IMG/VR virus record: IMGVR_UViG_3300026519_000051
Coordinates: 1 to 30,238 of that record
DNA from: a virus
Length of the DNA stretch: 30,238 nucleotides
Strand: one strand, 5' to 3'
Shown here: piece after piece, positions 1 through 30,238 of the stretch
Numbering within the stretch: the stretch's first letter is position 1
Layout of the letters: the number at the start of each line of letters is the position of its first letter
Made by a program: the position numbers and the translations under genes
Notes under the pieces: generated by a model
What the model was told of the DNA's origin: nothing
The model's database searches: none
Seen by the model: only the letters and a program-made list of their open reading frames with translations

Positions 1-145
1 GGCGCGGGTCTCTTGGAGTAGCTCGGTCGTATTGGGGACGACCAGGAGTATCGGGGACTGGACGTCCTTCGGATCGGCCTCCGGGATGAGTGCGCGCGAG
101 ACGGTGAGAGAGACTGGCCAGGTCTGGCCGGCCAGCTCGGTGACG
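1..145. repeat. Terminal direct repeat, left copy (circle-closing overlap)
   Basis: Bases 1-145 are repeated at 30094-30238 with one difference (G at 127, A at 30220). The difference falls in the third position of a glycine codon of the gene spanning the junction, so it is silent. An open reading frame continues without interruption from one end into the other, which shows that the two ends are the same locus and that the genome unit is about 30,093 bp. This fits a circular or circularly permuted phage genome opened at random, or assembly overlap. It is not evidence for a physical terminal repeat used in packaging. Confidence 0.9.
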
Positions 146-177
146 AGGGCGTCGGCGATGGTGGTGGCTACGGCGAT
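1..177 (-). CDS. Neck/tail-completion protein, N-terminal part (gene continues at 30093)
   Basis: This is the 5' portion of a 141-residue protein whose remainder lies at 29845-30093 once the ends are joined. It begins ADALVTELAGQTWPVSLTV after a few residues and lies between a neck protein and an HK97-gp10-like protein, the usual position of a head-tail joining or tail-completion protein. I assign that role from position; no motif is diagnostic. The start is odd. The frame is closed by a TGA at 190-192, and no ATG, GTG or TTG follows within the plausible N terminus. The best candidate is an ATC at 175-177 with GAGGA about 9 nt upstream, overlapping the TAG of the preceding gene. Confidence 0.7.
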   Translation of the reverse strand, partial: MAVATTIADALVTELAGQTWPVSLTVSRALIPEADPKDVQSPILLVVPNTTELLQETRA

Positions 178-569
178 AGTGGTGGGTCCTCACGTTTGGT
201 GAGCGTGGTGTGGATGCGGATGCGCGTGCGGCTGGAGTCGGTATAGGACCACGGCTGTTGTCCGGCCGGAGCGCTGACGGTGTAGGTGAGCTGGTCGGTG
301 GCGGTGGTCTCGATGATCTGGTCGCCGCGCTGGGGAAGGATTTTCGCGCCGCTCAGGACGAGGTCTCCTTCGCGGACGATGAAGTCTCGGGTCTGGATGT
401 TGTAGACGACGCCGTTTTCGTCGGTCGCCTCCCATCGTGTGCGGCCGATCGCGGCGCGGAGGGAAACCGAGTCTGAGAGTCGCCGGTAGGTGACGCTCGG
501 TCCCGTGTCGGTCAGCGTATCGGCCGCCACGGTGAGGGCAGCGGCCAAGGCGGCGTCTGGCGTGGTCAT
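168..569 (-). CDS. Head-tail connector / neck protein (putative)
   Basis: 133 residues, starting 4 nt after the capsid stop codon. The N-terminal third is a short amphipathic helix (TTPDAALAAALTVAADTL), followed by a beta-rich body (TRDFIVREGDLVLSG, QLTYTVSAPAG) with no cysteines and no membrane segment. Placement directly after the major capsid gene and before gp10-like and tail-tube genes is where neck or adaptor proteins lie in siphoviruses. The function is inferred from synteny and general fold character only. Its TAG stop overlaps the presumed ATC start of the next gene, implying translational coupling. Confidence 0.6.
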   Translation of the reverse strand: MTTPDAALAAALTVAADTLTDTGPSVTYRRLSDSVSLRAAIGRTRWEATDENGVVYNIQTRDFIVREGDLVLSGAKILPQRGDQIIETTATDQLTYTVSAPAGQQPWSYTDSSRTRIRIHTTLTKREDPPLSP

Positions 570-573
570 GGGA

Positions 574-1515
574 TCAGGTCAGGAGGGCCTCGGTGTTGGT
601 GATGGCGTCGGTGACGACGATCGGGATTCCCTCGACGTCGGTGGGCCTGGGGGCCGGAGCGCCGGTGGCGTTGGTGGCGGTTCGGCTTTCGCGGAGCTGG
701 CGGAGGCTGCGGCGGCTCATGGCGATCAGGTTGGGCTGTCGGGCCGCGGGGAAGAGCTCGAGCGCCTTGTAGATCAGGTCGTCCGTCGCGCCCTTGCCGG
801 CATCCTCGGTAATGTTGGCGATGCGGGCGACGGAATAGGCGGAACCGATCTGCATGCCGAGCCAACCTTCGATGGGCGTGTAGTAGCCTGTGAAGCGACC
901 GCCGTTGACGGTGTCCTCGATGGCCTGGACGACGGTGTCGCCGATCTCGATCTGGCCGTCGTTGCCGGCGACCATGGCGGCGTCGCCGGTGTCGTTCGTG
1001 CGAATGAGCCAGATGCTCGAGCCCGTTCCGGCGGTGGTTCCTCCGGCGCCGATGACCATGGCATCGGCGAGGCCGTTCAGCCCGGCGTTGTCGGCGAGTG
1101 CGGTGAATCCGTCGGCCTCGTTGCCGGTGCCGTAGATGAGCTGCTTTTCGGCGTGGGCGAAGCTGGCGCGCAGGTGTCGGCGAGCTTCGCGCGCTACGAG
1201 GGCTTCGGGGCCTCGGCTGTGGCTGTCGGCGAGGGCCTTATCGACGGCGAAGGAGGCATCGAGGATTTTGAGGGAGATCGTGACGAGGGTGTCGGTGGAT
1301 TTGGAGTTTTCGCGGCCGGTGTTGGGCGCGCGGAAACCGACAACCGGGGCACCGGTCTGTTTGAGATATTTGTGCTCGGTGCCGTTGCTCGCTTCGATCG
1401 CGGCCATGCGAGCGATGAGGGGGGCATCGTCAAGGAGGTCGCTCACGTTCAGGTCGGCGAGGTTTTGGTCGTTGATCTGCAGGACGTCGGATAGTGTGAG
1501 GAAACTGTCGGCCAT
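574..1515 (-). CDS. Major capsid protein (GP7-like, HK97 fold)
   Basis: 313 residues. The N-terminal region has the pattern of the GP7-type major capsid family: a helical start (LTLSDVLQINDQNLADLNVSD), a short hydrophobic stretch, then an element with GAPVVGFRAPNTG matching the family's conserved xxVxFRxxNxG segment, followed by the helix AREARRHLRASFAHAEKQLIYG and later A/P-domain sequence (DATNTEALL near the C terminus). It forms the icosahedral shell. It follows the protease/scaffold gene by 60 nt, the usual order. No delta domain is evident at its own N terminus, and the scaffold function is supplied by the C-terminal part of the upstream protease gene. Confident about the capsid role, less so about the exact family. 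Confidence 0.87.
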   Translation of the reverse strand: MADSFLTLSDVLQINDQNLADLNVSDLLDDAPLIARMAAIEASNGTEHKYLKQTGAPVVGFRAPNTGRENSKSTDTLVTISLKILDASFAVDKALADSHSRGPEALVAREARRHLRASFAHAEKQLIYGTGNEADGFTALADNAGLNGLADAMVIGAGGTTAGTGSSIWLIRTNDTGDAAMVAGNDGQIEIGDTVVQAIEDTVNGGRFTGYYTPIEGWLGMQIGSAYSVARIANITEDAGKGATDDLIYKALELFPAARQPNLIAMSRRSLRQLRESRTATNATGAPAPRPTDVEGIPIVVTDAITNTEALLT

Positions 1516-1575
1516 TGTGGGTGCTCCGTGTCATGTAGGGGGTGGTGCCGCGTGAGCGGCCGGTGTGTGGTGGTA

Positions 1576-1923
1576 TCAGCGGCGGATGTTGATGAGCCCA
1601 GCGAGTCCGCCGGGGTTTTTCGGTTCGGCTTGGGCGAGCGGCTGGTCTTCGCCGAGCTGGACAGCGCTGAGCTGGTGTTTGAGCTCGGCGAGAGCGTCGT
1701 TTGCGGCCGCAAGCTCGTTTTCGAGTTGATCGACGTATCGCTCGAGGGCGTCTTGGTAGTCGACGCCGTCGGCGAACCAGGCGGCGCCGTTCTCGGCGCC
1801 GAAGCGGTCGATGTAGGTGCGGAGTTGGTCGCGCTGGGCGGCGGCGAGCTGGTCATGGTCGGCGGACGGTGGGGCGGCATCGGGAGTTTGGGGGGTGGGG
1901 TCGATGTGGGTCTGCTGGGTCAT
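1576..1923 (-). CDS. Internal-start scaffold protein (in-frame within protease)
   Basis: An ATG at codon 186 of the protease gene is preceded by GGAGAAAGACCACG, a good ribosome site at normal spacing. It marks exactly the boundary between protease and coiled-coil scaffold domains. Translation from here gives 115 residues starting MTQQTHID. This is the arrangement of lambda C/Nu3, where scaffold is made from an in-frame internal start. The inference rests on the ribosome site and domain boundary; expression is not shown. Confidence 0.55.
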   Translation of the reverse strand: MTQQTHIDPTPQTPDAAPPSADHDQLAAAQRDQLRTYIDRFGAENGAAWFADGVDYQDALERYVDQLENELAAANDALAELKHQLSAVQLGEDQPLAQAEPKNPGGLAGLINIRR

Positions 1924-2478
1924 CGTGGTCTTTCTCCGTGCGAGGATGTTTGCTTCGGTGCCGGGATCGGCGCCGAAGGGGACAATGGCGACTGCTGCGA
2001 GCTTCCACTTTCGGAAGATCGTGAGGGGTCCTTGGAATGTCCGGCCGTTGACGTCGGCCTCGTCGTTCGGGCCGAGTTCTTCGATTGTGAGTCCGTCGAG
2101 GTGGAATTGGATCGATGCCTCGAACGGGATGCCGCCGCGTGCCTTGGCGATGACGTCGGCGGCTCGGTCGCCGTCACGCGTGGAAACGAGTTCGCCGGCG
2201 ACGATGAGGCCGTCGTCGGTAACGGAGATGCGGTCGGCGTATCCGATGGCTTCTTCGTTGTCGTGGGCCCAATCGATCGGGATGCGTTCTTTGTGGGTCA
2301 TACCGTCGAAGTCGTGGATCATGCGGCCCCAGTACCAGTGGTCGATTGGGTCGGGAGTGCGAGCGAGGAGGGAGAATGGGGCGAGGGTGTTGTCGTCCCC
2401 GGGCGCGAGCGTGAATGGGGCGGAGAACCGGCAGGCGACGATGTCGGGGGTGTCGATGTGAGTGGCTTGGGCGGTCAT
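1576..2478 (-). CDS. Prohead maturation protease fused to scaffold
   Basis: 300 residues. Residues 12-180 look like an HK97-family (U35) prohead protease: the expected histidine lies in IPIDWAHDNEEAIGYA (His72) and the serine in GIPFEASIQFHL (Ser122), with the conserved strand KLAAVAIVPFGADP after them. Residues 186-300 are charged and coiled-coil-like (QLENELAAANDALAELKHQLSA), as expected of a capsid scaffold cleaved out during maturation. The start ATG overlaps the portal stop (ATGA). An internal ATG at 1923 preceded by GGAGA probably also yields free scaffold. Confidence 0.88.
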   Translation of the reverse strand: MTAQATHIDTPDIVACRFSAPFTLAPGDDNTLAPFSLLARTPDPIDHWYWGRMIHDFDGMTHKERIPIDWAHDNEEAIGYADRISVTDDGLIVAGELVSTRDGDRAADVIAKARGGIPFEASIQFHLDGLTIEELGPNDEADVNGRTFQGPLTIFRKWKLAAVAIVPFGADPGTEANILARRKTTMTQQTHIDPTPQTPDAAPPSADHDQLAAAQRDQLRTYIDRFGAENGAAWFADGVDYQDALERYVDQLENELAAANDALAELKHQLSAVQLGEDQPLAQAEPKNPGGLAGLINIRR

Positions 2479-3926
2479 GGGTTATCCTCATTTTGCGGGT
2501 CGGTGCCGGAGTTGGCGTCGGCGAGGGCGGCTGGATCGAAGGAGAGCGTGACGCCGCGCGCTCGGGCGTATTCCTGGGCGGCTGCGATCTGGTCGATGTT
2601 TTCCTCGAACGTCCCACGCCCGCGTTCGCGGACGATCCGTTGGGGCGTATCGAGGCCGGCCGAGATGGCAGCGAGGTCGCCGCGGATTTCTTTGGCTGGG
2701 TCCCACCATGGCATGCCGGCTGGAATCCAGTCCCAGGCGAGGTCTCCGATGGTCGATCGGCTCGGAAGCGTGAAGAGTCCGTCTCGGATCCACTGTTGGA
2801 TTTTCCAGACGGTGATGCGCCTGAGGACCTCGGCGACGTCTGCGCGTTTGGCCCGGCAGGATCGCTCGTAGTGGAGCCAGGCTGCGCGGGATCCGAAGAA
2901 ATTCGTGTGCGCCTCGTCATAGAACGAGGCCGGAATGTCGAGTGCCTTGAGCGCGACCCAGGTGCAGAGTTCGGTGTATTGTTGGAATTCGGTGCTGGGG
3001 GATCTGGACTCGAGGAATTCGGCCTTGTCGCCAGCGAGCAGCTCGAGTTTTACCGGGCCGGCGCCGAAGTCGACCTCGTAGCGGTCGCCGGCGGTTTCGG
3101 TGTTGGTGGCATCGTCCTTGACGGTCCGGGTGATCGATTCGCCGGTGGCGTCGTCGAGGTTGGAGTAGATGGCAAGGGCGAAGAGCTGGGAGACTTTGGC
3201 CTTTGCCAGAGCATACTCGAAGTTCTCGTAGACGTCACGGAGCGGGTTGAGTGCGGTGACGATGGGTGAGATGCCGCGGACCTGGTCGAATCGGTCGTAG
3301 AAGCCGTGCATGACGACGTTTCGGGCCGGCACGATGCGCTCGAATGTGAGGAGGCCGGTGCCGTCGGTATCGGAGTGGACGGCGTATCCGGTGGCTCGTC
3401 CGGCGCGAGTGGTTCGGACGCCTTGGACCCATCGCTCGCGTCGCCGGCGCTGGTCGCGCGGCGGGTCTTTGACGCGATACGATTCGATGGCCTGGACGTA
3501 GCCGGAGTCGAGGAGCACGGCGAGAACGTCGCCGTCGACGGTACGGCACGCCTCGAGGATGCGGAGCCAGCGGCCGAATGGATGCCGGCCGGCGACGTCG
3601 CAGTTGGTGGGCCGCTGCCAGGCGGTCATGAGCGATTCGAGGTCGCGGTCGAGTGGCTGGTCGCCGGAGCGGCTGTGGAATGTGAAGGTGGCGACGTAGT
3701 CGAGGTGTTTGCGGATCATCCAGGCGGCGATCGAGAAGTTTCGCCGGATGTCGTGGGCGCTGGCGGTGAGTTGTTTGCGCTGTGCGGCGCGGAGGACTCG
3801 GTCTTCGGTGGTGATGGTGCTGGCGATTTGCCGGCGGCGCGTACTCGAGGTGGCGGCGTCGTAGCCGAGAGCGGTTTTGGCGGGCGAATGTCGTTTGTGG
3901 CCGTTTTTGCCGTTTTTTTTGGTCAT
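2475..3926 (-). CDS. Portal protein (lambda gpB-like)
   Basis: 483 residues, the typical size of lambda-family portals. It forms the dodecameric DNA gate at the capsid vertex and docks terminase and connector. Family signatures visible are VRGISPIVTALNPLRDVYE followed by ALAKAKVSQLFALAIYSN in the middle, and EFQQYTELCTWVALKALD, IPASFYDEAHTNFFGSRAAW and LHYERSCR near residue 340-370. The N terminus is basic (KKNGKNGHKRH). It lies between the gpW-like gene and the protease, the same order as lambda A-W-B-C, and its TGA overlaps the protease ATG. Confidence 0.93.
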   Translation of the reverse strand: MTKKNGKNGHKRHSPAKTALGYDAATSSTRRRQIASTITTEDRVLRAAQRKQLTASAHDIRRNFSIAAWMIRKHLDYVATFTFHSRSGDQPLDRDLESLMTAWQRPTNCDVAGRHPFGRWLRILEACRTVDGDVLAVLLDSGYVQAIESYRVKDPPRDQRRRRERWVQGVRTTRAGRATGYAVHSDTDGTGLLTFERIVPARNVVMHGFYDRFDQVRGISPIVTALNPLRDVYENFEYALAKAKVSQLFALAIYSNLDDATGESITRTVKDDATNTETAGDRYEVDFGAGPVKLELLAGDKAEFLESRSPSTEFQQYTELCTWVALKALDIPASFYDEAHTNFFGSRAAWLHYERSCRAKRADVAEVLRRITVWKIQQWIRDGLFTLPSRSTIGDLAWDWIPAGMPWWDPAKEIRGDLAAISAGLDTPQRIVRERGRGTFEENIDQIAAAQEYARARGVTLSFDPAALADANSGTDPQNEDNP

Positions 3927-3971
3927 ATTTGAGCGCGGTAACCTAGGGTATGCGCGCGAAATTCTGGGTCG

Positions 3972-4187
3972 TCAGAAGCCGGTGAGGCGGATGGAAGCGG
4001 CTCTGGGCCGCTTCGGGAGCGTGTTGTCGTCCTCGGCGCGGAGTTCGGCGAGTCGGCGGCGGATCGCGTCGAGGTCGTAGTCGACTTTCTGGCCGTCGGT
4101 GGTGACGGAGCGGGCGCCGGCGTTGAGGATGGCCTCGAGTCGAGCGATTTCTGCGGATCGGTCTGCCATACTGGGATTGTGGGTCAC
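3972..4187 (-). CDS. gpW-like head-tail joining protein
   Basis: 71 residues. The pattern IARLEAILNAGARSVTTDGQKVDYD, then a second helix LDAIRRRLAELRAED, matches gpW: two helices separated by a beta hairpin carrying a conserved TxDGxxVxY-type segment. gpW sits under the portal ring and is needed for DNA retention and tail attachment. Position between terminase and portal is that of lambda W. The frame opens with GTG overlapping the upstream TGA (GTGA); a downstream ATG at 4169 (MADRSAEI) is an alternative start and is closer to usual gpW length. Confidence 0.82.
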   Translation of the reverse strand: MTHNPSMADRSAEIARLEAILNAGARSVTTDGQKVDYDLDAIRRRLAELRAEDDNTLPKRPRAASIRLTGF

Positions 4188-4462
4188 TTCCTCGATTTTT
4201 TGCGCGTTTTTTTGGTCGAGTTGTCCGCATCCCGGAAAATCCAGGTTTTGTCGATGCGGGTCTGGCCGCAGTCGTGGCAGCGTGTGCGTCGCCAGATGAC
4301 GGCGCTATAGACCGATCCGCAGGGAAGGGTTCCGGTGGTGTCGAGTCGGCGAGTGTTGTGGTAGGGGTCGCGATTCGTGCTGCCGCAGCGTGGGCAGCGT
4401 GTGGGAACGGCGGTGGCGATGGGCGTGGATGGGCGGCTTTTCTTGGTGCGGCGTCGGGTCAT
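4184..4462 (-). CDS. Zinc-ribbon protein, unknown role
   Basis: 92 residues, overlapping the terminase stop (ATGA) and the next gene (GTGA), so translated as part of the packaging operon. Two CxxC knuckles are clear: RCPRCGSTNRD and RCHDCGQTRIDK, about 37 residues apart, which is a classic zinc ribbon with an extra cysteine (LPCGS) between. Both ends are strongly basic (MTRRRTKKSR; STKKTRKKSRK), suggesting nucleic-acid binding. In this position it might assist terminase or act as an HNH-like accessory, but no nuclease motif is visible. Function unknown. Confidence 0.78.
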   Translation of the reverse strand: MTRRRTKKSRPSTPIATAVPTRCPRCGSTNRDPYHNTRRLDTTGTLPCGSVYSAVIWRRTRCHDCGQTRIDKTWIFRDADNSTKKTRKKSRK

Positions 4463-4475
4463 AGTGGTTTGGCGG
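4455..4475. repeat. 21-bp exact repeat at a gene junction, copy 1
   Basis: The 21 bp at 4455-4475 are identical to 23598-23618. Both copies sit exactly over a stop/start overlap, where the upstream gene ends with codons for Lys-Pro-Leu and the downstream gene starts Met-Thr-Arg. The downstream genes (a zinc ribbon and a PRTase-HAD) both begin with Cys-rich segments but are otherwise unrelated. Either a small recombination scar or conserved translational-coupling context. Confidence 0.7.
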
Positions 4476-6543
4476 CGACTTTTTTGGGTCTGGAACGAGC
4501 GGCCGGCTGCTGGGGCGGGTGATGGGGCGTAAACGCGACCGATGCGCCGGCGGCGGATCCGGCGACGATTGCCATGACGCAGCAGTCGAACCAGTGGTTT
4601 TGGCGGTTGGGCACCAGCTCCCACTCCTCTTTTCGGTTTCCGTTTGCCTCGACGAGTGTTGGGCGCTCAGAGGTGAGGTGCTCGGCGAGGTGGGAGTGCC
4701 GGTCTCGCGGCGATCCGAAGATGGAGAGGGCGTTTGGGGAGCCGATTGGTGCGGCGAGCATGTCTCGGAGTCGGCTCTTCCAGAAATTGGCGTCGAACTC
4801 GAGCGTGCGGATTGGCTGGGAGGATCGGCGGAAGAGTCCCCAGTGGTCTCCGCGTCGGTCTCCGCGCTTGTACGTCCAGTCGGCGAGCGGTCGCTGTCTC
4901 GCTCGGACTCCGCGGCCGCGCGAAGGGACGGCGCCTCGGACGAGGCGAGCGCGGATGATCGCGTCGATGACGACGTCGGGTAAGTAGCCGGCGTCGATGA
5001 GAGTGAGTGAGGCGGGGATGGTGAGGCCGTCTTCGCGCTTCACGTCGGCTCGTGCGACCGTGTCGAGTAGGTTGGAGAGCCCGGCGAGGAGTGCGGCCTC
5101 TTTCGAGCTCGTGCGGGCGAGCGAGAAGAGTGTCGGGGAGGCGTTTGCCGGCGTGAATCTGCGTTTGGTCTGCTTGGGATGTGTGCCGTAGTCGATGATG
5201 GAGACGCCGGCGTCGGTCCAGGCGAGCACGACGTAGTACAGGATCGAGTCGTGGCAGTCGATGGCGGCGGTGATGGTGTGCGTGTCGATCGGCGCGACGA
5301 GGCGGGATCGTCCGGTGTGACGGCCGATGAGGGCGCCGTCTGGGATTGCGCGGCTGTGGTCGACGTCGTCCGTCGGATCGTTCTGGTATTCCGCGGCGAA
5401 TGCGTGGGGGTCGCGGAGGTAGATGTTCATCGCGTGCTGGACGGCGCTGAGTTCGTCGTGGTTGTAGCGGTGCGGCCAGGCCGGCTTTGCGCCGGCGTCC
5501 ATCCGTCGGCGGTGTTTGCGATAGAACGCAGTGGCGAGCCGAATGTCGTGATGCGTCCGGAGTGAGTCGCGGCGGAGTCGGTCGTACTCGTCCCAGAGGT
5601 CGAGATGTGTCGGCATGGAATAGAGGAGTTTGGCGCGGTGTCCGTTCCACTCGGGGTGCTCGTCCGGGTCGAGGAGTGTGTCGGCGACGTCGCCGCGTCG
5701 GATCACGGTGCAGGGCATGATACCGGCGATTTTCGTGTTCGGGCCGGCGAGTCCGAGGATGGCTCCGGACAGGATGGAGAGGCGGGTGGCGCATTGGCTG
5801 GGGGACCTGGCCGATTGGTCGGTCTGCGGGTCGTCGATGATGACGAGGCTCGGTCGGACCTGGCGGCCGTCGGCCCGGGTGTGAAGCATGCCGCGGATGG
5901 AGCCGGTGAGGCCGGTGACGGTGAGGATGGCACCGGATGCGGGAGAGTCGGGGACGGTGGGGTAGACGATGGTGGACCCGGTCCAGGAGATGTAGGTGCG
6001 TTGACCGTGGCAGAGTTGTCCGGGTGCGCGGTTGTGGATGCCGTCGAGCCGGGAGACGGGGTAGGCGACTTCGGGGAAGTCTTCTTTGATTCGTGGGTTC
6101 TTGTCGATCTGCATCTTGATCGAGTCGAGGAGTTTGGTGGCGGCGTTTTCGTCGGAGCCGATGAGTGCGACGAATTCGCGGTGGCCGTAGAGGGTGGTCC
6201 AGAGGCAGGCGGCGATGACGATCGAGGTCTTTCCGGATCCGCGCGGCATGGCCATCGCGAACAGGCCGCCCTGGAGGGCGGCTTGCTGCATGCGCTCGAG
6301 GACGATCCGGTGGTCCGGCGACCAGGGTAGGTGGAAGACCTGCGGGAGGTACGATCGGCAGAACCGGGCGAAGTTCAGTCGTGCTTGGCTTTTGCGGCGC
6401 GGGTGGGCGACGGGTGGGATGGGGCCGATGTCTCTGCCGGCCCGGGATTTCGACGAGGCGGCGGCGCGAGCGCGTTCTTTGATCCGGTCGTAGTCTTTGC
6501 GGATCGTTTTGCGTTCGCGGACGTCGGCGCGGGGGCGGAACAT
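4459..6543 (-). CDS. terL: Terminase large subunit (GpA-like)
   Basis: 694 residues, of the size of lambda GpA-type terminases. It uses ATP to pump DNA into the prohead and cuts the concatemer. The N-terminal ATPase has Walker A at residues 100-107 (PRGSGKTS) and Walker B LVIIDDPQTD at 233-242. The C-terminal half carries acidic segments expected of the RNase-H-like nuclease (AAIDCHDSILYY, LTLIDAGYLPDVVID) and ends with the family-typical QNHWFDCCVMAIVAG. It is followed by zinc-ribbon, gpW and portal genes. The GpA-type layout suggests cos or cos-like packaging, which the sequence does not prove. Confidence 0.93.
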   Translation of the reverse strand: MFRPRADVRERKTIRKDYDRIKERARAAASSKSRAGRDIGPIPPVAHPRRKSQARLNFARFCRSYLPQVFHLPWSPDHRIVLERMQQAALQGGLFAMAMPRGSGKTSIVIAACLWTTLYGHREFVALIGSDENAATKLLDSIKMQIDKNPRIKEDFPEVAYPVSRLDGIHNRAPGQLCHGQRTYISWTGSTIVYPTVPDSPASGAILTVTGLTGSIRGMLHTRADGRQVRPSLVIIDDPQTDQSARSPSQCATRLSILSGAILGLAGPNTKIAGIMPCTVIRRGDVADTLLDPDEHPEWNGHRAKLLYSMPTHLDLWDEYDRLRRDSLRTHHDIRLATAFYRKHRRRMDAGAKPAWPHRYNHDELSAVQHAMNIYLRDPHAFAAEYQNDPTDDVDHSRAIPDGALIGRHTGRSRLVAPIDTHTITAAIDCHDSILYYVVLAWTDAGVSIIDYGTHPKQTKRRFTPANASPTLFSLARTSSKEAALLAGLSNLLDTVARADVKREDGLTIPASLTLIDAGYLPDVVIDAIIRARLVRGAVPSRGRGVRARQRPLADWTYKRGDRRGDHWGLFRRSSQPIRTLEFDANFWKSRLRDMLAAPIGSPNALSIFGSPRDRHSHLAEHLTSERPTLVEANGNRKEEWELVPNRQNHWFDCCVMAIVAGSAAGASVAFTPHHPPQQPAARSRPKKVAAKPL

Positions 6544-6550
6544 TGGGCCA

Positions 6551-6919
6551 TCAGTCGGTCATTCGCACGAGTTCTTTGATCGCCTTGAGCGCTCCGGCGT
6601 AGTCGCCGATTTCGACCATTTTTTCGTAGAGGTGTCGGATGGACTCGAGGGCCCATCCGCGGATGACGGATTCATCGGCCTCGGAAAAGGCGGCGAACGT
6701 ATCGAGGACTGCTTTGATGATCTGGTCGGCGTCGGCGTCTGGGTAGGTGGCGGCGATGGCCTGGCGGATGGTGTATTCGTCGCGGCCTTCGAGGAGCCAG
6801 AGTTTCGTGGTGTGGATTTGGTCAGAGGTCGGCGTCGAAGTGTTTGTGGATCGCGTACGGGTTGGCCTCGGCGTCGAAGGTCGCTTTTTGGCGACGCCAG
6901 ATTTCTTCGATGATGTCAT
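6551..6919 (-). CDS. terS: Terminase small subunit (putative)
   Basis: 122 residues. The N-terminal 33 residues are basic and Ser/Thr/Pro rich; the remainder is helical (KLWLLEGRDEYTIRQAIAATYP, then IKAVLDTFAAFSEADES and LYEKMVEIGDYAGALKAIKELV). The first helical pair resembles a DNA-binding helix-turn-helix, and the gene stands immediately before the large terminase. Small terminases are poorly conserved, so the call is mainly positional. Its 5' end overlaps the upstream PLD-like gene by 98 nt. The ATG at 6919 has GGAAG six bases upstream and there is no good later start, so I keep the overlap. Confidence 0.65.
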   Translation of the reverse strand: MTSSKKSGVAKKRPSTPRPTRTRSTNTSTPTSDQIHTTKLWLLEGRDEYTIRQAIAATYPDADADQIIKAVLDTFAAFSEADESVIRGWALESIRHLYEKMVEIGDYAGALKAIKELVRMTD

Positions 6920-7634
6920 GGTGAAACTTCCATAGGGCTGGGGAGTGCTCTATGGAGAAGTTTTCGAACCGGGGGTTGAAATTCAGGTTCATCGAGGTGT
7001 GAATCACGACCTTCCACGGGTCGGGATCGTCGGTGGCGAGCAAGGCGAATTTGGCGTGGTTTTTGGCGACGCGGATGGCGTCGCGGCCGAATGTCTGCCG
7101 TATGCGGTGAGCGAGCTGCGGGGACCGGCGGGTGAAGGTCAGGTCGACGAGCCATTTGGCCGAGGCGATGGTGCCGGAGTCGACGAAGTCGAGTACGGTC
7201 GAGACGTCGGTGTTGGCGGCGGTCCAGGTCGAGATGACGAGGTGGGCCGGTCCGGTGTAGTCGAGTGCGGCCCGTAGGAGATCGATGACGGAGAACGCAC
7301 CTTTGGTGAATCCGTAGATTTCGACATCGCGGTCGAAGCCGGCGATGGCCTGGGCTGCGGATTCGATGCGGCGTTGGTCTCGGAGTATTCGTTTTCCGCT
7401 GGGCCGGCTCGGGCGGCGGAAGATGTTCGGCGAGTCGAAGTCCGTGAGGTCGACGGCGGGTGGTCCGGCGTCGTCGAGGAGCGGGTTTGTCGGTTTGCGC
7501 AGCGCCGGCAGTTCCGGCTGCTGGGGAGTCTGTATGTCGGGGGGTTTTGGTGTGGATTTTGGCACGCGGGCTTGTTCGAGGCGCGGAAAAGTAAGTCTGT
7601 GTGGTATTTTGGTCCCTCTATTTGGCCTCGGCAT
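6822..7634 (-). CDS. Phospholipase D-like (single HKD-type) protein next to terminase
   Basis: 270 residues. After a Pro-rich, probably unstructured N terminus (residues 1-75), a domain runs from about 95 to 255. It contains GFTKGAFSVIDLLRAAL, then VISTWTAANTDVSTVLDFV, and the active-site-like segment VAKNHAKFALLATDD (His193, Lys195), followed by IHTSMNLNFNPRFENFSI. This order is that of PLD-superfamily nucleases and hydrolases, in which HxK and the following SxNxN segment line the active site. The aspartate of the classical HxKx4D motif is displaced by about two residues. One motif only, so it would have to dimerise. Likely a DNA-acting or regulatory protein co-transcribed with packaging genes. 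Confidence 0.72.
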   Translation of the reverse strand: MPRPNRGTKIPHRLTFPRLEQARVPKSTPKPPDIQTPQQPELPALRKPTNPLLDDAGPPAVDLTDFDSPNIFRRPSRPSGKRILRDQRRIESAAQAIAGFDRDVEIYGFTKGAFSVIDLLRAALDYTGPAHLVISTWTAANTDVSTVLDFVDSGTIASAKWLVDLTFTRRSPQLAHRIRQTFGRDAIRVAKNHAKFALLATDDPDPWKVVIHTSMNLNFNPRFENFSIEHSPALWKFHHDIIEEIWRRQKATFDAEANPYAIHKHFDADL

Positions 7635-7658
7635 CGCCGGGGCGAAAAAGGACCCGTC

Positions 7659-8009
7659 CTATCGTCGGAAAAGGCGACGGAGGAGGCCGCGGCGCCTGGG
7701 CAGGGAGCGCTGGAGAGGGGCGGCCTCCTCCGTGTCGCAGGGCGTATCACTGCTGGGGCATGCTGCTGGTGTTCGGTCTGAGGTGGCCCCGGCGCTGTCG
7801 GCGCCGGGGCTCGGATCGTCGGAATGGTCGGGCGGATCAGGGGATGGCTCCGGCGTCGGAACGTGGTGAGTCGAGTGCGTGACAGCGAAGTAGGCTGCGC
7901 GGGTGGCAGCGTCGCTCCGAGGCTGTGTGGTGTCGACGGCGGTGGCCAGTCCGAGGGCGGCCAGGAGCGATGCGATCATCGGGTGTAGCCAGCGTCGTAG
8001 TGTGTCCAT
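7659..8009 (-). CDS. Small membrane or secreted protein, unknown
   Basis: 116 residues. An N-terminal hydrophobic segment (PMIASLLAALGLATAV, residues 10-25) after a basic start suggests a signal anchor. It is followed by a Pro/Asp/Ser-rich stretch, two cysteines (AACPSSDTPCD) and an Arg-rich tail (RSLPRRRGLLRRLFRR). Not recognised. It is the last of a run of small membrane proteins that includes a papain-like protease, so a role in lysis or envelope remodelling is possible. The DNA encoding its C terminus contains a perfect 14-bp inverted repeat (7677-7690 with 7720-7733). Confidence 0.6.
   Translation of the reverse strand: MDTLRRWLHPMIASLLAALGLATAVDTTQPRSDAATRAAYFAVTHSTHHVPTPEPSPDPPDHSDDPSPGADSAGATSDRTPAACPSSDTPCDTEEAAPLQRSLPRRRGLLRRLFRR
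7677..7733 (-). terminator. Large stem-loop at the end of the membrane-protein cluster
   Basis: ACGGAGGAGGCCGC at 7677-7690 is the exact reverse complement of 7720-7733, with 29 bp between. Read on the minus strand, the stem is followed by a CGCCTTTTCC stretch. It overlaps the 3' end of a coding region and lies before the PLD/terminase genes. It could be a partial terminator or an mRNA-stability element separating the two late sub-blocks. The loop is long and the U-run short, so termination is uncertain. Confidence 0.4.
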
Positions 8010-8015
8010 AGTCTC

Positions 8016-8285
8016 TCACCAGCCGAATGAGTGGTCGATTTGGTCGTTTGTGGGTGGTTCGCGGTTTTGGATTTGGTGGACGTGTGCGTCCTGGATTTGG
8101 GTTTGTCGCGGGTGGTCGCGAGTGAGCCACCAGATAGCGATGATTTTCTGGATGCGCTGCCGCAGGGTGGTCCGCGGAGGGACGGTTCCGCATTTGGGGC
8201 ACGGTGTCGGGGCCCGGAGCAGCGCGAAGCACACGGCGGCGGTGGCTACGGCGACGATCAGCGGGTGGCATCGGTCTGGCTTCAT
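8016..8285 (-). CDS. Small single-span membrane protein, unknown
   Basis: 89 residues starting MKPDRCHPLIVAVATAAVC at 8285, where the ATG overlaps the TGA of the protease gene. There is one hydrophobic segment (residues 8-24) directly followed by a CPKCG knuckle, then a basic helix (TLRQRIQKIIAIWWLTRD) and a hydrophilic tail. Gene order and coupling with the papain-like protease suggest that the two act together. It could be a spanin-like or chaperone-like partner, but I do not recognise the family. Confidence 0.65.
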   Translation of the reverse strand: MKPDRCHPLIVAVATAAVCFALLRAPTPCPKCGTVPPRTTLRQRIQKIIAIWWLTRDHPRQTQIQDAHVHQIQNREPPTNDQIDHSFGW

Positions 8286-9409
8286 GGCGCGAGTCCGAAC
8301 AGCGTGAGGGTGGAAGTGCTGGTAGGTGGCTGGGTGCGGACCCAGTCTCCATGGTCGAGTGGGCGGTATGGGAATCCCTCGTAGCCGGATACGGCGAAGG
8401 AATCTCGGCCGGAGAGCATCCGGTCGGCGACGCGAGCGTCGACCCAGAATGATCCGTCGGGTTGGTCGTCGGGCCACTTCGGGCCGGTGACCCAGCGCGG
8501 GCCCCAGGAGTTGAGGCACAGCAGACCGGGGCGGTCGAATCGGACGCCGATGAAGCACATACAATGCGACCAGGAGCCTCGAGGAGCAGAAAAGCCCTGG
8601 GAGTCGCGGCGGCTCGAGAATCCCTGGCCGCTGCACACCGCGACCGGGTATCCGGACTGGATCGCCTTCGCCGCCTCGTCGAACGAGGTTACGAGTGCAA
8701 CGCGTTTGATGGGGTGGTCTTTGGCGAGTCGATCGAGCCGGCCGTCGTCGTTGCGGCCGCCGCAACCATAGGCTCCCCATTGCTTGGCTCGGGCGGCGGA
8801 ATAGGTGGTCAAGTCGATGCCGAGGTCGTCGTAGCGCTGGCGGAAGACGACTCCCCAGTCGCGGACCCATTTTGCGGCCGCGGCTCCGTAGCTTCCGTCG
8901 CCCCAGCCGCCGAATGTTCGGCCGCGGGCCTCGACGCGGCTGCCGCCGTAGATGGCTTCGGTCGCGGCGGGTCGCCACTCGGATGATTCGCCGAGTTTCC
9001 ACATGACGGCGAGGTGGATGTCGGCGGCGTGGGCCCATCCCCAGGAGACGCAGTCGCCGATGCCTTGAGCGCCGACGACCCAGTGGCGGCCGTACTTGGT
9101 CTCGTGGGCCTCGTAGAGTGCCCGGTAGAGGAGCGTGGTGTGGTCGCGGACGTCGGCACGGAAGAGGTCGGGGCCTTGGTCGCGGATCGATGGCTTCGGC
9201 ATCGATCGGAGAAAGCGCTCCGTTTCGCGCGGATGCGGCGTGTATCCGGTTGGGAATCGGCGTGTCGTCTGAGGCGATGGGCGTGCTGGCTGCGTGGAGT
9301 TGTGGGCGGGCTGGAACCACCAGGTGGCGACGGCGAAACCGATGACGGCGGCCGCGAGCAGGCTGAGGTCGAGGACCGGGTGTTGGCGAACGTGGCGGAG
9401 TGGTCTCAT
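8282..9409 (-). CDS. Membrane-anchored papain-like (C1-type) cysteine protease
   Basis: 375 residues. A membrane anchor lies at residues 12-31 (VLDLSLLAAAVIGFAVATWW), then a Pro-rich linker and a papain-type domain from about 85. The expected catalytic set is present in order: the oxyanion Gln and nucleophile in VVGAQGIGDCVSWGWAHA (Gln115, Cys120), His282 in GSWSHCMCFIGV, and Asn300 in LCLNSWGPRW. Cys289-His159-Asn179 spacing differs among C1 enzymes, but the C...H...NSWG order is diagnostic. Phage late proteases of this kind are uncommon. The membrane tether and neighbours (four small membrane proteins) point to cleavage of envelope proteins, possibly at lysis. The ATG overlaps the preceding TGA. 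Confidence 0.82.
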   Translation of the reverse strand: MRPLRHVRQHPVLDLSLLAAAVIGFAVATWWFQPAHNSTQPARPSPQTTRRFPTGYTPHPRETERFLRSMPKPSIRDQGPDLFRADVRDHTTLLYRALYEAHETKYGRHWVVGAQGIGDCVSWGWAHAADIHLAVMWKLGESSEWRPAATEAIYGGSRVEARGRTFGGWGDGSYGAAAAKWVRDWGVVFRQRYDDLGIDLTTYSAARAKQWGAYGCGGRNDDGRLDRLAKDHPIKRVALVTSFDEAAKAIQSGYPVAVCSGQGFSSRRDSQGFSAPRGSWSHCMCFIGVRFDRPGLLCLNSWGPRWVTGPKWPDDQPDGSFWVDARVADRMLSGRDSFAVSGYEGFPYRPLDHGDWVRTQPPTSTSTLTLFGLAP

Positions 9410-9870
9410 TTGGCGGCGTCTGCTGCTGCTGCGAGTGTCCGGTAGGCGGCGACCCATTTTTGGCGATGGGCGGGAGCGAGCGGTCCGGCATCCGTGCCGA
9501 GTTGCTCGTCGAGGTATGTCTTGATGGCGGGGGGCAGGGCTGGGTAGCGGGTGCCGAGAGAGACCCCGTCGAGATTGTATTCGCGGGCCCAGCGGCGCAG
9601 TCGATCGAGTTGGGCGCCGGTGGTGAGCCGCGGTTTGTCGAGCCGGCCGTCGTACTCAATGACGTCGGCGATGGAGCGGCACAGAGCGGCGAAGGTGGCT
9701 GCGTCGGCGCGAGCTCGGGCGGGATTATCGGTTTGGCCGAAGGCGGCCCGGAGGTCTGGTCCGTTGTGGGGTGTGGGAGTGGGCGGCGCTGGTGTGGTGA
9801 ACGCGCGGAAGATGGCGTAGCCGATGACGGCCCAGGCGGCGAGTGTCGCGATGTGATTGCGTCGGGTCAT
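9406..9870 (-). CDS. Membrane-anchored hypothetical protein
   Basis: 154 residues. A hydrophobic segment near the N terminus (HIATLAAWAVIGYAIFRAF, residues 6-24) is followed by a Pro/Thr-rich linker and a soluble helical domain (AATFAALCRSIADVIEYDGR, LDRLRRWAREYNLDG, WVAAYRTLAAAADAA). Start and stop overlap both neighbours by 4 nt (ATGA), so it belongs to the same translational chain as the papain-like protease. Not recognised. It has the same anchor-plus-soluble-domain topology as the protease and might be its partner or inhibitor. Confidence 0.7.
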   Translation of the reverse strand: MTRRNHIATLAAWAVIGYAIFRAFTTPAPPTPTPHNGPDLRAAFGQTDNPARARADAATFAALCRSIADVIEYDGRLDKPRLTTGAQLDRLRRWAREYNLDGVSLGTRYPALPPAIKTYLDEQLGTDAGPLAPAHRQKWVAAYRTLAAAADAAK

Positions 9871-10082
9871 GGCTGGGTGATGGTCTTTTTGGCCAGCTCG
9901 GCGAGCAGATCTTTGGCTTCGGCGTCGTCTGCGTAGAATTCGGCGAGTTCGTCGATGCGGGCGAGTGCGGCTTGGCGCTCGGTGGCCGGCGCGGGTGTCG
10001 GTGTGGTGGTACCGGTGCGGGCCAGGCGTGGGAGGATGAGGTAGGCCGCGGCGGCGATGGCGAGGAATGTGGTGGTGGTCAT
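9867..10082 (-). CDS. Small membrane protein, unknown
   Basis: 71 residues: one N-terminal membrane segment (TTTTFLAIAAAAYLILPRLA), a Thr/Pro linker, and a short acidic helical region (RIDELAEFYADDAEAKDLLAELAKK). Overlaps both neighbours by 4 nt. It is one of four small membrane proteins in tandem. Size and topology would suit a lysis accessory, but no family is recognised. Confidence 0.68.
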   Translation of the reverse strand: MTTTTFLAIAAAAYLILPRLARTGTTTPTPAPATERQAALARIDELAEFYADDAEAKDLLAELAKKTITQP

Positions 10083-10429
10083 TTTGCTGGTGCGGGTTTG
10101 AACAGCGGCTTATAACGGCGGTAGATTTCTTCGATGGCGACCGTGGCGACGGCGAGGACGGCGCGTTTGAGGATGCGGCGGATGACCGGGGCGAATGGCG
10201 CGAGAAACCAGGGCATGAGGAGCATGGGGAGGAAGCGGTCGAGAGCGTTGGCGAGGCGGTCGAGGACCCACTGTTTTTTCGCGGGGCCGGCGCTTGGCAT
10301 TTGCGCCGCCGCGTGCATGAGGTCGTTCAGGTAGCCGACGAGTCGGCCGAAAAAGTTGGAGGCGGATGGAGCGGTCTTGAGTGACTGGCGAATGTCCGCG
10401 GCGGTCGAAGCGGGGGTGAGCATGGACAT
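10079..10429 (-). CDS. Hydrophobic membrane protein, first gene of late block (holin candidate)
   Basis: 116 residues with two close hydrophobic stretches, FLPMLLMPWFLAPFAPVI and AVLAVATVAIEEI, separated by a basic IRRILKR turn, and a basic C terminus (YRRYKPLFKPAPAK). This topology suits a holin or pore-forming protein, but no signature proves it. AAGGA lies seven bases before the ATG. It is the first gene after the decayed methyltransferase and directly follows the GCCCGATAACACT element, so it probably heads the late transcript. Confidence 0.62.
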   Translation of the reverse strand: MSMLTPASTAADIRQSLKTAPSASNFFGRLVGYLNDLMHAAAQMPSAGPAKKQWVLDRLANALDRFLPMLLMPWFLAPFAPVIRRILKRAVLAVATVAIEEIYRRYKPLFKPAPAK

Positions 10430-10462
10430 GGCGGCGTCCTTTTTTCGTGGAGGTGGTCTGTT

Positions 10463-10475
10463 AGTGTTATCGGGC
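10463..10475 (-). promoter_or_regulatory. Candidate late-promoter -10 element (GCCCGATAACACT)
   Basis: The minus strand reads GCCCGATAACACT 33 bp upstream of the first late gene. The same 13-mer occurs at 29407-29419 just before the tail-tube gene. CCCGATAA is one base from the sigma28/FliA -10 consensus GCCGATAA, and the phage encodes a FliA-like sigma factor. No convincing TAAA -35 box lies at the expected distance at either site, so this is a weak proposal. Confidence 0.3.
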
Positions 10476-10484
10476 GCGCCGTGT

Positions 10485-11112
10485 CTATAGCTCGGGTGCC
10501 GGGCGTGGTGACGTCAGGAGGTGGATGACTCGCCGTCCAATCCACTCGGCGATCTGCGGGACGACGGCATTTCCGAGGCATCTGATGCGGTCCACCCGAT
10601 TGGGAACCCCATGAGCCACTCGACCCACGTCGGGTTCAGCAGCCCACCACTCGCTACGTCCAGGGCTTTCGATGATGGCGCGCATTTCGGATGCGGATAC
10701 ATGATGGCTATAGTCTGTAGATCCGGCTGCTTGCCGCTTCCAGGACGACGATTTTTGGTCGCAGTAGTGAAGCCACGCGAACGGCCTCGAAAAACAGCCC
10801 GCTTCGTGTGCCGTGGAGTCCTGCACCTCGTCCGGCGCAGGAAATGTCCTGGCAGGGGAAGCCGCCGCAGATGACGTCGACTGAGTAACGCTCGGCCCAG
10901 CGATGGCGTGTCCATGGCGATTCGGGCGGCGGCGGAAATGTTCGAACGTCCCGGTACTTCGGTACGTTGGGCCAGTGTCTCTCAAGGACCTTCGTAGCAT
11001 AGTCGTCTATCTCCACTTGCCATCGGCAGCGCATGCCAGCACGGTCGAATCCCAGATCGAATCCGCCGATGCCTGCAAAGAGGCTGCCGTAGGTGATCTG
11101 TGGCGGGCTCAT
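10485..11112 (-). pseudogene. Decayed cytosine-5 DNA methyltransferase
   Basis: The intact reading begins at ATG 11112 (overlapping the nuclease TGA) with motif I, GSLFAGIGGFDLGFDRAG, then motif IV, VICGGFPCQDISCAGRG, carrying the catalytic Cys, and SGLFFEAVRVASLLRPKIVVLE before it diverges and stops at 10708. About 60 codons later the C-terminal signatures are still legible but in two other frames: LNPTWVEWLMGFPIGWT in one, and HGVPNRVDRIRCLGNAVVPQ (motif X) in another. The region between motifs VI and X, which should hold the target-recognition domain of 100 or more residues, is missing. I read this as an internal deletion plus frameshift. A 134-residue N-terminal fragment may still be translated. 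Confidence 0.8.
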
Positions 11113-11900
11113 GTGTCGGAGCGATGGGTGTCCAGGAGTGCGCGTAGTGCGGAGATTGGTTTCTCGAGTTCTCGGAGCTGGAACTGGAGCGACTGGGTGA
11201 AGGCGGTGAGCTGAGAGAGGATTCGTTGTGGGTGGGTGTGGACGAGCAGTTTGACGACCGTTCCAATGTCGCCGGCGGTCCAGGGGTCGTGGATGGAGAG
11301 TCCCGAGGCGGACTCGAATTTTTCGACGGCGCCTGCGATGCGCTCGAAGCGCTCGAGCTGTCGGCATCGGTCTCGGCTGCGACTGAGTTCGGCGTTGAGG
11401 TCGTTTGTTTTTCGCGCGGCGAGTCGCGAGACGTCATCCTCGGAGTATCCGCAGGAGTGCTTGAGGTGCCGGACGAGACTGGCGAAGAGCATGAGGTCCG
11501 GCGGCTTTGCGTCGTTCGCGGCTGGGCGCTTGCGGACGATGTTTCGCTTGTGGCCGACCTCAATGTAGCCCCAGGTATCTGGCACTTCTTCGACCTCGAC
11601 CACTCCCTTTGGCGCGGCAACGAACCAGTAGCGGCAGTGGGGGATAAACGCGTCGGCCTTTTTCGGGTTGCGCAGTTCGGCCCTCCAATCCGATCGGGAC
11701 ATCTTGATCTCCACCCCCTCGATGTAGATTCCACGGCTCGGCCAAATGGAGACCGCGAGCAGATCGGCATATCCTTCGCGCTTTCGCGCGAATCCGGTGC
11801 CGGATCGTACCTCGCGGAAGGTGCACCATTGGTCGCCGGCATATCGAGTATTTTCGAGTCGCTTTGCGACGTCGAGCGCGGTCATGGGATGGTGGGTCAT
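11109..11900 (-). CDS. PD-(D/E)XK nuclease-like protein (MmcB-like)
   Basis: 263 residues. Residues 8-115 carry a restriction-endonuclease-like core: Glu30 in TFREVRSGTG, REGYADLLAVS with Asp46, and GVEIKMSRSDW with Glu64-x-Lys66, then a basic and aromatic strand (HCRYWFVAAPKGVVE). The SRSDWRAELRNPKKADAF segment is typical of a phage and DNA-repair family related to MmcB. The C-terminal half (about 150-260) is long helices (LSRSRDRCRQLERFERIAGAVEKF), probably for oligomerisation. It probably acts on DNA ends or structures during replication or recombination. It overlaps the decayed methyltransferase by 4 nt, so a former restriction-modification link is possible but not shown. Confidence 0.75.
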   Translation of the reverse strand: MTHHPMTALDVAKRLENTRYAGDQWCTFREVRSGTGFARKREGYADLLAVSIWPSRGIYIEGVEIKMSRSDWRAELRNPKKADAFIPHCRYWFVAAPKGVVEVEEVPDTWGYIEVGHKRNIVRKRPAANDAKPPDLMLFASLVRHLKHSCGYSEDDVSRLAARKTNDLNAELSRSRDRCRQLERFERIAGAVEKFESASGLSIHDPWTAGDIGTVVKLLVHTHPQRILSQLTAFTQSLQFQLRELEKPISALRALLDTHRSDT

Positions 11901-11901
11901 G

Positions 11902-12108
11902 TCAATCCATGTGCGAGGTCAGGTACAGGAGGGTCCCGAGCAGGGCTGCTGTCATCGCGGCCCAGAAGGATAGGACGTAGACGATGAGGGCATCTGGCCC
12001 TCGCTCGTCGAAGTCGAAGCCGTGGATCCAGGCGCCGACGAGAACGAGCACGGCGCCCAGGAGTGCAGCGAGGAGAGGGTAGCGGATTGGAACGCGGTCG
12101 TTGTGCAT
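11902..12108 (-). CDS. Small two-span membrane protein
   Basis: 68 residues with two hydrophobic segments, YPLLAALLGAVLVLVGAWI (11-29) and LIVYVLSFWAAMTAALLGTLLYL, joined by an acidic loop (HGFDFDERGPDA). It ends 1 nt before the nuclease start. Unrecognised. It lies in the replication block, not the late block, so it is less likely a holin. Superinfection exclusion is one possibility. Confidence 0.65.
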   Translation of the reverse strand: MHNDRVPIRYPLLAALLGAVLVLVGAWIHGFDFDERGPDALIVYVLSFWAAMTAALLGTLLYLTSHMD

Positions 12109-12127
12109 GGTAGCCTCGCTGATGGGG

Positions 12128-12361
12128 TCAGTCGATGCCGGTGACGGTGGCTGTTGGCGGGGACCAGTGGGTCGGCTTGACGGCTCGACGAGATAGTTCG
12201 GTGGCATCGCTCCACCCGGCGCGGATTTCGGCGGCCCGTTGTCGGATTTCGTCCGGCGTGGGGGCGTACGCGGTGCATGCGGAACAGCGGCAGTGCTGCG
12301 GGTGCTCATCGAGGGGGCGCGACTGCATCGGGATGCGTCGGCGTGTGTAGGGTCGGGTCAT
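12128..12361 (-). CDS. Small Cys-containing hypothetical protein
   Basis: 77 residues, basic N terminus (TRPYTRRRIPMQSR), then HPQHCRCSACTAYAPTPDEI, a small CxCxxC cluster with neighbouring histidines that may bind zinc, and a helix EIRQRAAEIRAGW. The 5' end overlaps the replication-protein gene by 56 nt. Not recognised. Confidence 0.55.
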   Translation of the reverse strand: MTRPYTRRRIPMQSRPLDEHPQHCRCSACTAYAPTPDEIRQRAAEIRAGWSDATELSRRAVKPTHWSPPTATVTGID

Positions 12362-13244
12362 CGGGAGGTCTCCGTGGTAGGTGTGTGGTGGTCCAGTCCG
12401 AGACCGCGGCACGGAAGTGGTCGACGTCGACGCCGGCCTCGCTGCACGCGGTGCGGATGGCTGATCTGGCGTATCGTTCGATGCGGCGGATGGATCCGTG
12501 TCGCAATCGCTCGGCCAGTTCACTCGCGAAACCTCTCCTGACGGCTGCATCGCAGCAGCAGATGGCGACGGCGAGGGTGGTCGGAATCTGGCCTGTGCTC
12601 ATGCGTGAGAGTCTCCGGAATCGTTCGACTTGGCGCTCGACGTCGTCGCGGGACAGCGACCGGACCGATTCCTCGACGACCGACCGACTGACCGACGGTC
12701 TGGTCTGGTCTGGTCTGGTTTGGTTGGGTCTGGTCTGGTCTGGTCTGGTAGACGGGGTCGGCGCGGCGTTTCGACCATGGTTTGGTGGGTCGTCGACCTG
12801 GTCGAGCGGTGGTTTCGACCATGGTTCGACCTGGTCGGGTCCGTCGCGTATTTGGTCGGCGTCGATCGGCTCGAGCCATCGGACGTCGGGCGAGGTGGCC
12901 CAGTCGATGAGTTCGGCGAAGAGCGATGCCGGAAAGTAGGAGAGCCGGGAGAGGTGGCCCGGCGTGTATGGAATTCCCTTCCCGTTAGCGAGGACACCGC
13001 GGGTCGGTGCCGCGGCGGCGATCTTGACCAGCGCAATCCAGGCTCCATAGATCGAGGCGGCACGGTCGCCGAAGGTGTCGATCATATGGAGGTAGCCGCT
13101 CGAGTGTGGCCCGGTCGGTACGGAGATCCATGTGAGGGTTTTGTGGCTGCGCGATGCCCAGGTCTCGAATACTTCGGACCATTTGACGACCCGCAGGGCG
13201 GTACCTGTCGTGGTAGGGTCGCGGCTGTCGGTGTGATGTGCCAT
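12306..13244 (-). CDS. Replication-initiator-like protein with internal DNA repeats
   Basis: 312 residues from ATG 13244, chosen because GAGGA stands seven bases upstream; an upstream in-frame ATG at 13340 lacks this. Residues 15-130 form a compact domain (VVKWSEVFETWASRSHKTLTW, GYLHMIDTFGDRAASIYGAW, LSRLSYFPASLFAELIDWA) of the kind found in phage replisome-organiser or winged-helix initiator proteins. A low-complexity linker with repeated TRPDQ and TRPNQ follows, then a basic helical C-terminal domain (SLSRDDVERQVERFRRLSR). The linker DNA is a pentanucleotide repeat followed by direct repeats, which resembles the lambda O gene carrying the origin. No helicase, primase or polymerase is seen in the genome, so host enzymes would have to be recruited. 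Confidence 0.62.
   Translation of the reverse strand: MAHHTDSRDPTTTGTALRVVKWSEVFETWASRSHKTLTWISVPTGPHSSGYLHMIDTFGDRAASIYGAWIALVKIAAAAPTRGVLANGKGIPYTPGHLSRLSYFPASLFAELIDWATSPDVRWLEPIDADQIRDGPDQVEPWSKPPLDQVDDPPNHGRNAAPTPSTRPDQTRPNQTRPDQTRPSVSRSVVEESVRSLSRDDVERQVERFRRLSRMSTGQIPTTLAVAICCCDAAVRRGFASELAERLRHGSIRRIERYARSAIRTACSEAGVDVDHFRAAVSDWTTTHLPRRPPDDPTLHTPTHPDAVAPPR
12697..12746 (-). repeat. Pentanucleotide tandem repeat (ten GGTCT-type units)
   Basis: Ten consecutive 5-bp units on the plus strand: four GGTCT, one GGTTT, one GGTTG, four GGTCT. On the coding (minus) strand, AGACC units encode the cyclic pentapeptide RPDQT whichever frame is read. Gain or loss of three units keeps the frame; gain or loss of one or two shifts it, so the tract could behave as a slippage-prone switch or as an origin repeat. 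Confidence 0.85.
12768..12837. repeat. Iteron-like direct repeats inside the replication gene (origin candidate)
   Basis: The 15-mer GTTTCGACCATGGTT occurs at 12768-12782 and 12812-12826, and TCGACCTGGTCG at 12793-12804 and 12826-12837. The two kinds alternate next to the pentanucleotide tract. Repeats within an initiator gene are the arrangement of lambdoid origins. That this is the origin is inference. Confidence 0.55.
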
Positions 13245-13312
13245 GGCGCGGTCCTCGCTTTGGCCGCCGGCGCCACGCCGGCGAATCCGTTTCCATGCCT
13301 GGTTGGTGTGGC

Positions 13313-13645
13313 CTATCGTTTTCTCGAGACGAGCCACCATTCGATGGTGGCGTCTTGGGGGAGTTCGGCGGCGCCGGCCTCGAGTCGTGGGCCTCGGTAT
13401 TGGGCCACGATGAGGCCGGCGTAGTCGTCGAGGTCAAGTGTCTGGCGCTCGGCTGGTGGAACGTCAACGGCGATGAGATTGCGGACGATGGCGTCGGTAT
13501 CCGCGTGGCCGATGGCGTTGGTGCCGATGCGTCCGTTCTGTGCGATCGCGCGGACGGTGTCGAGCGTTGTGGGCTCGAATTGGATGAGTCCTCGGCGCGT
13601 GAGCATGTTGATGCTGAATGCGTTGGTGAGGGCGTAGGTTTGCAT
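13313..13645 (-). CDS. acrIII-1: Viral ring nuclease, AcrIII-1 / DUF1874 family (type III CRISPR antagonist)
   Basis: 110 residues. The family hallmarks are all present: N-terminal YALTNAFSINML (Asn8, Ser11), the catalytic GHxxT element in NAIGHADTDAIV with His47, VPPAERQTL, and the C-terminal IVAQYRGPRLEAGAAELP with Arg87. AcrIII-1 proteins bind cyclic tetra-adenylate, the second messenger made by type III CRISPR complexes, and cleave it rapidly, so effector nucleases are never activated. Here His47 and Asn8 fall at the same numbers as in the archaeal virus prototype SIRV1 gp29. AGGAG lies before the ATG. The gene stands alone between the zinc-finger gene and the replication gene. Members of this family also occur in bacteria as cellular proteins, so anti-CRISPR activity is inferred from phage location. 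Confidence 0.88.
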   Translation of the reverse strand: MQTYALTNAFSINMLTRRGLIQFEPTTLDTVRAIAQNGRIGTNAIGHADTDAIVRNLIAVDVPPAERQTLDLDDYAGLIVAQYRGPRLEAGAAELPQDATIEWWLVSRKR

Positions 13646-13756
13646 GTGGTTCTCCTGTGATGGGGTAGATAGTGAACAATGCCGGTCTCTCCCGGCTGTC
13701 ACGCCGTTTGCATTCGCCCGGCCAGGCGTCCTCCGGGGCTCCAACAGGGTGTGGGA

Positions 13757-14008
13757 TCAGTCGTCGGGAAATAGGTCTGGTTGTCTGGCGAACAGTCGTT
13801 CGAGGGCGCGATCGACGATCCGTTCGAGGTGTTTGGACCGTTCGAGGTCTTTTTGGCGTCGGCGCTGGAAGAATGCGCGTTGTGCCTCGCGGAGCTCGGC
13901 GACTTTGCCGATGGTCCAGACGAGGCGGCAGCGCTCGCAGGCCGGATTTGGGTCGGAAAGTGGCGCATGGCCGCAGTGGCAATCAATGGTCAGGCGTGGT
14001 GGTGGCAT
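13757..14008 (-). CDS. Small zinc-finger protein with basic coiled helix
   Basis: 83 residues. DCHCGHAPLSDPNPACERC provides four cysteines in a CxC(x13)CxxC arrangement, a compact zinc site. It is followed by a long charged helix (VAELREAQRAFFQRRRQ, then LERSKHLERIVDRALERL). It resembles phage transcription regulators or nucleic-acid-binding accessory proteins but belongs to no family I know. It overlaps the HD gene by 26 nt. Confidence 0.65.
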   Translation of the reverse strand: MPPPRLTIDCHCGHAPLSDPNPACERCRLVWTIGKVAELREAQRAFFQRRRQKDLERSKHLERIVDRALERLFARQPDLFPDD

Positions 14009-14558
14009 CGGCAGGTACGGATGGTGTAGTTGGCACGTATTGTTGGAGGCTCGTGAGCATGTCGAGGCGGTCTCGCTCGTGGTCGTGGTTGGGGATGGGA
14101 CAGGTATAGGAATGTGCCGGGTCGAGTTCGGCGGCGAGCCGCTTGGTGTGCGGAGTCCGTGGGAAGAGCTGCCGGAGTTCGGCAGCGCGGGCGGCGATGT
14201 CGGCGCGACGGAGCTTTGGGTGGTTGAAGAGGCGGAAGTCGAATCCGTAGACGTCGGCGATGTGGATGTCGATATTCATCTCGAGGAAAATGAGGTCCGC
14301 CGGCTTCATGGGAGCGGCGACGTCGCCGAAGCCGGTGTAGGCTTCGTGCGCGTCGTGAAGGAGCGCTGGGAGACGGAGCCAGGGTGGCACAATGTGGGAG
14401 ACGATCAGCGAGTGGCGCGCGACGCTGATGGGCATGGTGGAGTTTCCTTGCCATCGGTGGATGCGGGATAGTGCTCGGCTGATGTAGTGCGGCGAGTAGT
14501 CGAGGGTGTGCGGGTTGGTCGGGTCAAACGTCGTTCCGTCGTGGGCGATCAGTTTCAT
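13983..14558 (-). CDS. HD-domain phosphohydrolase (YfbR-like nucleotidase)
   Basis: 191 residues from ATG 14558, which begins MKLIAHDGTTFDPTNPH. The metal site is spelled out by RIHRW (His34), ISVARHSLIVSHIV (His49), and ALLHDAHEAYTGFGD (His68-Asp69, Asp79). The layout matches phage HD hydrolases related to YfbR 5'-deoxynucleotidase, which dephosphorylate dNMPs and adjust nucleotide pools; other HD enzymes act on signalling nucleotides. The first 35 nt overlap the end of csrA, so translation is probably coupled. Confidence 0.8.
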   Translation of the reverse strand: MKLIAHDGTTFDPTNPHTLDYSPHYISRALSRIHRWQGNSTMPISVARHSLIVSHIVPPWLRLPALLHDAHEAYTGFGDVAAPMKPADLIFLEMNIDIHIADVYGFDFRLFNHPKLRRADIAARAAELRQLFPRTPHTKRLAAELDPAHSYTCPIPNHDHERDRLDMLTSLQQYVPTTPSVPADATTTPDH

Positions 14559-14706
14559 GGCTCTTTCTCGGTAGTCGTTGGATGTTGACGTCGTCTGGCG
14601 CTGCGATGGCGAGGCGGACGCGATTCGCGTCGATCCGGCGGACGTAGACGCGAATTTGGTCGCCGATGGCGATGGATTCACCGACTTTTCGGGTGAGAAC
14701 TAGCAT
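14524..14706 (-). CDS. csrA: CsrA-family translational regulator
   Basis: 60 residues, the size of bacterial CsrA/RsmA. The sequence MLVLTRKVGESIAIGDQIRV, then RRIDANRVRLAIAAPDDVNIQR, follows the family along its whole five-strand core. The RNA-contacting residues Leu4, Arg6 and Arg44 are kept. CsrA dimers bind GGA in hairpin loops near ribosome sites and repress or stabilise mRNAs, and in many bacteria they control flagellin. It lies between, and overlaps, the sigma-factor and HD genes, so regulation of the phage's own leaders or a takeover of host control are both possible. Confidence 0.92.
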   Translation of the reverse strand: MLVLTRKVGESIAIGDQIRVYVRRIDANRVRLAIAAPDDVNIQRLPRKSHETDRPRRNDV

Positions 14707-15254
14707 GTGGTCGTGCTCCGTTGTCTCAGGCAGGTAATGGCGTGGTCGTGGATGTCTCTGGCTTTGGCTTCAGTGACGGACAGGAATCGCGCGATGTCGT
14801 GGAAGGAGTGGCCCAGCCAATAGCGTGCGTAGAAGACGATGGTGGCGAGTGGTGGAAGTCCTTCGAGCTCGTCGTCGCTTGAGCGCCGGCGCGAGTCGGG
14901 GAGGTCGGGCTGGAGCGGGAAGTGCAGGACGTCGCGGATGGCTCCGGATTTGATGCGGCGACGCATGCTATCCGGTAGTCTGTCGTCGCGGCGGAGCTGG
15001 TCGGTAATGGCTCCGTTCATGTAATACCAGGCGAAGGTTGGGAAGCTGACTCCTCGCGTGGGGTCGAACCGCTCGATGGCGCGGATGAGGCCGAGAGATG
15101 CGGCCCCGAGTAGGTCGGCTGGCTCGTATCGTGGGAGATTCCGTGCGCGTAGCCTGGCGGTGCGCTCGGCGAGGTAGAGGTAGCGCTCAACCAGTTCGTT
15201 CCGTCGCTGCGTGGTGGGGGTGTTGTGGTAGGTGGTCCAGATGTGGTCGATCAT
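14700..15254 (-). CDS. FliA/WhiG-like sigma-70 family factor
   Basis: 184 residues, shorter than cellular FliA (about 240). Region 2 runs from about 18 to 90: LVERYLYLAERTARLRARNLP, ADLLGAASLGLIRAIERFDP and RGVSFPTFAWYYMNGAITDQLRRDD in order. A brief region 3 (LPDSMRRRIKSG) and region 4 (LPPLATIVFYARYWLGHSF through TEAKARDIHDHAITCLRQR) follow. The GVSFPTFAxYYxxGAIxDxLR pattern with no region 1 is that of flagellar-type group 3 sigma factors. It probably redirects host RNA polymerase to phage promoters. The 3' end overlaps csrA by 7 nt and the 5' end overlaps the integrase by 68 nt. Confidence 0.88.
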   Translation of the reverse strand: MIDHIWTTYHNTPTTQRRNELVERYLYLAERTARLRARNLPRYEPADLLGAASLGLIRAIERFDPTRGVSFPTFAWYYMNGAITDQLRRDDRLPDSMRRRIKSGAIRDVLHFPLQPDLPDSRRRSSDDELEGLPPLATIVFYARYWLGHSFHDIARFLSVTEAKARDIHDHAITCLRQRSTTTC

Positions 15255-16266
15255 CTGTTGGCCTCCATGCGTCAGTGATGGCGGGAAGTCGCTCGAGTGT
15301 GGCGGCGAGCAGTTCGTCCTCTGCTGCCGGGTCGATGTAATGTGCGATGGTGGTCTCGGAATCGGCGTGGCCGGCGGCTGCTTTGGCGATGTCGCGGGAA
15401 TCGAAATATCCCAGTCTCCGGACGGTGGTGAGGTGCCAACGACGGATGGCGTGGAATCCGAGCCGGCGGTTTGGCTGGATGGAAGCGGCGTCGTGTAGGC
15501 GATGGAAAAGTCGGTCGAGCCATCGCCTGTGGCGTCCGGTCCAGGGCAGGACGTAATCGTCGACGCGTGGTATCGTCTCGAGACAGGCGACGGCTTGGGC
15601 TGGGACGTACTGCCGTTTGGCCTTTCGCGCGCGGTGTGCCGATGCGGGGATGTGGGACCAGCGGCCTGGAAACGCGGGGTCGGGGGTGAGTGAGTCCCAG
15701 CGCATGGCGAGGGCCTGGCCGATTCTGAGGCCGGTCGTGGCGAGGAGGACGATGAGTGAGCGCCAGTAGTCGGGCGGCGACGGGTGCCAGGTCGGCTGAG
15801 TCATGTGGTGCGAGTGTGTTGCGAGTGCTCGCAGTTCGTCGGTCGTATAGCAGGGCTTCGGTTCGCGCGGCGGGTTTGCCGGGGTCGGGATGAGCGGCGG
15901 TAGCGTGATAAGTCCGCGGTTCATGCGTCCGGACGGATCGCGCGTGCGGGGGCCGGCGAAGTCGAGTATTCGCTGGATCTGTCTGGCGTGTTTGCGCGCT
16001 GTCCAGGGGGAGATGGTGGGGCGGGATCGGCCGGGCAGCTCGTAGAGCTGGGCCGAGAACTGTGCGGCGACATGGTCGTCGATATCGCCGAGTGGCGGGT
16101 CGCCGGTGAGTCGGCGCCAATGTGCGACGCTCTCGTCGTAGGAGACTTTTGTGGCGGGTGCGAGGTGCCGGCCACGGATCCAGAGCGGGAGAAACTCGGC
16201 GTGGTAGAACTCTGAGAGAGTTTGCGCAGGCAGATCCTGCGCGGATGGTGCGTAGAGTCGTAGCAT
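15187..16266 (-). CDS. int: Tyrosine-recombinase integrase
   Basis: 359 residues. A SAM-like core-binding domain occupies about 15-110 (TLSEFYHAEFLPLW, TKVSYDESVAHWRRLTG) and the catalytic domain about 140-320. The catalytic residues are Arg181 in LATTGLRIGQALAMRW, Lys near 217, His272-x-x-Arg275 in GFHAIRRWHL, His300 in AAAGHADSETTIAHY, and nucleophile Tyr310. It catalyses attP-attB exchange; the tRNA-Arg half-gene 175 bp upstream is the likely attP core. The C-terminal coding region overlaps the sigma-factor gene by 68 nt. A hairpin-flanked promoter lies about 120 bp upstream. Confidence 0.93.
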   Translation of the reverse strand: MLRLYAPSAQDLPAQTLSEFYHAEFLPLWIRGRHLAPATKVSYDESVAHWRRLTGDPPLGDIDDHVAAQFSAQLYELPGRSRPTISPWTARKHARQIQRILDFAGPRTRDPSGRMNRGLITLPPLIPTPANPPREPKPCYTTDELRALATHSHHMTQPTWHPSPPDYWRSLIVLLATTGLRIGQALAMRWDSLTPDPAFPGRWSHIPASAHRARKAKRQYVPAQAVACLETIPRVDDYVLPWTGRHRRWLDRLFHRLHDAASIQPNRRLGFHAIRRWHLTTVRRLGYFDSRDIAKAAAGHADSETTIAHYIDPAAEDELLAATLERLPAITDAWRPTDDRPHLDHLPQHPHHAATERTG

Positions 16267-16296
16267 GGCGGCGTGCCTTCGTATGTCGCGCGCCGT

Positions 16297-16317
16297 CCAT
16301 GGAAGAGCGTTCCATGG
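16297..16317 (-). promoter_or_regulatory. Palindrome in the integrase leader
   Basis: CCATGGAA at 16297-16304 and TTCCATGG at 16310-16317 form a perfect 8-bp inverted repeat with 5-bp spacing, 31 bp before the integrase ATG. It lies between the presumed promoter and the coding start. It could be a repressor or excisionase site, or an RNA hairpin in the leader. Confidence 0.45.
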
Positions 16318-16386
16318 CTCGCATCGTGCGGCTGCCTAGCTTCGAGTTGTGTTGGGCGCGGATGCGCAGTTGGTTTTGCTATGGAA

Positions 16387-16420
16387 AAGATAGTATAGAC
16401 TCACTCGCGCGCCAAGTGAG
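16387..16420 (-). promoter_or_regulatory. Candidate integrase promoter with overlapping inverted repeat
   Basis: On the minus strand TTGGCG (16410-16415) and TATCTT (16387-16392) are spaced by 17 bp, four of six matches each to sigma70 boxes. CTCACT at 16400-16405 and AGTGAG at 16415-16420 form an inverted repeat that covers the -35 region and could be an operator. This is the best promoter-like sequence upstream of int. Confidence 0.45.
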
Positions 16421-16439
16421 ATGTGACAGAAAAGTGGCC

Positions 16440-16487
16440 ATCGGCCTACGGAACCGAAGGTTACAGGTTCGAATCCTGTGGGGTGTA
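16440..16487 (+). other. 3' half of tRNA-Arg(ACG): probable attP core
   Basis: The segment reads as a tRNA from position 26 to the discriminator. It has anticodon stem TCGGC, loop CTACGGA (anticodon ACG), and stem strand ACCGA with one C-A mismatch at the loop. The variable loop is AGGTT, the T-arm is ACAGG/TTCGAAT/CCTGT, and GGGGTGT is the 3' acceptor strand, followed by A. No D-arm or 5' acceptor strand precedes it, so it is not a functional gene by itself. Phages that integrate into tRNA genes carry exactly such a 3' half so that the host tRNA is restored on integration. The integrase gene starts 175 bp away. Confidence 0.8.
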
Positions 16488-16519
16488 CTAACTTAGGGCG
16501 AAGAGAAATTTTGGGAAAA

Positions 16520-16567
16520 ACACCCCAGAAGATGGTCTGATGGCGGGTTCGACTCCCGCCGGGCGTT
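16520..16567 (+). other. Second tRNA-like T-arm element
   Basis: GCGGG/TTCGACT/CCCGC at 16543-16559 is a perfect T-stem-loop with the universal TTCGA core, followed by CGGGCG as if by an acceptor strand. Before it, CAGA and TCTG could pair like a long variable arm. ACACCCC at 16520-16526 is the exact complement of the 3' acceptor strand of the tRNA-Arg half at 16480-16486. No complete cloverleaf can be drawn. It could be a remnant of another tRNA or tmRNA 3' end (an old attachment site) or a structured RNA. Confidence 0.5.
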
Positions 16568-16569
16568 TT

Positions 16570-16648
16570 GGCGCCGCCGATCTCTGGCTCGCTGCTTACG
16601 CGGCTGGTTGTGAGTTGGTTTTGCGACTTTCGGCGGCGCCTCTTTTTC
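16570..16648 (+). terminator. Large stem-loop followed by U-run
   Basis: GGCGCCGCCGA (16570-16580) pairs perfectly with TCGGCGGCGCC (16630-16640) and is followed by TCTTTTTC. Two smaller hairpins can form inside the 49-nt loop (GCTGC/GCGGC and AGTTG/CGACT with a G-U pair each). On the plus strand this reads as a terminator for whatever is transcribed through the tRNA-like region; the branched loop would also suit a structured RNA. Confidence 0.5.
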
Positions 16649-16695
16649 AAGTATGGCATATCTGCCGGGAAATGAACCGCTGTTCAGTCGGGTGA

Positions 16696-16722
16696 GACCT
16701 TCGGTTTGACGAACCGAAGGTC
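16696..16722. promoter_or_regulatory. Perfect 11-bp inverted repeat sharing sequence with the attP core
   Basis: GACCTTCGGTT (16696-16706) and AACCGAAGGTC (16712-16722) are exact complements around TGACG. The right arm with its preceding G repeats the GAACCGAAGGT of the tRNA anticodon/variable region at 16451-16461. Possibilities are an integrase arm site, a repressor operator for the lipoprotein gene downstream, or a small hairpin terminator. A TATACT box lies about 30 bp further on. Confidence 0.55.
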
Positions 16723-16807
16723 AAAATAGTCCACGTGGTGGTATACTGGTGGGCGATGGGGCGGCGTGTGAGTGTCTGGTGGTGGTTTTCTGCGTGGAGG
16801 GTGTGCC

Positions 16808-17644
16808 GTGCGGTGTGTGGCATTTTTCGCGGCTCTGTGCGTGGTGTTCGGGTGTGCGGACGTGGGCGAAGTCGAGGTGTCGAGGGATGCGGCGGTCAAT
16901 GAAGCGCGGGTGGGCGCGAGTGATGAAGGGGTGAAGGAGCCAGCAGGGGACGGCAACGTCGCGGGTGACAGCGGCGTGGGAGGTTCAGCAGCGCGGGAGG
17001 CTGATCTGATTTTGGAGGGGTGGCATTTTCGGAGTGAGGATGGGTGGGTTCATGTGCGCGGGCGAGTGACGAACAATACGGGGGAGCGTCTCGCGAATGT
17101 GATGGTAGTGGCGCAGTTTTTCACGGCGAGCGGGCAATTCGTGAAGACGGCGGAGGCTGTCGTCGATTTCAACCCGATTTTGCCGGGGCAGACCAGTCCA
17201 TTTCATGCGTGGACGAGTGGGAATCCGGCGATAGCGCGAGCGACGATAAGTTTCTCGCGTCCGCTAGGTGGTACCTTTTCGTTGGCGACTCGGGAGGAGT
17301 ATGAGGCGCCGACACCGGAGGAGTTGGCAGCGGCGAAACGTGCGCGAGAGGAGCTGGAGCGGAAACGACGCGAGCTGGAGGAGCGTATAGCGGAGGCTGA
17401 AGAGAAGGCGAAATGGCGGACGTGGAAGACAGCGGACGGTCTGCATGAGCGGCGTGCGAAGTTCGTTGGTTTGCGAGCGGGAAAGGTGACACTCGAGAAG
17501 GAGGACGGATCGCGCGTTGAGTTGGGGCTGGATGTGCTCTGCGAGGCGGATCAGGAGTTCATTCGGCGCCGGGAATGGACGAAGGCCAGCCGGGAGTTGC
17601 GGCGGGAGCTGAAGGACCTCGGGAAGGCAAATGGGGGGAAGTAA
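16808..17644 (+). CDS. Lipoprotein with SHD1-like C-terminal domain (lysogenic-conversion candidate)
   Basis: 278 residues from GTG 16808, chosen for GGAGG seven bases upstream and because the signal sequence then starts cleanly; an upstream ATG at 16772 is the alternative. The signal VAFFAALCVVFGC ends in a lipobox with Cys16. A Gly/Ala/Glu-rich linker follows, then an FxLYD-like beta domain (about 65-160: HFRSEDGWVHVRGRVTNNTG, RLANVMVVAQFF, ATISFSRP). Next come a charged coiled coil (LAAAKRAREELERKRRELEE) and an SHD1-like domain (RTWKTADGLHERRAKFVG, GKVTLEKEDGSRVELGL, LCEADQEFIRRR). SHD1 domains of this sort abound in planctomycete secreted proteins. It is the only plus-strand gene, set between attP and the early operon, typical of a gene expressed from the prophage. 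Confidence 0.83.
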   Translation: MRCVAFFAALCVVFGCADVGEVEVSRDAAVNEARVGASDEGVKEPAGDGNVAGDSGVGGSAAREADLILEGWHFRSEDGWVHVRGRVTNNTGERLANVMVVAQFFTASGQFVKTAEAVVDFNPILPGQTSPFHAWTSGNPAIARATISFSRPLGGTFSLATREEYEAPTPEELAAAKRAREELERKRRELEERIAEAEEKAKWRTWKTADGLHERRAKFVGLRAGKVTLEKEDGSRVELGLDVLCEADQEFIRRREWTKASRELRRELKDLGKANGGK

Positions 17645-17646
17645 GA

Positions 17647-17856
17647 TTAGGCGTGTTTTGGACGCCTGGTTTTCCGGGCGGGCCGTCCTCGTGGCGGGAG
17701 GTCGGCGAGCTTCGGGTTCCCTGCCCACTCGGCGAGCGCCGTGCGTACGGCGGCGCTGAATTCGATCTTGTCCTTCTTCGCGCGGCGAGTGATCGCGCGA
17801 TAGAGGGCGTCAGACAGTCGGATGGTGATGGTACGACTCGGCGACATGTGCGGCAT
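17647..17856 (-). CDS. Ribbon-helix-helix DNA-binding protein
   Basis: 69 residues from ATG 17856 (or ATG 17847). SRTITIRLSDALYRAITRRAKKDKIEFSAAVRTALAEW is a canonical RHH: a beta strand with alternating polar residues, helix A, turn, helix B. A basic tail follows (RGRPARKTRRPK). RHH dimers bind short inverted repeats and often act as phage Arc/Mnt-type repressors. It is the last gene of the early block, just after the serine recombinase, and converges with the lipoprotein gene with a 2-bp gap. Confidence 0.83.
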   Translation of the reverse strand: MPHMSPSRTITIRLSDALYRAITRRAKKDKIEFSAAVRTALAEWAGNPKLADLPPRGRPARKTRRPKHA

Positions 17857-17879
17857 AGTATCGTCCTTGTCTCGGCGGA

Positions 17880-18671
17880 TCAATGTCGATTCCGTGTCGC
17901 TGGCCGGCGCCGCCGTCGGACCCAGCGCGGCGAATCGCTCGCGCCGCCCCAGCGGCGAGAGTCCTCGCTGACAATCGGAAATCCCTCGCGGGCGGCGACG
18001 ATCGCGCGGCGTACGCGGGATCGGTTCCACGGCCGGCCGTCTCGATTGGTCCATCGGTAGCGCCGGCAGTGGTCGACGATCTGGTCGTAGGTCATGCCGG
18101 CCTCGCGTAGTTCGAGGAGCCGGCGGCACTGGCGGCGCTCCTTCGGCCGCGGCTGGAACTGCCGACGGCCGTCAACGTCGATGATCTGCCAGCCGAGCGG
18201 AGCGAGTCGCGGGGCCATGGTCGGTATCTTCTGTGCCCGTCGCTCGCGGGCGGCGTCTCGCCGGCGCTCGCTGATACGGTCGCGCTCGAGCTCCGCAAAT
18301 GCGAGGACCATGTGGAGCATGGCGCGGCCCATGGGCGTGGTCGTGTCGACGTCGACATCGAGGCAGTGGACGCCGATGCCATCTGCGGTGAGCTGGGCGA
18401 TGACGGTCGCGCCGTCGATGAGCGATCTGAAAGCGCGGTCGAGCTTGGCGACGACGAGGTGGTCGCCGGCGCGCATGCCGGCGAGTTCTCTTCCTGCCGG
18501 CCGGCGGAAGAGCGGCATGGCGCCGGATACTCCGCGGTCGACGAGGATCTTCAGCTCGCCGGCGTCGTTGAGACGCCGATCGTAGTAGTCCTCGATCAGC
18601 CGCCGCTGGGCCTCTATGGAGATCGAGGCCGAGCGGTCGACTGATAGGCGACAGTAGCCGTAGACGGTCAT
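17880..18671 (-). CDS. Serine recombinase (resolvase/invertase-type)
   Basis: 263 residues from ATG 18671, which overlaps the upstream TGA by one base. The catalytic domain shows VYGYCRLSVDRSASIS (nucleophile Ser in YxRxS), ILVDRGVSGAM, RRPAGRELAGMRAGDHLVVAKLDRAFRS, and the dimer helix MGRAMLHMVLAFAELERDRISER. The C-terminal part has a putative helix-turn-helix (GMTYDQIVDHCRRYRW, WNRSRVRRAIVAAREGF). It is larger than simple resolvases but far smaller than large serine integrases. With a tyrosine integrase present, this enzyme may resolve multimers, invert a segment or regulate; no paired inverted crossover sites were spotted. Confidence 0.88.
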   Translation of the reverse strand: MTVYGYCRLSVDRSASISIEAQRRLIEDYYDRRLNDAGELKILVDRGVSGAMPLFRRPAGRELAGMRAGDHLVVAKLDRAFRSLIDGATVIAQLTADGIGVHCLDVDVDTTTPMGRAMLHMVLAFAELERDRISERRRDAARERRAQKIPTMAPRLAPLGWQIIDVDGRRQFQPRPKERRQCRRLLELREAGMTYDQIVDHCRRYRWTNRDGRPWNRSRVRRAIVAAREGFPIVSEDSRRWGGASDSPRWVRRRRRPATRNRH

Positions 18672-19915
18672 CAGGTCGCCTGGCGCAGGACGCGAGCCGC
18701 GACGGTGGCGACGAGGCGTGGCCATGAGGTCTGGGCGGTCTCATCGTCAGCGGCGATGATCAGCTCGCGGAGTCTGGACGCGTGGATGCCTGCGTCTGGG
18801 TCGATCTGATGGCGGGCGATCCACTCGTCGACTCCAGTCTGGCAGAGACCGGCGGCGATGGCGTCGTCGCGGGTGACAAGTGGGTCATGCGTCAGTACGA
18901 TCGGTTCGAGCGGCGCGAAGTCATGGTCCAGCTCGTTGCCGGCCTCGATGGCTTTCGCCGCTGCCGCGAAGGCAGTGAGCTCGTCGGTGTGTCGTGCGAG
19001 CTCCGCGACGCAGCTCCATCGGCCGAACAGCTTGAGCTGTTCCGCGCCGGAGAGCCGCTCGACATAGATCTCGTCATCCCACGATAGTGGATGAGAGACG
19101 AGGTCGACGCGGTCCCAGCCGGCGCCGAGTGATGACGGCCGGACAAACTGGGTGCGTGAGATGGGTACCCAACCCAGCTTGGCCCAGGCAGATGGAGCTG
19201 GGTCGCATTGGCGGAGATCGACGACCTCGACGGGTGCGCCGAGGACGTCGTACCGGACGGCCCAGCGCTGGGATGGGTCGGACCACTCTCCCCAGGCCTG
19301 CCATGCGGTGCCGGCGAAGACCTCGAGATCGCTGCGGGGTGGCTCTTCGTCCGGGCGTTCGGCGAGTGCCCGTGCCTTGCGGGCCGCCTCGATGCGTCGG
19401 ATGATCCAGCGGATGTGGCGGCGATCGCCTGGCGTGATCGGGTAATGAGACATCACGGTCCAGTCGACGAGGACCTGGCTGGGCGCGCGGTCGAGCCAGG
19501 TGTAGGTGCGATAGACGATAGTGTCTTGGACGGGAGCCCCCCGATCAGCGATAAGGTCGGCGACTGATCCCCACCACATTTGTGTCCCGACGACGCGAAA
19601 CGCGCCGGCGGGATGGCGGCAGACGTAGATGGCACCGTTTAGGCACTCCGCATGGACCCCGTCGAGCCCGTGCGACACGGCTGTGTCGCGGTACTCTCGG
19701 AGCTTAACGATCCACGGGCGGTCATGGATCCAGCCGGCGCCGGAAAGGCCACTGCGGCTGGTGTAGTAGCACTCACCGCCGTACTGGCGGTGGAAATCAT
19801 GGATGACGACATCGCCGTACCATAGGACCAGGTCTCGGCGGGCGTCGTAAATCGGGTCACAGAATCCGGATCCCCAGGACAGGTTGAGTCGTTTGGGCAT
19901 TTTTGTGGTCTCCAA
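18671..19915 (-). CDS. Large early protein, unknown
   Basis: 414 residues, soluble, rich in Trp and Asp. Visible elements are NLSWGSGFCDPIYDARRDLV, a Tyr/Trp-rich region (YGGECYYTSRSG, GTQMWWGSVADLIADRG), a basic helix (RRHIRWIIRRIEAARKARAL), and a C-terminal region suggestive of a small helical DNA-binding fold (DAIAAGLCQTGVDEWIARH, then GIHASRLRELIIAAD). I do not recognise the family. It is transcribed from the strong early promoter with its upstream neighbour. Early, operator-controlled, unknown proteins of this size are candidates for host takeover or counter-defence, which is speculation. Confidence 0.72.
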   Translation of the reverse strand: METTKMPKRLNLSWGSGFCDPIYDARRDLVLWYGDVVIHDFHRQYGGECYYTSRSGLSGAGWIHDRPWIVKLREYRDTAVSHGLDGVHAECLNGAIYVCRHPAGAFRVVGTQMWWGSVADLIADRGAPVQDTIVYRTYTWLDRAPSQVLVDWTVMSHYPITPGDRRHIRWIIRRIEAARKARALAERPDEEPPRSDLEVFAGTAWQAWGEWSDPSQRWAVRYDVLGAPVEVVDLRQCDPAPSAWAKLGWVPISRTQFVRPSSLGAGWDRVDLVSHPLSWDDEIYVERLSGAEQLKLFGRWSCVAELARHTDELTAFAAAAKAIEAGNELDHDFAPLEPIVLTHDPLVTRDDAIAAGLCQTGVDEWIARHQIDPDAGIHASRLRELIIAADDETAQTSWPRLVATVAARVLRQAT

Positions 19916-19918
19916 AAA

Positions 19919-20812
19919 TCAGGAAAACAATCGTTTTTCCAGGTCAGCCGCGGCGCGGCTGTACCTTTGGCGCGCCGCGGCGGTTTTCGCCGACGCCGCC
20001 TTCATCTCGAGGTACTTCAGGCGCCGCCGCAGTTGCGGCCGCGTGTAGAAGCGGCCGCGATAGAGAATACGGTCCTCGGTGGTGTTGGCGCCCATGGCCG
20101 GCCAGCCGCGGGACTCGCGCGGCCGGACGGCCCAGAAGTCGCCCCCCTCGCCCTCGATGACGCGGACGCGGACGGGCCCGTAGGCCCAGCAACCGAAAAC
20201 CACCGGCACGTCGCCGGCGATGATCGCCTCGACGGCCTCCGGAGCCCAGCCGACGAGGATGCGGCGCAAGCGGGCCTGCCACTCGTCGCGCCGCTCGAAG
20301 ATGATGGCGAGCGCGGCGGCCTCGGCATCCTCCTCGGAGGAGAAGCTGGCCGAGTTGGTGGCGGGATCGACGACCGCGATCATGCGGCCGCCAAGGCCGA
20401 TGAACGAGTACCACGAGCCGGAGAGGTGGCGAATGCAGATGTCGGTGAGCGTGGAATCCACGCTCAAGACGGCGTCGGCGTAGACGCGGCCGGCCTCACC
20501 GGCCTCGAGCTGGCAGAGCGGCGCGACCCAGAGATACCACGAGTGGCTCGGGTCGCCGCGGAGCGACCGAACGTCGTCCGCGGTTGGTTCGACGCCGGCA
20601 AATGCCGGCGATTCGCGGAGCGCATCGAGCTCCTCGTCCGAGACGGGGAGGAGTTCGTGGCGCTGGACCTCTCGCGTGCCGTGTGGCACGCGGGCGTCGG
20701 CGGCGTCAGTGCCCCAGATGTTCCAATGGCAGTCCGGGTCCGTGGCAACTCGGGTCCACCCAGTGGACGAGATGTCGGCAGAGGCCGGGGCGATGGCGAT
20801 GCGGCGTTTCAT
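19919..20812 (-). CDS. Early protein, unknown
   Basis: 297 residues with AAGGAG six bases before the ATG. No membrane segment. Notable stretches are GWTRVATDPDCHWNIWGTD, HSWYLWVAPLCQLEAGEAG, SGSWYSFIGLGGRMIAVVDP, and a basic coiled C terminus (RRRLKYLEMKAASAKTAAAR). The aromatic character recalls its downstream neighbour. The coding DNA is unusually GC rich even for this genome. Function unknown; second gene of the early block, separated from the first by a strong hairpin. Confidence 0.72.
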   Translation of the reverse strand: MKRRIAIAPASADISSTGWTRVATDPDCHWNIWGTDAADARVPHGTREVQRHELLPVSDEELDALRESPAFAGVEPTADDVRSLRGDPSHSWYLWVAPLCQLEAGEAGRVYADAVLSVDSTLTDICIRHLSGSWYSFIGLGGRMIAVVDPATNSASFSSEEDAEAAALAIIFERRDEWQARLRRILVGWAPEAVEAIIAGDVPVVFGCWAYGPVRVRVIEGEGGDFWAVRPRESRGWPAMGANTTEDRILYRGRFYTRPQLRRRLKYLEMKAASAKTAAARQRYSRAAADLEKRLFS

Positions 20813-20834
20813 TTGATTCTCCTTTTGAGCGGGG

Positions 20835-20871
20835 CCGCGACAGGGGCCGGGCCCGACCCGGCCCGTCGCGG
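20835..20871 (-). terminator. Strong intercistronic hairpin in the early operon
   Basis: CCGCGAC (20835-20841) pairs with GTCGCGG (20865-20871), and inside it GGGCCGGG (20844-20851) pairs with CCCGGCCC (20857-20864) around a 5-nt loop; a 2-nt bulge separates the stems. There is no U-run on either strand, so intrinsic termination is unlikely. It may be an attenuator or mRNA-stabilising element between the zinc-ribbon gene and the next gene. Confidence 0.5.
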
Positions 20872-20887
20872 AAGATGTGATGTAAGA

Positions 20888-21097
20888 TCAGACGTTACGG
20901 AGGTCGAGACGTCGGTGATTGTGCGCAGCCTCTGCGCTGCGCAGCTGAGCGGTCGTGGAGTGCGCCCCGCATCGGGCGCATTCCCATAGCTCGGGATGAA
21001 TACGGATGAGAGCGTGCCGCGCAGTGTTGTGGCACTGGCAGCACGCAGAAACGATTACGCGATTTGGATACGCGCGGGATGAGCTATAATCGGACAT
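20888..21097 (-). CDS. Small zinc-ribbon protein, first early gene
   Basis: 69 residues. VSACCQCHNTARHALIRIHP, then ELWECARCGAHST gives two CxxC knuckles 17 residues apart, a zinc ribbon. It is preceded by AGGAGG six bases from the ATG, the best ribosome site in the window, and by a structured leader under the main early promoter. High expression is therefore likely. Possible roles are transcription regulation or interaction with host polymerase; no family is recognised. Confidence 0.75.
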   Translation of the reverse strand: MSDYSSSRAYPNRVIVSACCQCHNTARHALIRIHPELWECARCGAHSTTAQLRSAEAAHNHRRLDLRNV

Positions 21098-21120
21098 GGC
21101 GTACCTCCTATCAGGTTTCG

Positions 21121-21187
21121 CCCAGGCCCCGGGATGTTAGCGGCATCGCCGGGGCCGCTTTTTGGGGTCGGCCCAGTGCCGACCTCC
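21121..21187 (-). promoter_or_regulatory. Structured 5' leader of the early transcript
   Basis: On the minus strand GGTCGGC/GCCGACC (arms 7 bp, loop ACTGG) is followed by an A-run and then GGCCCCGG/CCGGGGCC (arms 8 bp, 16-nt loop), then the AGGAGG site. On the plus strand the same DNA reads AGCGGC, 9-nt loop, GCCGCT and TTTTT, which is a terminator for transcripts coming from the other side. It may therefore insulate the early promoter as well as structure its leader. Confidence 0.5.
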
Positions 21188-21198
21188 ACGTTACGCCC

Positions 21199-21249
21199 TA
21201 ATTGTAAGACAATTATCGGCTCGCGTCAAGGGTTTTGTCTTACAATTTT
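21199..21249 (-). promoter_or_regulatory. Main early promoter with twin operators
   Basis: On the minus strand TTGACG (21224-21229), 17-bp spacer and TACAAT (21201-21206) form a near-consensus sigma70 promoter. AATTGTAAGACAA at 21200-21212 is repeated in inverted orientation at 21235-21247. The first copy is embedded in a palindrome TAATTGT-AAG-ACAATTA covering the -10 box; the second lies just upstream of the -35. This is the layout of a repressor-controlled promoter. The exact FliA -10 consensus GCCGATAA also lies within the spacer region. The RHH gene that ends 44 bp away is a natural repressor candidate. Confidence 0.8.
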
Positions 21250-21292
21250 AGGAAATTCTGGAAAATTCTGAGAAAATCCGGCGGGACAGTGG

Positions 21293-21517
21293 TCAGTCGG
21301 GAACGCCGGGGCGGGCCGTGGTAGCGGGCGGCGAGTGCGCGTGGAGCTGGTCGTCGTCTGGAAGTCGCCATGGCGTGGGAGTCTCGGCGAGGTCCGGCTG
21401 GTCGAGGTGGTGGGCGAGCGCCTGCCGTATGAGGTACGAGATGGAGACGTTCCGCTCGCGCGCGGCAGCTCGTAGGGCGCGGTGGAATCGGCGGCTGGCT
21501 TTGAATGTGATGAGCAT
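21293..21517 (-). CDS. Ribbon-helix-helix protein, candidate repressor
   Basis: 74 residues from ATG 21517. DMLITFKASRRFHRALRAAA and RERNVSISYLIRQALAHHLDQ form an RHH domain: strand (MLITFKAS), helix A, turn with the usual small residues (NVSIS), helix B. A Pro-rich tail follows. The gene ends directly beside the twin operator and early promoter, so autogenous or switch control by this protein is likely, although it is at the far end of the late transcript, with 1 nt between it and the sulfotransferase stop. Confidence 0.8.
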   Translation of the reverse strand: MLITFKASRRFHRALRAAARERNVSISYLIRQALAHHLDQPDLAETPTPWRLPDDDQLHAHSPPATTARPGVPD

Positions 21518-21518
21518 G

Positions 21519-22193
21519 TCAGATCGGGAGGCGGCGGGGTCCGGTCGACGGGTAGCGCAGGACTGGGTGGTGGTGGAGAGAATGGAGCAGCTCGTAGTCG
21601 GAGGCGAAGTGCTCACGGCAGCGCTCGTGGAAATCCGGTGTAGCGTCGGGCCGGGCGGTCTCATCGACGGTGGTATCGGCCGGCGGCCACGGAAGGATTC
21701 GGGTGCGCAGTCGAAAGGCGACTTGGGCCCAGGCGGCTTGGAAGTCGCTGGCATCGATAAGTAGCAGCTCATCGAGGTGCGGCTCGAGCCAGGTGGCGCG
21801 GAATGTCCGGCGGGCCGGCCATTTTCCGGTCCAGACGTCTTCCTCGAGCCAGCGGTCGAACGTCAGCGAGTGGAGACGGTCTGCGTATTCCACCCACTCG
21901 GGAGTCGGCGGCGGGTCGGTGGGAGTCCAGTCGGGCGAGTGATAGCGGCGGTGCCAGGTGACGGCGTTGGCGAACCAGGAGGCGAGTATCTGATGGGGCG
22001 GGCGGAACAGGGCGATTTTGAGGGCGGTGGTCCAATGCGGGAGTTTGGCGAGCTGTCGTGCGGTAGCATGCTTGCGGTCGGCGAAGTCGATCGTCGATCG
22101 CGGGAAGCGCCGGTGGATGGCGAGAGAGATCGAGGTTCCGCCGGTGCGCGGGATGTGGATGAAGATGAACGGGGGTTCGCGCGACGAAAGCAT
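21519..22193 (-). CDS. Sulfotransferase-like protein
   Basis: 224 residues. FIFIHIPRTGGTSISLAIHRRF (residues 9-30) is a P-loop-like 5'-phosphosulfate-binding motif of the sulfotransferase family, in which the HIPKTGG form is typical. A second conserved element, ALFRPPHQILASWFANAVTWHR, corresponds to the 3'-phosphate-binding Arg/Ser region. Such enzymes move a sulfate from PAPS to sugars or other acceptors. Planctomycetes make sulfated glycans, so surface modification, for instance to block superinfection or modify the virion, is plausible. No strong ribosome site is seen. The gene follows tail and PRTase genes. Confidence 0.75.
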   Translation of the reverse strand: MLSSREPPFIFIHIPRTGGTSISLAIHRRFPRSTIDFADRKHATARQLAKLPHWTTALKIALFRPPHQILASWFANAVTWHRRYHSPDWTPTDPPPTPEWVEYADRLHSLTFDRWLEEDVWTGKWPARRTFRATWLEPHLDELLLIDASDFQAAWAQVAFRLRTRILPWPPADTTVDETARPDATPDFHERCREHFASDYELLHSLHHHPVLRYPSTGPRRLPI

Positions 22194-22214
22194 GGATCGG
22201 GTGGTCGGTCAGGT

Positions 22215-22475
22215 TCATTTCGCTTTGGTCGCGGCGGCGGGCGGCGGCTGCTGCGAGTGTGCGAGATCGGCGACGATGGCGTCGAAGAGTTTTCGCTCGT
22301 GCTTCGTCGCCTGGACGATCGGTGAGGGGACGGCGTCCTCGCTGTATCGTGTGCGGACGAGGACTCCGCGGCGGGCGAGTTCCTCGATGGTGCGCTGGCA
22401 GAGCTCGCGGCGTTTTCGCTCGTCAAGGTCTGGAGCGATCTTTGTCCAGGATGCGTGGTGGACGTTGAGTCTCAT
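22215..22475 (-). CDS. Small helical hypothetical protein
   Basis: 86 residues from ATG 22475, overlapping the PRTase-HAD stop (ATGA). It is charged and helical (DLDERKRRELCQRTIEELARRG) with a possible winged-helix core (GVLVRTRYSEDAVPSP). It ends with a Pro/Ala/Lys tail. Not recognised; a DNA-binding role is possible. Confidence 0.62.
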   Translation of the reverse strand: MRLNVHHASWTKIAPDLDERKRRELCQRTIEELARRGVLVRTRYSEDAVPSPIVQATKHERKLFDAIVADLAHSQQPPPAAATKAK

Positions 22476-23605
22476 GGCAGGTCCTTTCGTTGCGTCGGCG
22501 GGGGCGCGTGGACGGCGAGCGTCCACTGTGAGTATCGGTTGAACTGGTCGACTTGGCGGGCATCCGACTCGAAAAAGAAGTCGGGGCGGAGGTGGTCGCA
22601 GACTCGGGCCTTCCAGCGGCCGATATTGCCTCGGCGACGGTCCATCATGACGAGGCGGCGATACCGGACTCGATGGCGGGCGAGCCATTCTTCGGTGGCC
22701 GGTCGGTGCTTCGCTTCCCGGCCGGTGATGATGGCGACGAGCGGCTTGTGGCGGGGGAGGTGGAGCGGACGTGCGCGGGCGAGCCAGTCGCGGTATTCGT
22801 CGGTGTCTGCGTCTGGATCCTCGAGCGGGCAGTCCTCGCAGAGGACGCCATCGAAGTCGCAGGCGATGGTGTGGGCGAATTCGGAGTTGGCCCAATTCCA
22901 CTCGAGGAGGTGCGGCGTGGGGAGGATGTATCCGTAGAGGTCGAGCTGGTGGGCGGCTTGTGGGGTAGCGAATGCAACGGCCGAGACGACTCGGTCGATG
23001 GCGGGAGCGCTGCTGAGGGTGGTGGCGGTGTGCGCGAGGGTCTGGCCGGAGTGGGCGGTATCGTCGACGAGGAGTATCGAGCCGTCGATGCGCGATGGCA
23101 GGCCGGCGGAACGGTGGCCGTGGCCGGCGTGGATGATGGAGCCACGAGCGATCGTGTGGAGGGGGCGATGTGTGATCGTGGCGAGAGTGGCGGCTGGAAT
23201 GAGTCCGGAGCGCGGCACGGCGACGAGGTGGTCGATGTCGGCTGGTAGATCGGCGGCAAGCGCGAGGGTCGCGCGGATGAGGTCCTCGGTGGTGACGTAT
23301 GGCGTGCCGATCCAGCGGGCCAGTGGCGAGGATGGATCGAGGCCGATTCCGACAGCGCGACCGAGCCGGTTGAGCAGTTCGCGGCGGCGGTCGCAGCCGG
23401 TGCAGTCTCCGCGGAGCGACTCCCAGAGTCGAGTGACGTGGACGGCGTCGAGGGCGCGCTTGAAGTGGTCGCCGAGTCCGAGTCGGGTAGGCTGTGAGCA
23501 GTTCGCGCGCACGCGGGATGGATCGGCGGTGGTGTCGACGGTGCGGCCGCAGAGCGTGCAGGTGACGGTGTCTGGTGTGGTGCGCTCGAATCGGCAACGG
23601 GTCAT
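22472..23605 (-). CDS. Phosphoribosyltransferase-HAD hydrolase fusion
   Basis: 377 residues from ATG 23605. The N terminus has a small Cys cluster (TCTLCGR, NCSQ, GDCTGCDRR). Residues 115-235 are a type I PRTase: LVAVPRSGLIPAATLA, and the PRPP loop SILLVDDTAHSGQTL (177-190). Residues 245-370 are a HAD-fold hydrolase: IACDFDGVLCED with nucleophile Asp250 and acid Asp252, AIITGREAKHRPATEEWL, and FFFESDARQVDQFN. Such fusions occur in phage and genomic islands, probably in nucleotide or sugar-nucleotide metabolism, with the HAD clearing phosphate from the PRTase product. It overlaps the tail protein gene by 4 nt. Confidence 0.85.
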   Translation of the reverse strand: MTRCRFERTTPDTVTCTLCGRTVDTTADPSRVRANCSQPTRLGLGDHFKRALDAVHVTRLWESLRGDCTGCDRRRELLNRLGRAVGIGLDPSSPLARWIGTPYVTTEDLIRATLALAADLPADIDHLVAVPRSGLIPAATLATITHRPLHTIARGSIIHAGHGHRSAGLPSRIDGSILLVDDTAHSGQTLAHTATTLSSAPAIDRVVSAVAFATPQAAHQLDLYGYILPTPHLLEWNWANSEFAHTIACDFDGVLCEDCPLEDPDADTDEYRDWLARARPLHLPRHKPLVAIITGREAKHRPATEEWLARHRVRYRRLVMMDRRRGNIGRWKARVCDHLRPDFFFESDARQVDQFNRYSQWTLAVHAPPPTQRKDLP

Positions 23606-23618
23606 AGTGGTTTGGCGG
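23598..23618. repeat. 21-bp exact repeat at a gene junction, copy 2
   Basis: Second copy of the 21-bp sequence at 4455-4475, over the ATGA junction between the Cys-rich tail protein and the PRTase-HAD gene. Confidence 0.7.
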
Positions 23619-24696
23619 TGAGCGTGGCTGCGGAAAAGTCGCAGTCGGTGCTCCAGTCGAGGGTGAGGGTATTGGGGCCGCTGCATGTCGTGAGTGGTCC
23701 GCTCCAGTGGGCGACGGATGTGAGCCAGTCTTGGGTGCTGCCGTCGGCGAATGTGGTGGTGTAACGGGCGACGAGTTCGACGTGGATGGTCGGTGGCGTG
23801 GTGTCTTGTGCGACCCAGAGCCACCAGACTGCCTCGTATTGATCGACGCCGGGGATAACGGTGAGCCAGTCGGGCCGGCAGGTGAATCCGGCGTCGATGG
23901 AGTAGGTGCATTGGTCGACGGCGATGCTGTCGGGATAGCTCAGGTATCCGATGACGGCACCGACGTCGAGGATGTAGGTGCCGTCGAGGTCGGAGCAGGA
24001 ATAAGGCGAGCAGGCGGAACCGGAAGCGCCGGCGAGATCGATTTGCCACTGGTAAACGAGCCGGGAGGAGCCGGAGAGCTCGCAGCGGAGACAGGATTGG
24101 CATGGGTCGATGGTCGCTGTGGTGGGCGTAGTGCAGTGGGTGCCGGTGGTGGCGCGAGTGAGCGTGTTTTGGCGGCCGCATTGCCAGGAGGCGGCGCTGA
24201 GCGTGTAGGTGGCGACTCCGCCGCGCGTGTCGGTAGTGTTGAGGTAGAGCGTCCAGGTCTGGCCGGTACCGTCGTCGGTGAACTCGAGCTCGATAAGGGG
24301 GAGTGGTGTGGAGGAGGCCGGGCCGCAGGTGGCGTCGGCGTCGGATTTCCAGGTGACGCGGGAGACGTAGAACTCGCAGTTGACTGGGGCGCTGGGCGGT
24401 CCGGTGTAAGACTCGACGGAGGCGGAGGAGTCGTAGCGCAGGCAGTGGGTGCCGTTGAAGTCTGTGCAGCTTGTGCAGGAGTCGTTAGCGACGCCGGCGA
24501 GAGTGACGGAGACGGCGGATAGGAGGAGGTCGTGGCATTTGTAGCGGATCTGCTCGGGTAGAGGGCGGTAGCAGATCCAGGTGCCGGCGAATGTATTGGA
24601 CATGGGTCGGTCGTCAGCGCACCACGGCCAGCAGCGGAGTCGGCAGCCGCAGGGTTTTGGAGCGGTGCAGCAGGTGCAGCCGGGGGAATGCCTCAT
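23602..24696 (-). CDS. Cysteine-rich tail-tip/adsorption protein with a duplicated domain
   Basis: 364 residues with more than 25 cysteines. An N-terminal Cys cluster (CTCCTAPKPCGCRLRCWPWC) precedes two copies of one module. Each begins with a CxxCxDxxGTxxL signature: SCTSCTDFNGTHCLRY and CSPYSCSDLDGTYILDV. Each continues with a CEFY/CTYS strand, an ELEF/HVEL strand and a Thr-rich edge. The body is beta-rich without membrane segments. It lies downstream of tape measure and two probable tip proteins, where receptor-binding proteins are found. The role is inferred from position. Disulfide-rich folds suit an extracellular virion part. Confidence 0.7.
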   Translation of the reverse strand: MRHSPGCTCCTAPKPCGCRLRCWPWCADDRPMSNTFAGTWICYRPLPEQIRYKCHDLLLSAVSVTLAGVANDSCTSCTDFNGTHCLRYDSSASVESYTGPPSAPVNCEFYVSRVTWKSDADATCGPASSTPLPLIELEFTDDGTGQTWTLYLNTTDTRGGVATYTLSAASWQCGRQNTLTRATTGTHCTTPTTATIDPCQSCLRCELSGSSRLVYQWQIDLAGASGSACSPYSCSDLDGTYILDVGAVIGYLSYPDSIAVDQCTYSIDAGFTCRPDWLTVIPGVDQYEAVWWLWVAQDTTPPTIHVELVARYTTTFADGSTQDWLTSVAHWSGPLTTCSGPNTLTLDWSTDCDFSAATLTAKPL

Positions 24697-25505
24697 GGGC
24701 AGTCCTCCCCGGTCCAGATGAGGCGGCCGTAGTGGTCGCGGTGGGCGATGATGCGGATAGTTCCGCCGCTGGGCGGGATGGCGGACGGGTTGGTGGTCCA
24801 GGAGTACAGGGTTTCGGTCGGGCCGTCATCGGTGAAGGCGCCGGTGGTGGGGTCGATGCGCTGTGGCTGGACGGTGGCGGTTCCTGGTGCGGACGAACTG
24901 GCGGCGGGGATTTGGTTGGCGGCGGTGCAAATGACGGTGCCGTCGGTTCCGCCGGCTCCGTGGATGATGAGGGCGTTCTTGGTCCCGGTGCCCGACTCTC
25001 GCCAGAGGATGCGGTGGGGCCCGTATGGCGCGAGTGTGTATTTCGTTGGGTCTGATGGACTAGGCCGGGCGAATAGGTATCGGTGGGAGGAGTCTTCGGC
25101 GGCGCTGGCGACGTAGACTCGGCCGGCGGCGAGGCCGGCGAGGATGGCTCGGGCGTGCTTTCCGTCGGCGGCCGGTTCGAGAAGGGTGGCGGTCGGCTTG
25201 TTGGGGTCGCCGGTGGGCGCGATGCCGCGGAGACCCGGTCGGGTGGCGAATGCGTTGGGGTTGTCTGCGGGCGTGGGGAAAACGGCGTTGATCTCGAGGA
25301 CGTCGCCGCGGACGCGGTCGGCGGCGGAGTCGTTTCGGACAGGGAGAATGAGTCGGGCCGCGATGTCGGTGGGGGCGGATTCGCGGGTGGCCGGGACGCG
25401 CCGGCGCTGAAAGTCGATGGCGGCGTCGATGAAGGCGTTCCAGGTGGCGGCTTTGATTTCGAGCTCGTCGCCTGGGAGGACGGGGTGGAGCGGATCCGTG
25501 GGCAT
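24693..25505 (-). CDS. Tail-tip/minor structural protein (putative)
   Basis: 270 residues from ATG 25505. Starts with PTDPLHPVLPGDELEIKAATWNAFIDAAIDFQRRR, a helical plug, then beta-rich repeats (LEINAVFPTPADNP, RVYVASAAEDSSHRYLF, GTIRIIAHRDHYGRLIW). Lies between a large tail protein and the Cys-rich protein, sharing 1- to 4-nt junctions with both, so it belongs to the tail-tip block. The KAxTWNAFIDAAxDFQ opening is familiar from other planctomycete-type phages but has no known function. Confidence 0.68.
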   Translation of the reverse strand: MPTDPLHPVLPGDELEIKAATWNAFIDAAIDFQRRRVPATRESAPTDIAARLILPVRNDSAADRVRGDVLEINAVFPTPADNPNAFATRPGLRGIAPTGDPNKPTATLLEPAADGKHARAILAGLAAGRVYVASAAEDSSHRYLFARPSPSDPTKYTLAPYGPHRILWRESGTGTKNALIIHGAGGTDGTVICTAANQIPAASSSAPGTATVQPQRIDPTTGAFTDDGPTETLYSWTTNPSAIPPSGGTIRIIAHRDHYGRLIWTGEDCP

Positions 25506-25506
25506 G

Positions 25507-26304
25507 TCAGGTACCGATTCCGAGTTTGCTGAAGTCGGCCGGGTCGTAGATTTGCTCGACATAGACGGCGACGGGTTTTTTGATGAGCGCTTTCGCCACA
25601 GTGTCCTCGGCGTCCTCGTAAAGGACCCACAGATACTCCCAGCCTTTCTTGTCGATTCCCGTCACGTCGCCGATCGTGAGGCCGGTGAGGTTCTGGCTGG
25701 CGGCGAAGCTGTAGGTGATCTCCCATTCATCCTCGGAGCGCGTCGAGCCTCGGGCTCCAAGGAAGAGGACCTCGCCGGCGGCGAATCCTTTGAAGGTGGC
25801 GTCGTTCGTCTTGCCGGTGAGGGCGTAGAGGTCGGCCTTGTAGGCGGCGGTGACGGTGGTGGCCGGGAGGATGTGTTTTTCGCTGAAGGCGTATTTGGGG
25901 ATCTGGATGGAGACGCCGCGAACTTGCTCGCCTTCGACGTTGATCGCGCCTTTGAAGTCTGGGGCCGTCTTGCCGGCTGGGGCGTATTTGGTGGTGTTGT
26001 TCGACTGGGTGACAGTGGTGGTGCCACCGGTCGTGTCGAATGAGAAGACGGAATTGGACTGGTCGGGCGGCTTTCTCGGGCCGTAGGTGGCGACGATGGT
26101 CCAGACGCCGCCGCCGTGGTGCTCGGTGGTGTACTGCTGGAGGTAGAGCGATCCCCAGGTGGCTGGCAGAGTGGCGTCGGCGGCGGATTTGATAGCGGCT
26201 TCGCTTTCGTCTCCGGTGGCGCGGTAGACGAGCTCGGCGGAGCCGCCGTCTTTGGCGATTTTCTCGTTGCGGGACTTCGCGAGCTCGTAGATGGTGACAG
26301 CCAT
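25507..26304 (-). CDS. Distal tail/baseplate-region protein (putative)
   Basis: 265 residues, beta-rich, no cysteines, starting TIYELAKSRNEKIAKDGG. It contains YTTEHHGGGVWTIVATYGPR, FDTTGGTTTVTQSNNTTKY, ISIQIPKYAFSEKHILP-like segments, and a C-terminal region (KKGWEYLWVLYEDAEDTVAK). It is the first gene after the tape measure, the usual place of the distal tail protein. No family motif is recognised, and identity is inferred from order. Confidence 0.68.
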   Translation of the reverse strand: MAVTIYELAKSRNEKIAKDGGSAELVYRATGDESEAAIKSAADATLPATWGSLYLQQYTTEHHGGGVWTIVATYGPRKPPDQSNSVFSFDTTGGTTTVTQSNNTTKYAPAGKTAPDFKGAINVEGEQVRGVSIQIPKYAFSEKHILPATTVTAAYKADLYALTGKTNDATFKGFAAGEVLFLGARGSTRSEDEWEITYSFAASQNLTGLTIGDVTGIDKKGWEYLWVLYEDAEDTVAKALIKKPVAVYVEQIYDPADFSKLGIGT

Positions 26305-26309
26305 GGTGT

Positions 26310-28271
26310 TCAGTCGGCGAATACGAGTTTGCCGTTGTCTGCCTTTCGGTTGAGCTTGTCGACGCCCTCGGCCGTTTTCTCGGCGGCGCTGGCGGTGCGT
26401 TCGGCGATGGAAGTGGTGGCGAGCCCGCGGATCGCCGATGAGAGGAAAGCGCCTCGGGCGCTCGATTTGGCTGGTCCGGGCGGGTCGTCGTCGGCACCGG
26501 GGTCGTTGGCTCGCGCGGCGAGTTTGGCGCGTTCGACGGCGGCTTTTTGGGCTTTGAACTGTGCCTCGAGTTTAGCTCGCTCGAGTTCGGCTCGGAGGCG
26601 GGCGAGTTCTGGGTCGTCGACCGGTTCGAGGGCCTTGCGTCGTGCGTCGTCGGTCTTTCGTCGTCGGGCGGCGAGCTGGCGATCGATGTCGCGGTTGAGG
26701 TCGGCCGTGGTGCGGGCGTTCCGCTCGACGTTCTGCGCGTGGGCGGCGGAGCGATCGGCGATGGTGCCGGCTGCGTCGGCGCGGATCTTGGCGGCTTTTC
26801 GTTCGGCCGCTGTGTTGATGCGGTCGATTTCTTTGGCGAGGTCGACGGACGTGAAGAGGCTTTTGATGCGGAGCCAGATTTTCTGGAAGAAGGCGGCGAA
26901 GTTGACCCAGCCGATTTTGATGGTCGAGATGGCGGTGGTCATGGCGTTTGCGAGTGCGGTGGTCACGCCGGACCAGATGGTTTTGAGCGCGCCCCAGGTG
27001 GTGAAGGCGGCTTTCGTGAGTTGTGCTCCGGCGAGGTCGAAGGTATCGCGGAAGAATGCGAGCCAGAGTTTCCACTCGGTTTTGAGGATGTTGACGCCGC
27101 GAATCCACTCGGTCTTGAGCGTGAGCCAGAGGATTTGTGCGGCGAGCTTGAAGTCGCCGGCCGAGAGTGCATCGATGATGGCACCGAAGGAATCGGTCGC
27201 GCGCTGGGCGAGCGATGCGAATCCGTCTTTGAGGTCGGATAGGAGTTGTTGGCCGGCGCCGGTGAAGTTGACGGCGGCGGCAGCGGCGCCGACGAGGGCG
27301 GCGACGAAAAGGCCCCAGGGCGAGAGAATGGCGCCGACAATGCCGGCGACGGCGGATAGGACGGTCGAGATGGCTCCGATGGCGAACGAGACGGTGGTCG
27401 CGGCGATTGAGAGGCCGAGGAAGGCAGCGCCGGCGGCCGCGACTGCGGCGCCGACGCCGAAGATAATTGGGATGAGCGGACCGGAGGAACGGATGAAATC
27501 GATGATGGGTGGGACGGTCTGGCGGAGGGCGTCGGACAGCCAGATCATGGCGGGGGCGAGTTGGCGGCCGATGGCGAGTTTCAGGAAATTGGCGGTCTGT
27601 TTGAGTCGGAAGAAGGCGTCGGTGAGGGCGGCCGCGCTGGTCGCGTCTTCGGTGGACATGACGAGGCCGAGGGATTTAGCCTCGTCCATGGCGGATCGTA
27701 GTCCTTTGGCGCCGTCTCGGAGCATCGGTAGGAGTTTAGTGCCGGCGCGGCCGAAAATGGTAGATGCGAGCGCGGCTCGGAGGGTGTTGTTCTCGACGGT
27801 GGAGAGGGCGCCGGCGACGTCGAGGAAGAGCGTCTCGGTGGATTTCAGCCGGCCGGTTGAGTCGGTGACGGAGATTCCGAGTTGGCGGAATGCGTCGGCG
27901 GCTAGTCCGGTGCCGCGTGTGGCGGCCTTGGCGTTTCGCTGCATCCGGCGGATTCCGATTTCCATTTCGGCGATCGACGTGCCGCCGAGTTGGGCGGCGT
28001 GGTTGAGTGCGGAGAGAAACTCGACGGAGGCTCCGACTCGTGCGGACATTTTGTCGAGCGCGTCGCCGGCACGAGCGAATGAGGCGGTCATGGCGAGGAG
28101 TGGTGTGGCGGCGGCGGCGCCGGCGGCGGAGAGGCGGAGGGCAGTAGCGCGGACGGCGGCGGCGAAGGCGCGGACGCGGGCTTGGGCGCGTTTGAGTCCG
28201 CGGGCGAGTCGCGAGTCGTCGGCGAAGAGTTCGACGAAGGCTCTACCGGCCCGGATCGCGTTGGCGCTCAT
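26310..28271 (-). CDS. Tape-measure protein
   Basis: 653 residues, the largest virion protein apart from terminase. Long helices (LARGLKRAQARVRAFAAAVRA, LARLRAELERAKLEAQFKAQ) flank several hydrophobic segments in the middle (PLIPIIFGVGAAVAAAGAAF, LFVAALVGAAAAAVNFTG). The N-terminal portion has the tail-length TMP pattern (DALDKMSARVGASVEFLSAL, FGRAGTKLLPMLRDGAKGL). It sets tail length and is ejected with DNA. By the common rule of about 0.15 nm per residue, the tail would be near 100 nm, a rough inference. It overlaps the frameshifted chaperone by 29 nt. Confidence 0.9.
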   Translation of the reverse strand: MSANAIRAGRAFVELFADDSRLARGLKRAQARVRAFAAAVRATALRLSAAGAAAATPLLAMTASFARAGDALDKMSARVGASVEFLSALNHAAQLGGTSIAEMEIGIRRMQRNAKAATRGTGLAADAFRQLGISVTDSTGRLKSTETLFLDVAGALSTVENNTLRAALASTIFGRAGTKLLPMLRDGAKGLRSAMDEAKSLGLVMSTEDATSAAALTDAFFRLKQTANFLKLAIGRQLAPAMIWLSDALRQTVPPIIDFIRSSGPLIPIIFGVGAAVAAAGAAFLGLSIAATTVSFAIGAISTVLSAVAGIVGAILSPWGLFVAALVGAAAAAVNFTGAGQQLLSDLKDGFASLAQRATDSFGAIIDALSAGDFKLAAQILWLTLKTEWIRGVNILKTEWKLWLAFFRDTFDLAGAQLTKAAFTTWGALKTIWSGVTTALANAMTTAISTIKIGWVNFAAFFQKIWLRIKSLFTSVDLAKEIDRINTAAERKAAKIRADAAGTIADRSAAHAQNVERNARTTADLNRDIDRQLAARRRKTDDARRKALEPVDDPELARLRAELERAKLEAQFKAQKAAVERAKLAARANDPGADDDPPGPAKSSARGAFLSSAIRGLATTSIAERTASAAEKTAEGVDKLNRKADNGKLVFAD

Positions 28272-28940
28272 CAGCGACTCCTGGGAAGAGGTGTTTCAGG
28301 TCGGTGATGCGGGAGCGTTTCACGGGTTGTGGCTTTGGCGTGGCGCGGTACGGGTGGAAGTCTGCGGGTGAGAATCGTCTTCCTTTGCTGGCGTGGATGT
28401 TGGCTTGTTGGGCGAGGAGGGAGCTGGTGTGGTCCCATCGGTCGAGCTGGACTGCTCGGGCCATCCAGTGGAGCTCGCGGAGGGTGTATGACCAGGGCGG
28501 TTGGCCGATGATGGCGGCGAGCTCGAAGAGGTGCCTCCAGAGGTCAGGTGCGCCGGATCGATCTTCGCCATGGTCTCGATCGCCTTCTCCGCGTTCGTCT
28601 CGACGATGCGGTTGATGGTCCGAAGCGCCGCGCGGAGGACGCGGCGCTTCGGGCTCGGGAAAAAATCGGCGAGGGCCTCCAGGAAGGCGGTGGTGGCCTG
28701 GTCGAGAGTGTCGCCGGCTAGACCGCGGGCGAATTCGACCTCGTCCAATCCGTGGCGGTCAAGTGGCCGGCAGACAACCCAGAGTGCGGCGACGAGGGCG
28801 ACCGGGTCGTCGCAGAGGGTGGCAAGGGTCTGCTCATCGAGTTTGCCGACATCGACACCCACTGCCTTGAGGGCGATGGCGTCGGCGGCGGTGATGCGGA
28901 CGGGCCAGGTGCGGCCGGCGAGGTCGGTGAAGGATGGCAT
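28243..28940 (-). CDS. Tail assembly chaperone, -1 frameshift fusion (GT-like)
   Basis: Translation starts at 28940 and slips by -1 at 28659-28665 after 94 codons, giving about 232 residues. The second frame is open from the slip site to the TGA at 28243 and holds a convincing domain: DLWRHLFELAAIIGQPPWSY, TLRELHWMARAVQLDRWDH and LLAQQANIHASKGRRFSP. The GQPPWxYTLRELHWM pattern is typical of T-part chaperones that recruit tail-tube subunits. The end overlaps the tape-measure start by 29 nt. If the slip occurred nearer DPAHLT instead, the fusion would be longer; both readings join the same two domains. Confidence 0.75.
28320..28940 (-). CDS. Tail assembly chaperone, short product (G-like)
   Basis: 206 residues read in the zero frame. 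The conserved part runs from FTDLAGRTWPVRITAADA to DPAHLTSG (residues 3-136). The remainder is Ser/Thr/Pro-rich low complexity that shadows the real coding frame of the fusion partner. It lies between tail-tube and tape-measure genes, the standard position of the chaperone that coats tape measure before tail assembly. At codons 93-94 the slippery sequence described separately redirects some ribosomes. Confidence 0.78.
   Translation of the reverse strand: MPSFTDLAGRTWPVRITAADAIALKAVGVDVGKLDEQTLATLCDDPVALVAALWVVCRPLDRHGLDEVEFARGLAGDTLDQATTAFLEALADFFPSPKRRVLRAALRTINRIVETNAEKAIETMAKIDPAHLTSGGTSSSSPPSSANRPGHTPSASSTGWPEQSSSTDGTTPAPSSPNKPTSTPAKEDDSHPQTSTRTAPRQSHNP
28620..28665 (-). promoter_or_regulatory. 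Programmed -1 ribosomal frameshift signal
   Basis: On the coding strand the heptamer T-TTT-TTC (28659-28665), in the zero frame of the short chaperone, is followed by a 6-nt spacer. After it comes a perfect 13-bp hairpin, CCGAAGCGCCGCG (28640-28652 complement) against CGCGGCGCTTCGG (28620-28632 complement), with a 7-nt loop. Heptamer type, spacing and stem strength all match known -1 sites in tail chaperone genes. Confidence 0.85.
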
Positions 28941-28946
28941 AGGAGA

Positions 28947-29390
28947 TCAGAGGGTAACCCAGGCGGGGGCGTTGGCGGCGAAGGTCGGTTTGAGTGCCAC
29001 GGAGACGGTGTTTTGTCCGGTGAGGGGTTCGGCTCGGGAAAACTTGGTGACGGCGAAGGAGGCGCGGAGTCCGTGGGCATCGGCGGGGGTGTTGCCGATG
29101 ACGCCGTCGAGGACCGCGAGCTCGATGGCGCTGCGGTTGAGGTAGGCGTCGCGAAAGGCTTGAAGGTCGGTGTCGTCGGGATCCCAGTTCATGTCGAAGG
29201 TGATTTCGGCCTCCTTTAGTGTCGTGACGGCGGCGGCCCAGCCGCCGGTGCCTCGGGTGGAGGCGTCGGCTTCTTGCGCGCTCATCTCGAGCGAGAGGTC
29301 TTTGAGGTTGGACACCTCGTCCCAGGTGGGGGAGGCGTAGGTGCCGGTGTTGCGGTAGAGCTTGCTGGTGAGTCCGATTCTCAGCGACAT
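28947..29390 (-). CDS. Major tail tube protein
   Basis: 147 residues. SLRIGLTSKLYRNTGTYASP, then WDEVSNLKDLSLEMSAQEADAS, TRGTGGWAAAVTTLKEAEI, and FDMNWDPDDTDLQAFRDAYL follow the tail-tube pattern of siphoviruses: an N-terminal strand, NVxDV-type strand, a TRGxGGW loop and the long helix. The C terminus (SVALKPTFAANAPAWVTL) is the usual last strand. It stacks in hexameric rings around the tape measure. It lies between the neck genes and the chaperone. The 13-mer GCCCGATAACACT precedes it, and GGAGGACC supplies the ribosome site. Confidence 0.9.
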   Translation of the reverse strand: MSLRIGLTSKLYRNTGTYASPTWDEVSNLKDLSLEMSAQEADASTRGTGGWAAAVTTLKEAEITFDMNWDPDDTDLQAFRDAYLNRSAIELAVLDGVIGNTPADAHGLRASFAVTKFSRAEPLTGQNTVSVALKPTFAANAPAWVTL

Positions 29391-29406
29391 GGTTTGGTCC
29401 TCCGGG

Positions 29407-29419
29407 AGTGTTATCGGGC
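29407..29419 (-). promoter_or_regulatory. Second copy of the GCCCGATAACACT element
   Basis: Identical 13-mer to 10463-10475, here spanning the TAA stop of the upstream gene and lying 17 bp before the tail-tube ATG. It could be an internal promoter for the most abundant tail protein, or chance constraint from the stop codon context. No -35 box is apparent. Confidence 0.28.
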
Positions 29420-29848
29420 TGTGATGGCGTCGTCCCAGATTTCTGGGAGGCGCTCTTGGGCGATGGTGAAGGCGGGCCGCATGAATGGTCGTGGCAGGAG
29501 CTGGACAGGGTTATCGCGGACGTAGGGGATGGTGGTTCGGCCGCCGTACTCGAGGATGTGCGGCGCGTCGCCTTTCTTGTTGAGCCGGACTGGGCCGATG
29601 ACGACGGACTCGGTGTCGAGTTCGGCGAAGAAGAGGATACCGCGCTTGAGTGTGCCGGTCTGGTCGCGTGGTGGTTTGCCCGGCGGGGCGTGGCGCTGCT
29701 TCTTGGTGGGGCGCCGAATCGATCGCCGGGCGATGGTCCGCGTGAGGGCGCCGAATCGTTTGAGGCCGCGCAGCTTTCCTCGGGCGATCGCGTTTTCGAC
29801 GGTCGCGCGGTCGAAGAAGAGTTTGGTGGCGGCTTTGAATTCGATCAC
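29411..29848 (-). CDS. HK97-gp10-like neck / tail-completion protein
   Basis: 145 residues from GTG 29848, overlapping the upstream TGA (GTGA). The N-terminal helix carries the family feature (FKAATKLFFDRATVENAIARG, LKRFGALTRTIARRSIR). A basic KKQRHAPPGKPPRDQTGTLKRG turn follows, the common APPGxPPxxxTGxLxxS-type loop, and a beta sandwich (ILFFAELDTESVVIGPV, HILEYGGRTTI) comes after it. Such proteins sit at the head-tail interface or terminate the tail. Position before the tail tube gene agrees. Confidence 0.85.
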   Translation of the reverse strand: MIEFKAATKLFFDRATVENAIARGKLRGLKRFGALTRTIARRSIRRPTKKQRHAPPGKPPRDQTGTLKRGILFFAELDTESVVIGPVRLNKKGDAPHILEYGGRTTIPYVRDNPVQLLPRPFMRPAFTIAQERLPEIWDDAITAR

Positions 29849-30238
29849 GGCGATCGGTATCGGGCTTGGATGATGGAGATGAACAGTCGGGCGTCGCGGA
29901 TGGCCTGGTTGCTGTAGACGACGCGCATGGCTGGTGGTTCCGGGAGAGCGGTCGGGGCGCCGGAGAGTGTGAGCGCGGAGAGGTGTTTGGCGATTTTTTC
30001 CGCGGTGTCAATGAGTGGATCGAGGGTGGAGGGCTTCTCGTCGCCGGCTGGGGCGATGAGGGCGAGGTCGAGCGTGACGCGGTAGAGAAAGTGGGCGCGG
30101 GTCTCTTGGAGTAGCTCGGTCGTATTGGGGACGACCAGGAGTATCGGGGACTGGACGTCCTTCGGATCGGCCTCCGGGATGAGTGCGCGCGAGACGGTGA
30201 GAGAGACTGGCCAGGTCTGACCGGCCAGCTCGGTGACG
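29845..30238 (-). CDS. Neck/tail-completion protein, C-terminal part (continues from 177)
   Basis: The 3' portion of the 141-residue protein begun at 177-1. Residues include DVQSPILLVVPNTTELLQE, TRAHFLYRVTLDLALIAPA, LDPLIDTAEKIAKHLSAL and MRVVYSNQAIRDARLFISII. This alternation of strand, helix, strand with an AEKIAxxL helix is common among phage tail-terminator or head-tail joining proteins. The TGA at 29845 overlaps the GTG of the gp10-like gene. Bases 30094-30238 duplicate 1-145. Confidence 0.72.
   Translation of the reverse strand, partial: VTELAGQTWPVSLTVSRALIPEADPKDVQSPILLVVPNTTELLQETRAHFLYRVTLDLALIAPAGDEKPSTLDPLIDTAEKIAKHLSALTLSGAPTALPEPPAMRVVYSNQAIRDARLFISIIQARYRSP
30094..30238. repeat. 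Terminal direct repeat, right copy
   Basis: Second copy of the 145-bp sequence found at 1-145, differing only at 30220. The single silent mismatch suggests within-population variation or a sequencing error rather than two independent loci. Confidence 0.9.

Follow-up and report, generated by a model that had tools for sequence, protein, structure and literature searches.

The gene between the tail tube and tape measure genes of a virus represented by a metagenomic record raises the question of whether it encodes one tail assembly chaperone or two and, if two, at which codon the reading frame would change. The window, i.e., the whole stretch of DNA analyzed here, comprises the 30,238 nucleotides of IMG/VR record IMGVR_UViG_3300026519_000051. 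The first-pass annotation, made without database searches, had placed a -1 frameshift signal in this gene. Taking into consideration the sequence comparisons described below, we regard it as very likely (probability about 0.95) that this is a tail assembly chaperone gene of the lambda G/GT type in which a -1 ribosomal frameshift is programmed. The decisive support for the predicted frameshift comes from the comparison of relatives.

Table 1. Coordinates of the chaperone locus, its neighbors and its proposed signals in the window
Feature	Position	Strand	Basis or remark
Major tail (tube) protein, upstream of chaperone gene	28947..29390	-	Pfam PF06199, E 7.9e-9; PHROG 1407, E 1.1e-14
Zero-frame ORF, G-like tail assembly chaperone, 206 aa	28320..28940	-	ORF reading and profile relatives
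Shine-Dalgarno-like GAGG, 10 nt 5' of heptamer (proposed 5' stimulator)	28676..28679	-	GAG bias and anti-SD pairing
Slippery heptamer T-TTT-TTC	28659..28665	-	In frame in 84/115 distinct loci
6-nt spacer CCGAGC	28653..28658	-	Stems of relatives commonly begin 3-7 nt past heptamer
Stem-loop, 13 perfect bp, 7-nt loop (proposed 3' stimulator)	28620..28652	-	Folding
-1 frame extension of GT-like product (232 aa in all)	28243..28665	-	Stop 28245-28243
Dual-coded stretch: zero frame, G C-terminal helix (residues 98-126); -1 frame, linker PEPEAPRPPRGASDHQ...	28549..28658	-	Substitution rates
T-like domain, conserved W at 28539, then LAxxxGxxPxxxTLRELxWMA	28246..28548	-	PF06223 in family; AlphaFold2 pLDDT 88
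Zero-frame tail overlapping T core, probably by-product coding	28320..28541	-	Longest of 110 complete loci
Tape measure protein, start inside end of -1 frame	26310..28271	-	PHROG 8462, E 9.2e-47

Gene order, reading frames and proposed frameshift signal

The tail genes of the window are all encoded on the minus strand, with the chaperone gene downstream of the one for the major tail protein and upstream of the tape measure gene (Table 1). The zero-frame ORF overlaps, in the -1 relation, a second ORF without a start of its own; this -1 frame stays open past the tape measure ATG at 28271, so that the two overlap by 29 nt, and the second domain overlapping the tape measure start that the first-pass annotation had described is present. 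Among the relatives, the tail tube gene was found on the expected side in 76 of the 77 loci with a match and the tape measure gene in all 78 loci with a match.

A slippery heptamer is found at the frame junction. It stands in the X-XXY-YYZ register of the 206-aa ORF, where GAT TTT TTC encodes D92 F93 F94, and while TTTTTTC occurs five times in the window, only one copy is on the minus strand. The minus strand from 28679 to 28620 reads GAGG CCCTCGCCGA T TTT TTC CCGAGC CCGAAGCGCCGCG TCCTCCG CGCGGCGCTTCGG. The in-frame heptamer, the 6-nt gap and the perfect 13-bp hairpin had all been annotated correctly to the base; the GAGG element is an addition to that annotation. The folding energy of the 59 nt 3' of the heptamer is -31.3 kcal/mol (z -3.67 in comparison with dinucleotide shuffles, of which 0 of 200 were as stable), and the stem has a z of -4.4 against synonymous resampling, the strongest among 115 loci.

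Relatives of the locus

In IMG/VR, the zero-frame protein retrieved 36 loci with 26-44% identity, and each of them carries T-TTT-TTC in the corresponding position. The peptide EALADFFP, which was one of the patterns used for searching, constrains amino acids and not codons; searches free of this bias were performed with the T domain alone and, by profile, in 392 Planctomycetota genomes. The search with the T domain alone recovered L038, in which the motif IVDFFQ accompanies the same heptamer, as well as L041-L043, which carry A-AAA-AAG. The G profile identified the gene in 44 of the 392 Planctomycetota genomes, and a separate search with the T profile gave 43 of the same 392. For viral contigs, pattern scans with a profile of the -1 part were precluded by its variability, and a single-sequence T query was used instead. 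The alignment analyzed here includes 126 loci, 115 of them distinct, from IMG/VR phages and Planctomycetota genomes. In GenBank phage records, neither a protein nor a DNA relative of the locus was found.

The host of the phage is probably a member of the Planctomycetota. The SHD1 domain is common among Planctomycetota proteins, and the presence of a gene with this domain on the plus strand of the window (16772-17641; PF03983, E 7e-8) fits such a host. One Planctomycetota genome (G355) carries 9-11 copies of the G/GT cassette at separate places (L059, L104, L108, L110, L111, L129, L130), which look like many related prophages.

As the window is a metagenomic virus record without a cultured relative, the two frames could in principle reflect a sequencing error or a decayed gene. 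This explanation, whose probability we consider negligible, is refuted by the conservation of the same frame relation in more than 100 independent loci.

Conservation of the heptamer and its natural variants

T-TTT-TTC is present in frame in 84 of the 115 distinct loci, another canonical heptamer is found within two codons in 9, and 22 have none. Conservation acts on codons: where DFF is encoded at the slip, 76 of 79 loci use GAT TTT TTC, as compared with approximately 7% expected from background usage (GAT 35%, TTT 28%, TTC 72%). Where the Asp is replaced and the two Phe are kept, the preceding codon still ends in T in 10 of 11 cases (GGT, GCT and TAT, for Gly, Ala and Tyr), the sole exception being the doubtful locus L092. 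The P-site half, T-TTY, is retained in 111 of 115 loci.

Variant sites include A-AAT-TTT, which replaces T-TTT-TTC one codon earlier in four loci, as well as T-TTT-TTT and T-TTC-CCT in two loci each. A branch of 11 loci (L064, L065, L073, L076, L114-L119, L127) carries T-TTC-TGC, with the T domain still in the -1 frame; an 8-bp stem (GCCCGAGG/CCTCGGGC) located 4 nt past this site has remained fixed while its surroundings change. In this side branch, shifting may occur by slippage of the P-site tRNA alone, on half of a heptamer. The fact that the 22 loci without a canonical heptamer keep T in the -1 frame counts against a strict need for it and indicates that the heptamer is not required in every lineage. 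Other T-domain relatives (L041-L043) have A-AAA-AAG near the T domain, at the point from which the -1 frame is open; both slip geometries therefore exist among relatives of the window's T domain.

These variants also bear on whether RNA polymerase, rather than the ribosome, slips on the run of six T in the heptamer. Polymerase slippage on homopolymers has been reported in bacteria for runs of nine A or T (PMC5009743), as compared with which six is a short run. Moreover, relatives that lack the T6 run (A-AAT-TTT, T-TTC-TGC, T-TTC-TTC) share the frame relation, and the codon phasing, together with an SD-like element at 10 nt, suits ribosomes and not polymerase. Slippage during transcription is therefore a very improbable source of the second product.

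The open -1 frame and the T domain

The strongest contrast between the two sides of the heptamer is seen in the -1 stops. Before the slip, 338 stops were found in 10,760 codons of the 115 loci. From the slip to the zero-frame stop only 2 were found in 7,273 codons, where synonymous resampling expects 167 (range 137-200). Both belong to L092, which matches weakly and probably lies outside the family; in the other 114 of the 115 loci, no -1 stop occurs from the heptamer onward. In several loci (L005, L014, L015, L062, L077, L080, L081, L125) a -1 stop lies immediately 5' of the heptamer, and the shift therefore cannot lie upstream of it. Comparison of codon conservation in both frames, the check that the first-pass annotation had proposed, thus supports a -1 shift at T-TTT-TTC, and conservation among relatives likewise supports the gene, the slip site, the direction and the two products named there.

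Wherever a T domain was detected, it lay in the -1 frame. Pfam PF06223 (Phage_tail_T) matches 46 of 64 family members (best E 1.3e-6), making the -1 domain homologous to lambda T at the level of the family; the T domain of the window alone reaches E 0.04-0.07, which is under the curated cut-off.

T could alternatively be made alone, from an internal start and with no fusion, and a GGAGG near 28543, just 5' of the T core, speaks for this. Between the slip and the T core, however, the -1 frame contains no ATG, GTG or TTG in the window or in 93 of 110 loci, and none within 20 codons in 107 of 110. Internal initiation would also leave the open frame back to the heptamer unexplained, and it appears even less probable than slippage of the polymerase.

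Elements that may stimulate the shift

The GAGG upstream of the heptamer resembles a Shine-Dalgarno sequence. Where the codon four positions before the Asp encodes Glu, GAG is used 49 times and GAA 3 times, compared with a ratio of 195:139 elsewhere (Fisher 5e-8). Pairing with the anti-SD sequence 7-11 nt upstream of the heptamer is -7.25 kcal/mol, against -5.51 +/- 0.36 kcal/mol under synonymous resampling, and the exact 16S 3' end containing this sequence (GGATCACCTCCTTT) is present in 5 of the 7 host genomes checked.

When 79 representatives were folded in 45-nt steps, RNA structure was in excess at a single place, immediately 3' of the heptamer, where the mean z is -0.88 +/- 0.16; z is below -2 there in 18 of the 79, as compared with 1-5 in every other step. 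Ungapped covariation across 58 sequences gave no convincing register for a single stem conserved throughout the family. Stems at the same place differ in sequence and length between lineages, which suggests that position is conserved and sequence is not. The locus therefore contains the three parts described for E. coli dnaX, namely an upstream SD element, a slippery heptamer and a downstream stem-loop (PMC5009743). We infer that GAGG and the stem-loop stimulate shifting at the site in the window.

Coding capacity after the slip

Substitution rates were determined from 22 independent pairs of relatives; four pairs from the group L018-L031 were left out because their T domain starts earlier, blurring the dual-coded region. 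After the slip, zero-frame codons change least at position 2 and most at position 3, a pattern that indicates a protein under selection that relaxes towards the end. Divergence at fourfold sites is 0.310 before the slip, 0.100 in the first 15 codons after it and then 0.265 and 0.243, which places most of the extra constraint on the stem-loop and a modest remainder past it.

AlphaFold2 predicts the G-like protein with a pLDDT of 90 (70 sequences). Residues 1-126 are predicted to be folded, and a tail rich in S, P and T follows past about residue 134. The slip lies at the end of a predicted helix (residues 77-93), and a second, confidently predicted helix (residues 98-126, pLDDT approximately 92) exists only in the zero frame; it would therefore be kept by the short product and lost from the long one. 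A fold search of this model against BFVD gave only weak matches (E 0.02) to tail assembly chaperones, searches of the PDB by sequence and by fold gave nothing useful for the zero-frame or the -1 part, and G had no convincing match in Pfam, PHROGs or NCBIfam. In the -1 reading of the dual-coded stretch, large hydrophobic residues account for 5.0% compared with 8.3% expected and D, E, G and Q are enriched, so that this part looks like a flexible, weakly constrained linker.

The first-pass annotation had proposed that both products may carry functional but different middles. This is correct in part: the zero-frame middle is conserved and confidently predicted to be a helix, and the middle of the -1 product is weakly constrained. 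That annotation needs correction in one respect: past DPAHLT, the zero frame of the window appears to be mostly by-product. Most loci have a zero-frame stop approximately 17 codons past the W of the T core. As read from the sequences, this is a TGA that lies inside the codons for Leu-Thr (C-TGA-CC) of TLREL, which is read in the other frame. It is missing from the window, which has Tyr-Thr where others have Leu-Thr, and the zero frame of the window therefore runs on into the longest tail of all; the last ~70 residues, rich in S, P and T, look like a by-product.

Protein-level selection on the zero-frame codons from the slip to DPAHLT, together with the resemblance of their -1 reading to low-complexity filler, would be compatible with a shift nearer the T domain, around DPAHLT, in which case T-TTT-TTC would be incidental. 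The first-pass annotation had itself named such a shift as the outcome that would overturn its reading. In the window, however, no canonical heptamer exists between the slip and the T core, and codon-level invariance, structure excess and the SD-like element are all centered on T-TTT-TTC. When confronted with conservation, the later shift fails, because the GAT T-TTT-TTC codons are kept, the -1 stops end exactly there and structure is found only directly after it; we consider it highly unlikely.

Comparison with known frameshift systems

Like lambda G/GT, the locus combines a -1 shift between the tail tube and tape measure genes with a -1 domain related to T (PF06223). In lambda, the shift occurs near the 3' end of G, the N-terminal part is shared and T is added by the shift (PMC5009743). 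The lambda slip, G-GGA-AAG, is 5 codons before the G stop and GT keeps nearly all of G, whereas T-TTT-TTC in the window is 112 codons before the stop and GT loses the last long helix of G. As the usual geometry, which is typical of lambda-type systems and not required for function, is not found in the window, the locus was classified as a variant of the lambda-type frameshift.

P2 E/E+E' has a T-TTT-TTG slip with the same T run and the same gene position, but the slip is 6 codons before the E stop and P2 is a contractile-tailed phage. Mycobacteriophage D29 has a shifted chaperone pair (gp24/gp25) before the tape measure gene, with its candidate site (GGGGGAA) 6 codons from the stop. The distance from slip to stop is at most 12 codons in Mu and at most 17 in HK97, compared with 36-112 in the family of the window (median 63, 110 loci), so that the long stretch after the slip that was initially annotated as odd is a real feature. 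E. coli dnaX, similar in working, is an unrelated gene in which a shift of 50% at A-AAA-AAG leads to a shorter product.

Proposed mechanism and implications

Under the frameshift model, the majority of ribosomes would pass T-TTT-TTC unshifted and make the G-like protein. A minority would be held on the slippery pair of Phe codons by pairing between GAGG and the 16S anti-SD sequence behind and by the stem-loop ahead; both Phe-tRNAs would then re-pair from UUU-UUC to UUU-UUU, and translation in the -1 frame would yield the GT-like protein. The expected junction is ...LADFF-PEPEAPR..., within the peptide ...LADFFPEPEAPR... with its D-F-F join. By analogy with lambda, G would coat the tape measure protein, and recruitment of the tail tube subunit would fall to the T part of GT. 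Since the slip is well inside the chaperone, after helix 77-93, GT would carry the linker and T in place of helix 98-126.

The mechanism is known, and the early slip with alternative ends is an unusual variant of it. We lean slightly towards the view that, in this phage and prophage family, the frameshift serves as a switch between C-terminal halves, a short one with a conserved helix and a long one with a flexible linker and T. In that case, GT would differ from a plain sum of G and T, and the two forms may differ in how they bind the tape measure protein or each other. The early slip thereby poses a testable question for tail assembly, namely whether GT needs the C-terminal helix of G, and the natural variants without a canonical heptamer are ready tests of what a bacterial -1 site requires.

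The open-access literature yielded no study dealing with this family or with a tail chaperone that contains T-TTT-TTC, and the Planctomycetota G/GT family is unnamed in Pfam, PHROGs and NCBIfam. With strong evidence at the level of codons, the findings extend the G/GT frameshift to phages and prophages that form a common group in Planctomycetota, and the motif GAGG-N10-T-TTT-TTC followed by a stem allows annotators to locate both products.

Other features of the phage genome

The ends of the window (1-145 and 30094-30238) are a direct overlap of 145 bases with one mismatch, and the record is therefore probably complete, representing a genome of about 30.1 kb that is either circularly closed or terminally redundant. 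A gene for a sigma-70-like factor (14703-15254, minus strand; PF04542, E 9.5e-12) is followed directly downstream by an overlapping gene for a CsrA homologue (14527-14706, minus strand; PF02599, E 1.1e-18). A C5 cytosine methylase gene (10488-11367, minus strand) looks split: the N-terminal part, which matches PF00145 (E 9e-27), stops short, and NRVDRIRCLGNAVVPQIAEWIG, which resembles a C-terminal part, is found in another frame. This looks like decay or a shortened gene.
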